This document shows, piece by piece, positions 1-64,000 of a stretch of 64,000 nucleotides of DNA (its first letter is position 1; every line of letters starts with the position of its first letter). The position numbers were made by a program, and so were the translations under genes. The notes under the pieces are model-generated. The model was not told where the DNA came from. It was given only the letters and a program-made list of their open reading frames with translations, and did no database searches. This DNA is from Scylla paramamosain (lineage: Eukaryota; Arthropoda; Malacostraca; Decapoda; Portunidae): the NCBI RefSeq assembly GCF_035594125.1, contig NC_087166.1:17419766-17483765 (forward strand), given 5' to 3'.

Positions 1-124
1 TCCTGTACTAGACGTTATGGACGTTATTCATATAAATTATGTCTTTAGAAGGTAAGAAGAGAGAGGAGAAGAGAGGTCACAGAATCCTGTGAGAGTCAGG
101 TTTTATGATTGTTATCAACAATAC

Positions 125-202
125 CCTCCCGCGCCGGGGAAGCGCGGGAGGCCCTCTCCGGCCTACGTAAGGGCGCTTACGGGCCCTCTCCGGCCCGTAA
201 GC
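125..202. repeat. Cluster of three GC-rich hairpins
   Basis: Three perfect inverted repeats lie back to back. A 10-bp stem (125-134 with 142-151) has a 7-nt loop. A 5-bp stem (149-153 with 160-164) has the loop CTCTCC. An 11-bp stem (175-185 with 192-202) has the same CTCTCC loop. The block is far more GC-rich than its AT-rich surroundings. The repeated loop suggests the second and third hairpins are diverged copies of one unit. Function is unknown; it may be the edge of a mobile element. Confidence 0.6.
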
Positions 203-247
203 TTCCGTTAGCTCACAGTGACGTCATCACCCCCCAAAAACACGTTC

Positions 248-272
248 CGTAACGTTACGTAACGTTACGTAA
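248..272. repeat. Short palindromic tandem repeat of GTAACGTTAC
   Basis: About two and a half copies of a 10-bp self-complementary unit, GTAACGTTAC, lie directly after the GC hairpin cluster. No function can be assigned from sequence alone. Confidence 0.6.
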
Positions 273-710
273 ACCTCTTTGGAAGGCGCCCCTGCTGTTA
301 CCAAACAGAACATACTATGAATTTTACAACTTTTTTTCCTTTCCGATTACTCTGAAGTTTCTTTTACTGTTACCGGTTACACTATGTAATAGAAAAATAA
401 AAAAAAAAGTTATTTTGATCCTAGAAATTTGATTTTGTGGTTAATAGAATGGTTTTACATTTTTCTGTGTGTTATTTCATTGTAGTATGGGTTGCTATTG
501 GTTTTCATGTCAGGTAAGAACCTTTGCAAAATTTCAGTTGCTTATATAATTGTTTTTGAAATGTTGCAAATAACTTAAAACAATGAAAGAAAGAATATAA
601 AGTGTTCTAAAGATTTTTATTTTAATAAGATCATTCTTGAACTGACCAAATTTAACAAGGAATTTCTCATATTTTAAAATAATTTGCTTACATTTAAGAA
701 ATCTCAAATC

Positions 711-946
711 TTCCAGAATGTTCTACCAGACATTTCAAGAAGTTTCTAGAAGATTTCAGAACATTCCATTCAATGTAAAAATTTCCAGAATATTCTAGAA
801 CTTACTAGAATGCAGTAGAAATATGTAGAAATATCAAGATTTTTTTTTTGAATGATTCAGAATATTTTAAAGTAGGTTCAAATATATTCCAGAAAAACTG
901 AGAACATTCTGGAACACATTCTAGAAAGACTGAGAATTTTCTAGAG
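711..946 (+). promoter_or_regulatory. Heat-shock-element array
   Basis: Many inverted TTC/GAA units occur in the 5-bp phase that defines HSF binding sites (nGAAnnTTCn). From 734 to 766, seven consecutive units alternate TTC, GAA, TTC, GAA, TTT, GAA, TTC with only one mismatch. From 783 to 800 there are four perfect units. GAA then recurs exactly every 10 bp at 788, 798, 808, 818 and 828. A second group at 887-946 has GAA at 892, 902, 912 and 924 with phased TTC at 887, 907 and 919. A TATA box follows at 960-967. Known: trimeric HSF binds three or more such units. Inferred: this is the promoter of the CxxC-family copy just downstream. Decay of a TTCTAGAA-type satellite is the alternative. Confidence 0.75.
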
Positions 947-959
947 TACTGTTTGGCAA

Positions 960-967
960 TATAAAAG
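960..967 (+). promoter_or_regulatory. TATA box (TATAAAAG)
   Basis: TATAAAAG lies 14 bp after the last heat-shock-type repeat and close to the start of the CxxC-family reading frame. Array plus TATA box has the layout of an hsp-type promoter. Little room for a 5' leader remains, so the transcription start and the first codon may overlap or the original start may have been lost. Confidence 0.55.
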
Positions 968-974
968 TAGGAGC

Positions 975-2840
975 TTGCAGACCACCAATCAATTCTGCTT
1001 TGGTTGCCTGAGAAGACGTATCACAAGAGGTGAAATAACATCAAGAGGCTGCAATCATTCTCCATATGCATTCTGCTATATATGTGGTCAATACATGAAG
1101 ACAAGAGTAAAGAAGTTCTTTGTTACAGCATCTGGAAAAATGTGCGAAGTTCACAAAACATATTTTGCTGTTCCAGTTGGGGACCAAGAGAAGACTTGGG
1201 CAACTCATTTGGCTTGTGAGCATTGTAAGAGAACACTAGAAGACAAAATAGCTGTTAGTTAGTTTTTCAAGATAAGAATAAGAATTGTTAGTTTTTCAAG
1301 ATAAGAATAGGAATAAGAATTAAGAAGAAAAATGAATTAAGTCTGAAGAAACTCGTTTTTTTTTTTTTTTTTTTTTTTTTTAACAGAATGGTATAGAGGG
1401 TAAAACAGAGCCATGAAATTTGCCATTCCTAGAATAGGGCGTGAAGCTACTGATCACTCAACTGACTGCTTTTTCTGCATGGTGGATCCTTCCAAACGCC
1501 GATCTGGGAAAAATGCACCTGCTGTTTTCTATCCAGACATTTCATCTTCCATTGTACCAGTATCACACAGTGCTGATCTTTCTGTACCAGCTCCTTCAGA
1601 AAGTCGTCAACTATCAGAAAAGAGCAACAAGTCAGAAGATGAGCTAAACAGAGAGGAAGACTGTGACATCACAGATACAGATGTAGTTAGGAGGAATCCT
1701 TACTACCCAAATCAAAGAGACCTCAATGAGCTCATCAGAGATCTTGGTTTGACAAAGTCAAATGGTGAACTTTTGATTTCAAAGCTGAAGTAATGGGATT
1801 TACTTGATGACAGCGTGCAGGTGACCAGCCAAAGAAAAAGACACAAACATTTTTCCATCTTCTTTGCAATGGAAGATAGGCTATGGTACTGCAATGATGT
1901 ATCAGGTTTGTTTGATGCTATTGGAATTGCTTTCAGTGCAAATGAATGGAGACCCCTTCAAAAGTCTGAAAAGTTGTACTTCTGCACAATGGAAACAAAT
2001 AACCATCTCAGCCTCTTGCTCATTCTGTGCATCTTAAGGAGGACTACAGCAGTGTAAAGTTTCTACTGGACACTTTGAACTACAATAAGTATGGCTGGGA
2101 CTTCAAGATGGTGGCTTTCTTGATGGGGCTGCAAGGAGGTTATACCAAGAATCCCTGTTTTCTTTGCCTTTGGGACAATAGAGTAGCACATTACCAGAGA
2201 AAGCACTGGCCTCCAAGGACTGACACTACAGAGGGAGCACACAATATCAAACATGAGCCATTGATGAATCCTTAAAAGAATTTGTTTCCTCCACAACACA
2301 TCAAACTGGGTCTCATGAAACAGTTTGTTACAGCTCTTGACAAGGAATCTACTGCCTCCAATTATCTTCAAAACTTCTTTCCCAAGCTTTCAGAGGCACA
2401 GGTGAAAGCTGGTATCTTCACTGGAACACAAGTAAGAAAAATAATGGAGTGTTCAGAATTTCTACAGAAGCTCACAGAAAAGGAGGAAAAAGGTTGGGAG
2501 TGGTTCATTGCTGTAGTACAGAGCTTTCTTGGCAACATCAAGGCTATATGGAACTGGTTGAAACTTTAATGAAAAGCTATTGTGAAATGGGCTGTAGAAT
2601 GTCCTTGAACGTCCATATCCTAGATGCTCACCTCGACAACTTCAAGCAGAATATGGGAGCATATTCAGAGGAACAAGGGGAGAGCGTCCACCAAGGTATA
2701 ATGAACTTTGAACAGAGATATCAGGGATCCTTCAATGAAAACATGATGGAAGATTACATTTGGGGGTTCATACGTGAAAGTGATGTGTTGTATTCACGCA
2801 AATCAAGAAGAAAACTGTTCATTTTTAATCCTAAAAACTA
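975..2840 (+). pseudogene. Decayed copy of a multi-copy arthropod CxxC/zinc-finger-like gene family
   Basis: Segments in several frames line up with one protein family that I remember as highly repeated and unnamed in crustaceans, aphids and hydra. Diagnostic blocks in order are FCYICGQY (about 1070), VGDQEKTWATHLACEHC (1174-1227), MKFAIPRIGRE (1413), DCFFCMVDPSKRR (1467), DLNELIRDLGLTKS (1719), LMGLQGGYTKNPCFLCLWD (2119), HIKLGLMKQFVTALDKES (2296), YSEEQGES with RRYQG-like FEQRYQG (2662-2730) and MMEDYIWGFIRESD (2743). CxxC pairs suggest metal binding; the biochemical role is unknown. No ATG precedes the first block. An in-frame TAA lies near 1402 and at least three frameshifts follow, so it is broken. 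A T-rich tract ending in an acceptor-like TTTTAACAG at 1388 suggests an intron at about 1250-1388. A heat-shock array and TATA box lie directly upstream. Confidence 0.7.
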
Positions 2841-4687
2841 GTTTCAGAAATTTTTAAGTAAGTTTTGGGTCTTTTGATTTTTTTTTTTCATTTTTTTTCT
2901 ATACAAACATGGTGAAAATGGTGAAATTTAGCTATTTTTGTTGAAAAAAAAAAATCATTCTAAAAGCCATAAAAGCAAAGTTAGATAGGAATAATGGACA
3001 TTTTCTATTATTCTTCAATGAAAAGAGTTCGAAAATAACACTCGTTTGTCAAAGGCAAAAATCGTGTTACATAGTGATAGATTTGAGAAATAATTTCTTA
3101 GGAGAAAGTAACTTAATTTTTTTATATGATGATTTTTGGGGAAACGCAGCAGCCCGCCCTGTGTAGTCAACTCCGCAATATTTATAACCAAAATCTTTAT
3201 CCCTATCAAATACCGTATCATAGGGCGTACGTACATGGGCATCGAAAAAAAATAAATAAATAAAAATAATCCCCAAATATGTTTCAGTTTCTACAGAAGT
3301 ATTCAGTCCATAATAACTCAGAGCCTAAAAGATAAGTATGTATTTGAAAATATTCACTCCTGACTCGTCATAATATTCTTTGTTACTGTTAGTGACATGT
3401 CTTATATATACAAACAAAACTGAAGGCTGTAATATGGCTCAAAAAACGAAATCGTATATATACGTACTAAACACTTCCCTAAGAGGTATGTATATATGCG
3501 TATTAAACACTGTACGAGGTTATACTTAATATGGAGATTATAAATAAGAGGAAAGAACATGCAGCCAAGGGGAAGGAGGTAAGAGTAATGAAATGTAGGA
3601 GGTAAGAGGAAGTTAGTAAAGAGAAGAGACACTGAATCTAAGAGTTAAAATGGAGAAACTTGGAGGTTTCAAGATGAATCATTCTGAAGTTAAGAGGGAG
3701 ATTGGGTTTGAGGAAGATTAAAGTAGATGGAAGTTGATTTTTTTTTTTCTAAGTTTGGATTGCAGAAAAAAAAAAACGAAATAGGAAATAAGAGGAAAAA
3801 AAAGTTAACATTTAAGAGCTGAGGCTTCTTTCACAAGGGCCACTTACAGGACAGCTTTATGACTCGCGAGTAATGCTTCAGCACCACTACTCACGCGCGT
3901 CGTTAGCGCTGCTAATGTAGCTATAAAGCCATGTTTAAAAAATTATTGAATTGAATTGCGCATTAACTTAAACGCTGGCGAGGCTGCAACTACGTGATTG
4001 CTACAGTTCATTGCAAAGCTTCGTGAACAGCAGTGATACTTTTTGCTGCTGTGAAGGCAATCAGTGATCGTAGCTGCTAGCGTAAATCTCTATTAACCGC
4101 AGTATTCACTGTCAGTGGCGTTGCTGAAAACCCTTAAATGGCCGATTTTAAGAGGCTAAAAGAAATGATGTTGGAGTTAAGAAGTAATGAAGAAGATTCT
4201 GGTATTCAATTATCATAAACAGAAAAGTAGATTTTTTAAAATTATTTTCGGATAATTATAACAACGTCAAAGAGATTACACAATTATTACTTGAGTTATA
4301 TCTCTAGCCCTTTCGTATCCCGACCAGATTTAAATTTTCCCGATCGTTGGGTTGACATGTACATTTAGTATAGAACTCTCTATACAAAGCTTAGCTCCAC
4401 CTTGCATGTCACGTTACAAGTAGATACCAATACAAACGACATTTACCATACCTTTTCTTGTTGAGAGATGTACAAGATAAGTATAGGCTTGTAACTGATA
4501 TCCTGCGGATATTGAAGTTGGAAAACAACAACTATTTACATTGTTTTCTGTAGACTAGCTGGCGCCGCTAGGCTATAGGTGGGATAACCACCCGACAAAT
4601 TTTCTTTAAATTCTTTTTTGAAATTTGCAAATTTATTTATTTTATTTATATAGTTTTTTTTTATATTTTTTGGATTTTTTATTTATT

Positions 4688-4718
<31 letters not shown>

Positions 4719-5256
4719 TTAAATGTTGATAACTGATGATTTAACAGTACGAAGAGACCGTTGGTGAATGGACACTAGAGATACAGTCCCTTATCATGCC
4801 ATGTCTGACACACCACTGCGCGTCCTCATAAATTACGTTGTATAGTGACGTTTAAGACATTCCCCTTCATCATAGTTGTCAGTCTGTGCCGTATTTTGAT
4901 AAGAGTTTGTGAATTTATTTTATCATACTTATATATAAATTTATTTATATTTTCACTATGGTCCACTGTACTGTCTTCATATGTACTCATAATATTTTAA
5001 TTAACTAAATGTTGATAATTGGATACATTTTAAATGATAATGGTAAAACATGATAAAAAACAAAAACTGAAATATGGTAATGCTCGTTATGTTATGACAG
5101 TTGTAGTTGTTAGGTTTGCAGTTAACAATTAGGATTTTTATCAAGTTGTGCTAGTCTAAGCTTTGCCATCGTCGTTTGTTTTCCATGTATCTATCTTCTT
5201 TATCAGCGCATGATGAATGGTTTACCCTAAATCAAAGGGCGACCTCTTATTATATG
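2841..5256. other. AT-rich stretch without recognised genes
   Basis: The first few hundred bases, with T- and A-runs, may be the 3' flank of the CxxC-family copy. A (TTTTA)n-like simple repeat lies at about 4676-4720. No convincing protein similarity was seen on either strand. Confidence 0.4.
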
Positions 5257-6273
5257 GTGCGTGCACAGAGAACGCTGGTTTTCTCGCTCGAACAACCAAC
5301 GCTGATCGGCGCCGACCCACGCCAAGAATTATACATCATATTATAAACAAGTGCAGAAGCATTCACAGAGGATACTAAGCTGGCTGGAGCGTGTCGGCGC
5401 AGGCAGCCTACTTCTACCAGCTTTATTGATTCCTCCAGACCATTGTTGCTCAACTCGCACGAATGGACGTCTGGCAAGATGGACATTTCATTATGTCTTT
5501 CTTTCTGGTAGAGTTGGTTTGCTATGCCATTTATACTAGGAGGTGCTCAATTTTCTTGAGAATGTAATCAAAGATATCTTCGTTCACCCATGTATACTTA
5601 AAAAATCTTCTTGCCTTTCTTCTTTCTTTTCCTTTAAGTTTTGCATGAGTACTCTCGAGCAATATTAGCTCTTCATCAGACGATGAGCTTTTCATGTTTA
5701 CTACACAGCTGGTGAATCATAACCGACAAATAAACTTGCTATCGTGTCCCTCCCAGCGCCGGTCGGAACATATTACCCGCGTCCTTTGCGATCACTACTA
5801 ACGCCGGTGTCATGTTCGTAACTGTCCCCTTGTACGTAGCTGTCCACTCTTTGTTTACAAACAAAAAGCGGGCTGCTATGAGCTCTTTATAGGATGTATT
5901 TCATAACTTATTTTGACAATCTTTTAACCAAGTTTCCAGCCATGTTATTGTAGATAACAGCAGGCAGATATAATTATGAACACGCCTTTATTTGTAAACA
6001 TTGGGTTCTGAGCATGCATGGTTCGTGGGCGGATAGCAGCGTACAAGAGGACAGCTAGGAACACAACACGCTGTCAAAATAACTGAAGGCTTGGTTAAAA
6101 GATTAGCTAAATATAGAAGTGAAATAGACCCTATAATGTGTCCACAGCAGTTAAGCTTTCGTTTGTAAACAAAAATCGCACAGCTACTAACACAATACCG
6201 GAAACCAGCGTGGGTCAGCACTAATCGGGGCCGGTTGCCCTCGCGAGAAATCCATCGTTCTCTGTGCACGCAC
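5257..6273. mobile_element. Foldback/MITE-like DNA transposon with long imperfect inverted repeats
   Basis: The ends are inverted copies of each other. 5257-5330 matches the reverse complement of 6205-6273, beginning GTGCGTGCACAGAGAACG. A second inverted pair, about 5840-5925 with about 6090-6190, shares blocks such as TTGTTTACAAAC and AATCTTTTAACCAAG. The right arm is compact, about 220 bp, while the left arm carries about 500 extra bases (about 5335-5790), suggesting an insertion or captured sequence. No transposase is encoded, so it would be non-autonomous. No clean target-site duplication was found at the outer ends, so the superfamily is unassigned. Confidence 0.65.
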
Positions 6274-6848
6274 TCATGCTCAGCAGACATAGGTCTTTCT
6301 TAATATACGTAGTATATTGTAGTCTTTCAATCACCAATATATGGTGTTATTTATCTCAACTATTTTGAGAGTTAAGCTGAGTTTGCTGTTAAGAGTTGGT
6401 TATGAGATATGAGAAAAAAAAAAAAAAGGAATGCATCTTTATAATGATAAATACGTTATTTGCAGATGTACACGTGGCCTAGAGAAAAGCAGTCATGTGG
6501 AGGAATGAGACGGACATGAACGGCTATCACAAGGATGATTCCTGCAATGAAGAAAATTTTGAAACATCTACATACCAGTGTAACGATATGAAGGATGGAC
6601 CAGTATGTGTATGGCTATTTAAGTGACGGAAATGGTGAATGTTTTATAAGAATATGTATTGCATGTATAAGCATTTTGATCTCATCACAGGTGCACTAAA
6701 TCAGTAAAGCCTTATGAAATTGACGCCAGCAAACATTATGAAAGGCAGAAAGGGTATGCATTTTATTTTTTTTTTATTTTATCTTACCTATTTATTTATT
6801 CGTTTATTTATTCATTTATATATCCATATTCTTTTTCCTCGAAGCTAA

Positions 6849-6852
<4 letters not shown>

Positions 6853-6907
<55 letters not shown>
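6853..6907. repeat. (GT)n microsatellite
   Basis: Uninterrupted GT dinucleotides over about 55 bp in an intergenic AT-rich region. It lies between the foldback element and the SINE, in a stretch (6274-7230) where no gene was recognised. Confidence 0.95.
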
Positions 6908-6910
<3 letters not shown>

Positions 6911-7229
6911 ATTTGAAATTTTTTCATCCTACTTCAACTTCTGGATGTAATAAGCTACTGTAAAAAAAAAAAAAAAAAAACTTCACTCACAGCAAGCAAA
7001 CAATTCTTTATTTTTTTGATGGTATCCATTTGAAAATTAATGGCTCCGAAATACAAGTAATAGAAGCTCTTCACAATGAAATCTAGTGACAGTGATTTTT
7101 CTTACGAGGGACAACGGTTCCCAACGGCCCAGAGGTTCCCAAAGGGATCAATATTTATACTCTGAGGTTGACAGGATCATCTACGGGTCAATAAATTGCG
7201 AGGAGATCGAAAAAAGGGTTAACAAAAAA

Positions 7230-7310
7230 ATGGTTCGTATTAAATACTACTACTGCTACTACTACTATAACTACTACTACTACTACTACTAATAATAATA
7301 ATAATAATAA
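7230..7310. repeat. Trinucleotide tract at the SINE 3' end
   Basis: CTA/ACT-type repeats pass into (AAT)n at 7290-7310. On the - strand this reads (ATT)n then (TAG)n and forms the 3' tail of the SINE at 7311-7703. The second SINE copy near 51.5 kb also ends in (ATT)n. Confidence 0.8.
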
Positions 7311-7703
7311 TATTTGGTTTATTAATCTTGTAGTCTTACAGTCTTACAATCTGAAATTCCACATGTTACATACTTATATACTAACATGCATACTACAGCT
7401 TAATTAAGTATACATTTTAACCCTAAGGAAGTACCTTACAGTTTGATACCGTGGCTGCCAAATAGCAGGATAGGCCCGGGATGGTCAGGCCACCCCGTTT
7501 GTATTTTGTTTCAAGAGTTTGTTTCTCCTGCCTAGCATCGGGTCACAACTCCCGACTTAACACTAGGTACCTAATCACTAGAAGGTGAACAGGGGCTACA
7601 CTATAAAGAAGTCTGCCCAACGACTTATGACCTGACATGGGATTCGAACCCGGGCCCTCCCGAATGTGAATCGGGCGCGCTAACCACTGCGCTACCAGGA
7701 AAA
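7290..7703 (-). mobile_element. tRNA-Val-derived SINE
   Basis: The right end, read on the - strand, is a tRNA-like head with the A box TGGTAGCGCAGTGG (7684-7697) and B box GGTTCGAATCC (7640-7650). The arm CCCGA-TTCACAT-TCGGG gives anticodon CAC (Val-like). These are RNA polymerase III internal promoter elements. A non-tRNA body of about 330 bp follows, then an (ATT)n tail. A homologous body without the tRNA head lies at about 51501-51835, which shows this is a dispersed family and not a functional tRNA gene. The T-arm is imperfect. The partner LINE that mobilises it is not evident. Confidence 0.8.
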
Positions 7704-8325
7704 GTCAGTTAGTTTTAAGTTTTGGGGTCTGTGGTTGTTAAACTCGTAGAGCTCCACTTCACAGTGATTCCTGAAGTTGAGTTCATAGTACGAGAGCACA
7801 CCGCCTCGCACTCTATAGAGGAGTTTAGGCAAATATTTCCCAACCTTGAAGGAAATATATCCCAGTGCGAAATTCTCTATAGAAGAGTTTAAGCAAATAT
7901 TTCCTAACCTTGGAGGAAATTTACCTCTGTGAGAAATTCTAGCAGTCCAAGGGAGGAAATCTATTAGATAAATAAGAAATACTAGCTATTAGCTGAGAAG
8001 TAAAAAAATAATTGACTGCGGCAATTTTTTTTTAATACGATATCAAAAAGAAATACATATCAACGTTTATGCAAGGATTGCCTTTAATAGTAACTTTGTA
8101 CGATAATTAAAAAAAAATTACATAATGTATTTCACAATATGATAATTTATTTTTCAACTTGGTAGCACTGCTATAGCTTCGGCGGGTAATGGGTTCAGTT
8201 ATAGCTGCAAGACTCATCAGCTAATAACAGCGGCGGTTGCACCACTGTCTCTATCTTTTTTTTGTGTTCTGAGAGTTATTACTTTTGTCCTTGTCTATAT
8301 GAAAGGTTAATCGAGAGAGGTGGTC

Positions 8326-8525
8326 TTTCTAAGGGTTTTGTCCTGTCACTTACTCTCTTTCCATTGTTCATCAATGATCAGTGATCAAGCGTATTATCCT
8401 ATCCACACATACGCACTTTTCCACGTATTTTCCTAGATGTCCAACTCTTCACGAATCAAGCAACTCACCCAGAGAAGCCACAGAACGCCTGACTTCTGAT
8501 CTCTCTTAAATTGTTAATGGGGCTG
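8326..8525 (+). mobile_element. LINE family L fragment (RT end)
   Basis: A degenerate + strand piece covers the region around the [13 protein letters not shown] and YADD boxes of family L, with small deletions. It is a separate insertion or a rearranged piece of the longer copy that begins about 45 bp downstream with an earlier part of the ORF. Confidence 0.7.
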
Positions 8526-8567
8526 AGGAAATATGTGTTAGTCAGTGCTCCAGAAGAACAATTCTGT

Positions 8568-10500
8568 ATCTTGTCCTATCGCTCCAGTCCCTTCTCAGGA
8601 TCCCCCTAAGCGGAGGTACCTCTGGCACCTGATTCTCTGGCCTCTGATTTTCATAGGAATGAATACTGCTTTCGTGTCAGAGACCCGTCTCTGTGTGCCG
8701 AGCGCATAACAGAGGTGATAGTGTCTGGCATGGAGGCGTACGGTACGTTCCTTGTACCTTGGTTTAACACCGCCTATTCTCGTGCTATACATGACAGAGA
8801 GGTACAAAAAGGTACTTGAGCCTTCCATCACCAGAATTTCATGCTCTATATATTTCTGCCCGTACCCATGCTAAGTCTGTTCTTTAACTAGCCAAAAATT
8901 CCTTCATTAATAGAAAGTGTCAAAATCTTTCAAGATGCAACTCCCCTTAAATTACTTTGCTTCTTCTTTCCCTCCTTTATTTCAACCAGATGGCACTACT
9001 GCTATCACATCTATCTCTAAAAGTTGAACTCTTCGCTCAAACCTTTGCTAAAAACCTTACCTTGGATGATTCAGGACTTGTTCCTTCTTCTCCTCCACCC
9101 TTTGACTAGTTCATGCTACCTGTTAAAATTATTCGCAATGATTTTTCTATGCCCTAGCTGGCCTCAGAAGGCTTATGGACCTCCAATTGTTCTCTGAAAC
9201 TGCGCCTCCTTGTTTGTACCTTGCCTAGTCAAACTCCTTCAACTCTGTCTGTCAACATCTACCTTTCCTTCGTGCTGGAAATTTGCCTACTACATTCAGT
9301 CTGTTCCTAAAAATGGCGATAGTTTTAATCCCTCAAACTACCGTTATTTTGCTTTAATTTCCTATCTAAAGTTTTTGAATCCATCCTCAACAGGAAGATT
9401 CTTAAGCACCTATCACTTCACATCCTTGTATCTCATCGCCAGTATGGGTTCCATCAAGGCCGCTCTACTGGTGATCTGGCTTTCCTTACTGAGTCTTGGT
9501 CATCCTCTTTTACAGATTTTCGTGAAACTTTTGCTGTTGTTTTAGGCATATCAGAAGCTTTTAAGAAAGTCTGGCACAAAGCTTTGATTTCCAGTCTACC
9601 CTCCTACGCCTTCTGTCCTTTTCTCTGTAACTTCGTCTCAAGTTTCCTATCTGACCGTTCTATTGGTGTTGTGGTAAATGGTCACTATTCTCCTAAAATC
9701 TATTAACAGTGGTGTTCTTCAGGGTTCTTTCCTGTCACTCACTCTCTTCCTATTATTCATCAATGATCTTCTAATCGAAACTTCTTGTCCTATCCACTCC
9801 TACACTGATGATACCACCCTGCACTTTCCCACGTCTTTTCACAGACGTCCATCCCTTCAGGAAGTAAATAATTCACACAGGGAAGCCACAGAACGCCAGA
9901 CTTCTGATGTCTCTAAAATTTCTGATTGGGGCAGAGCAAACTTGAGTGCCTCAAAAACTCAATTCCTCCATGTATCAACTCGACACAACCTTCCAGACAT
10001 CTCTCCCCTCATCTTCATTGATACTCAACTGTCCCCCTCTTCTACACTGAACTTCCTCGGTATGTCGTTTTCTTATAATCTAAACTGGAAATTTCACATC
10101 TTATCTAGGTAAAACAGATTCTATGAAGTTAGGTGTTCTGAGACTTTTCCACCAGCTTTTCTCACCGCGCCCACCCCAGCTGCTAACTCTGTACAAGGGC
10201 CTTAACCGTCCATGTATGGAGCATACTTCATGATTTTTTTTTTTTTTTTGGAGGGGTGGGTTCCACTCATACCGCTCTTTTACACAAGGTGGAGTAAAAT
10301 GCTTTTCGTCTCATCAACTCCTCTCCTCTAACTGCCTCTTTCTCATCGCCGCAATATTACATCTCTAGCTATCTTCTGCCGCTATTTTCATGTTAACTTC
10401 TCTTCTGATCTGGCTAACTGCATGCCTCCCCTCCTCCCGCGGTCTCGTTGCACAAGTCTTTCTTCTTTCTCTTACCCCTATTCTGTCCAGATCTCTAACG
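8568..10500 (+). mobile_element. LINE family L, degenerate + strand copy
   Basis: Runs from the linker after the endonuclease ([18 protein letters not shown] block near 8670) through the reverse transcriptase (NYRYFALISYLK near 9340, SYTDDTTLHF near 9807) to the C-terminal SFSYPYSVQ block. Many frameshifts and stops break it. The YADD catalytic box reads YTDD. The copy stops before its 3'UTR at 10500, where it meets an inverted 3'UTR fragment head-on. Confidence 0.85.
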
Positions 10501-10668
10501 CAGGAGGGACATCGGTCAAAGACACCAAAAATCTAAAAAAAAAAAAAAAAAAAAAAAAAAGCCCACTGAGATGCCGGTTCCGGAAAAGGGCCCGAAGCGG
10601 TGGTCAAAAATTGGTGGTGTCTTGAAACCTCCTTCTTGAAAAAATATAAGTCATAGGAAGGTGGAATT
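10501..10668 (-). mobile_element. LINE family L 3'UTR fragment, inverted
   Basis: Contains the family-L 3' end in - orientation: the reverse complement of GGCCGGTGTCCCTCC-type sequence, an A-rich tract, GCCCACTGAGATGCC and GTCTTGAAACCTCC. It abuts the truncated + strand copy at 10500/10501 and is followed by the (TA)n array at 10690. Confidence 0.75.
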
Positions 10669-10685
10669 ACTTTGTATAATACGCC

Positions 10686-10836
<151 letters not shown>

Positions 10837-11665
10837 CATGTAGGAAGGATACCGGCCAAGGGCTACAAAAATCTAATAAAAAAAATGCCCACTGAAATGC
10901 CAGTCCCATAAAAGGGTCAAAGCAGTGGTCAAAAATTGGTGGATAAGTGTCTTGAAACCTCCCTCTTGAAGGAATTCAAGTCATAGGAAGGTGGAAATAC
11001 AGAAGAAGGCAGGGAGTTCCAGAGTTTACCAGAGAAAGGGATGAATGATTGAGAATACTGGTTAACTCTTGCGTTAAAGAGGTGGACAGAATAGGGGTGA
11101 GAGAAAGAAGAAAGTCTTGTGCAGCGAGGCCACGGAAGGAGGGGAGGCATGCAGTTAGCAAGATCAGAAGAGCAGTTGGCATGAAAATAGCGGTAGAAGA
11201 CAGCTAGATATGCAACATTGCGGCGGTGAGAGAGGGGCTGAAGACAGTCAGTTAAAGGAGAGGAGTTGATGAGACGAAAAGCTTTTGATTCCACCCTGTC
11301 TAGAAGAGCAGTATGAGTGGAACCCCCCCAGACATGTGAAGCATACTCCATACACGGACGGATAAGGCCCTTGTACAGAGTTAGCAGCTGGGGGGGGTGA
11401 GAAAAACTGGCGGAGACGTCTCAGAACACCTAACTTCATAGAAGCTGTTTTAGCTAGAGATGAAATGTGAAGTTTCCAGTTCAGATTATAAGTAAAGGAC
11501 AGACCGAGGATGTTCAGTGTAGAAGAGGGGGACAGTTGAGTGTCATTGAAGAAGAGGGGATAGTTGTCTGGAAGATTGTGTCGAGTCGATAGATGGAGGA
11601 ATTGAGTTTTTGAGGCATTGAACAATACCAAGTTTGCTCTGCCCCAATCAGAAATTTTAGAAAGA

Positions 11666-13498
11666 TCAGAAGTGCAGGGTGGTATCATCAGCATAGGAGT
11701 GGATAGGACAAGAAGTTTGGTTTAGAAGATCATTAATGAATAATAAGAAGAGAGTGGGTGACAGGACAGAACCCTGAGGAACACCACTGTTAATAGATTT
11801 AGGAGAAGAACAGTGACCGTCTACCACAGCAGCAATAGAACGGTCAGAAAAGAAACTTGAGATGAAGTTACAGAGAGAAGGATAGAAACCGTAGGAGGGT
11901 AGTTTTGAAATCAAAGCTTTGTGCCAGACTCTATCAAAGGCTTTTGATATGTCCAAGGCAACAGCAAAAGTTTCACCAAAGTCTCTAAAAGAGGATGACC
12001 AAGACTCAGTAAGGAAAGCCAGAAGATCACCAGTAGAGCGGCCTTGACGGAACCCATACTGGCGATCAGATAGAAGGTTGTCAAGTGATAGATGTTTAAG
12101 AATCTTCCTGTTGAGGATAGATTCAAAAACTTTAGATAAGCAGGAAATTAAAGCAATAGAACGGTAGTTTGAGGGATTAGAGCGGTCACCCTTTTTAGGA
12201 ACAGGTTGAATGTAGGCAAACTTCCAGCAAGAAGGAAAGGTAGATGTTGACAGACAGAGCTGAAAGAGTTTGACTAGGCAAGGTGCAAGCACGGAGGCAC
12301 AGTTTCGGAGAACAATAGGAGGGACCCCATCAGGTCCATAAGCCTTCCGAGGGTTTAGACCAGCGAGGGCATGGAAAACATCATTATGAAGAATTTTAAT
12401 ACGTGGCATGAAGTAGTCAGAGGGTGGAGGAGAGGGAGGAACAAGCCCAGAATCGTCCAAGGTAGACTTTCTAGCAAAGGTTTGAGCAAAGAGTTCAGCT
12501 TTAGAAATAGATGTGATAGCAGTGGTGCCATCTGGTTGAAGTAGAGGAGGGAAAGAAGAAGAAGCAAAGTTATTAGAGATATTTTTGGCTAGATGCCAGA
12601 AATCACGAGGGGAGTTAGATCTTGAAAGGTTTTGACATTTTCTGTTAATGAAGGAGTTTTTGGCTAGTTGGAGAACAGACTTGGCATGGTTCCGGGCAGA
12701 AATATAAAGTGCATGAGATTCTGGTGATGGAAGGCTTAAGTACCTTTTGTGGGCCACCTCTCTATCATGTATAGCACGAGAACAAGCTGTGTTAAACCAA
12801 GGTTTAGAAGGTTTAGAACGAGAAAAAGAGTGAGGAATGTACGCCTCCATGCCAGACACTATCACCTCTGTTATGCGCTCAGCACACAAAGACGGGTCTC
12901 TGACACGGAAGCAGTAGTCATTCCAAGGAAAATCAGCAAAATACCTCCTCAGGTCCCCCCAACTAGCAGAGGCAAAACGCCAGAGGCACCTTCGCTTAGG
13001 GGGATCCTGAGGAGGGATTGGAGTGATAGGACAAGATAAAGATACGAGATTGTGATCGGAGGAGCCCAACGGAGAAGAAAGGGTGACAGCATAAGCAGAA
13101 GGATTAGAGGTCAGGAAAAGGTCAAGAATGTTGGGCGTATCTCCAAGACGGTCAGGAATACGAGTAGGGTGTTGCACCAATTGCTCTAGGTCATGGAGGA
13201 TAGCAAAGTTGTAGGCTAGTTCACCAGGATGGTCAGTGAAGGGAGAGGAAAGCCAAAGCTGGTGGTGAACATTGAAGTCTCCAAGAATGGAGATCTCTGC
13301 AAAAGGGAAGAGGGTCAGAATGTGCTCCACTTTGGAAGTTAAGTAGTCAAAGAATTTCTTATAGTCAGAGGAGTTAGGAGAGAGGTATACAGCACAGATA
13401 AATTTAGTATGAGAATGACTCTGTAGTCGTAGCCAGATGGTGGAAAACTCGGAAGATTCAAGAGCGTGGGCACGAGAGCAGTTTAAGTCATTGCGCAC
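11666..13498 (-). CDS. LINE L endonuclease-reverse transcriptase ORF (610 codons, partial)
   Basis: Non-LTR retrotransposon polyprotein. It nicks target DNA and copies element RNA by target-primed reverse transcription in the nucleus. Visible motifs are the APE-type LGDFNVHH (residues 73-79) and SSDHN (146-150); RT blocks YGPDGVPP (387-394), [16 protein letters not shown] (444-459), [10 protein letters not shown] (482-491), the catalytic Asp in ALDISKAFD (514-522), [13 protein letters not shown] (572-584) and SYADD (601-605). The first 100 residues, including the endonuclease TET glutamate motif, are encoded upstream (13511-13813) but are separated by a TGA. The C-terminal domain continues in another frame at 11694-11248 and 11351-10929 after an internal deletion. 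It is therefore inactive as it stands, although long stretches are intact. Confidence 0.9.
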
Positions 13499-13510
13499 AT
13501 AAACGCAGCA

Positions 13511-13813
13511 TCAAGCTTTGGATCGAAAATGAGGATAGAGAAAGTAGGAGGGAACAGAAAAGGGGCTACTGTCAGTTGCCTCAGACACCTGAGTTTCAGT
13601 GAGGAAAAGATGATGAGGTTTAGAAGAGGAGAGGTGGTGTTCTACAGATTGAAAATTAGATCTTAGACCGCGAATGTTGCAGAAGTTAATGAAGAAAAAG
13701 TTGAGGGGGGTGTCAAGACACTTAGGGTCGTCGACGGAAAGGCAGTCCGACCTGGGGACATTTATGGTCCCCTCCCCAGATGGGGACTCCGAGGCTGGTG
13801 TAGGAGTCGCCAT
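13511..13813 (-). CDS. LINE L ORF, N-terminal segment
   Basis: A short leader starting MATPTPASESPSGEG passes into the beginning of the APE endonuclease: FFINFCNIRGLRSNF, then FLTETQV with the catalytic glutamate. The same start and a near-identical leader occur in the copies at 42807, 54090 (start changed) and 36459 (+ strand). It ends at a TGA where the sister copy at 42.5 kb has a glycine codon, so one substitution separates it from the downstream 610-codon frame. The ATG at 13813 is preceded by an A/T-rich stretch conserved between copies. Confidence 0.85.
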   Translation of the reverse strand: MATPTPASESPSGEGTINVPRSDCLSVDDPKCLDTPLNFFFINFCNIRGLRSNFQSVEHHLSSSKPHHLFLTETQVSEATDSSPFSVPSYFLYPHFRSKA

Positions 13814-14047
13814 GATTTTAAAATTTTTGAGTGAAGGGTGTGTTTGTTATTAGGTGCTTCTAGTTTTGTGTGGAGGAAGAGAGTTGTCTTTAGAGGGCAG
13901 GCTGTGACTACCCCCCTTGTGTTGTGAGACACAAAGGGAAGTGAGGTCACAGCTGGGTTTAATGATAAGTTCACAGCACCCCCTGAACAGTGCTTTAGAC
14001 CTCAATGGGAGTAATTATCGTTTCGGCAGGTGTCTACTGCCTCCTCC

Positions 14048-14473
14048 ATCCATCCATGTATTTAGTAGGCAGTACCCTTCAATTTGCTTCACAGATAGGA
14101 ATATTTATTTATCTTAGAAATATTTTGCCTTTGATGGATTAATACTCTATACTTATCCCAAAATGAGATCCACTCAATAATATTTTCTGAAAATTTTGGT
14201 AATAGGATGTTAGGTTGGCCTCTCATTGCAGAATTATGAGGGTTTTATTAGTTAAGTTATTTCTTAATAGTTCCAATTGATCTTCAAATTTAGCAAAATG
14301 TTCGCTGTATTTTAATTCCTGTTGTTCATAAGAGCTTATTTTAATAATTTGTATACTACACCTTCATTACTTCATCCCCCATCTTTCGGTCTATGAATGG
14401 TCTGAGATGGCAGCACACGTGCCGCCTACCTATATAGTTCTAGTATACTCGTACCTCATCTCGCCATTTATTT

Positions 14474-14476
<3 letters not shown>
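14048..14476. other. Unassigned sequence between LINE copies
   Basis: AT-rich, no gene or repeat recognised on either strand. It ends at a (TA)n array. Confidence 0.3.

Positions 14477-14544
<68 letters not shown>
14477..14544. repeat. (TA)n microsatellite
   Basis: About 68 bp of AT dinucleotides, about 110 bp before the 3' end of the next - strand L copy. It is close to the LINE end but does not touch it. Confidence 0.95.
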
Positions 14545-14546
<2 letters not shown>

Positions 14547-14652
14547 GGAGGAACAGAAACCTAGGAATTGTTTTTTTGAGGTCCTTTTCCAGTCCTTTGT
14601 TAATGGACCTATTAATTTGGTCATATGTCTGTTTATTTATTTATTTTTTTTT

Positions 14653-15245
14653 TATGTAGGAGGGACACCGGCCAAGGACAAAAAAAAAAAAAAGCGCACT
14701 GAGAGTCTGAAGCGGTAGTCAAAAATTGAAGGATAAGTGTCTTGAGATCTTCTTCAAGGAGTTCAAGTCCTAAGAGGGTGGAAATACAGAAGCGGGCAGG
14801 GAGTTCCAGAATTAACCAGAGAAAGGAATGAATGATTGAGAATACTGGCTAATTCCTGCATTAGAGAGGTAGACAAAATAAGGGTGAGAGAAAGAAGAAA
14901 GTCTTGTGCGGCGAGGCCGCGGGAGGAGGGGAAACAATTAGCAATATCAGAAGAGCAGTCAGCATGAAAATAGCGGTAGAAGATAGCAAGAGATACAACA
15001 TTGCGTCGATGAGAAAGAGGCTGAACGCAGTCAGTTTGAGGAGAGATGATGATGAGACCCAGTCTAAAAGAGCGATATGAGTGGAACCCCCTCAGACATG
15101 TGAAGCATACTCCGTACATGGACGGATAAGGTCTTGTACAGAGTTAGCAGTTGGTGGGTAGCGGGTGAAAAAAAAAAAAAAAAAAAAAAAGGCAGAAACG
15201 TCTCAGAACGCCTAACTTCATAGTACCTCTTTAAGCTAGAGATTT
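14653..15245 (-). mobile_element. LINE family L, 5'-truncated 3' fragment
   Basis: Holds the 3' end (ATGTAGGAGGGACACCGG on the + strand), the 3'UTR and the C-terminal coding region (SLTLILSTSLMQELASILNH in a shifted frame). It stops at the TTTAAGCTAGAGAT position, where sister copies continue into the RT. A homopolymer A tract at 15170-15190 interrupts it. The 5' truncation is what incomplete target-primed reverse transcription normally produces. Confidence 0.85.
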
Positions 15246-16254
15246 ACTCGCCTTGGTCTCGGTTCTGCTTTGTTTATCGGTTCTATTTGAACAGTCACCG
15301 CCTCTATTTGTCTTGTTTTTCGTTAGATGTCTTCCGTCACATCCCTGCGGTCCGTTTCCCAGTTTATATCTTTGTTCCACGGGAATAAGATGGTCAGTTG
15401 GTGAGGCCACTCTAGCACTTAAGTTGTGGTCTTGGTCAATATCTCAGCCTTGGCCCTAGGACCTCGAATTGTCCTAATCTCACATCCTCTTTTTAGCGGG
15501 ATTACTCTGGGAGTGTTGCTGTGGCCTACTAATGTAGCACGAAACATCGGTTAAGAAGCTTGTACAACCTTTAGTAATGACAAAGAAGTCAGTCTTACTC
15601 ACTTGAGGCACCAGAAATAATTATGGGGACTTTTTCTGGGTATTACCCCTCATCACTAAATATAATTACAAATATCTGATAAGTTAGGTATTGTTCAGGC
15701 CGGTTGGGATCGGTGGCGAGTTGGTGTTACTAGGCGATACGAACCAGTGGCTGGCCGTGTTTTCGTAGTAAAGACAGGCTTCTTTGCAGTTGTTCTTGGT
15801 TCTGTGCTTCTAAGCATAGAAGCATTAAGCAACTTAATAAATTTTAAAAGGCGCAAGCAGTAAAGTGGGAGAGATACAACTTAAATGGCGGTTGACCGGC
15901 GACTGCTGGGTGACTACTGAGATTTGCTTGGCTAGCAGGCTCACTCCCTCGTGGGCTCACAGCTCCCCATGTCGGAACAAAAGCTATACGTCTTTCATAC
16001 CCTTCTAGCTCGCTTTTCTTTATTTCAATAACTACTGCTTAGTTTCTACTAAATTAACCTTCATTACCCTTTAATATAACTTTACAATTTATATAGAAAT
16101 CACAACACAAACCAAAATATGAATTGACTTTGTGCGTGATACAAGTGGAAATTTCCAAAAACTATTTACTTTCCAAAGTGAAACAGATCCTTTACCATTT
16201 TTTCATCATTCAGCATTGCATGGGTAAGTAAATTCACGAAAGTGAAAAAAAAAA
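15246..16254. other. Unassigned sequence
   Basis: Mixed-composition sequence with no recognised gene, repeat or exon. It lies just upstream of the DH-domain exon and presumably belongs to the host gene's preceding intron. Confidence 0.3.
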
Positions 16255-16441
16255 GCTTGATTTCCGATCTTCACCTAATTTTAGAATTTAGCAAACCAAA
16301 TAATGCCTCAAAAAACCTTCACTATCTACTAGATAACTAGATAACTATCCCCTCTTCTTCGGTGACCCTCAGCTTTCATCCTCGTCTACAATGAACATAC
16401 TTGGATAAAAAATCATAACTGCAAATTTCACGTCTCTTGTC

Positions 16442-16472
<31 letters not shown>

Positions 16473-16520
16473 GTGACACCTTCTACATTAAACATTTTCG
16501 GGCTCTCCTTCCCGGAAATT
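16255..16520 (+). mobile_element. LINE family L remnant
   Basis: Degenerate + strand sequence resembling the region around [14 protein letters not shown] and TLNILGLSF. The latter motif appears twice (about 16385 and 16485) on either side of a T-tract, so the piece is rearranged. Confidence 0.5.
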
Positions 16521-16533
16521 CAGAACATACATT

Positions 16534-16538
<5 letters not shown>

Positions 16539-16615
<77 letters not shown>

Positions 16616-16631
16616 ACACACACACACACAC
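16539..16631. repeat. (CA)n microsatellite
   Basis: About 93 bp of CA dinucleotides with one TA interruption at 16610. It ends about 40 bp before the splice acceptor of the first DH exon. Confidence 0.95.
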
Positions 16632-16672
16632 CTGAATCTTTTAAACTTTCAGTACATTTCTACTTATATCAG

Positions 16673-16834
16673 CAGGTTGGTGGACTAAGGCAAGATCTAA
16701 GAAGTAAACGTATACAGGAGCTAGTAGCCACTGAGCGCGACTATGTAACTGATCTGGAGGCTCTCCTACATGTGGCCGACAGAACCCGGTACTTTATCAT
16801 AAATCCTCATATCCTCTTGGGCAACACAAAGCAG
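16673..16834 (+). CDS. DH-domain RhoGEF gene, exon a (start of the DH domain)
   Basis: Encodes RSKRIQELVATERDYV followed by TDLEALLHVADRTRYF and IINPHILLGNTKQ. TERDYVxDLE is the hallmark CR1 helix of Dbl-homology domains, which load GTP on Rho-family GTPases such as Rac, Rho or Cdc42. The exon is preceded by a pyrimidine-rich TTCTACTTATATCAG acceptor (an alternative CAG gives 16676) and ends in phase 0 at a GTAAGA donor. The next exon at 49331 continues the same domain in frame. Base composition differs clearly from the surrounding repeats. By memory the domain is closest to the Tuba/DNMBP-ARHGEF37/38 group, but the subfamily is not settled. Confidence 0.85.
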
Positions 16835-16840
16835 GTAAGA

Positions 16841-18399
16841 GAAGATCCTTAATGTGTAATGTATGGTGAGTAATAAGTTGCTGTTCACAAGTCTATAGAT
16901 ATACTAAATTTTCTAATATTTTTCCTTGTACATAATTGATGCTTAGATACGAGAGATTTCATGGTTTGACATTTTGGCCAATCAATTATGGTCTCTTGGT
17001 ACCCTTCTCATGAAATAGTTCGAAGCAAAGGAAGGTAGTAAAACTGAGGACCAATTGTGATATTCCTTGCTGGGAAAACTTATGGAGAAATTTTGTGTTT
17101 AATTAATCCAAGTTTTCAGTTGGTCACATTGCATATTGACGTATAATTGTTCTTGTTACGCACTTGTAGCGTATGACCTAAACATAACTTGAGCTGAAGT
17201 CTTGAATTTTCTTATTTCCTTGTTGCTGCAATTACTTCCAGTCTTTGATCTGCCGTCCTCCCCATTAATAAAACGGATGATGCAATTTTATGCATGAATT
17301 GTTCAATTCCTGAAGTCCTGGACGTCTGGAGAAAGTGGAGTGTGCAGTATAGTAGTGGATAGACCAGGGAGTTAGATTTAGATAATTTATAAATAACAAG
17401 AAAAGAGTGAGAGATCGATGTCATGTGCAGCGAATTAAACATAAGAGGAAATGGCGAAGAAGAGGTAGAGGGAAGGAGAGACGAGGCGAAGAGAGTCATG
17501 ACCGGTGAAAGGCGCCCTTCCCGCTGAGTAGGCTGCAGTAGTTGTTTTTGTCTTCCTCAGGCCCTCATTCCTCTTTTGAGCACCATGCTGGGAGTGCTAC
17601 TGTTTTAAAAATTATAAAGTATTAAACAACATGGCTTAGTTAAATTGTCACTAACCCCTTCGGCAAAGTGTAGCAAGCAAACTTATCAAAATCTCGCTGC
17701 TCGTAGTGTGTGGCAGGCGGGTGCAACACATAACTCCCCGTCCCATCCATGTACTTCCCCCTTCTTTATTATGTGACTTCCCTCCACTTTGAGAAGGGCG
17801 CGAGTAAAGTGCGTACCCTCTACGTGAGTGCGTGACCCTCTATGTTCTGTTTGGGAGCAGCCTGTTTATGTATACGTTGTTGTGCTGTTAAGTTTCAGTG
17901 TTCTTTAAGGAGCTCTTGGCTTAGAGGACACTTGAGTGCGGTGCTGTGGCGTCTGTTTCTTCTCCGAGCCCAATCTGTTCTGGGTGGCCATGGTTCATCT
18001 TTTGAGAAAACACAGATGGTGTTGCATGGCGGAAGGAGAGATAGTGTTCTATGAATATGGATATAGTCTTGTAGTTTAAGAGAGCAGTATGCCGTAGAAT
18101 ATCATGATCTTTATATATGTTTGTCGCTTGTCATAGCTGTGCCTCTTGAAATGTGGATATTGATTTTTTCCCAGCTGTTGAGAGTGACTATGCTGCTGTA
18201 ATATTATCTTGCCTGTGAGAGGTGAAACAGGCTGAAGACCTCAGTTGTGTCATTCTCCACTGGACGCTAGAAGGATCCTGTGGAAATGAATGTGAGTTCC
18301 ACACTGCGCTGCGCCGGAGGCAGAGTAGAGAGGTTGACCCACGTGGTGGCACCCGAGAGGAGCGGAACCTGGTGTAGTGACCGTCTTTGTACAGTGTGC
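16841..18399. other. Intronic sequence, no gene recognised
   Basis: No exon or convincing transposon protein was seen. The right part (about 17820-18399) may belong to an LTR-like unit that ends at 18523. Confidence 0.3.
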
Positions 18400-18523
18400 A
18401 AAAGTCTAGAAGGACCTTGTAACCCGCAGTTAAGCCTTGCACCAAGTTATCGAGGTGGTGACTTGGAGTAGGAGGCCGAGATAAAGGCCGCTGTGAGAGG
18501 GGCAGGATTCGTGGTAGTAACAC
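18400..18523. repeat. LTR-like terminal segment, copy 1
   Basis: Similar in order and wording to 21800-21953. Both contain an AGTCT(C/A)-rich, ACC(C/T)TGTA stretch, a GGAGGTGG/GAGGTGGTG block and finish GTGGTCGTAACA or GTGGTAGTAACA. The shared end looks like a retrotransposon LTR terminus. No primer site or coding region is attached, so these could be solo-LTR remnants. Confidence 0.4.
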
Positions 18524-18525
18524 AA

Positions 18526-19060
18526 AACAGAACCCTGAGGAACATTATTGTTAATAAACTTTTCAGAACATTAACTGACTATCAAAGAAGTAATAAAGTG
18601 GTCAGAAAGGAAAATTGACATGAAGGACAGAAACCGTGCGATGGTAGTTTGTATATTAAAATTTTCTACCAGACAGTAAAGGTTTTACCAATATTTGTAA
18701 GATGATGGCCAAGACTCTTCGAGAAGGACAGATCACTAATAGAACGGCCATGATGGAAAAACACATATATAATGTTGTGAAGCGTTAGATGATTAAGAAC
18801 CTTCCTGTTGGGGATATATTAAAAAAAAAAAAAAAAAAAGAAAAATAGAGAAGTGACGCAATAGGTCGGTATTTTGATGGGCTTTTGTGGTCACCCATTT
18901 TAGGAGCAGACTGAATGTAGGCAAACTTCCAGGAGGAAGAAAAGGTATGAGTTGACAGAGTTGAAAGAGTATGACCAAGCACGTTATGAACACGGAGAAC
19001 AATGGAAAAAAACACTATCGGGTCCATAAGCCTTCTGAAGGTGAAGGGCACTGAGGGCAT
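18526..19060 (-). mobile_element. LINE family L fragment, left half of an interrupted copy
   Basis: Degenerate RT region on the - strand, recognisable by the FAYIQ(P/S)xPKxGD and NYRPIA blocks. The continuation is at 20201-20530. Between the two halves lies the 1.14-kb solo-LTR-like element. About 30 bp of LINE are missing between two GGCATG motifs, so a microhomology deletion appears to have preceded the LTR insertion. Confidence 0.75.
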
Positions 19061-20200
19061 TGTCACCATCCCGGTTATCTTTCCAAGAAAGTGGACGCTA
19101 CACTGATTCCAGAAAGTTTTGAAGATGTGCATTTTTAAAGGCCTCGAATGCCTATCCGGCCTATCCGAAATCGCCAGCTATTAAACCCTCTCACAGCCCT
19201 TACCTTGGCACAGCACGCTAGAAATCACCTCAATACCAGATCAATGTTGTGGTAGAAAACACAATTGTTCTATATAATAACATGATATATTAATAATAAT
19301 GTAAACACACAAACAAATTGAGGAAGTACACATAAAGGAAATTAGGAAACCAATTTCTATCCTAGACTAACAAAGGATAAATCCCACTCTCACTCACAAG
19401 AGATTCCCCCTTTTACTCAGGCTCTTATATCGCCTCCCTTATTGCTCAAAGGTTATACACCTCAATATATGACATTTTCGTCAAAACTAAAACCCTTTTA
19501 CTCCTTCATAGGCTGCTGAAATATTTTCTCTAACTACAGGAATTTCCCCAGACACCGTCTCCGCGTCATTAAATAACAATTCCCGTATATCAACTCCTCA
19601 AACCACATAAGACATTACCACTATTACCATAGATCACCTATCACCACCCCCAAAGACACTAATAACGCTGCAACACCACCACAACCCCAACCACAAAATG
19701 GCTTCCTCTCAACCAGACGCTATCCCCTCAGCGTTACATAAACATTACTCACCAACCAAATTTCAGCGGACAAGAGCTCTTGGTACCACAAAAGACTCAT
19801 CAACCTGATCCTGGATATTAGGGTTATGCCACCAAATCACTAATACCTCCACACACACATTCTGTCCCCACACCGCACCCGAATTTAATTATCCCTTGAG
19901 AACACCGCATTTCCCAATCCCTTCAGGGCCCCTGGTGCTCTGAAATTCCGCTGAGTCAGATACACAAGCCAGGCGTATATCGTCCCCTCATCTCCACACA
20001 TCTCATTTCAAATACACTTTTTCCCTTACATATACATTCATATAAAGAACTTGAATTATGAAGAGAATAATAAATGAGTAAATTAGTTTTACACTAACTT
20101 ATAACCAAGAATAAGGATATGTTTTAAAAGGAAAACGGAACACGGGGGACACTAAGAAAACGTGTTCCTTTTCAGGGTAAACTCGGCCAATAACATGAAA
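19061..20200. mobile_element. Solo-LTR-like element inside LINE L
   Basis: Starts TGTCACCATCCCGG and ends near AATAACATGAAA. It is flanked by GCAT on both sides (19057-19060 and 20201-20204), a 4-bp target duplication within a known LINE sequence, so its borders are well defined. A second copy lies at 62640-63728, begins TGTCACGATC and ends ACATGACA (a TG...CA terminus). It has no coding capacity. Length, ends and target duplication fit a solo LTR of a Ty3/gypsy-type element. Confidence 0.7.
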
Positions 20201-20530
20201 GCATGAAATAGTTAGAGATGGAGGGTTCTAAATCACAGAGACGTTTTGCCAAATCTCTGAGTGAAGAGTTCACCTTTAATGATAAATGAGATGGTAGTGG
20301 TGTCATCAGACTGAAATAGAGGATGGAAAGAGATAAAAAAAAAAAATGCTGTTGGAGATTTTTTTTTTTTTTTTTTTTTGGAAAAAAAAGTCACCAGAAG
20401 TCACCAGAGGAGTTAGATCCGGATAACTTTTTTGTCACTCTCCGTTAATGAAGCAGTTTTGACTACTTGAAAATAGTTTCAGCACACAGAGATACGTCTC
20501 TGTCATAAAAGTTGTAGTCATTTCATGGAA
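20201..20530 (-). mobile_element. LINE family L fragment, right half of the interrupted copy
   Basis: Continues the copy from 18526-19060 towards its 5' side: the region around [11 protein letters not shown], the polyserine [11 protein letters not shown] equivalent and the SFINRK block, all badly decayed. A T-tract at 20360-20380 interrupts it. Confidence 0.7.
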
Positions 20531-20731
20531 AAAAGAAAAAAAAAAGTCTCCAGGCCCGTTTATTTCTGAAACTTTTCTGGTACGTGACCCCTTTCAGTAT
20601 TACCAAAACAACCATGACTCACACCCTTATAAGCCTTCTAAAAACGTACTAATTTTCAATGGCACTGATACATTGTAATGTACAGCGAGATAACGCAATG
20701 AAGAAAGTAAGAATGATGAAAGAGAAAAGAC

Positions 20732-20734
<3 letters not shown>

Positions 20735-20771
<37 letters not shown>
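20735..20771. repeat. (GA)n microsatellite
   Basis: GA dinucleotides over about 37 bp. Confidence 0.95.
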
Positions 20772-20773
<2 letters not shown>

Positions 20774-20970
20774 ATGGTACAGTACCTAGATGTACGATGT
20801 GGAGTGGTCGCCCACAGCCATTAACTTACCATAAGAATTTCTGCGCACAGATGCTCTCCTTCCTGTTCAGTCAGTCTCACATATTTTGCTGCAAAGGAGT
20901 TGCCCTTGACAAAGAAATTATCACTATTCTTTTAGCCCCTTTTTAAAAGTAAAGTTTTTTTTTTATTCAA

Positions 20971-20974
<4 letters not shown>

Positions 20975-21018
<44 letters not shown>

Positions 21019-21020
21019 GT
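20975..21020. repeat. (GT)n microsatellite
   Basis: GT dinucleotides over about 45 bp with one GC interruption near the end. Confidence 0.95.
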
Positions 21021-21799
21021 CGCACTTCCCCACCCCCCAACTCAACAGCAGCGCGGGAAGGCGGTTGGAGAACTTTGTCACGCTCAGACGCTACCCTGTT
21101 GTTGGAAGAGACAGACGTGCTCTAGTATTTACCGGAGACTGAGGCGGGATACTAGGTAGCCGGATCAATTGCCTTAAGGGGAATAAGTGAGTCATTATCG
21201 GACGTACGTCCCGGCCTATTTATATAGAATAGGAGTCTACACAGTAGTCTGCCAGTAGGGGTAGTAGTGAATTACACCCAGGGAAGTGACTCCTCGGCTG
21301 TATAAGTGTACAAATTGAGCTTTGTGCACGGTGAGAGGTGACTAACCCACCTGTGTGTTCGTGGGCACTCTTCCGTTTTATAATAGTTTCTTGTGTCTTT
21401 TGTTAGTGTCCCTGTTTATTTTAAATGCCACTGTGAGCTGAGACAGTTCAGTTGCAGAAAACCTAAGTAATTAGCTGCATAGCGAACTACTCTCTCCCCA
21501 GGTTCAAATAAGGCCTGTTGCCCAGGAGGCAGTAAACAATACTACTCGGTTTGAGACTATAACACTCTTTTGGGCAGTAGGAGGACTGTGTGGACTGTGT
21601 TGACTGTGTGGACTGGGTGAAAGTTCAACGGGGTATTATACCTTGAACATAAATGCATTGTTGTATGTTAACTCTTTTTCCTAGACGTGGTTGTCGATTC
21701 TTCTGGAGCTGTGGGGGTTGAGTGATGTTTGGAGCATCTCCCTTGTCTGTGGGTCGGTAAAAAAGATTTGCAACCTCAAATTAGTGTGACCTGGAGTTA
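21021..21799. other. Intronic sequence, possibly LTR-like
   Basis: No protein similarity was seen. It leads directly into the LTR-like end at 21800-21953, so part of it may be the body of that LTR. Confidence 0.3.
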
Positions 21800-21953
21800 C
21801 GACAGTTGTAGAAAGGGTGCCGAAGTCTCAGGGGACCCTGTACACTTGTATTAGAGCCCTGCACTGAGTCCACGTAGGAGGTGGCTCAGTGAAGTTAGTC
21901 CAAGTATGGCAACTTGGTGAAGGGGCTGTGAATTGTGGTCGTAACAACATCTA
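21800..21953. repeat. LTR-like terminal segment, copy 2
   Basis: Partner of 18400-18523, ending TGTGGTCGTAACA. Upstream sequence from about 21160 could be the rest of an LTR, but no second border was found. Confidence 0.4.
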
Positions 21954-22089
21954 AAAGATTAATAACAGTAGAGAGGCCAATAAAAAAAAAAATGTTTATT
22001 AATGTTAATCAATGTTTGCTACTTTTTTTTTTTTATTAACAACAGTTTATTTCATCATGCATTTTAATGAAAAGGATGAATTTGCTTTT

Positions 22090-23560
22090 TTGATACAAGC
22101 ACATCAAGACGCTGGTCTGTGTGGTTCACACATGGCTCTGATGTCTGGTTCAGCATCCAAATTCAGCTTCGTCTCAACAAGATGAATGTACATACAATTG
22201 TACTCTCCATGATCCACAGAAAAAGGCTCATGACCCCTTTGTGGGTCACGAATTTTATGGTAACCCCGAACTAGATATATTTTAGAAAATATTGTCTTTT
22301 CATGGATTTTTTTTTGCAAAAATCTTGATTGTGAGGGATCGGGTACCTGTCAGGTGTGGTTAGCAGGTTGTGAGCCCGGTAGTCGCCGCACACACGCCAT
22401 TCATTGGATGTAATCTTGGGCACCTTGAGTAATGGCCACGGGCTGTTGGATGGTTGAAGAATCCTCCCATTCAATAGACTGGCAAACTCCGTCTTAGTGA
22501 CTTGCAGTTTCTGTGAAGGTAAACGTAAAGGTCGAACAAACACTGGCGGGCCTGGCACATCGATGTGGTGGTAAACTGTTGGGGATTGTTGGGATCATAG
22601 AGCTTGAAGATCAATCAGGTCCGGGAATTCCTGAACTATACTTGGGAAAGCAGCGTTTGTAGGGATATAATAACATGTGTACCGCTATCAGCAGGAATGC
22701 CAGAAACAATTCTGTTTGAAGGCGGATGAAAAAGGCGACCACAGTTAGAGTCCACAAGTAGACTATAGTACTTAATATCAAAACCAAGAATTGATTGCGA
22801 GACTTGAGCCACTACAAACTTTCAGGGTAGTTTCCTTGGTAGACCAAGATTAAGTGAAGGTTGTACCAAATGTGGCTATCAAAGAACCATTGGCAGCTAA
22901 AAAGTCAAAGGAAGGATATTTCAGTCTGTTGTCGTTAGGTGTTGTGGATAGAATGCTTCCGGATGAAGCGTCGGTGACGTACGTCAATGGAGTCGAGGCC
23001 TTCTTGTGAGCATTCACGGTGGGCGACACTGTCGAGCGTCAGAGACGAAAGTTGGTACCAACACGTTCCCTGTTGAGTGTCGGGTTGTTGGTGTCTTCTG
23101 AAAGGCACTGTTGGGCAAGCCCTACTAATCTTCCTGTCAATGTCATGAAGTAGCTGCTTTGACCTGTGCTCATTCGAAATGGCTCTTATAGAAGACGACC
23201 ATGGCATTCCGATACCAGCACCGTGACCCGGATTTCTATATGCAACTAAAGCACAGTCTCGAATGTCAGGTAGTTGAGAAAAAGGGGACTTGTGTGAGTG
23301 TTAACAGGGGCAGAAACAAGTGCTTATTCGGATTCCAAGGTACCAACCTCAGAACAAGCAGCCATGAATGTTTGGTTCGGCGTAGAAAGGTGAGCATACT
23401 ATCGGCGGCAGCAATGTAGTCACTGGCTGCTTTCCCAGAATCTAGAGATGAAAGGTTAATACTGGCCTCGAGCGGGAGTTTCTGAAGGTGGATGACCCGC
23501 AAGAGGGAGTCAGGTAAAGGGGTAGAACAGTGGGAATAGATTACCTTCATGTGCTACCAC
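22090..23560 (-). pseudogene. Ty3/gypsy gag-pol remnant I
   Basis: Order on the - strand is Gag-like, protease-like, then RT. The Gag-like part holds LEASINLSSLDSGKAASDY (about 23450). The protease region near 22880-22980 resembles the FLAANGSLIATFG block that follows the active site in gypsy proteases. The RT start has WRVCGDYRAHNLLTTPDRYP and IPH (about 22345-22390) and TIFSKIYLVRGYHKI (about 22250), where the usual FSKIDL Asp is Tyr. The RT stops before its catalytic YxDD box, at about 22090. Several stops and frameshifts are present. No LTRs were identified. Confidence 0.65.
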
Positions 23561-24110
23561 AACACTTATGGCCGCAAATAAGCTAAGACGAACGGAAAGC
23601 TCCCTATATGGGAAAACAAAACATTACCAAAAATGTGTCTTTTGAGTGCTTTCGAGATACTTAGGTATTAAAACGCTTAAACGCATGGATAACACCCTTG
23701 ATGGTAAAATACAACAACTTTACCAAAAACATGTATTTTAAGTGTTTTTGAACTCGTTACGTAGAAAAAATGCCAAATGCATACAAAGTACGAGAAATGT
23801 GGATTATGAGTGTTTTTGAACTTCTGAGCAACATCAGTGGAATTACAGCGTTGAATTTCTTGGTATCAGTAGCAGAAGTCCGAGTCAGAAAAAAACATAC
23901 ACATGGTGGAGCCAGTCATCCACGTTGGGTTGGAAAACTATTAATTTCAATCGCGCCTCCTAAGGTTTGGTAACTCCGAGGGCACTAAATGCAGCATATG
24001 GCTACCAGGTTGATGGCTGAAACAAGATAACACACTGACTGGCTTTTCTCACATCTTTAATGTCCCAACACAAATACAAACCAAATAACCACCACCAAGA
24101 AAATTCACGA
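23561..24110. other. Unassigned intronic sequence
   Basis: No recognised gene. A short motif, ATGT(C/A)TTTT(G/A)AGTG followed by TTT(C/T)GA, recurs near 23630 and 23730, and a related form lies near 23800, suggesting a degenerate local repeat of about 100 bp. Confidence 0.35.
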
Positions 24111-24147
24111 CGGCATCATCTGCCGTCGTGGGCGGCAGATGATGCCG
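24111..24147. repeat. 15-bp perfect hairpin
   Basis: CGGCATCATCTGCCG (24111-24125) is the exact reverse complement of 24133-24147, with a 7-nt loop. It is isolated in otherwise unassigned sequence. Confidence 0.7.
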
Positions 24148-25114
<967 letters not shown>

Positions 25115-25650
25115 ATGTAGGAGGGACACTGACCAAGGGCAACAAAAATCCGATTTAAAAAAAAAAATGCCCACTGAAATGCCAGTCCCATAAAAAAGGC
25201 CCAAAGCGGTAGTCAAAAATTGAAGGATAAGTGTCTTGAAACCTCCCTCTTGAAGGAATTCAAGTTATAGGAAGGTGGAAATACATTAGCAGGCAGGGAG
25301 TTTCAGAGTTTAACAGAGAAAGGGATGAATGATTGAGAATACTCGTTAACTCTTGCATTAGAGAGATGGACAGAATAGGGATGAGAAAAAGAAGAAAGTC
25401 TTGTGCAGCGAGGCCGCGGGAGGAGGGGAGGCATCAAGTCAGCAAGATCAGAAGAGCAGTTAGCATGAAAATAGCGGTAGAAGACATCTAGAGATGCAAC
25501 ATTGCGGCGATGAGAGAGAGGCTGAAGACAGTCTGTTAGAGGAGAGGAGTTGATGAGACGAAAAGCTTTTGATTCCACCCTGTCTAGAAGAGCAGTATGA
25601 GTGGAACCCCCCAGACATGTGAAGCATACTCCATACATGGACGGATAAGG
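25115..25650 (-). mobile_element. LINE family L 3' fragment
   Basis: 3'UTR and C-terminal coding region (GGSTHTALLDRVESKAFRLI near 25610, HPYSVHLSNARVNEYSQSF near 25350). It ends at the PCMEYASHVW position, where it is joined head to head with a + strand L piece at 25651. Confidence 0.9.
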
Positions 25651-26440
25651 CCTAGTCAAACTCTCTCAGCTCTGTCTGTCAACATCTACCTTCCCTTCTT
25701 GCTGGAAGTTTGCCTACATTAAGCCTGTTCTTAAAAAGGGTGACCGCTCTAATCCATCAAACTACCGTCCTACCGTTGCTTTAGTTTCCTGCTTATCTAA
25801 AGTTTTTGAATCCATCCTCAACGGAAAGATTCTTAAACATCTATCACTTCACAACCTTCTGTCTGATCGCCAGTATGGGTTACGTCAATGCCGCTCTACT
25901 GGTGATCTTCTGGCTTTCCTTACTGAGTCTTGGTCATCCTCTTTTAGAGATTTTGGTGAAACTTTTGCTGTTGCCTTGGACATATCAAAAGCTTTTGATA
26001 GAGTCTGGCACAAACCTTTGATTTCCAAACTACACTCCTACGGCTTCTATCCTTCTATCTCTGTAACTTCATCTCAAGTTTCCTTTCTGACCGTTCTATT
26101 GCTGCTGGGGTAGATGGTCACTGTTCTTCTGCTAAATCTATTAACAGTGGTGTTCCTCAGGGTTCTGTCCTGTCACCCACTCTCTTCTTATTATTCATTA
26201 GTGATCTTCTAAATCAAACTTCTTGTCCTATCCACTCCTATGCTGATGATACCACCCTGCACTTTTCCACGTCTTTTCATAGACGTCCAACCCTTCAGGA
26301 AGTAAACATTTCACGCAGGGAAGCCACAGAACGCGTGACTTCTGATCTTTCTAAAATTTCTAAAATGGCATCTCAGTGAGCGTTTTTTTTTTTCTTTTTT
26401 GGATTTTCGTTGCCCTTGGCCAGTGTTTCTCCTACATTAA
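25651..26440 (+). mobile_element. LINE family L RT fragment with internally deleted 3' part
   Basis: Begins at the [15 protein letters not shown] position and runs through the [10 protein letters not shown] and YADDTTLHF blocks. At about 26366 it jumps straight to the 3' end (GGCATCTCAGTG, CCTTGGCCAGTGT, CCTACATTAAAA) and finishes in an (AAAAT)n tail at 26440-26469. The C-terminal coding region is therefore missing. Confidence 0.85.
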
Positions 26441-26469
26441 AAAATAAAAATAAAAATAAAAATAAAAAT

Positions 26470-26775
26470 TATCCTCTAACCACCGAAACACACGATACAA
26501 GAAATAAGGCCAGTTGCATTTATAAAAAAAAAAAAAAAATACTACACAAAGGGCTCAAGTCGATTCGAACAAAAATACAGCATAACTCCAAGAAGAAGAA
26601 GAAGAAGAAGAGCAAATCATTAAACTGTTAGGTATGTAACTAACACCCAGCCCCTCGCACAATCACTTGTATGGCCTATGAAGGCAGAAATACTCGAATA
26701 TACCAGGTCTCTCAAAGGAACGTCTTTCCTATCTTAATGTGACTCACCAACTGCTCGGGAAACAGCGAGTCAAAG
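26470..26775 (-). mobile_element. Fragment of the gypsy III LTR
   Basis: Matches, with gaps, 35540-35900 in the LTR of the gypsy wreck at 31.0-35.9 kb. Shared blocks are GAAACACACGA, the CAGCATAACTCCAAG/CAGCTAACTCCAAGC equivalent, AACACCCAGCCCCTC/AATACCCAGCCCCTCA and AACGTC(T/C)TTCC. The 5' part of the LTR is absent, so this is a truncated solo copy. Confidence 0.6.
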
Positions 26776-27052
26776 CGCTCCCACACTTCTGTTGGTCACA
26801 TAAGCAGGATTGGTAGGGGGAAGGGAAGAGTAACAGGCGTAGCGCACCGCCAGCTCAGACAGTCCCTCTCCTTCCCAAAAAAACACTTTACCTTCCATAA
26901 ATCATTGTATTTATAGTTTGGGGGATGGCTGGAATTGTATTTTTTTATACTTGACTATGACTTTTTTTTTCAGGGTTACTAGTTTGAAATAGCTATTATA
27001 ATGAGAAAGGGGAGAAATGAAAAGGAGGATCACACGGCATAAACTTGGCAAA

Positions 27053-28613
<1,561 letters not shown>

Positions 28614-28752
28614 GGTCTGACCATTTTGAATTGAGCGTTTGGGCATTGTCGTTTACGGGGATTCCCCGACCTGCGGTGATGCCAAACCTTGTACTGAGCC
28701 AATTATCGGATTAGAGCCTATGTGTCACTGATAACCTCGCTCCCTACACACC

Positions 28753-29020
<268 letters not shown>

Positions 29021-29093
29021 CATTGTGAATCTCTTTTATATGTGATAGGTGATATGTGATATGATATTTCCCTTAAACTATGACGTTATATTT

Positions 29094-29440
29094 TCATTTT
29101 ATAGTTACGACTTTTCTTCCATATCTGAATCCAGTCTGTTTGAGAATCTTCCGTAGAGATTCAGCGTATCCTTTGAAGGAAACATTTAACTTAAATTCTT
29201 CATTTACTTTGTGTAGTGTTAGGATCTCTTTCTTTGCGTAAAATCCCAAAACTGTCCTCACCATACGTTTGGCATAGTCATCAACGTTGGTAATGGTTGT
29301 AGAGCGACACTTTGTTGGTGAGAACACAGGATGTGCTGGTGGCCTCTGTGTCATGTGAGCAACATTGGCAGATGAACATATTCTTCTAACTGTTGCTTCA
29401 CTCACGCTGGTGGCTTTCGCTGTTTAGGCAACAACTCTTG
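29094..29440 (-). pseudogene. Truncated IS630/Tc1-type transposase, N-terminal part
   Basis: The frame reads VSEATVRRICSSANV and later FYAKKEILTLHKVNEEFKL and YAESLRKILKQTGFRYGRK. The pattern of a helix-turn-helix followed by YxxKEIPTLxKL and SLRxxLKxxGFRY-like text is what I know from DDE_3-type transposases of arthropods, which cut and paste DNA. Upstream in the same frame a TAA interrupts at about 29428. The frame stops after the DNA-binding region, so the DDE/D catalytic core is absent. Confidence 0.6.
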
Positions 29441-29530
29441 AGGAGTCAAGTAATGGACCCTTATTAGCTTTTTGTTCCAAAAATACTTATTTACAGAGTA
29501 AATAAGGTCTTTTATCGGCTATGGAGGTGA

Positions 29531-29572
29531 CGAGAACGAGCGAGAACGAGAACGAGTGAGAACGAGAACGAG
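29531..29572. repeat. (GAACGA)n minisatellite
   Basis: About seven imperfect hexamers of GAACGA/GAACGAGY type. Confidence 0.75.
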
Positions 29573-29859
29573 GTAGCTTCCATTCTGGCTGGCGGCGTGA
29601 GAGGAAGTGACCTATGGATTAACACACTCAGTCTGACCGTATGGCCTTACTCGGTCATTCAAGGAAAAGTGACAACGCTTGAAAGAAACGTTGCCAAGTA
29701 TGGTGGTGTTTGCGAAAAAAAAACGATCCAAGTATCATTAAAAAACATATTACACTAACTTGCCTTTTCCATAGCATCACAATACGTGTATATACTACAA
29801 CACCATTTAATTTTGAGGTAGGGAGCACCTGACATGAGGTATCTTGGTGTAAGTGTGGC

Positions 29860-30895
<1,036 letters not shown>

Positions 30896-32159
30896 TATTA
30901 CGACAAACACAACACTTAACTTCACCCCTTGTAACATGCTCACCCGTGTGGGAAAAAAATCTGAAAGCATACTTACATTTTTTTTTTCTGTTGTATTTCA
31001 ACAGCGTTTAAGTTTTTTGCCCTTGATAAACAATCACCCAGTCAACCCTTCAATCCATCTGCGGGCACACAAACTCAAAAACACTACAGATTCTACACCC
31101 AAGCCTGGCCAAATTGCAACTGGGTCAACTCAATAGCCCACAGCAACTGCTCCCAAATGCACACCAACATCACTACAAACTCCTGGCGCTCTGGGCAAAA
31201 GTCATCACGTATAACACCAAACGTGATCTCCATCCGACGTCCAAAGACGAACTGGGCCGGCAAAGACTCCAGTAATTCTGTGGGTGCTTCTCAAACGGTA
31301 AACATCACACCTCACTCCAATCACCATCACAATAAAAGCAAAAGGCCTTCAACAGCCCCTAATGTTTGGTGATGCCTCTCCCAGGGATCCTGCGGCTAAG
31401 GATGGCAAGCACCAGACAACCTCCTCAACATCATCCTCCAGTGTGCACTCCCACGTGAACCTGCTTCTGGATATTGGGTACTGGCGTCTCTAACAATCAG
31501 TACACACTCGTGACCTGCCTTAGAAAAAGGAATCGGGCCCACAGTATCACTCAACACCCCAGTGAATGGGATAGCAACAGCCGGAACAGGGTGGAGAGGG
31601 ACTACACCCGAAGATGGTCATGCGTCAAATACCTTACAAACCCGGCAACACTCAACACCTTCGGCCACGTTAAGCCATCTAAAACTGCCGTAGTCGCTCC
31701 AGAATATTCCTGATTCCTAAATACCTAATTAACACTTGCCAGCAACACCAGTGCCTCCCTATACTTGGATGGCACTACAACTTAAAGCAACTCTCCTGGC
31801 GTTCTCTCAACACCGGATACAAGATATTGTGACTTATTTTAAACTCCTCCCGACCCTTTACTTAATTAACACGTCCCTGAGAGGAACCATTCACATTAAG
31901 CACCCCTCCGGCTGTACATTCAGTCCAATAAGTGTCTGGTCCCAGCAATGAATCAGCCTGCTCCCCGCCTCTAGTACACCCCACAGGGAAAGAGGCTTGC
32001 ACCTCCCCAGTTGAGTTGAGAGTCTTCCCGCCCTCGCCACCAACCCCCAACATACCAGACACTAGAGACTGGGGTCCGAACTGCATATCGAAGCCTCCAG
32101 CCTCCAAATGCGGTGATAGCTCACTCTGAGCACCACCTCCTGGTGTTAGCACATAGTGT

Positions 32160-32940
32160 AGGGAACCATTGTAACTGTAGATTCGAACCTTCTAGAAGCA
32201 TGTGGAAATTTCCTATTCTGACGCCCGCTGGGAGTAGTGTCTAATTACTGTTTCTTCTCCTAGTTTACTGGTAAATATTAAGATAGGAATAGCTATTATA
32301 TGCAATAATAAAATAATAATTAATAACTGTAAATGTTAAACTATATGAATAGACAATAGCTAGATAGAATAACTTATATGTGAAATATGATCCTGTGAAA
32401 CCTATCACCTACGATGTCACGTGATCACAAGCGCCGCACCTTGAGGAACGCCGCATTGCCCCGGGCAGTTGGGTGGAGAGCTCTGATCTGGCCAGCTGGG
32501 TGTGCGCGGTTCGCGGTGTCCTTTGTGCATGTGAACTCTGCCACGAACAATTGCACTAAGACTACACCCTGAGTCTTTCCTACAAGTGTGTACCTTGTGT
32601 GTATAAGGCAGGGAAATAAGTGCAAGTGACAGTGTATAAGCGACTTTATTGTGGTGACAAGAACAGTGACAGACAGACTACATATCCTTGTGCTGAGATT
32701 TAGTTCTCTTGGGCTCAGTACTTAAGTGGTATTGTATGTAAACTGTAAATATATATATACAAACACTACAAAGGGTTTTCCTAATTACCTGGGTATCAAA
32801 AGACAGTGATTTGCCTTTTAGCGCTCGAAGGCTCTACCAATGCGGTGTCAAATAAACAGTAACACTACGCCCTGCATCCTAAATAGCATTCCATAAATGG
32901 TGATGCTATTAAAGAAAGGATAACACTGGGTGCTCTGCAA
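32160..32940. other. Unassigned block within gypsy III
   Basis: No pol similarity was seen here although the RT/RNase H would be expected. It contains a GC-richer stretch (32400-32600) and then AT-rich sequence. It may be a later insertion, possibly an LTR of another family. Confidence 0.3.
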
Positions 32941-34140
32941 AGTGAGATGAACCAGCAAATAAACTTCTCAAACCAGTCTCCTATGCCTCACTCTCGGCAA
33001 CACCCCCGACCAAGTCGAGTGTTTCCCGTGGTAGCTCTGTCCTATCGCAGTCAGCCTTGAGGACAAGCCCAACTCCGGAGTCATCCAACCCTCGCCAGCA
33101 GCGGGACGGGCCTCTGGGCACTCACTGCCCCACTGCAGCATTATCCCCCACTCTGAGCTCCTCTGGTAGTGGCCCCGCATTGCTAGAGTCGGCCTGAGAA
33201 GTCACATACGGCTTGAGCGCCCGGTCCTGGGGTACCCACTCGCCATGGAGCGAGTTACGGCACTTACAGCCTCTGGAGTTTCAGCGACCACCTCATCTAG
33301 GACTTGGTCCGCAAACGGTGCCCACACTCAGACTTTCCCACCTGCCAGGTCATTCCCCAGGAGGAAATCTACTCCCGACATTGGCAGGTCTTCCTTTAGT
33401 GCTGCCTGCGCCTCCCCGGGGCATTTGAGTTTCACCTCAACCATGATAAAACTCTCCATGGCATTAATCCCCCCGGCACAACACTGCCCTATGGGAGGTC
33501 ATTGGCTTTCCAGAAATGTTCCTGCAAACAGATTGCTGGGCCGCAGCATCACGCACTGCGGTCACAGAATATCTAACCCCAGCAATCACGATTGTGCTTT
33601 TAAACGATACAAGAATGGCCGGCACCAGTCCAAACCAGACCTCACAGTAGCTGGTGGTGTACTAACAGATGGCATGGGAGGCAGTTCCCTCTCCTCCTTT
33701 CAGGTTATTAAACTCTCCGGGCTTCGGGCATACGACACAATCAACGCCACCGGCTTCCTTCGGGTCTTGGGGGCTGAGGCAATGGTTAGTTTGGGGCAGT
33801 TAAATTTAAAATGCCCTACAGCTTTACAGTTATAACACAGGCTGATTATTAAACTTGAGAGTGCTATATATCATGCTCCCAGTTATACTCTTTTTTGAAC
33901 TCAACTGCCAACATGACTCCCCTCCATAAACTCACTTTCACCCTCATTGCTGTGACTGTGGACTCCCGCTGGGTCGGAGCCACCGCTGTCTCCCAGCGAC
34001 CTATTGCTGGACTAAACTTCACGCTCATCCAGTGAGATACAGAACGTTGGGTTAAGAAGTGATCATTAATCCACATGGCCGCCTCATTCGAGGTCTTATT
34101 TATTTATTTTTTTCCGGAGCAACGTGATATTCTTCTCGGC

Positions 34141-34180
34141 CTCATTTATAAACTGCTCCATTATTATTATTATTATTATT
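34141..34180. repeat. (ATT)n microsatellite
   Basis: A short (TTA)n tract inside the gypsy III gag remnant. Confidence 0.85.
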
Positions 34181-35139
34181 ATCAATTTCATTAATTCTCT
34201 ACAGGAGGTGGCCTGTTAGCTTGTAATCCACTTTTCAAAAACCTCCAAACTTTAGAAAAGAATCCCCAGGCCGTTTCTGGGCCTCTCTTAACTGTTGTCT
34301 GTAAGCCTCTAATCATAGCTCATAGCCTCTGAGAATGGCAACCTTAAATTCATCATAATCTTGCAAATCATCTACTGACATTCTATCATATACATACTTC
34401 CAATGCCTTCCAATTGACTTTTAGCACATTGGCCACAAGGACCACTCAACGTTCATGAGGCCAATTAAACTCTTGTCTTCTTCTCAAATCTCCTTACCCA
34501 CTATAAGTTTCCTTTCATCAAACTCTGGTATCATCTTCAAACTCCTTGCCATCTAACTCTCTACTGTATCTTCCTTCATCACCTCTTCTCTCCGATTACC
34601 ATGCGGAGAACTAACCTCTATCAGGATCTTCTCCAATTCAAATATCCTATTTTTTCGGCCTCTTCCTTCTCATTCATCCTCGCTTCCTCGCTCTCAAGCC
34701 TCTTGGCTTCCCTAGCCTCATCAGCCTTCAGCATTCTTACCTCGACTTCAGCCTCCACTTCATGTCTCCTCATTTCCATCTCGACCTCCAGCCTCTTAAT
34801 TTCTAAAGCCTCTTCGAGCTCCATTTTCCTTATTTTCAATATAAATCTCTTCTCCTCAGACATATTTTTGTTTTATCTAAGAGGCTCTGCCAATACTATG
34901 AGTGAGACTGGTAGTGCGGCCAACAACACTATTTATAGGGTTGGGTGTCTGAACATCAATCTGAGCCAAATCTGTGCTCCCAGTACTTGCAGAGGCCAAA
35001 GACTCGAGCCGCGAGTCACCCTGGCTACCAGCCACTCCTTCCATGACCTAAACTGGGCACAAATACACACATAAAAAAAAAAAGCAAAACAAAATAAATA
35101 ATATTATGCTGCATCTCCCACGTGACCGTGAAAAGTTTT

Positions 35140-35166
35140 AGTAATCCAGGAGAGGTCCCCAATACT
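35140..35166 (-). promoter_or_regulatory. Possible primer-binding region of gypsy III
   Basis: Directly inside the LTR end, the - strand reads GTATTGGGGACCTCTCC. This resembles primer sites of the TTGGGG(G/A)C type complementary to tRNA-Pro, but the match is imperfect. Confidence 0.35.
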
Positions 35167-35907
35167 GTTACGACCCAAATACCAGACCCTCAAATAACTG
35201 CCACTCGCTCTCGGGTCAGCTTTTTCTAGGATACACCTGTAGCCTAGTCCAGAGCAAAAATAAATGAGTCCAGGTCACTCGTAAGTCGTACGCAGCTATT
35301 GCTTCAAGGTCACCACCAATGCCTCGCACAAAGAAGACCCGCACACATAATAACGTCACACTACAAAGCTTTAATATTCTATACCGCCCACAAAAGCGTC
35401 CACTTACTGCTCTCCAGAATATTACAGGACTCAGATCCAGGCACAACTCATCGCAAATCGGAAGACAGAACTCGTCCACTACAAGCTGACGGAGAGAAGA
35501 GAGCCTGCAGAGCACGACATAGCATAAAACGAGAATTATCTTCTGGCCACAGAAACACACGAGACAAGATACAAGGTCAGTAACACTAAAACAAAGGAGT
35601 CAACTCGGCTCGAACGACAATACAGCTAACTCCAAGCAGACTGCCAATCTACCTTGACGATAACGAACAGGCAAACCTTGAGTGGTAGTCATCTATATAA
35701 CAGTTCAGAATTGAGAGCGATATTCTGGGCGTCCGTGGATGCCCACAGCAAAATATTTAACTGTAAGGTGTTTAACTAATACCCAGCCCCTCACGCAATT
35801 ATTTGTATATCATATAGAAGCAGAATTAATCAAATATACCCGCTCTCTTAACGGAACGTCCTTCCCGTCTAAATGCGACTCGTCAACTACCCATGAAACA
35901 TGTCAAA
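35167..35907 (-). repeat. LTR of gypsy III (5' LTR, - strand element)
   Basis: Starts TGTTACGACCC on the + strand next to the primer-binding-like region, and ends by about 35907, where LINE L sequence begins. A related truncated copy at 26470-26775 supports its being a dispersed LTR. The matching 3' LTR to the left of 31000 was not recognised. Confidence 0.55.
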
Positions 35908-36217
35908 GTTCTCCAGAGTTTATCAGAAAAAAAAGATGAATGATTGTGATTACTAGTTAATTCTTGCACCAGAGAGGTGAGCATAATAGGGATGAGAGAA
36001 AATAGAAAGTCATATGCATCATAGCCGTGGGAGGAAGTAAGGCATGCAGTTAGCAAGATCAGAATAGCAGTTATCGTGAAAATAACTGTAAAAGATAGCA
36101 AGAGACGCAACATTGCGGCGATGAGAGGCTGAACAAAATGTTTTTTATTTCACTCTCTCTAGAGGAGCACTGTGAGCGGAACCCCCGTGTGAAGCGTACT
36201 CCATACATGGACGGATA
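35908..36217 (-). mobile_element. LINE family L C-terminal fragment
   Basis: Degenerate C-terminal coding region on the - strand, without the 3'UTR. It ends at the CCATACATGGACGGATA position and abuts the 5' end of a + strand full-length L copy at about 36219. Confidence 0.75.
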
Positions 36218-36218
36218 T

Positions 36219-37428
36219 AGAAGGCAGTAGGCACCTGCCGAAACGATAATTACTCCCAGTGAGGTCTAAAGCACTGGATCAAGGGGTGCTGTGAACATAT
36301 CATTAAACCCAGCTATGACATCACTAAATGTTTCTCTTTGTGTCTCACAATACAAATGCGCAGTCACAGCCTGCCCTCTAAAGACAACTCTCCTCCTTCA
36401 CACAAAACTACAAGCGCCTAATTACACACACACCCTTCTCTTGAAATTCAAAATTATAATGGCGACTCTTACGCCAGCCTCGGATTCCCCATCTGGGGAG
36501 GGAACCACAAATGTTCCCAGGTTGGACTGTTCTTCTGGTATTGATCCTAAGTGTCTTGACACCCACCTCAACTTTTTCTTCATTAACTTCTGCAACATTC
36601 GCGATCTCAGATCTAATTTTCAATCTGTAGAACACCATTTCTCCTCTACTAAACCTCATCTTTTCCTTACAGAAATACAGGTGTCTGAGGCAACTGACAG
36701 CAGCCCCTTTTTTATTTCCTTCTACTTTATCTATCCTTATTTTCAATACAAAGCTGAATATTGCGTTGATGTGCACAGTGACTTAACCTACTCTCGTGCC
36801 CATGCCCTTGAATCTTCCGAGTTTTCCGCCATCTGGCTACGACTACAGAGTCACTCTCAAACTAAATTTATCTGTGCTGTATACTTCTCACCTAATGCCA
36901 CTGACCATAAGAAATTCTTTGACTAATTAACTTCCAAATTGGACCACATTCTGACTCTATTCCCTTTTGTGGAGATCTTCATTCTTGCAGAATTCACTGT
37001 TCACCACCAGCTTGGCCTTCCTCTCCCTTCACTGACTATCTTGGTGCACTAGCCTTCAACTTTCCTTTCCTCCACGACCTAGAGGAATTGGTGCAACACC
37101 CTACTCGTATTCCTGACCGTCTTGGAGATCCGCCCAACATTCATGACCTTTCCCTAACCTCTAATCATTTTGCTTAAGATGTTACCCTCTTTTTTTCCGC
37201 TCGGCTCCTCCGATCACAATCTCATATCTTTGTCTTGTCCTATCACTCCAATCCCTTCTCAAGATCACCCTAAGCGGAGATGCCTCTGGTGTTTTCCCTA
37301 TGTTAGTTTGGGGGAATTGAGATATTATGGTGATTTTTCTTGGAGTGATTAATGCTTCTGTGACAGAGACCCGTCTCTGTGTGACGAGCGTGTACCAGAT
37401 GTGATGGTGTCTGTCATGGAGGCATACA
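36219..37428 (+). mobile_element. LINE family L copy A, 5' part (outer layer of the nest)
   Basis: Starts at the family 5' end (GGCAGTAG...CACCTGCCG). It keeps the 5'UTR and a 156-codon frame from the leader MATLTPASDSPSGEG (36459) through the first half of the endonuclease (NFFFINFCNIRDLRS-like, FLTEIQVSEAT). It continues degenerately to GGAGGCATACA at 37428, where the gypsy element is inserted. The rest of the copy resumes at 46209. Confidence 0.9.
37425..37428. repeat. Gypsy target-site duplication, left (TACA)
   Basis: TACA before the left LTR equals TACA at 46209-46212. The uninterrupted LINE reads GGAGGCGTACATTCCTCAC at this place in sister copies, confirming the insertion point. Confidence 0.8.
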
Positions 37429-38020
37429 TGTAGAGCGGGGATCAGTACAGAAACTTCCAGACAGGTGCCATGAGTTTATTTGCGGGCGCTGTTCACAGGC
37501 GCAGTTAGATTCCCCAGACACGGTCACAGCAAGTATACAACAGAGGCCTGCTAACAACCAATTAAGTGAGTACGAAATCCTACACGAATTTAGCGGACAC
37601 ATCACAAGTTATAATATAAACATGGTCTGGAAATGTTATACTAATTCAACTCCATAGAAAATCATGTTTCTATCAAATATCACCAACAAGGTACATTCAC
37701 AATAATTCACAAAATCACCCAAATACTTTTAACTGTAATCACATACACTTACATATTCATCAAAGTTAATACTAAATAAATATATCATAATCACAATACA
37801 TCATAATCACAATACCATCATAATACAAAGTGCTTACCCAAACTCCAGGTGGTGCTTAAATCACAATAAAAGGAAAACCATTCCAGGCGTGAGTGTGTGG
37901 TGTTTTAGGTAGGCGTCCAGTCAGCCGAATGACCGAGACCGTGGCAGTACCCAACGAGGTGTAAACCGCATTACTGGAACCTACCTCGAACTTCTAATGA
38001 TGTATCTATGTACTCCTACA
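37429..38020 (-). repeat. Gypsy 3' LTR
   Basis: 592 bp with TG...CA ends, nearly identical to 45618-46208. On the element strand it begins TGTAGGAGTACATAG and ends CCGCTCTACA. The polypurine tract lies immediately inside it. Confidence 0.92.
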
Positions 38021-38036
38021 ATACTCCCCCCTCAAG
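38021..38036 (-). promoter_or_regulatory. Polypurine tract of the gypsy element
   Basis: The - strand reads TTGAGGGGGGAGTAT directly before the 3' LTR. It serves as the plus-strand primer in reverse transcription. Confidence 0.75.
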
Positions 38037-38048
38037 AACGGAGTTCAC

Positions 38049-38822
38049 CTAGTAATATAAATAGTGAGGGTGTTGATTGAAATACACTGTCCTCCCTGAA
38101 CGAGTTGTACGAGGGAAATTAGGCATGGTAAGGCGAGGAAGATCAAACTGGAAATGAGCAGAAGGGGAAGGTGTAGAAGCAGAGATATCAGGCAAAGGAG
38201 ATGAATTAGAGTCTAAGGTAGACGTAGTCAGGTCATCTCTGTCATTAGATGGTGCTTGTCTGGTGATTGGTATATAAGCTGGCTTCAAACGGTCAATAGA
38301 TACAGACGTGTCACCCTGAGGTAGTCTGAGGATGAAATATTTCGGGACACGTTGTATTACTTCATAAGGTCCCGAATAAGGAGCTTCTAAACTTTTGCGA
38401 ACTCTGTCAATCCGCACCCAGACCTTTGAACATGAAAACAGAACGTTAGGAACATATGGTTTAGATGAGGAGTGACATTCACCTGATGAAAAGTTATAAA
38501 AATCAATGGCCTGCATTTCTTTAATCAAGCGGTGTATAGTATCTTTGTTTGTTGATATCGGCGAGTCTTTAGTGATAATTGCAGAAGGACACAACATATG
38601 AGTTCCTGTGACAGCAGTGAATGGCGAGTAACTGGTCATATTAGGTGTCAAGCGATATCCAAGTAAGACTATGGGCAAAGCATAAAACCAGTTCTCTTGT
38701 CTAGCACGTATCGCTGATTTTAGAGAGCGGTGATGGCGTTCAATGATACCGTTCGCTTGAGGATGATAAGCAGTTGTTCGTATGTGATGGAAGCCAATAA
38801 TTGAGGAAAGCTCGGAAAACAA
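38049..38822 (-). pseudogene. Gypsy integrase, C-terminal half
   Basis: Contains TAYHPQANGIIERHHRSLK with the third catalytic acidic residue (Glu) of the DDE core, the LLGYRLTPNMTSYSPF block, and a basic tail ending RTTRSGRTVYF, which is typical of gypsy Pol C-termini. The frame is separated from the upstream half by a short deletion and frameshift just after the second catalytic Asp (VTD, about 38855). It is the 3'-most gene of the element and stops about 30 bp before the polypurine tract. Confidence 0.85.
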
Positions 38823-38829
38823 CTCACTT

Positions 38830-39762
38830 TCAAATTGAGCTGTCTGTCACTACCTGTAGCGGTACTCCAAAACGAGAAATCCAACCAGCCACGAATGCAA
38901 TAGCGACGGAGCTCGCGGTGGTGTCTATTACAGGTATAGCTTCCGTCCATCTTGTCGCTCTGTCAATGCAAGTGAGAAGGTAACTGTATGGGAGAGGGTA
39001 TAGGTAGTTAGGAAGAATAGCAGGAGGCAATGGTCCAACAGTATCTACATGAACAGTCTGGAAGCGATCAGTAGGAGTAGAAATAGGAGAAACTGGTGAT
39101 ATTGTGTGTCTGTGTGTTTTAGCTTGTTGACATTTAAGACAATTCGTTACAAACTCCTTTATATCTTTGTCCATACAAGGCCAGAAATAACGTTGTTTAA
39201 TTATTTTAGCAGTGGCTTTAATACCAGGATGAGATAGATCGTGTAATGAATGAATGACATTTATCCTAAGAGAAGAAGGAACAAACGGTCTTGGTGCGTT
39301 GGTAGATGTGTCGCACCATAGAGAGAGATTAGAGGGCAAGGTATAATTGGATAATCTCTCCTTGTACAAACCGACCTCGGTGTCACCTTCCTGGGAACGA
39401 GCTATGCCACACAAGTCGAAAGAATCAACTGAAATTGCACATGATGGTCTTGATAAACAATCGGCAACAACATTGTTGTCCCCACGGATGTACACTACTG
39501 ATGATACATATTCAGAGATTAAAGAAAGTTGCCGTTGTTGCCTATCAGACTTTGCAACTGACTTAGAATGAAAGGCAGAAACTAAAGGTTTATGGTCAAG
39601 GAACAAGGTGACCGAGTGGTCATCAATGAGTGTTTTTAAGTGAATGACAGCCAAATAAGAAGCTAAGAGTTCTCTGTCATAGGTGGAATAGGATTTCTGA
39701 GTGTCAGAGAGCTTTTTGGAATAAACTCCTAGAGGCGTAGGCGTGTCATCTATAATCTGGTA
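38830..39762 (-). pseudogene. Gypsy RNase H end and integrase N-terminal half
   Basis: The frame from LINE B leftwards starts with the RNase H segment (YSKKLSDTQKSYSTYDREL, then LFLDHKPLV and DNNVVADCLSR). It runs into the HHCC zinc domain of integrase (HDLSHPGIKATAKIIKQRYF, CLKCQQAK) and the first catalytic Asp block VHVDTVGPLPP, and ends near the second Asp. LINE B interrupts the RNase H domain at its start: the other half lies at 43048-43308. No major break is visible inside 38830-39654. Confidence 0.85.
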
Positions 39763-42700
39763 TTTTTTTTTTTATGTAGGAAGGATACTGGCCAAGGGCA
39801 AAAAAAATCTAATAAAAAAAATGCCCACTGAAATGCCAGTCCCATAAAGGGGTCAAAACAGTGATCAAAAATTGGTGGATAAGTGTCTTCAAACCTCCCT
39901 CTTGAAGGAAGTCAAGTCATAAGAAGGTGGAAATACAGAAACAGGCAGGGAGTTCCAGAGTTTACCAGAGAAAGGGATGAATGATTGAGAATACTGGTTA
40001 ACTCTTGCGTTAGAGAGGTGGACAGAATAGGGGTGAGAGAAAGAAGAATGTCTTGTGCAGCGACGCCGCGGAAGAAGGGGAGGCATGCAGTTAGCAAGAT
40101 CAAAAGAGCAGTTAGCATGAAAATAGCGGTAGAAGACAGCTAGATATGCAACATTGCGGCGGTGAGAGAGAGGCTAAAGACAGTCAGTTAGAGGAGAGGA
40201 GTTGATGAGACGAAAAGCTTTTGATTCCTCCCTGTCTAGAAGAGCAGTATGAGTGGAACCCCCCCAGACATGTGAAGCATACTCCATACATGGACGGATA
40301 AGGCCCTTGTACAGAGTTAGCAGCTGGGGGGGTGAGAAAAACTGGCGGAGACGTCTCAGAACACCTAACTTCATAGAAGCTATTTTAGCTAGAGATGAGA
40401 TGTGAAGTTTCCAGTTCAGATTATATGTAAAGGATAGACCGAGGATGTTCAGTGTAGAGGAGGGGGACAGCTGAGTGTCATTGAAGAAGAGGGGATAGTT
40501 GTCTGGAAGGTTGTGTCGAGTTGATAGATGGAGGAATTGAGTTTTTGAGGCATTGAACAATACCAAGTTTGCTCTGCCCCAATCAGAAATTTTAGAAAGA
40601 TCAGAAGTCAGGCGTTCTGTGGCTTCCCTGCGTGATATGTTTACCTCCTGAAGGGTTGGACGTCTATGAAAAGACGTGGAAAAGTGCAGGGTGGTATCAT
40701 CAGAGTAGGAGTGGATACGACAAGAAGTTTGGTTTAAAAGATCATTAATGAATAATAAGAAGAGAGTTGGTGACAGGACAGAACACCACTGTTAATAGAT
40801 TTAGGAGATGAACAGTGACCATCTACCAAAGCAGCAATAGAACGGTCAGAAAGGAAACTTGAGATGAAGTTACAGAGAGAAGGATAGAAACCGTAGGAGG
40901 GTAGTTTGGAAATCAAAGCTTTGTGCCAGACTCTATCAAAGGCTTTTGAGATGTCCAAGGCAACAGCAAAAGTTTCACCAAAGTCTCTAAAAGAGGATAA
41001 CAAGACTCAGTAAGGAAAGCCAGAAGATCAACAGTAGAGCAGCCTTGACGGAACTCATACTGGCGATCAGATAGAAGGTTGTGAAGTGATAGATGTTTAA
41101 GAATCTTCCTGTTGAGGATAGATTAAAAAACTTTAGATAAGCAGGAAATTAAAGCAATAGGACGGTAGTTTGAGGGATTAGAGCGGTCACCCTTTTTAGG
41201 AACAGGTTGAATGTAGGCAAACTTCCAGCAAGAAGGAAAGGTAGATGTTGACAGACAGAGCTGAAAGAGTTTGACTAGGCAAGGTGCAAGCACGGAGGCA
41301 CAGTTTCGGAGAACAATTGGAGGGACCCCATCAGGTCCAAAAGCCTTCCGAGGGTTTAGGCAAGCGAGGGCATGGAAAACATCATTGCGAAGAATTTTAA
41401 TAGGTGGCATGAAGTAGTCAGAGGGTGGAGGAGAGGGAGGAACAAGCCCAGAATCATCCAAGGTAGAGTTTTTTGCAAAGGTTTGAGCAAAGAGTTCAGC
41501 TTTAGAAATAGATGTGATAGCAGTGGTGCCATCTGGTTGAAGTAGAGGAGGGAAAGAAGAAGAAGCAAAGTTATTGGAGATATTTTTGGCTAGATGCCAG
41601 AAATCACGAGGGGAGTTAGATCTTGAAAGGTTTTGACATTTTCTGTTAATGAAGAAGTTTTTAGCTAGTTGGAGAACAGACTTGGCATGGTTCCGGGCAG
41701 AAATATAAAGTGCATGAGATTCTGGTGATGGAAGGCTTAAGTACCTTTTGTGGGCCACCTCTCTATCATGTATAGCACGAGAACAAGCTGTGTTAAACCA
41801 AGGTTTAGAAGGTTTAGGACGACAAAAAGAGTGAGGAATGTACGCCTCCATGCCAGACACTATCACCTCTGTTATGCGCTCAGCACACAAAGACGGGTCT
41901 CTGACACGGAAGCAGTAGTCATTCCAAGGAAAATCAGCAAAATACCTCTTCAGGTCCCCCCAACTAGCAGAGGCAAAACGCCAGAGGCACCTTCGCTTAG
42001 GGGGATCCTGAGGAGGGATTGGAGTGATAGGACAAGATAAAGATATGAGATTGTGATCGGAGGAGCCCAACGGAGAAGAAAGGGTGACAGCATAAGCAGA
42101 AGGATTAGAGGTCAGGAAAAGGTCAAGAATGTTGGGCGTATCTCCAAGACGGTCAGGAATACGAGTAGGGTGTTACACCAGTTGCTCTAGGTCATGGAGG
42201 ATAGCAAAGTTGTAGGCTAGTTCACCAGAATGGTCAGTGAAGGGAGAGGAAAGTCAAAGCTGGTGGTGAACATTGAAGTCTCCAAGAATGGAGATCTCTG
42301 CAAAAGGGAAGAGGGTCAGAATGTGCTCCACTTTGGAAGTTAAGTAGTCAAAGAATTTCTTATAGTCAGAGGAGTTAGGAGAGAGGTATACAGCACAGAT
42401 AAATTTAGTATGAGAATGACTCTGTAGTCGTAGATGGAAAACTCGGAAGATCCAAGAGCGTGGGCACGAGAGCAGGTTAAGTCATTGCGCACATAAACGC
42501 AGCATCCAGCTTTGGATCGAAAATGAGGATAGAGAAAGTAGGAGGGAACAGAAAAGGGGCTACTGTCAGTTGCCTCAGACACCTGAGTTTCAGTGAGGAA
42601 AAGAAGATGAGGTTTAGAAGAGGAGAGGTGGTGTTCTACAGATTGAAAATTAGATCTTAGACCGCGAATGTTGCAGAATTAATGAAGAAAAAGTTGAGGG

Positions 42701-43047
42701 GGGTGTCAAGACACTTAGGGTCGTCGACAGAAAGGCAGTCCGACCTGGGGACATTTATGGTCCCCTCCCCAGATGGGGACTCCGAGGCTGGTGTAGGAGT
42801 CGCCATGATTTTAAAATTTTTGAGTGAAGGGTGTGTGTGTTATTAGGTGCTTGTAGTTTTGTGTGGAGGAAGAGAGTTGTCTTTAGAGGCCAGGCTGTGA
42901 CTGCCCCCTTGTGTTGTGAGACACAAAGGGAAACGTTCAGTGAGGTCACAGCTGGGTTTAATGATAAGTTCACAGCACCCCCTGAACAGTGCTTTAGACC
43001 TCACTGGGAGTAATTATCGTTTCGGCAGGTGTCTACTGCCTCCTCCT
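39763..43047 (-). mobile_element. LINE family L copy B (inner layer of the nest)
   Basis: Near-full-length copy. It has the same 5' end as the reference copy, the ATG at 42807, and a 3' end at about 39774 followed by a T-tract of 11 bases, with no (TA)n. Very similar to the copy at 10837-14047 over its whole length, which suggests recent activity of the family. Lesions include a small frameshifting deletion at about 42433, a nonsense at about 42254 in the Trp of the HHQLWL block and another near 42176. The RT begins to break up at about 41120 and 40790. No target-site duplication is evident in the gypsy RNase H gene. Confidence 0.92.
41123..42070 (-). CDS. LINE copy B ORF, linker and N-terminal RT segment (315 codons)
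   Basis: Open frame from the SSDHN endonuclease motif through the linker ([20 protein letters not shown]) to RT blocks [12 protein letters not shown] and [15 protein letters not shown]. It ends at a stop where sister copies read FESILNRK. It is almost identical to the corresponding stretch of the copy at 12.1-13.1 kb. Not functional alone, because the catalytic Asp and YADD blocks lie in other frames (40734-41003 and about 40700). Confidence 0.8.
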
Positions 43048-43308
43048 GCCGCCAACTGCGCCAACTGCGAAGCTCGAGCTGTCAGTCACAAGCTGGTAAT
43101 CAGTTGCCTTCTGAGAGGGATAGGCGAGGGTAGGACAAGTGACTAGGGCTTGCTTCAAATTGTTGAAGGAGTCCCTTGCAACATCTGCCCATGAGAGAGA
43201 TTTAGAAGATGGATTATGCCGTAAGAGTTCTGTCAATGAATAAGCAACATCGGCAAAATTAGAGATCATTGGTCTAAAGAAATTTAGCATCCCCATAAAA
43301 CGGCACAA
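43048..43308 (-). pseudogene. Gypsy RT C-terminus and RNase H start
   Basis: MCRFMGMLNFFRPMISNFAD is the typical RT thumb/connection block (FLGMxNFYRRFIP). It is followed by the RNase H beginning LVTDSSSFAVGAV with the first catalytic Asp. It is cut by the LINE B 5' end at 43047; the domain resumes at 39762. Confidence 0.85.
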
Positions 43309-43530
43309 TGCAGTTGAAGTTTGAAGTAAAGGAAACTCTGAAATTGCAGTGACGCGGTTTTAAGGTGGTCTAATTCTATGAGCATTAACCTCATAGCCAA
43401 GGAAGGTGAGCGAGGACTTGAAAAATTAACATTTATCTATAGATAGTCGTAAGTTGTGTTTTGCTAAAGTAGAAAGAACAGTCTTAACATCAGCAATGTG
43501 TTCTTCAAGAGTTGTACTAGCTACTAAGAT

Positions 43531-43542
43531 GTCATCCAAGTA
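43531..43542 (-). other. Gypsy RT catalytic YLDD box
   Basis: The - strand codons TAC TTG GAT GAC, within TFTYLDDILVA, form the YxDD active site of the reverse transcriptase. They lie downstream of the single-base insertion described for the protease-RT frame and are therefore out of frame with its start. Confidence 0.85.
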
Positions 43543-43576
43543 GGTGAAAGTGTTCTTAACATTAACCAATATGGTG

Positions 43577-44464
43577 TCAATGAAGCGCTGAAAAGTGGAA
43601 CTTGCGTTTTTTTAGACCAAAGGGCATATACAAAAATTCAAACAGACCAAACGGTGTGCATACTGCAGTCTTAGGTACATCATCTTTGGCCACAGGGGTC
43701 TGCAAGTATGCACGCTGTAAATCGATCTTTGAAAATATGGTCTTACCCTTAAGTGACATGGTGAGACAGCGCAAATGTGGTATGGGATATTTATCATTCA
43801 CAGTTACGTTATTGAGTTCGCGATAGTCACCACAAGGTCTCCAAGCACCGGGCTCCTTCTTAGGCACGAGGTGCAGAGGAGACGCCCAAGGAGCGTTAGA
43901 GCGCCGAATGATTCCGGCATTAACGAAAAACTGAAATTCATCTTTAGCCGCTTTGAGCTTCTCACCTGTCAAAGGTCTTGCTTTGAAATGTATAGGAGGT
44001 GAGTCACCTGTATCAATACGATGGTGTATAGTTTCCACAGGAGGTGTAGTAGCTGACAACTGCAAAGGTGAAGTGAGAACCGGAAACTGAGAAAGGAGTT
44101 CAACAGCTTTTGAGTCTACCCCATTATAATTAACCAAATATGAAGAATTAGGAGAATAAGAAACTTCAAGAGGAATCTTACATTGGGTAGAGGAGTCTAT
44201 TAGCGACTGGCTTTTACAGTCTACCATTAGTGAGTTAGCTGCAAGAAAATCGGTTCCCAAAATTGGATGTATAACGTCAGCAATGGCGAAAGACCAAGGG
44301 AAAGAACGCCTAATACATCGTATCCCAAGGTCTACATCGACTTCACCATAACAACGTATGGGTTTACCTGAAGCATTAGTAAGAGTAACAGCAGTTGGCC
44401 TGAGGAATGGAGTAAGTTCTGATTCATTAGGAAGCAGCGAAAGTGATGAACCAGTATCTATCAA
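43577..44464 (-). pseudogene. Gypsy protease and N-terminal RT
   Basis: Starts with the aspartic protease motif DTGSSLSLLP, followed by the LGTDFLAANSLMVDC flap region. It then passes into RT: IRRSNAPWASPLHLVPKK, GAWRPCGDYRELN, TIFSKIDLQRAYLQ (first catalytic Asp) and FLYMPFGL. One extra A in a homopolymer at about 43610 shifts the frame before the YLDD box, so the encoded polymerase is broken. Protease and RT are adjacent in one frame, as usual for gypsy Pol. Confidence 0.9.
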
Positions 44465-44553
44465 AAATTGGTAATTCTTGCAACCGATTGTGGCACTTAC
44501 TCCTCTAAGTGGCAGTCCGACGGTCGCAACTGATATTTCTACGGACTGCCCTA

Positions 44554-45448
44554 CTAGTTTCCCGCGAGGTGAAATACACGAGCGGGGGAAGAAGAACGAG
44601 AATTAGGGCGAGAATCTGGCAAAATATTAGAAGCTGTAGAAGAAAGTATACACCATCGTTTACATGATTTTGCCCTGTTACCATAATACAGATGGTATCT
44701 GCACACCTGAGGACGCTGACCTTCATGAAAGGCGCGCACTCCAATGGGAACACAAGTTTTAGAAAATACATTATCCTGACAAGCTGAAGTGAAATTTGGG
44801 CTTCTATTACCATTATATCTGTTCCGGCTCGCAGGCCTGGACCCTTGTCCACCTTCCACCATGGAAACATTAGCGCTGTTGTTTACACTCGCATTACTTG
44901 AGCCATAGGCCAATAATGTCTCAGCTACACGAGCCAGTTCCTCTAGTGTAGAGCTCTCCTCATATGTCATTAGGAGAGGTCTGATGCTACTAGGTAATGC
45001 TTTCAAAAATTTTTAACTTTACAAAGGAATCATCCACCCCTAGTTGAGTAGCTATTTTACGCAACTCTCAAATACGTGGAAGGTCTGTCACACATTATGT
45101 TATTTTGATTAACAAGAGAGTCAAAAACTTCTGGTTTTGACCTGGTTTTGACCTGGTGAAAAGAGATATCAAAGATTGCTTTAATTCACCATAGTTTGAA
45201 GAATTGATGACTTCATCACTCAATTGATTGATTACTCTAAGTGGCAAATTTGATAATATATGGTGAAATTTAGTACTTGAAACAGTGATCTTGGCAAGAA
45301 CAAACTGTGATTCAATTATTATAAACCAGCGTGTTACTGAAGTCTCATCAAAGGGTGGTGGTTTGACGGCAACACCTGCGGTCATGGAAGAAACACTATC
45401 CTGCGACGCACTAGATGTAAGTAGCGAACCCTCGTCCTGGTTCGGCAT
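44554..45448 (-). pseudogene. Gypsy gag
   Basis: Starts MPNQDEGSLLTSSASQD at 45448. It contains the capsid-like core (PPPFDETSVTRWFIIIESQF, LSDLP-like and LPSSIRPLLM with EELARVAETLL) and a nucleocapsid knuckle C-x2-H-x9-C-x3-C (about 44645-44700). Two breaks are visible: a tandem 11-12-bp duplication (TTTTGACCTGG twice, about 45131-45155) and an extra A near 45010, each shifting the frame. Gag packages element RNA into virus-like particles. Confidence 0.85.
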
Positions 45449-45603
45449 AGTTCCAAGGGCATAGATTCCAAACAGGACAAAAGTAAAATAATGAAGTACC
45501 TGGACGACCAGCATATAGTCACTGTGTAGTTATTGTCTGCCACCAATCACCACAGTCCGTAGGCCGTCCCTGCTCCACGATGATCACGTTACGTCTGGTC
45601 ACT

Positions 45604-45615
45604 CCGGGGTCACCA
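45604..45615 (-). promoter_or_regulatory. Primer-binding site, tRNA-Trp type
   Basis: Two bases inside the 5' LTR, the - strand reads TGGTGACCCCGG. The first 11 bases match the complement of the arthropod tRNA-Trp 3' end as I remember it. This primes first-strand synthesis. Confidence 0.7.
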
Positions 45616-45617
45616 CT

Positions 45618-46208
45618 TGTAGAGCGGGGATCGGTACAGAAACTTCCAGACAGGTGCCGTGAGTTTATTTGCGGGCGCTGTTCACAGACGCAGTTAGATT
45701 CCCCAGACACGGTCACAGCAAGTATACAACAGAGGCCTGCTAACAACCAATTAAGTGAATACGAAATCCTACACGAATTTAGCGGACACATCACAAGTTA
45801 TAATATAAACATGGTCTGGAAATGTTATATTAATTCAACTCCATAGAAAATCATGTTTCTATCAAATATCACCAACAAGGTACATTCACAATAATTCACA
45901 AAATCACCCAAATACTTTTAACTGTAATCACATACACTTACATGTTCATCAAAGTTAATACTAAATAAATATATCATAATCACAATACATCATAATCACA
46001 ATACCATCATAATACAAAGTGCTTACCCAAACTCCAGGTGGTGCTTAAATCACAATAAAGGAAAACAATTGCAGGCGTGAGTGTGTGGTGTTTAAGGTAG
46101 GCGTCCAGTCAGCCGAATGACCGAGACCGTGGCAGTACCCAACGAGGTGTAAACCGCATTACTGGAACCTACCTCGAACTTCTAATGGTGTATCTATGTA
46201 CTCCTACA
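45618..46208 (-). repeat. Gypsy 5' LTR
   Basis: 591 bp, the partner of 37429-38020, with about ten substitutions and one single-base indel by eye. It is followed on the element strand by the primer-binding site. Confidence 0.92.
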
Positions 46209-48284
46209 TACATTCCTCACACTTTTTCTCGACGAAAACCTTTCAAACCTTGGTTTAACACAGCCTGTTCTCATGCTATACGTGACAAAGAGGTAGCTGA
46301 CAAAGGTACTTAAGCTTTCCATCACCAGAATCTCAGGCATTTTATATTTCTGCCCGGAATCATGAAAAGTTTGTTCTTCAATAGCCATAAACTCCTTCAT
46401 TAATAGAAAGTCTCAAAATCTTTCAAGATCTAACTCCCGTCGTGACTTCTTGCAGCTAGCCAAAAACAACTCCAATAACTTTGCTTATTCTTCTTTCCCT
46501 TCTTTATTTCAACCAAATGACACTACTGCTATCACATCTATCTCTAAAGCTGAATTCTTCATTCAAATCTTTGCTTAAATTCCACCTTCGATGACTCAGG
46601 GGCTTGTTCCTCCCTCTCTTCCACTCTCTGACTACTTCATGCTACCAATTAAAATTCTTATTCTAGTGTTTTCCATGCCCTCTCTGGCCTAAACCATCGG
46701 AAGGTTTATGGACCTGATGGGGTCCGTCCTATTGTTCTCCGAAACTGCGCCTCTGTGTTTGCACCTTGTCTAGTACCAAAATCTTTCAACTTTGTCTGTC
46801 AACATCAACTTTTCTTTCTTGTTGGAAATTTCAATACATTCAACCTGTTCCTAAAAAGGGTGACCTTTTTAATCTCTCAAACTACCATACTATTGTTTTA
46901 ATTTAATCTAAAGTTTTGTTTTTGTTTTATCTTCAACAGGAAGATTATTAAACGTCTATCACTTCACAACTTCTATCTGATCGCCAGTGTAGATTCCGTC
47001 AAAGCCGCTCTACTGGTGATCTTTTGGCTTTCCTTACTGAGTCTTGGTGATCCTCTTTTAGAGATTTTGGTGAAACTTTTGCTGCTGCCTTAGACATATC
47101 AAAAACATTTGATAGAGTCAAGCACAAAGTTTTGATTTCCAAACTACCCTCCTAAGGTTTCTATCTTTCTCTCTGTAACTTCATCTCAAGCTCTCTTTCT
47201 GACCGTTCTATTTTTGCTGTGGCAGACAGTCACTGTTCTTCTCCTAAATATGTTAACAGTGGTGTTCCTCAGTGTTCTGTTCTTTCATCCACTCTCTTCC
47301 TATTATCTATCAATGATCTCCTAAACCAAACTTCTTGACCTCTCCATTCCTACGCTGATGATACCACCCTACACTTTCTGTCGTCTTTTCATAGACGTCC
47401 AACCCTTCAGGAATTAAACACCTCACGCAAGGAAGTCACAGAACGCCTGACTTTTGATCTTTCTATTTTTTTTTTATTGGGGCAGAGCAAACTTGGTATT
47501 GTTCAGTTCCTCAAAAACAATTCCTCCATCTATCAACTCGACACAACTTTTTAGACAAGCATCCCCTCTTCTTCAATGACACTCATTTGTCCCTCTCTTC
47601 TAAAATGAACATCCTCGTTCTGTCCTTTTTTTTTTAAGAATCTAAACTGGAAACATCACATCTCATATCTATCTATGAAGTTAGGGGTTCTGAGACGTCT
47701 CCGGCAGTTTTTCTCACCCCCTTAGCTGCTAACTCTGTACAAGGGCGTTATCCGTCCATGTAATGAGTATGCTTCACATCTCTGGGTGGGGCGGGGGCGG
47801 TTCCACTCATACCGCTCTTTTAGACAGGGTGGAATCAAAAGCTTTTCGTCTCATCAACCCCTTTCCTCTCACTGACTGTCTTCAGGCTCTTTCTCATCGC
47901 CGCATTGTTGCATCTCTAGCTATCTTCTACTACTATTTTCATCCTAATTTCTCTTCTGATCTTGCTAACTGCATGCCTCCTCTCCTCCCGCGGCCTCGGT
48001 GCGCAAGAATTTTTTTTCTCTCACCCCTATTCTGTCGACCACTCTAATGCAAGGGTTAACCAGTATTCTTAATCATTCATCCCTTTCCCTGGTAAACTCA
48101 GAAACTCCCTGCCTGGTTCTGTTTTTCCATCTTCCTATGACTTGAATTTCTTCAAGAGGGAGGTGTCAAGACACTTATCTTTAATTTTTTGTTTACCTTT
48201 TCGGACTCTATTCGGGAACCGGTTTCTCAGTGGGCATTTTTTTTCTTTATTAATATATTTTTGTTGCCCTTGACCGGTGTCCCT

Positions 48285-48286
<2 letters not shown>
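46209..48286 (+). mobile_element. LINE family L copy A, 3' part
   Basis: Resumes with TACATTCCTCAC, the exact continuation of the LINE interrupted at 37428. It runs through the linker, RT (degenerate; YADD at about 47350 as YADDTTLHF) and C-terminal domain to the 3'UTR ending in TGTCCCTCTTATA, which merges into (TA)n. It is heavily decayed, so copy A is older than both the gypsy and copy B. Confidence 0.88.

Positions 48287-48372
<86 letters not shown>
48287..48372. repeat. (TA)n array at a LINE L 3' end
   Basis: About 86 bp of TA dinucleotides fused to the 3' end of copy A. An inverted L fragment begins directly to its right. Confidence 0.95.
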
Positions 48373-48373
<1 letters not shown>

Positions 48374-48377
48374 GAGT

Positions 48378-49065
48378 ATATAAAGGCCCATGTACAGAGC
48401 TGGTGGGAGAGGGGTGGAAAATTGGCAAAGATGAATCAAAACCCGTAACTTTATAGAATATGTCTTTAGCAAGAAATGAGATGAGAGTTTTCCAATTTAT
48501 ATTACTAGTAATGGATAAACCGATGCTATTCAGTGTATAAGAGGATAACAGCTAAGTGCATGGTGACAGTTGAATGCCAGTAAAGAAGAGAAGTTATCTA
48601 GAAGGTTGTCTCAAGTTGATAGATGGAGGAATTGTGTTTTTGAGACATCGAACAATACTAAGTTTGCTCTGCCCCAAACAGAAATTTTAGAGAAATCAGG
48701 AATTAGGCGTTCAGTGCTTCATTGCCTTAGCTGTTTAATTCCTAGAGGGTTAGACGTCTTTGAAAAGATGTGGAAAAATGCTGGGTGGTATCTCTAACGT
48801 AGGAGTGGATAGGACAATAAGTTTGGCTAGACGATCATTAATAAATGATAGGAAGAGAGTGGGTGATTGGACAGAACCTGAGGAACACCACTGTTAATAC
48901 ACTTAGGAGACAGTGACCATATCACCAATAAAACGGTCAGAAAGGAAACTTGAGATAAGGTTACAGAGAAGATAGATGCTGTAGGACAGTAATATGGATA
49001 TTAAAGACTTTATCAAATGCTTTTTATATGTGTAAGGCAACAAAGAAAGTTTCACCAGAGAAAAA
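48378..49065 (-). mobile_element. LINE family L internal fragment, inverted
   Basis: Degenerate - strand RT and C-terminal sequence, from the GLIRPCM position to the DISKAFD/FGETF position. It lacks both its 3'UTR and its 5' half, and is bordered on both sides by (TA)n arrays. Confidence 0.75.
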
Positions 49066-49071
49066 AAGTTG

Positions 49072-49247
<176 letters not shown>

Positions 49248-49330
49248 TAAATCTTCAAGAGTTTTAGTTAGATAGAGAGACACAAAAACATTTAGGCAAA
49301 CAAACACAACTATTGTGTCCATTTGCATAG

Positions 49331-49501
49331 GTTTTGGCGGTGGCACGGCGACTTCTTCGTGGAATGGAAGAGATGAACAGAAGAACTGAGAAGGAGCAGG
49401 AACTGGGACATCTGTTTCTTAATTATACAGAAAAATTGACTCAAATCTATCGAGAATACTGTTCCTACTACAGTGTTCGCGTTCTACCTCTCTTAAAAAA
49501 G
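49331..49501 (+). CDS. DH-domain RhoGEF gene, exon b
   Basis: 171 bp, 57 codons, phase 0 at both ends. It follows the acceptor TTTGCATAG and ends at donor GTAAGT. It encodes [20 protein letters not shown] and later [20 protein letters not shown], the second and third helices of a DH domain, where LFL and IYxxYC are typical. It joins exon a without loss, giving GNTKQ-VLAVARR, and exon c, giving LLKK-YEEDDK. No stop or frameshift is present, in contrast to every transposon frame around it. Confidence 0.88.
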
Positions 49502-50238
49502 GTAAGTATAAAGAAGGGGATTGAGAGAGATGCTACTGTAGAAGAAGAGCACTTCAATATGTTTTGAATTAAGTTCTGAACTCAGACTCGAAGGAAATAT
49601 TAGTAGATTTCCTAAAAATTGGCACATACGTCTTTGCAGTTAATCCAGATTTTAATTATGGATATCTTCAAAACAATGTTCTCTCTAAACCTGTCGAATT
49701 CAGGGTCCTACACAAAGTTCTTGGATAATATTAACAACCCGGTAGCATCGTCTACACTTCTTCCTTTACAATACGAAAACTGTAAAATATCTCTTATAGG
49801 ACCAGGATATTTACGTATGATAATTGAATTCTTAACGTTCTTTCGTAATAACTTCAAAACATTTAATTCCAAATTAAATAGGAGCAACTGGTCGCAGGTC
49901 TTTCATATCAACAGGCTGTGCTCCTTTAGACACTGATACTATACAGTTTCTCAGATTTCCCACAACGATGGAATTTTACACTAGTCGAGTAAAGCTTGAA
50001 ATAAAATATGCAGAAGCTCAAACAACTGTTCACAACGTGATTTTAACATTTTAGCTCACAAGGACATCGAATTATCCATTATTCATTTGGTTTAAAGATA
50101 ACACCACATCTTTCTTAGAAATTTCAGTTTGGCGATCATTTAACGCGTAAGGGTATCTGAATTTTGAATAAGGTATTTAAAATCATTGTAGATATAACAA
50201 TAAATTAATCCTTGTATTTCACCTCATACCTTATGTAG
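49502..50238 (+). other. Intron of the DH-domain gene, repeat-free
   Basis: A 737-bp intron, donor GTAAGT and acceptor ending ACCTTATGTAG. No transposon was recognised inside it, in contrast to the preceding intron. Confidence 0.75.
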
Positions 50239-50360
50239 TATGAAGAAGATGACAAGGCAAAAAAGGAGCTGAAGCAGCTGGCAGAGGACCTGAAGAGTTT
50301 ACGGCCTAATACCAACTCCCTCAACGCAGCTCTCATCAAGCCTGTGCAGCGCATTCTCAG
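50239..50360 (+). CDS. DH-domain RhoGEF gene, exon c
   Basis: 122 bp encoding YEEDDKAKKELKQLAEDLKS, LRPNTNSLNAALIKPVQRIL and a split Arg/Lys codon (AG at the exon end). LIKPVQRI is the most conserved DH motif (CR3), which contacts the GTPase switch region. The exon follows an acceptor TTATGTAG and ends at GTGATT, a usable though weaker donor. The next exon should encode a YPLLL-type continuation; it was not found in the remaining 13.6 kb, so the gene continues beyond the window. The spacing and the KSL...LIKPVQR layout favour a Tuba/DNMBP-like DH domain. Confidence 0.88.
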
Positions 50361-50402
50361 GTGATTGGTAGGAACTTTTCGTCAGTAATCCTGTCACTCT
50401 AA

Positions 50403-50404
<2 letters not shown>

Positions 50405-50474
<70 letters not shown>
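50405..50474. repeat. (CA)n microsatellite 1
   Basis: About 70 bp of CA dinucleotides, 44 bp after the exon c donor. Confidence 0.95.
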
Positions 50475-50476
<2 letters not shown>

Positions 50477-50564
50477 CCTACCCAAAGATCGGTCACTGTG
50501 AGCTCTGAGCTCTTTCCGCAGGTGAACAGCTAACTGGATGATCAGCAGACGACCATCAGTTAAT

Positions 50565-50565
<1 letters not shown>

Positions 50566-50630
<65 letters not shown>
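50566..50630. repeat. (CA)n microsatellite 2
   Basis: About 65 bp of CA dinucleotides, separated from the first by 91 bp of unique sequence. Confidence 0.95.
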
Positions 50631-50632
<2 letters not shown>

Positions 50633-50639
50633 CGCACGA

Positions 50640-51410
50640 GCGCGCATGCGCATTAGTAAACTCTTTCATTCCTTTATAAACCATTTAATAAAAAAAAAAG
50701 AAAGAAATAAAATATGGTACAAACATTGCTAAGTGAGACACAAGTTGGTGTACTTGTATTAATAATAACCAGGTAATGGGTGCTTCAAGCCGCAGAGTAA
50801 CTTGAAGGACCTTCCTCTAGACGATCGCAAACCTGGTCATACGGAGCGCGCCTGCACAGGCCACGCCAAGTGTCACGCCGCCGTGATGTTTGTGGGGGAG
50901 TGACTTACGAGTATTGCTATAAATGACTGTGTTTTCAATATGTGGATCTTTATATTTAACAGTTTAACTAGTCGCAATATCATTGTTTTTTTTTTGTGTC
51001 ATTTTTTTTTTTTTCTTTTTACAATACATCTTGATTCTACAGTCAATGTTGAGTCTGATGGTGTCAACCAAAACTGGCTATCCCGTATATGAAGTGAGTT
51101 ATGGCATATAATTCTCGCATTTTGCGCGCTCGAGCTCCAGCTGTAGTAAGGAGTTGCGAGGCAGAAACGTTCGCTCACATGCGAATAAGTCGAAAAATGC
51201 ATAAAATGCATAAAATGTCATAAAATAAGAAAATTGCGCCGTCAAAAGTTACTTATCGAAGGGTGTTTCCAAGACTGAAATCGCAATTTTTAAATGCAAT
51301 GGCTACCAAAACGTGCTTCTGGCCAAATCATCGTTGTACCATCCAGGGGCTAGGCAGAGCGGTGGGTTGTAGAGATGTGCGGTAACCCCTCGCTGGGGGG
51401 GTTCTATTTA
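50640..51410. other. Unassigned intronic sequence
   Basis: No exon, transposon protein or structured repeat was recognised, apart from homopolymer T-runs at 50983-51020. Confidence 0.3.
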
Positions 51411-51433
51411 TTTATTTATTTTTTTAATAAATA

Positions 51434-51441
51434 AAGATATA

Positions 51442-51501
<60 letters not shown>

Positions 51502-51835
51502 CAAAGTTTACCTATTGGTAGCCTTGTCGGCTGAAAATCCACATCATTTAGTAAGTATTTACTTACATGTTAACATACTTAATATTACATATTAAGTATA
51601 TACCAGCTTCTAAGTAAGTATCTTTCACTGAGATACAATACTACGGCTGTCAAAAGTCGCTGACCAACCTGGAAGACCAGGCCTGGGATGATCATGCTAC
51701 CACGAGTATCTTTTTCTCTGGCATTTGTTTTTACTCCCTAAGCAGCGGGTCACAACCTCCAACTTACACCAGGTACTTAATCGCTGCTGGGTAAACAAGA
51801 TAAGGCGATAGGGACAGTAAGTTTAAATAAATGGT
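51434..51835 (-). mobile_element. SINE copy 2, 5'-truncated, with (ATT)n tail
   Basis: The body matches the SINE at 7311-7600: ACGGCTGTCAAAAG against GTGGCTGCCAAATAG, GGGATGATCATGC against GGGATGGTCAGGC, CGGGTCACAACCTCC against CGGGTCACAACTCCC, and CAGGTACTTAATC against TAGGTACCTAATC. The (AAT)n at 51434-51500 is the tail on the - strand. The tRNA head is missing. Confidence 0.75.
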
Positions 51836-51884
51836 TCTAAACCCAAGTAGGTAAAGTAATCAGGGAGATGCCACAGAGATAATT

Positions 51885-51997
51885 TTTGTGACCATTATTG
51901 TTTTTAATATATATTAACGAGTTTGTGGGATTAGTAGTGATGTTAGTAAATTTGAGGATGACACGAAGATAGGTATGTTAACTAGGTCAAATCCGGA
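51885..51997 (+). mobile_element. CR1-like LINE RT fragment
   Basis: Encodes GISSDVSKFEDDTKIG, the RT active-site block normally read as KFADDTKIG, with the preceding YINEF block (IYINDL-like) in a shifted frame. Ala to Glu in FADD suggests a dead copy. It differs from family L and matches the type of the fragment at 59.3 kb. It is directly joined to the 3'-truncated end of the next L copy. Confidence 0.65.
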
Positions 51998-54338
51998 TAT
52001 GGTATCATCAGCGTAGGAGTGGATAGGACAAGAAGTTTGGTTTAGAAGGTCATTAATGAATAATAAGAAGAGAGTGGGTGACAGGACAGAATCCTGAGGA
52101 ACACCACTGTTAATAGATTTAGGAGAAGAACAGTGACCGTCTACCACAGCAGCAATAGAACGGTCAGAAAGGAAACTTGAGATGAAGTTACAGAGAGAAG
52201 GAGAGAAGCCGTAGGAAGGTAGTTTGGAAATCAAAGCTTTGTGCCAGACTCTATCAAAAGATTTTATATGTCCAAGGCAACAGCAAGAGTTTTACCAAAA
52301 TCTCTATAAGAGGATGACCAAGACTCAGTAAGGAAAGCCAGGAGATCACCAGTAGAGCGGCCTTGACGGAACCCATACTGGCGATCAGATAGAAGGTTGT
52401 GAAGTGATAGATGTTTAAGAATCTTCCTGTTGAGGATAGATTCAAAAACTTTAGATAACCAGGAAATTAAAGCAATAGGACGGTAGTTTGAGGGATTAGA
52501 ACGGTCACCCTTTTTAGGAACATGTTGAATGTAGGCAAACTTCCAGCAAGAAGGAAAGGTAGATGTTGACGGACAGAGCTGAAAGAGTTTGACTAGGCAC
52601 GGAGGCACAGTTTCGGAGAACAATAGGAGGGACCCCATCAGGTCCATAAGCCATCCGAGGGTTTAGGTCAGCGAGGGCATGGAAAATATCATTGCGAAGA
52701 ATTTTAATACATGGCATGAAGTAGTCAGATGATGGAGGAGAGGGAGGAACAAGCCCAGAGTCATCCAAGGTAGAGTTTTTTGCAAAGGTTTGAGCGAAGA
52801 GTTCAGCTTTAGAAATAGATGTGATAGCAGTGGTGCCATCTGGTTGAAACAGAGGAGGGAAAGAAGAAGCAAAGTTATTGGAGATATTTTTGGCTAGATG
52901 CCAGAAGTCACGAGGGGAGTTAGATCTTGAAAGGTTTTGACACTTTCTGTTAATGAAGGAGTTTTTGGGTAGTTGGAGAACAGACTTGGCATGGTTCCGG
53001 GCAAAAATATAAAGTGCATGAGATTCTGGTGATGGAAGGCTTAAGTACCTTTTGTGGGCCACCTCTCCTTCATGTATAGCACGAGAACAAGCTGTGTTAA
53101 ACCAAGGTTTAGAAGGTTTAGGACGAGAAAATGAGTGATGAATGTACCCCTCCACGCCAGACACTATCACCTCTGTTATGGACTCAGCACACAAAGACGG
53201 GTCTCTGACACGGAAGCGGTAGTCATTCCAAGGAAAATCAGCAAAATACCTCCTCAGGTCCCCCCAACTAGCAGAGGCAAACCGCCAGAGGCACCTTCGC
53301 TTAGGGGGATCCTGAGGAGGGATTGGAGCGATAGGACAAGATAAAGATATGAGATTGTGATTGGAGGAGCCCAACGGAGAAGAAAGGGTGACAGCATAAG
53401 CAGAAGGATTAGAGGTCAGGAAAAGGTCAAGAATGTTGGGCGTATCTCCAAGAGGGTCAGGAATACGAGTAGGGTGTTGCACCAATTGCTCTAGGTCGTG
53501 GAGGATAGCAAAGTTGTAGGCTAGTTCACCAGGATGGTCAGTTAAGGGAGAGGAAAGCCAAAGCTGGTGGTGAACATTGAAGTCTCCAAGAATGGAGATC
53601 TCTGTAAAAGGGAAGAGAGTCAGAATGTGCTCCACTTTTGAAGCTAAGTAGTCAAAGAATTTCTTATAGTCAGAGGAGTTAGGTAAGAGGTATACAGTAC
53701 AGATAAATTTAGTCTGAGAGTGACTGTATAGTCGTAGCCAGATGGTGGAAAACTCGGAAGATTCAAGAGCGTGGGCACATAAACGAATCATCCAGCTTTG
53801 GATCGGAAATGAGGATAGAGAAAGTAGGAGGGAACAGAAAAGGGGCTACTGTCAGTTGCCTAAGACACCTGAGTTTCAGTGAGGAAAAGAAGATGAGGTT
53901 TAGAAGAGGAGAAGTGGTGTTCTACAGATTGAAAATTAGATCTTAGACCGTGAATGTTACAGAAGTAAATGAAGAAAAAGTTGAGGGGGGGGTGTCAAGA
54001 CACTTAGGGTCGTCGACAGAAAGGCAGTCCGACCTGGGGACATTTATGGTCCCCTTCCCAGATGGGGACTCCGAGGCTGGTGTATGAGTCGCCATTATGA
54101 TTTTTAAATTTTTGAGTGAAGGGTGTGTGTGTTATTAGGTGCTTGTAGTTTTGTGTGAAGGAAGAGAGTTGTCTTTAGAGGGCAGGCTGTGACTGCCCCA
54201 TTGTGTTGTGAGACACAAAGGGAAACGTTCAGTCAGGTCACAGCTGGGTTTAATGATAAATTCACAGCATCCCCTGAACGGTGATTTAGACCTCACTGGG
54301 AGTAATTACCGTTTCGGCCGGTGTCTACTGCCTCCTCC
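51998..54338 (-). mobile_element. LINE family L copy, 3'-truncated
   Basis: Full 5' end (54338), 5'UTR, leader, endonuclease and RT up to YADD, but no C-terminal domain or 3'UTR: it starts at GGTATCATCAGC. Loss of the 3' end is unusual for LINEs and implies a later rearrangement, or that the CR1-like piece to its left marks a deletion junction. Confidence 0.88.
52514..53791 (-). CDS. LINE L ORF segment, endonuclease and N-terminal RT (425 codons)
   Basis: Open from after the first endonuclease block through [17 protein letters not shown] (Asp to Asn in the SDH motif of sister copies) and the linker to [20 protein letters not shown] short deletion removing the LAPC coding region, at about 52598, shifts the frame so that RT continues at 52264-52647 in another frame. 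The start of the protein (13511-13813 equivalent) is upstream in another frame, after a deletion at about 53770. Inactive. Confidence 0.85.
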
Positions 54339-56179
54339 TGGTGCAACACCATACTCGTATTCCTGACTGTCTTGGAGATACGCCCAAAATTCTTGACCTT
54401 TTTCTAACCTCTTATCATTCTGTTTATTATGATGCCCTATCTTCTCCGTTGGGCTCCTCCGATCACAATCTCATATTTGTATCTTGTCCTATCGCTCCCA
54501 TCCTTTCTCAGGATCCCCCTAAACGGTAATGCCTCTGGCGTTTCTGCCTCTCCTAGTTGGGGGAACATGAGGAGGTATTTTGTTGATTTTCCTTGGAATA
54601 ATTACTGCTTCCGTGTCAAAGACCTGTCTCTGTATATCAAGCGCATAACAGAGGTGACAGTGTCTGGCATGGAGGCGTACGTTCCTTAACTCTTTTTTTC
54701 TCGACCTAAACCTTCCAAAACTTTAACATAGCCTGTTCTCGTGGTATACATGATAGAGAGGTAGCCCACAAAAGGTACCTAAGCATTCCATCACCAGAAT
54801 CTCATGCGCTTTATATTTCTGCCTGGAACCATGCTAAGCCTGTTCTCCAACTAACCAAAAACTCCTTTATTAATAGAAAGTCTCAAAATCTTTCAAGATG
54901 ACTTTCATGACTTCTGCCACATAGCCAAAAAAATCTCAATTAATTTTGCTTCTTCTTTCCCTCCTTTATTTCAAATGGCACTACTCCTATCATATCTGTT
55001 TATAAAGCTGAACTTTTCTCTCAAATCTTTGCTGAAAAAAAAAAAAAAACTCAGGGCTTGTTTCTCTCTCTCCTCCACCCTCTGATTACTTCATGCTACC
55101 TATTAAAATTCTTCTTCTGGTGTTTTCCATGCCCTCGCTGGCCCAAATCCTTGGAAGGCCTATGGACCTGGTGGGATCCCTCCCAATCAGGTCCCCTTGC
55201 CTAGCCAAATTCTTTCAACTCTGCCTCTCCTTCTCACTGGAAGTTTGCCTACATTCAGCCTGTTCCTAAAAAGAGTGACCGTTCTAATCCACCAGACTAC
55301 CGTCCTATTGCTTTAATTTCCTGCCTATCTAAAGTTTTTGAATCTATACACAAAAGGACGATTCTTAAACATCTATCACTTCACAACCTTGTATTTGATC
55401 GCCAGTATGGGTTCCGTCAAGATCGTTCTACTGGTGATCTGGCTTTCCTAACTGAGTCTTGGCCATTCTTTCTAAGAAATTTTGGTGAAACTTTTGCTGT
55501 TACATTAGACATATCAAAAGCTTTTGATAGAGTCTGGCACAAAGTTTTGATTTCCGAATTACCCTCGTACGGCTTTTATCTTTCTGACTGTAAGTTCATC
55601 TCAAGTCTCCTTTCTGACCGTTCTATTGTTGCTGTTCTTTTCCTAAATCTATTAACAGTGGTGTTTCTCAGGGTTCTGTCCTGTCACCCACTATTTTCTT
55701 ATTATTCATCAATGATCTAAACCAAACTTCTTGTCGTGTCCACTCTTACGTTGATAATACAACCCTGCGCTTTTCCACGTCTTTTCGTAGACGTTCAACC
55801 TTTAGGAAGTAAACAGTTCACGCAGGGAAGCCACAGACGCCTTACTTCTGATCTCTCCAAAATTTCTGACTGGGGCAGAGCAAACTTGGTGTTGAATGCC
55901 TCAGAAAATGAATTCCTCCATCTATCAACTCGACACAACCTTTCAGATATTTATCTTCACTTCTTTAATCACTCTCAACTGCCCCCCCCCATCTCTTCTA
56001 CACTGTCCTCCTCGGTCTGTCCTTTACTTATAATATTAAGTGGAAGCTCCACATCTAATCTCTAGCTAAAAATAGTTTCTATGAAGTTAGGTGTTCAGAG
56101 ACTTCTCCATTAGTTTTCTCACCCTTGCAGCTGTTAACTCTGTGCATGTGACTTACTTATCCGTCACTATGCTTCATAT

Positions 56180-56243
<64 letters not shown>

Positions 56244-57297
56244 GGCAGGCGGGGGGTAGGGGAGGGGTCCACTCATACAGCTCTTCTAGACAGGAGGAAT
56301 CAAAATTTTTTCGTCTCATCAACTCCTCTCCTCTAACTGACTGTCTTCAGCCTCTTTTTCAACGCCGCAATGTTGCATCTCTTGCTATCTTCTACCGCTA
56401 TTTTCATGCTAACTGCTCTTCTTATCTTGCTAACTGCATGCCAGACTTCTGATATCTCCAGAATATATGATTGATGCATTGTTCAATGCCTTAAAAACTT
56501 AATTCCTCAATGTATCATCTCGACACAACCTTCCAGACAACTATCCTCACTTCATCAATGACTCTGAACTGCCCCCCCGCCCAATCCTCTTTTACACTGA
56601 ACGTCCTCGGTCTGTCTTTTACTTATGGAAACTCCACACCTAATCTCTAGCTAAAACAGCTTCTCTGAAGTTAAGCGTTCTGAGACGTCTCCGCCAGTTT
56701 TTCTCACCCCCCCCTCCAGCTGCTAACTCTGTACAAGGGCCTTATCCGTCCATGTATGGAGTATGCTTCACATGTCTGGGGGGGTTCCACTCATACTGCT
56801 CTTTTAGACAGAGTGGAATCAAAAGCTTTTCGTCTCAACTCCTCTCCATTAACCGACTGTCTTCAGCCTCTTTCTCATCCTCGCAATATTGCATCTCTAG
56901 CTATCTTTTACCGCTATTTTCATGCTAACTGTTTTTCCGATCTTGCTAACTTCATGCCTGCCCTCCTCCCGCGTCTTTGATGCACAAGACTTTCTTCTTT
57001 CTCTCACCCCTATTCTGTCCAACTCCATAATGTAAGAGTTAACCACTATTGTCAATCATTCATCCCTTTCTCTGGTAAACTCTAAAACTCTCTGCCTGCT
57101 TTTGTATTTTCACCTTTCTAAATCGAATTCCTTGAAGAGGGAGGTTTCAAGACACTTATACTTCAATTTTTGACTGCCGCTTTGGACCCTATTCGGTGAT
57201 CGGCATCTCAGTGGGCATTTTTTTGTTTTTATTGGATTATTGTTGTCCTTGGCCGGTGTCTCTCTTACATAAAAAAAAAAAAAAATAAATAAATAAA
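54339..57297 (+). mobile_element. LINE family L, composite + strand copy
   Basis: Starts abruptly at the [10 protein letters not shown] position of the endonuclease, runs through linker and RT (a [11 protein letters not shown] block at about 55510; YADD altered to YVDN at about 55750), then the C-terminal domain. At about 56446 it jumps back to the TSDLSKIS position and repeats the C-terminal region before the 3'UTR and an A15-(TAAA)n tail at 57270-57300. All frames are decayed. Confidence 0.85.
56179..56240. repeat. (GT)n microsatellite inside LINE L
   Basis: About 62 bp of GT dinucleotides interrupting the C-terminal coding region, at the position where sister copies read CATGTCTGGGGGG. 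Expansion probably began from that TGTCTG context. Confidence 0.9.
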
Positions 57298-57300
57298 TAA

Positions 57301-58009
57301 AGCCTATCATTTAAGGGCAGCAAGTAGGTTGGGGATAAGAAGAGTGTGAAGTGTGTGGGTGTGGTAGTGTAGAGGCGTTCCCTTGGAGAAAGGACTTATT
57401 CTTCCTCCAAGGGCGTCCAAGCGTGACACGTGACTCCCAGCACGAGCCTTCATTGGCTGGCTTTTCCCTCGCTGCTGTGACTAGAGAGTCACTTCAGTCT
57501 GGCCCCAGCAACTAATAGCTTTCACTCAAGTGCGGCAAGAAGCTTCCATAGATAATTTTACTTGGATGGATTTTTTTACTTTATTGCGGAGTCCATTCTA
57601 ACGTCCGCGATCTCTCCTTTCACGGTAAGAAGGTTTGGGAAGATAATGCAATAAAAAAAATAATAAATATGGCCATGAGGTCGCTTACGTCACTATGGCT
57701 CTGGTCGCCTCATATGTAGTCCTTACAGAGGAATACAGACAGCCACACACGCGCAGAATTATGAAGTCCTCTGGTTTGAGAGCATCTAGCATCAAGCTCT
57801 GAATTCCAGTCGCACTTAACGGCACAAAAATACTAATGAAACAAGTTTACCAAAACTGACAGGGCCCGAGATAGGAAACCACACCCAGGTTCCAAACACG
57901 ACACAAACTACTAGAACGTCGTGACAGAGAGTGTAAGACTCGTAGTCCATCACAGTTCGACTGGCACCACACTTAACCAAGCTTGTGACTGGCGCTCATC
58001 TTACCTAGC
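57301..58009. other. Unassigned sequence between LINE copies
   Basis: No gene or known repeat was recognised. Confidence 0.3.
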
Positions 58010-59298
<1,289 letters not shown>

Positions 59299-59858
59299 TT
59301 AAAGTTATACTTGGCGCTGGTCAGACCTCATGTAGACTACGCTGTGCAGTTCTGGTCCCCACATTACAGAAAAGATATAGGTCTATTAGAATCAGTACAG
59401 AGGAGAATGACTAAAAGGATACAGGGGCTGAAGGGTATTCCTTTCGAAGCGAGATTAAGGCTGTTAAATTTACATTCTTTACAGAGACGTACGTTACGAG
59501 GGGACCTGATAGAAGTCTTTAAGTGGTAAAAGGGTTATAATAAGGGGGATGTAAGTAAAATTCTTAGGATCAGCTACCAGGATAGAACATGAAATAACGG
59601 GTTCAAGCTTGAAAAACTTAGGTTTAGGGAGTAGATAAGAAGAAATAGGTTCTCAGATAGAGTGGTAGATGAGTGGAACGGACTCAGTAATCATGTTGTT
59701 AGTGCTAAAACATAGGGAGCTTTAAGAGAAGATTAGACGGGATTATAGATGGGGAGAATAGATGGAAATAGTTAGGCATATTTCATACAGCGACTGCCAC
59801 GTGTAACCCTGGTCGCTTCTTGGAGCTTCCCTTATTTCTTATGTTCTTATGTTCTTAT
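59299..59858 (+). mobile_element. CR1-like LINE 3' fragment with octamer tail
   Basis: Encodes LVRPHVDYAVQFWSPHYRKD and later SVQRRMTKRIQGLKG and LRGDLIEVFKW, the C-terminal RT region well known from CR1-type LINEs. Then follows a 3'UTR ending in about three TTATGTTC repeats (59835-59860). Short octamer tails in place of poly(A) are a CR1 trait. The protein frame is open for 72 codons, then stops at a TAA. Confidence 0.8.
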
Positions 59859-59864
59859 GCTCTC

Positions 59865-61618
59865 CTCTAACTCCACGCTCTTGAATCTTCCGAGTTTTCT
59901 ACCATCTGGCTATGACTACAGAGTCACTCTCAAACTAAATTTATCTGTGCTGTATACATCTCACCTAACTCCTCTGACTATAAGAAATTCTTTGACTTCC
60001 AAAGTGGAGCACATTCTGACTCTCTTCCGTTTTGCAGAGATCTCCAATCTTGGAGACTTCAATGTTCACAACCAGCTTTGGCTTTCCCCTCCCTTCACTG
60101 ACCATCCTAGTGAACTAGCCTTCAGCTTTGCTATCCTCCAAGACCTAGAGCAATTGGTGCAACACCCTACTCGTATTCCTGACTGTCTTGGAGATACGCC
60201 CAACATTTTTTACCTTTTCCTGAACTCTTATCCTTCCGCTTATGCTGTCACCCTCTCTTCTCCGTTTGGCTCCTCCGACCTCAATCTCATATCTGTATTT
60301 TGTCCTATCGCTCCAATGCCTCCTCGGGATTCCCCTAAGCGAAGGTGCCTATGGCATTTTGCCTCTACTAGTGGGAGGACTTGAGGTATTTTGCTGATTT
60401 TCCTTGGAATGACTACTGTTTTCGTGTCAGACACCTGCCTTTGTGTGCTGAGCGTATAATAGAGGTGATAGTGTCTGGCATGGAGGCGTACATTCCTCAC
60501 TCTTTTTCTCGATCTAAACCTTCCAAACCTTGGCTTAACACAACTTGTTCTCTCGTGACAGAGAGGTGGCCCAGAAAAGGTACTTGAGCCTTCCGTCACC
60601 AGAATCTCATGCACGTTATATTTCTGCCCAGAACCATGCCAGTTCTGTTCTCCAATGAGCCAAAAACTCCTTCATTAATAGAATGAGTCAAAATCTTTCA
60701 AGATCTAACACCCCTCGCGACTTCTGGCATCTAGCCAAAAAATATCTCCAATAACTTTTCTTATTCTTCTTTCCCTCCTTTATTTCAACCAGATGGCACC
60801 ACTGCTATCACATCTATTTATAAAGCTGAACTCTTCTCTCAAACCTTTGCTAAAAACTCTACCTTGGACGATTCTGGGTTTGTTCCTCCCTCTCCTTCAC
60901 CCTCTGACTACTTCATGCTACCTATTAAAATTCTTCCCAATGATGTTTTCCATGTCCTCGCTGGTCTAAACCGTCGGACGGCGTATGGACCTGCTGGGGT
61001 CCCTCCTATTGTTCTCCGAAACTGTGCCTTCGTGCTTGCCTATTCAAAACTCTTTCAAGTCTGTCTGTCTACATCTACTTTTCCTTTTTGCTAAAAGTTT
61101 GCCTACATTCAGCCTGTTCTAAAAAGGGTGACCGTTCTAATCCCTCAAACCACCGTCATATTGCTTTAATTTCCTGGCTATCTATCCTCAACAGGAAGAT
61201 TCTTAAACATCTATCACTTTACAACCTTCTATCTGATCGTTAGTATGGGTTACGTCAACGCCGCTCTACTGGTGATCTTCTGGCTTTCCTTGCTGAGTCT
61301 TGATCATCCTCTTTTAGAGATTCTTATGAATATTTTGCTGTTGCCTTGGACATATCAAAAGTTTTTGATAGAGTCTGACACAAAGCTTTGATTTCCAAAT
61401 TAACCTCCTACGATTTCTATCCTTTTCTCTGTAACTTCATCTCAAGTTTCCTTTCTGACTGTTCTATTGCTGCTGTGGTAGACAGTCACTGTTCTTCTCC
61501 TAAATCTATTAACAGTGGTGTTCATCAGGGTTCTGTGCTGTTACCCACTCTCTTCTTATTATTCATCAATGACCATATAAACCAAACTTCTTGTCCTATC
61601 CACTCCTACGCTGATGAT
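59865..61618 (+). mobile_element. LINE family L, + strand copy truncated at both ends
   Basis: From the [11 protein letters not shown] position of the endonuclease, through [12 protein letters not shown], an SSDLN form of the SDH motif, the linker, [12 protein letters not shown] and VHQGSVLLPTLF, to YADDA at 61612, where unrelated sequence begins. Several frameshifts. The catalytic endonuclease His is replaced by Leu. Confidence 0.88.
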
Positions 61619-62639
<1,021 letters not shown>

Positions 62640-63728
62640 TGTCACGATCGCTTACTTACTTACCTGCGATCGTACGATCCCGGTTATCTCTCCAAGAAAG
62701 TGGACGTTACACTGATCCCGGAAAGTTTTAAAGGTCTGGATTTTTAAAGGCTTCGAGTGCCTACCCGACCTATCCGAAATCGTCAGAATTATCTCTCACT
62801 CCACCTTTACCTTGACTCAGCACACCTGGAATTACCTCTAATACCAGATTGACGTTGGGGGAGTAGAAAACACGATTATTCTATGTTACAAGCACATATA
62901 TTAATACTAATAATAATTCACAAACAACATGAGATAGTACACGTTACTACATGACGTTTTCGCCACTTCCCACATCACCAGAACCCGCTTACACCTCCAC
63001 CAGTCACAGAAATATTTCCCCTCAACCGCAGGAATTTACCTTGACACCATTACCGCGTCCCCAGACAATAATTCCCGTATTTCACCTCCTCAAGCCTCAC
63101 AGGAGATTACCATCATCACCAAAGATTACCCATAACACCATAACACCGTCCCCAAAATCACCAATACACCACAACACCAGCTTCCAAGATTAACACCACA
63201 ACCTCCACTCACAAAATGGCTGCCAGTTTGACCTATGACCCCTTCCAACCACGTCACCGGCACAACTCAACAACCGAATTTCAGCGGACAAGAGCTCTTG
63301 GTACCACAAAAGACTCACTAACCTGATCCTGGATATCAAGGTTATACTGCTACACCACTAATACCTCCACAAACTCACTCCATCACCAATCCACACCAAG
63401 ATCCTTCCCTGAGAGACGCCTTCCCTCCACCTTTCCTCACGACCCAAGGCGCTCTGCCTTTCCCCTCCTTGGAATGTGTTGTTGCCCACTCAAGCTCCCC
63501 TCGTTTTCAACGTATTTCACCTCAATTATACTTCCTTCCTTATACATACAAAGATATAGAGAGCTTAAATTATGAAAAGAATAATACTACATGATATAAA
63601 ATGGGTAAATAAGCCTTACACTACTTATAACAATAATAAGGATAATGCCCGAATGGCAGGTAACAGGAACACGGGGACACTAAGAAAACGTGATCCCATT
63701 CAAGGTAAACTCGGCCAATAACATGACA
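62640..63728. mobile_element. Solo-LTR-like element, copy 2
   Basis: Partner of 19061-20200, matching at CCCGGTTATCT, CCAAGAAAGTGGACG, CGAGTGCCTACCCG, the middle block TTCAGCGGACAAGAG with CTCTTGGTACCAC, and the end GGTAAACTCGGCCAATAAC. It has the complete TG...CA ends and about 24 extra bases near the start (CTTACTTACTTACCTGCG region). No coding capacity. Confidence 0.7.
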
Positions 63729-63729
63729 A

Positions 63730-63865
<136 letters not shown>

Positions 63866-64000
63866 TATGTAGAAGACACGTCGGCCAAGGGCAGCAAAAA
63901 AATAATATATAAAAAAAAAGACTGATATGACAGTCCCTGAATAGTGTCTGAGGCGGTAGTCAAAAATTGAGGACAAAGTGTCTTTAAACCTCCCTTTTCA
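63866..64000 (-). mobile_element. LINE family L 3' end, running out of the window
   Basis: 3'UTR in - orientation (ATGTAGAAG...CGGCCAAGGGC, GTCAAAAATTGAGGACAAAG). The rest of the copy lies beyond 64000. Confidence 0.85.

Follow-up and report, generated by a model that had tools for sequence, protein, structure and literature searches.

Close to the start of a 64,000-nucleotide stretch of the crab Scylla paramamosain (GCF_035594125.1, contig NC_087166.1, positions 17,419,766 to 17,483,765; hereafter the window) lies a dense array of GAA and TTC triplets in front of a member of a repeated gene family, and the question raised by this locus is whether a mobile gene could have come under the control of the host heat shock response. 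The analysis below makes it likely that it did: the locus appears to be a decayed transposon (380-3076) whose transposase was driven by an array of about 35 heat shock element (HSE) units and a TATA/initiator promoter, through which the host heat shock factor (HSF) would tie transposition to stress.

A phased HSE array next to a core promoter

Most of the 31 GAA/TTC triplets that make up the array (711-946, + strand) follow a 5-bp phase, and the array is kept in the family copies. The sequence-only reading had reported seven units in 5-bp phase with one mismatch, a second group of four perfect units and five GAA at exact 10-bp spacing, and all three were recovered, at 734, 739, 744, 749, 759 and 764 (754 being mismatched), at starts 783, 788, 793 and 798, and at 788, 798, 808, 818 and 828, respectively. 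Its judgement that this far exceeds chance was also confirmed, as none of 5000 dinucleotide shuffles of 711-946 equalled the number of opposite pairs at 5 bp (14, shuffle mean 0.52) or of same-strand pairs at 10 bp (14, shuffle mean 0.50). Pair distances in the window copy peaked at 5, 15 and 25 bp for opposite units and at 10 and 20 bp for units on the same strand, and runs of at least four units were found twice in the whole window, both inside the array, against 0.02 per shuffled window (100 shuffles). According to PMC13086497, an HSE consists of at least three inverted nGAAn units that directly adjoin one another, nTTCnnGAAnnTTCn; the window copy holds runs of 3, 4, 4 and 3 such units.

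As had been noted, the array ends about 14 bp ahead of TATAAAAG, a TATA box at 960-967 (+) that reads exactly TATAAAA in 19 of 39 copies and TATAAAAG in their consensus. It is followed by an initiator-like TCAATTC (989-995, +; consensus TCAGTTC), the A of which lies 31 nt past the first T of the TATA box; the arthropod initiator reads TCAGT. Contrary to the earlier supposition, the start of the coding frame is not near 985; this position adjoins the likely transcription start (about 991), and comparison with copies and homologues puts the onset of the coding part some 45 nt beyond the latter, broken in the window copy. The gene is composed, on the + strand, of a broken exon 1 for a zinc-binding, ZAD-like N-terminus (1035-1242, putative borders), a probable intron (1243-1386, borders likewise putative) that is GT-AG in the 35-copy consensus, has a degenerate donor here and is missing from homologous proteins, and a broken exon 2 (1387-2841) for the DDE transposase core, interrupted by stops and frameshifts and recognised from homologues and from open pieces at 1404-1790, 1794-2054, 2003-2272, 2276-2566 and 2341-2838. 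No intact transposase frame is present in the window copy. The whole is bounded by a left terminal inverted repeat, CACTATGTAA (380-389, +), which is an inverted match to the right end and begins CACTATGTAACA-like in other copies, and by a right one, TTACATAGTG (3067-3076, +).

Elsewhere in the window, repeated non-LTR retrotransposon copies with endonuclease and reverse transcriptase were seen by eye in the frames at 11666-13510, 41123-42172 and 52514-53845, and Ty3/gypsy-like protease, reverse transcriptase and integrase pieces, also by eye, at 38049-39771 and 43577-45529, all on the - strand. A tRNA match of 39.9 bits (7628-7701, -) is either a gene or a tRNA-derived repeat, and a very long TA microsatellite, visible as IYIY frames, extends over about 58700-59170.

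Element class and relatives of the transposase

The guess that this is a selfish gene turned out to be right: inverted ends, DDE residues and predicted fold make the family a DNA-transposon transposase. According to PMC12730594, CMC/CMCT elements are marked by a DDE triad whose second D and E enclose C(2)C and H(3-4)H, and in the crab family D260, D308, C330, H484, H489 and E506 are invariant and C327 nearly so. The ends are of the CA..TG type found in most CMC/CMCT cases: left-end matches at 26 loci show a CACTATGTAACA-type terminus, and right-end matches at 29, some of which are probably spurious, a GTTACATAGTG-type one. The target site duplication expected of CMC/CMCT elements is 2-5 bp; TAA or TTA is preferred on either side of the element, one internally deleted copy (L050) being flanked by TTA/TTA, and three-base flanks matched in 5 of 19 pairs, at least three of which probably have a spurious end, no more often than with mispaired ends (4.4), which makes a duplication no more than a possibility here. 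Residues, ends and predicted fold place the element broadly among the cut-and-paste DNA transposons with a RAG1 fold (CACTA/Mirage/Chapaev/Transib), RAG1 and Transib having been compared as structures. Helitrons are Rep-helicase elements without inverted ends, and membership among them was ruled out by the DDE core and the inverted ends.

The family had been described as a dispersed, multi-copy arthropod one; its copies are indeed dispersed, but it is not confined to arthropods, the best 120 of 1734 homologues representing a widespread animal protein. The names given among these 120 are uncharacterised, hypothetical or unnamed protein, apart from a single E3-ligase label, and precomputed Pfam domains, immunoglobulin-like, were present on one of the 120. 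Six window pieces and four homologues gave nothing above cut-off in Pfam, and a PDB sequence search gave no match below E 0.2. A viral or bacterial origin was rejected, no relative having been found in viral_contigs (three window pieces, alignment A1) or genome_contigs (A1). The protein of one copy (L018:3150-4265) is 74% identical to that of a fish (Myxocyprinus), 72% to sturgeon, 67% to mantis shrimp and 55% to Palaemon shrimp; the higher identity to fish than to shrimps may be a hint of horizontal transfer.

The array is a family-wide feature

A DNA search of the 1.21-Gb genome with 985-1800 gave 832 candidate places, of which 40 were scored (43 scored rows counted as 40 copies, the window copy included) and all 40 were retrieved. 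Their comparison revealed a repeat that is a single unit enclosing the HSE part. Phased units upstream of other copies, which the sequence-only reading had asked for, were present: 36 of the 39 scorable copies (one of the 40 contains N) beat all 500 of their own shuffles, L017 doing so with just 5 units, while the three that failed either carry an insertion that displaced the array (L021) or are truncated (L032 and L044). Opposite 5-bp pairs averaged 12.4 per promoter region in the scorable copies and at most 1.1 in six other regions. Runs of at least four units numbered 41 in 11.6 kb of promoter versus 1 in 228 kb elsewhere, the latter being the displaced array of L021; 36 of the 40 copies have a run of at least three units and 30 one of at least four.

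A promoter consensus was built from 31 of the 40 copies; the one with N was skipped, and eight were excluded because their arrays are truncated, displaced or missing. It comprises 39 in-phase units, 35 of them in the main array (27 are retained in the window copy), with an A ahead of GAA in 34 of the 39, and the array is followed by TATAAAAG and, 31 nt on, by the A of TCAGTT. Copies diverge from the consensus by 0.074 on average, which at assumed rates of 2-4e-9 corresponds to about 18-37 million years. Among the 31 aligned copies the GAA/TTC cores are conserved no better than the spacers (p = 0.32) and not clearly better than the flanks (p = 0.10); per base, A and T are conserved slightly more in the cores than elsewhere, and G and C slightly less. 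The lack of a difference between cores and spacers suggests that the copies decay neutrally after insertion, with no sign of later use.

Arrays across the genome and in gene-deleted copies

In the genome the perfect 6-unit pattern was found at 227 places, compared with 0 for the reversed control and 0.04-0.1 expected, and 49 of 50 listed sites share at least 7 of 10 free positions of the element's 28-mer (random, 1.4%). The least similar listed site, C4:27948049, was considered as an Hsp gene promoter and rejected, the retrieved DNA being a deleted copy of the element. A search with the promoter only gave 764 candidate places, and all of the 40 scored matched. The six best of these matches outside the 40-copy set are five internally deleted elements, two of them (L050 and L051) with both ends present, and a left fragment (L052), and runs of at least three units are kept in all six. 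The array was seen without a linked gene at seven loci, in no case as the satellite that the sequence-only reading had named as a refutation: each of them is the element itself, either internally deleted or reduced to a fragment.

Internal deletions recur at about window 1838-2597 (L021, L037, L040, L045, L047), 1480-2273 (L049, L050) and 1142-2914 (L053, L054, L055), which suggests three non-autonomous subfamilies that spread together with the promoter region. Additional three-unit HSE runs were seen in L052:328-537, beyond the part that aligns to the element.

Alternative explanations for the array

The catalytic part is of a CACTA-related kind and the array is retained in gene-deleted copies, both of which would suit binding sites for the element's own transposase instead of HSF. 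Plant CACTA elements carry subterminal repeats, as in En/Spm. Such a function is nevertheless unlikely here, given that the array starts several hundred bp in from the left end and is one-sided, with an average of 0.11 phased pairs per copy close to the right end, abuts the TATA box and fits the HSE definition, nTTCnnGAAnnTTCn, of PMC13086497. A minisatellite of 10-bp period without regulatory role is more improbable still. It would accommodate cores conserved no better than spacers, and TRF reports in the window copy three weak short arrays (periods 10, 10 and 12); however, what recurs is the triplet, the A before it and a T bias ahead of that, the two positions after GAA being nearly free, and the units alternate in strict phase across some 250 bp beside the TATA box and persist in 36 of 39 scorable copies.

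A third possibility, which is partly compatible with an HSF-driven transposase and to which we give a minor though real chance, is that the scattered arrays have their main effect on host genes nearby or as an HSF sink, beside or instead of driving the transposase. Of the 227 sites, all 50 that were listed lead back to the element, 49 through resemblance to its 28-mer and one through the retrieved DNA, and Helitron HSEs rewire genes in Caenorhabditis, according to PMC6927752; the neutral decay of the cores speaks against it.

Proposed mechanism and comparison with known systems

In the HSF-driven reading, about 35 heat shock units just upstream of the TATA/initiator would drive a transposase gene with at least one intron; under stress, host HSF trimers would occupy the array cooperatively, and bound HSF would raise transposase mRNA and so couple transposition to heat or other proteotoxic stress, while copies, including internally deleted non-autonomous ones, would carry the array through the genome. 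Established here are the array, the core-promoter layout, their family-wide presence, the inverted ends, the catalytic residues, the predicted fold, the dispersal and the host HSF DNA-binding domain, the last as one match above cut-off spanning just positions 21-58 of 100. HSF binding, induction and mobilisation we infer. Shrimp HSF1 binds two isolated HSEs in a promoter and activates via them (PMC13086497, accessible part), so a 35-unit array at a TATA box should respond if chromatin allows.

ONSEN is a heat-activated, Copia-type LTR retrotransposon of plants that uses host heat shock factors. The crab element resembles it as a mobile element tied to heat, as proposed here, and differs from it in being a DNA transposon. 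ONSEN of Arabidopsis is named in PMC6927752. The same source describes almost two-thirds of C. elegans HSEs as lying in Helitrons, many of them non-autonomous, and Helitron Rep-helicase mRNA as rising with heat. Like the Caenorhabditis Helitrons (Helitron1_CE and others), the crab element is a dispersed DNA transposon with clustered, tandem-like HSEs ahead of its transposition gene, but where they are rolling-circle Rep-helicase elements, it has a DDE transposase, inverted ends and a promoter of the TATA/initiator type, and its HSF binding and induction are predictions, whereas both have been demonstrated for the Helitrons (PMC6927752). With CMC(T) elements (EnSpm/CACTA, Mirage, Chapaev, Transib) it has in common the C(2)C and H(3-4)H motifs of the DDE core, the CA..TG ends and the RAG1-like predicted fold, while the ZAD-like N-terminus and the HSE promoter are absent from the descriptions compared (PMC12730594 and PMC4411706, accessible parts). 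Heat-mobilised elements of Cryptococcus are CNEST, a CMC transposon whose movement was more frequent at 37 degrees, and the LTR elements TCN12 and TCN3; for the two LTR elements one or two putative HSEs are reported, and none is mentioned for CNEST in the accessible part of PMC12810828.

Literature searches, judged from the listed titles and openings of abstracts and covering few subscription papers, found no HSE-bearing DDE transposon in an animal, and as far as they reached, the element class and the array length are new. If the reading is true, a further animal DNA transposon would be tied to HSF beside the Caenorhabditis Helitrons, of another class (DDE versus rolling-circle), and would open the link between stress and transposition to direct tests. 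Should the 50 listed sites be representative of all 227, nearly every perfect 6-unit HSE array in the 1.2-Gb genome comes from the element, and heat shock ChIP or RNA-seq in this host would have to take it into account. Taken together, the element was probably switched on by the stress response of its host, and it has scattered heat shock switches through the genome.
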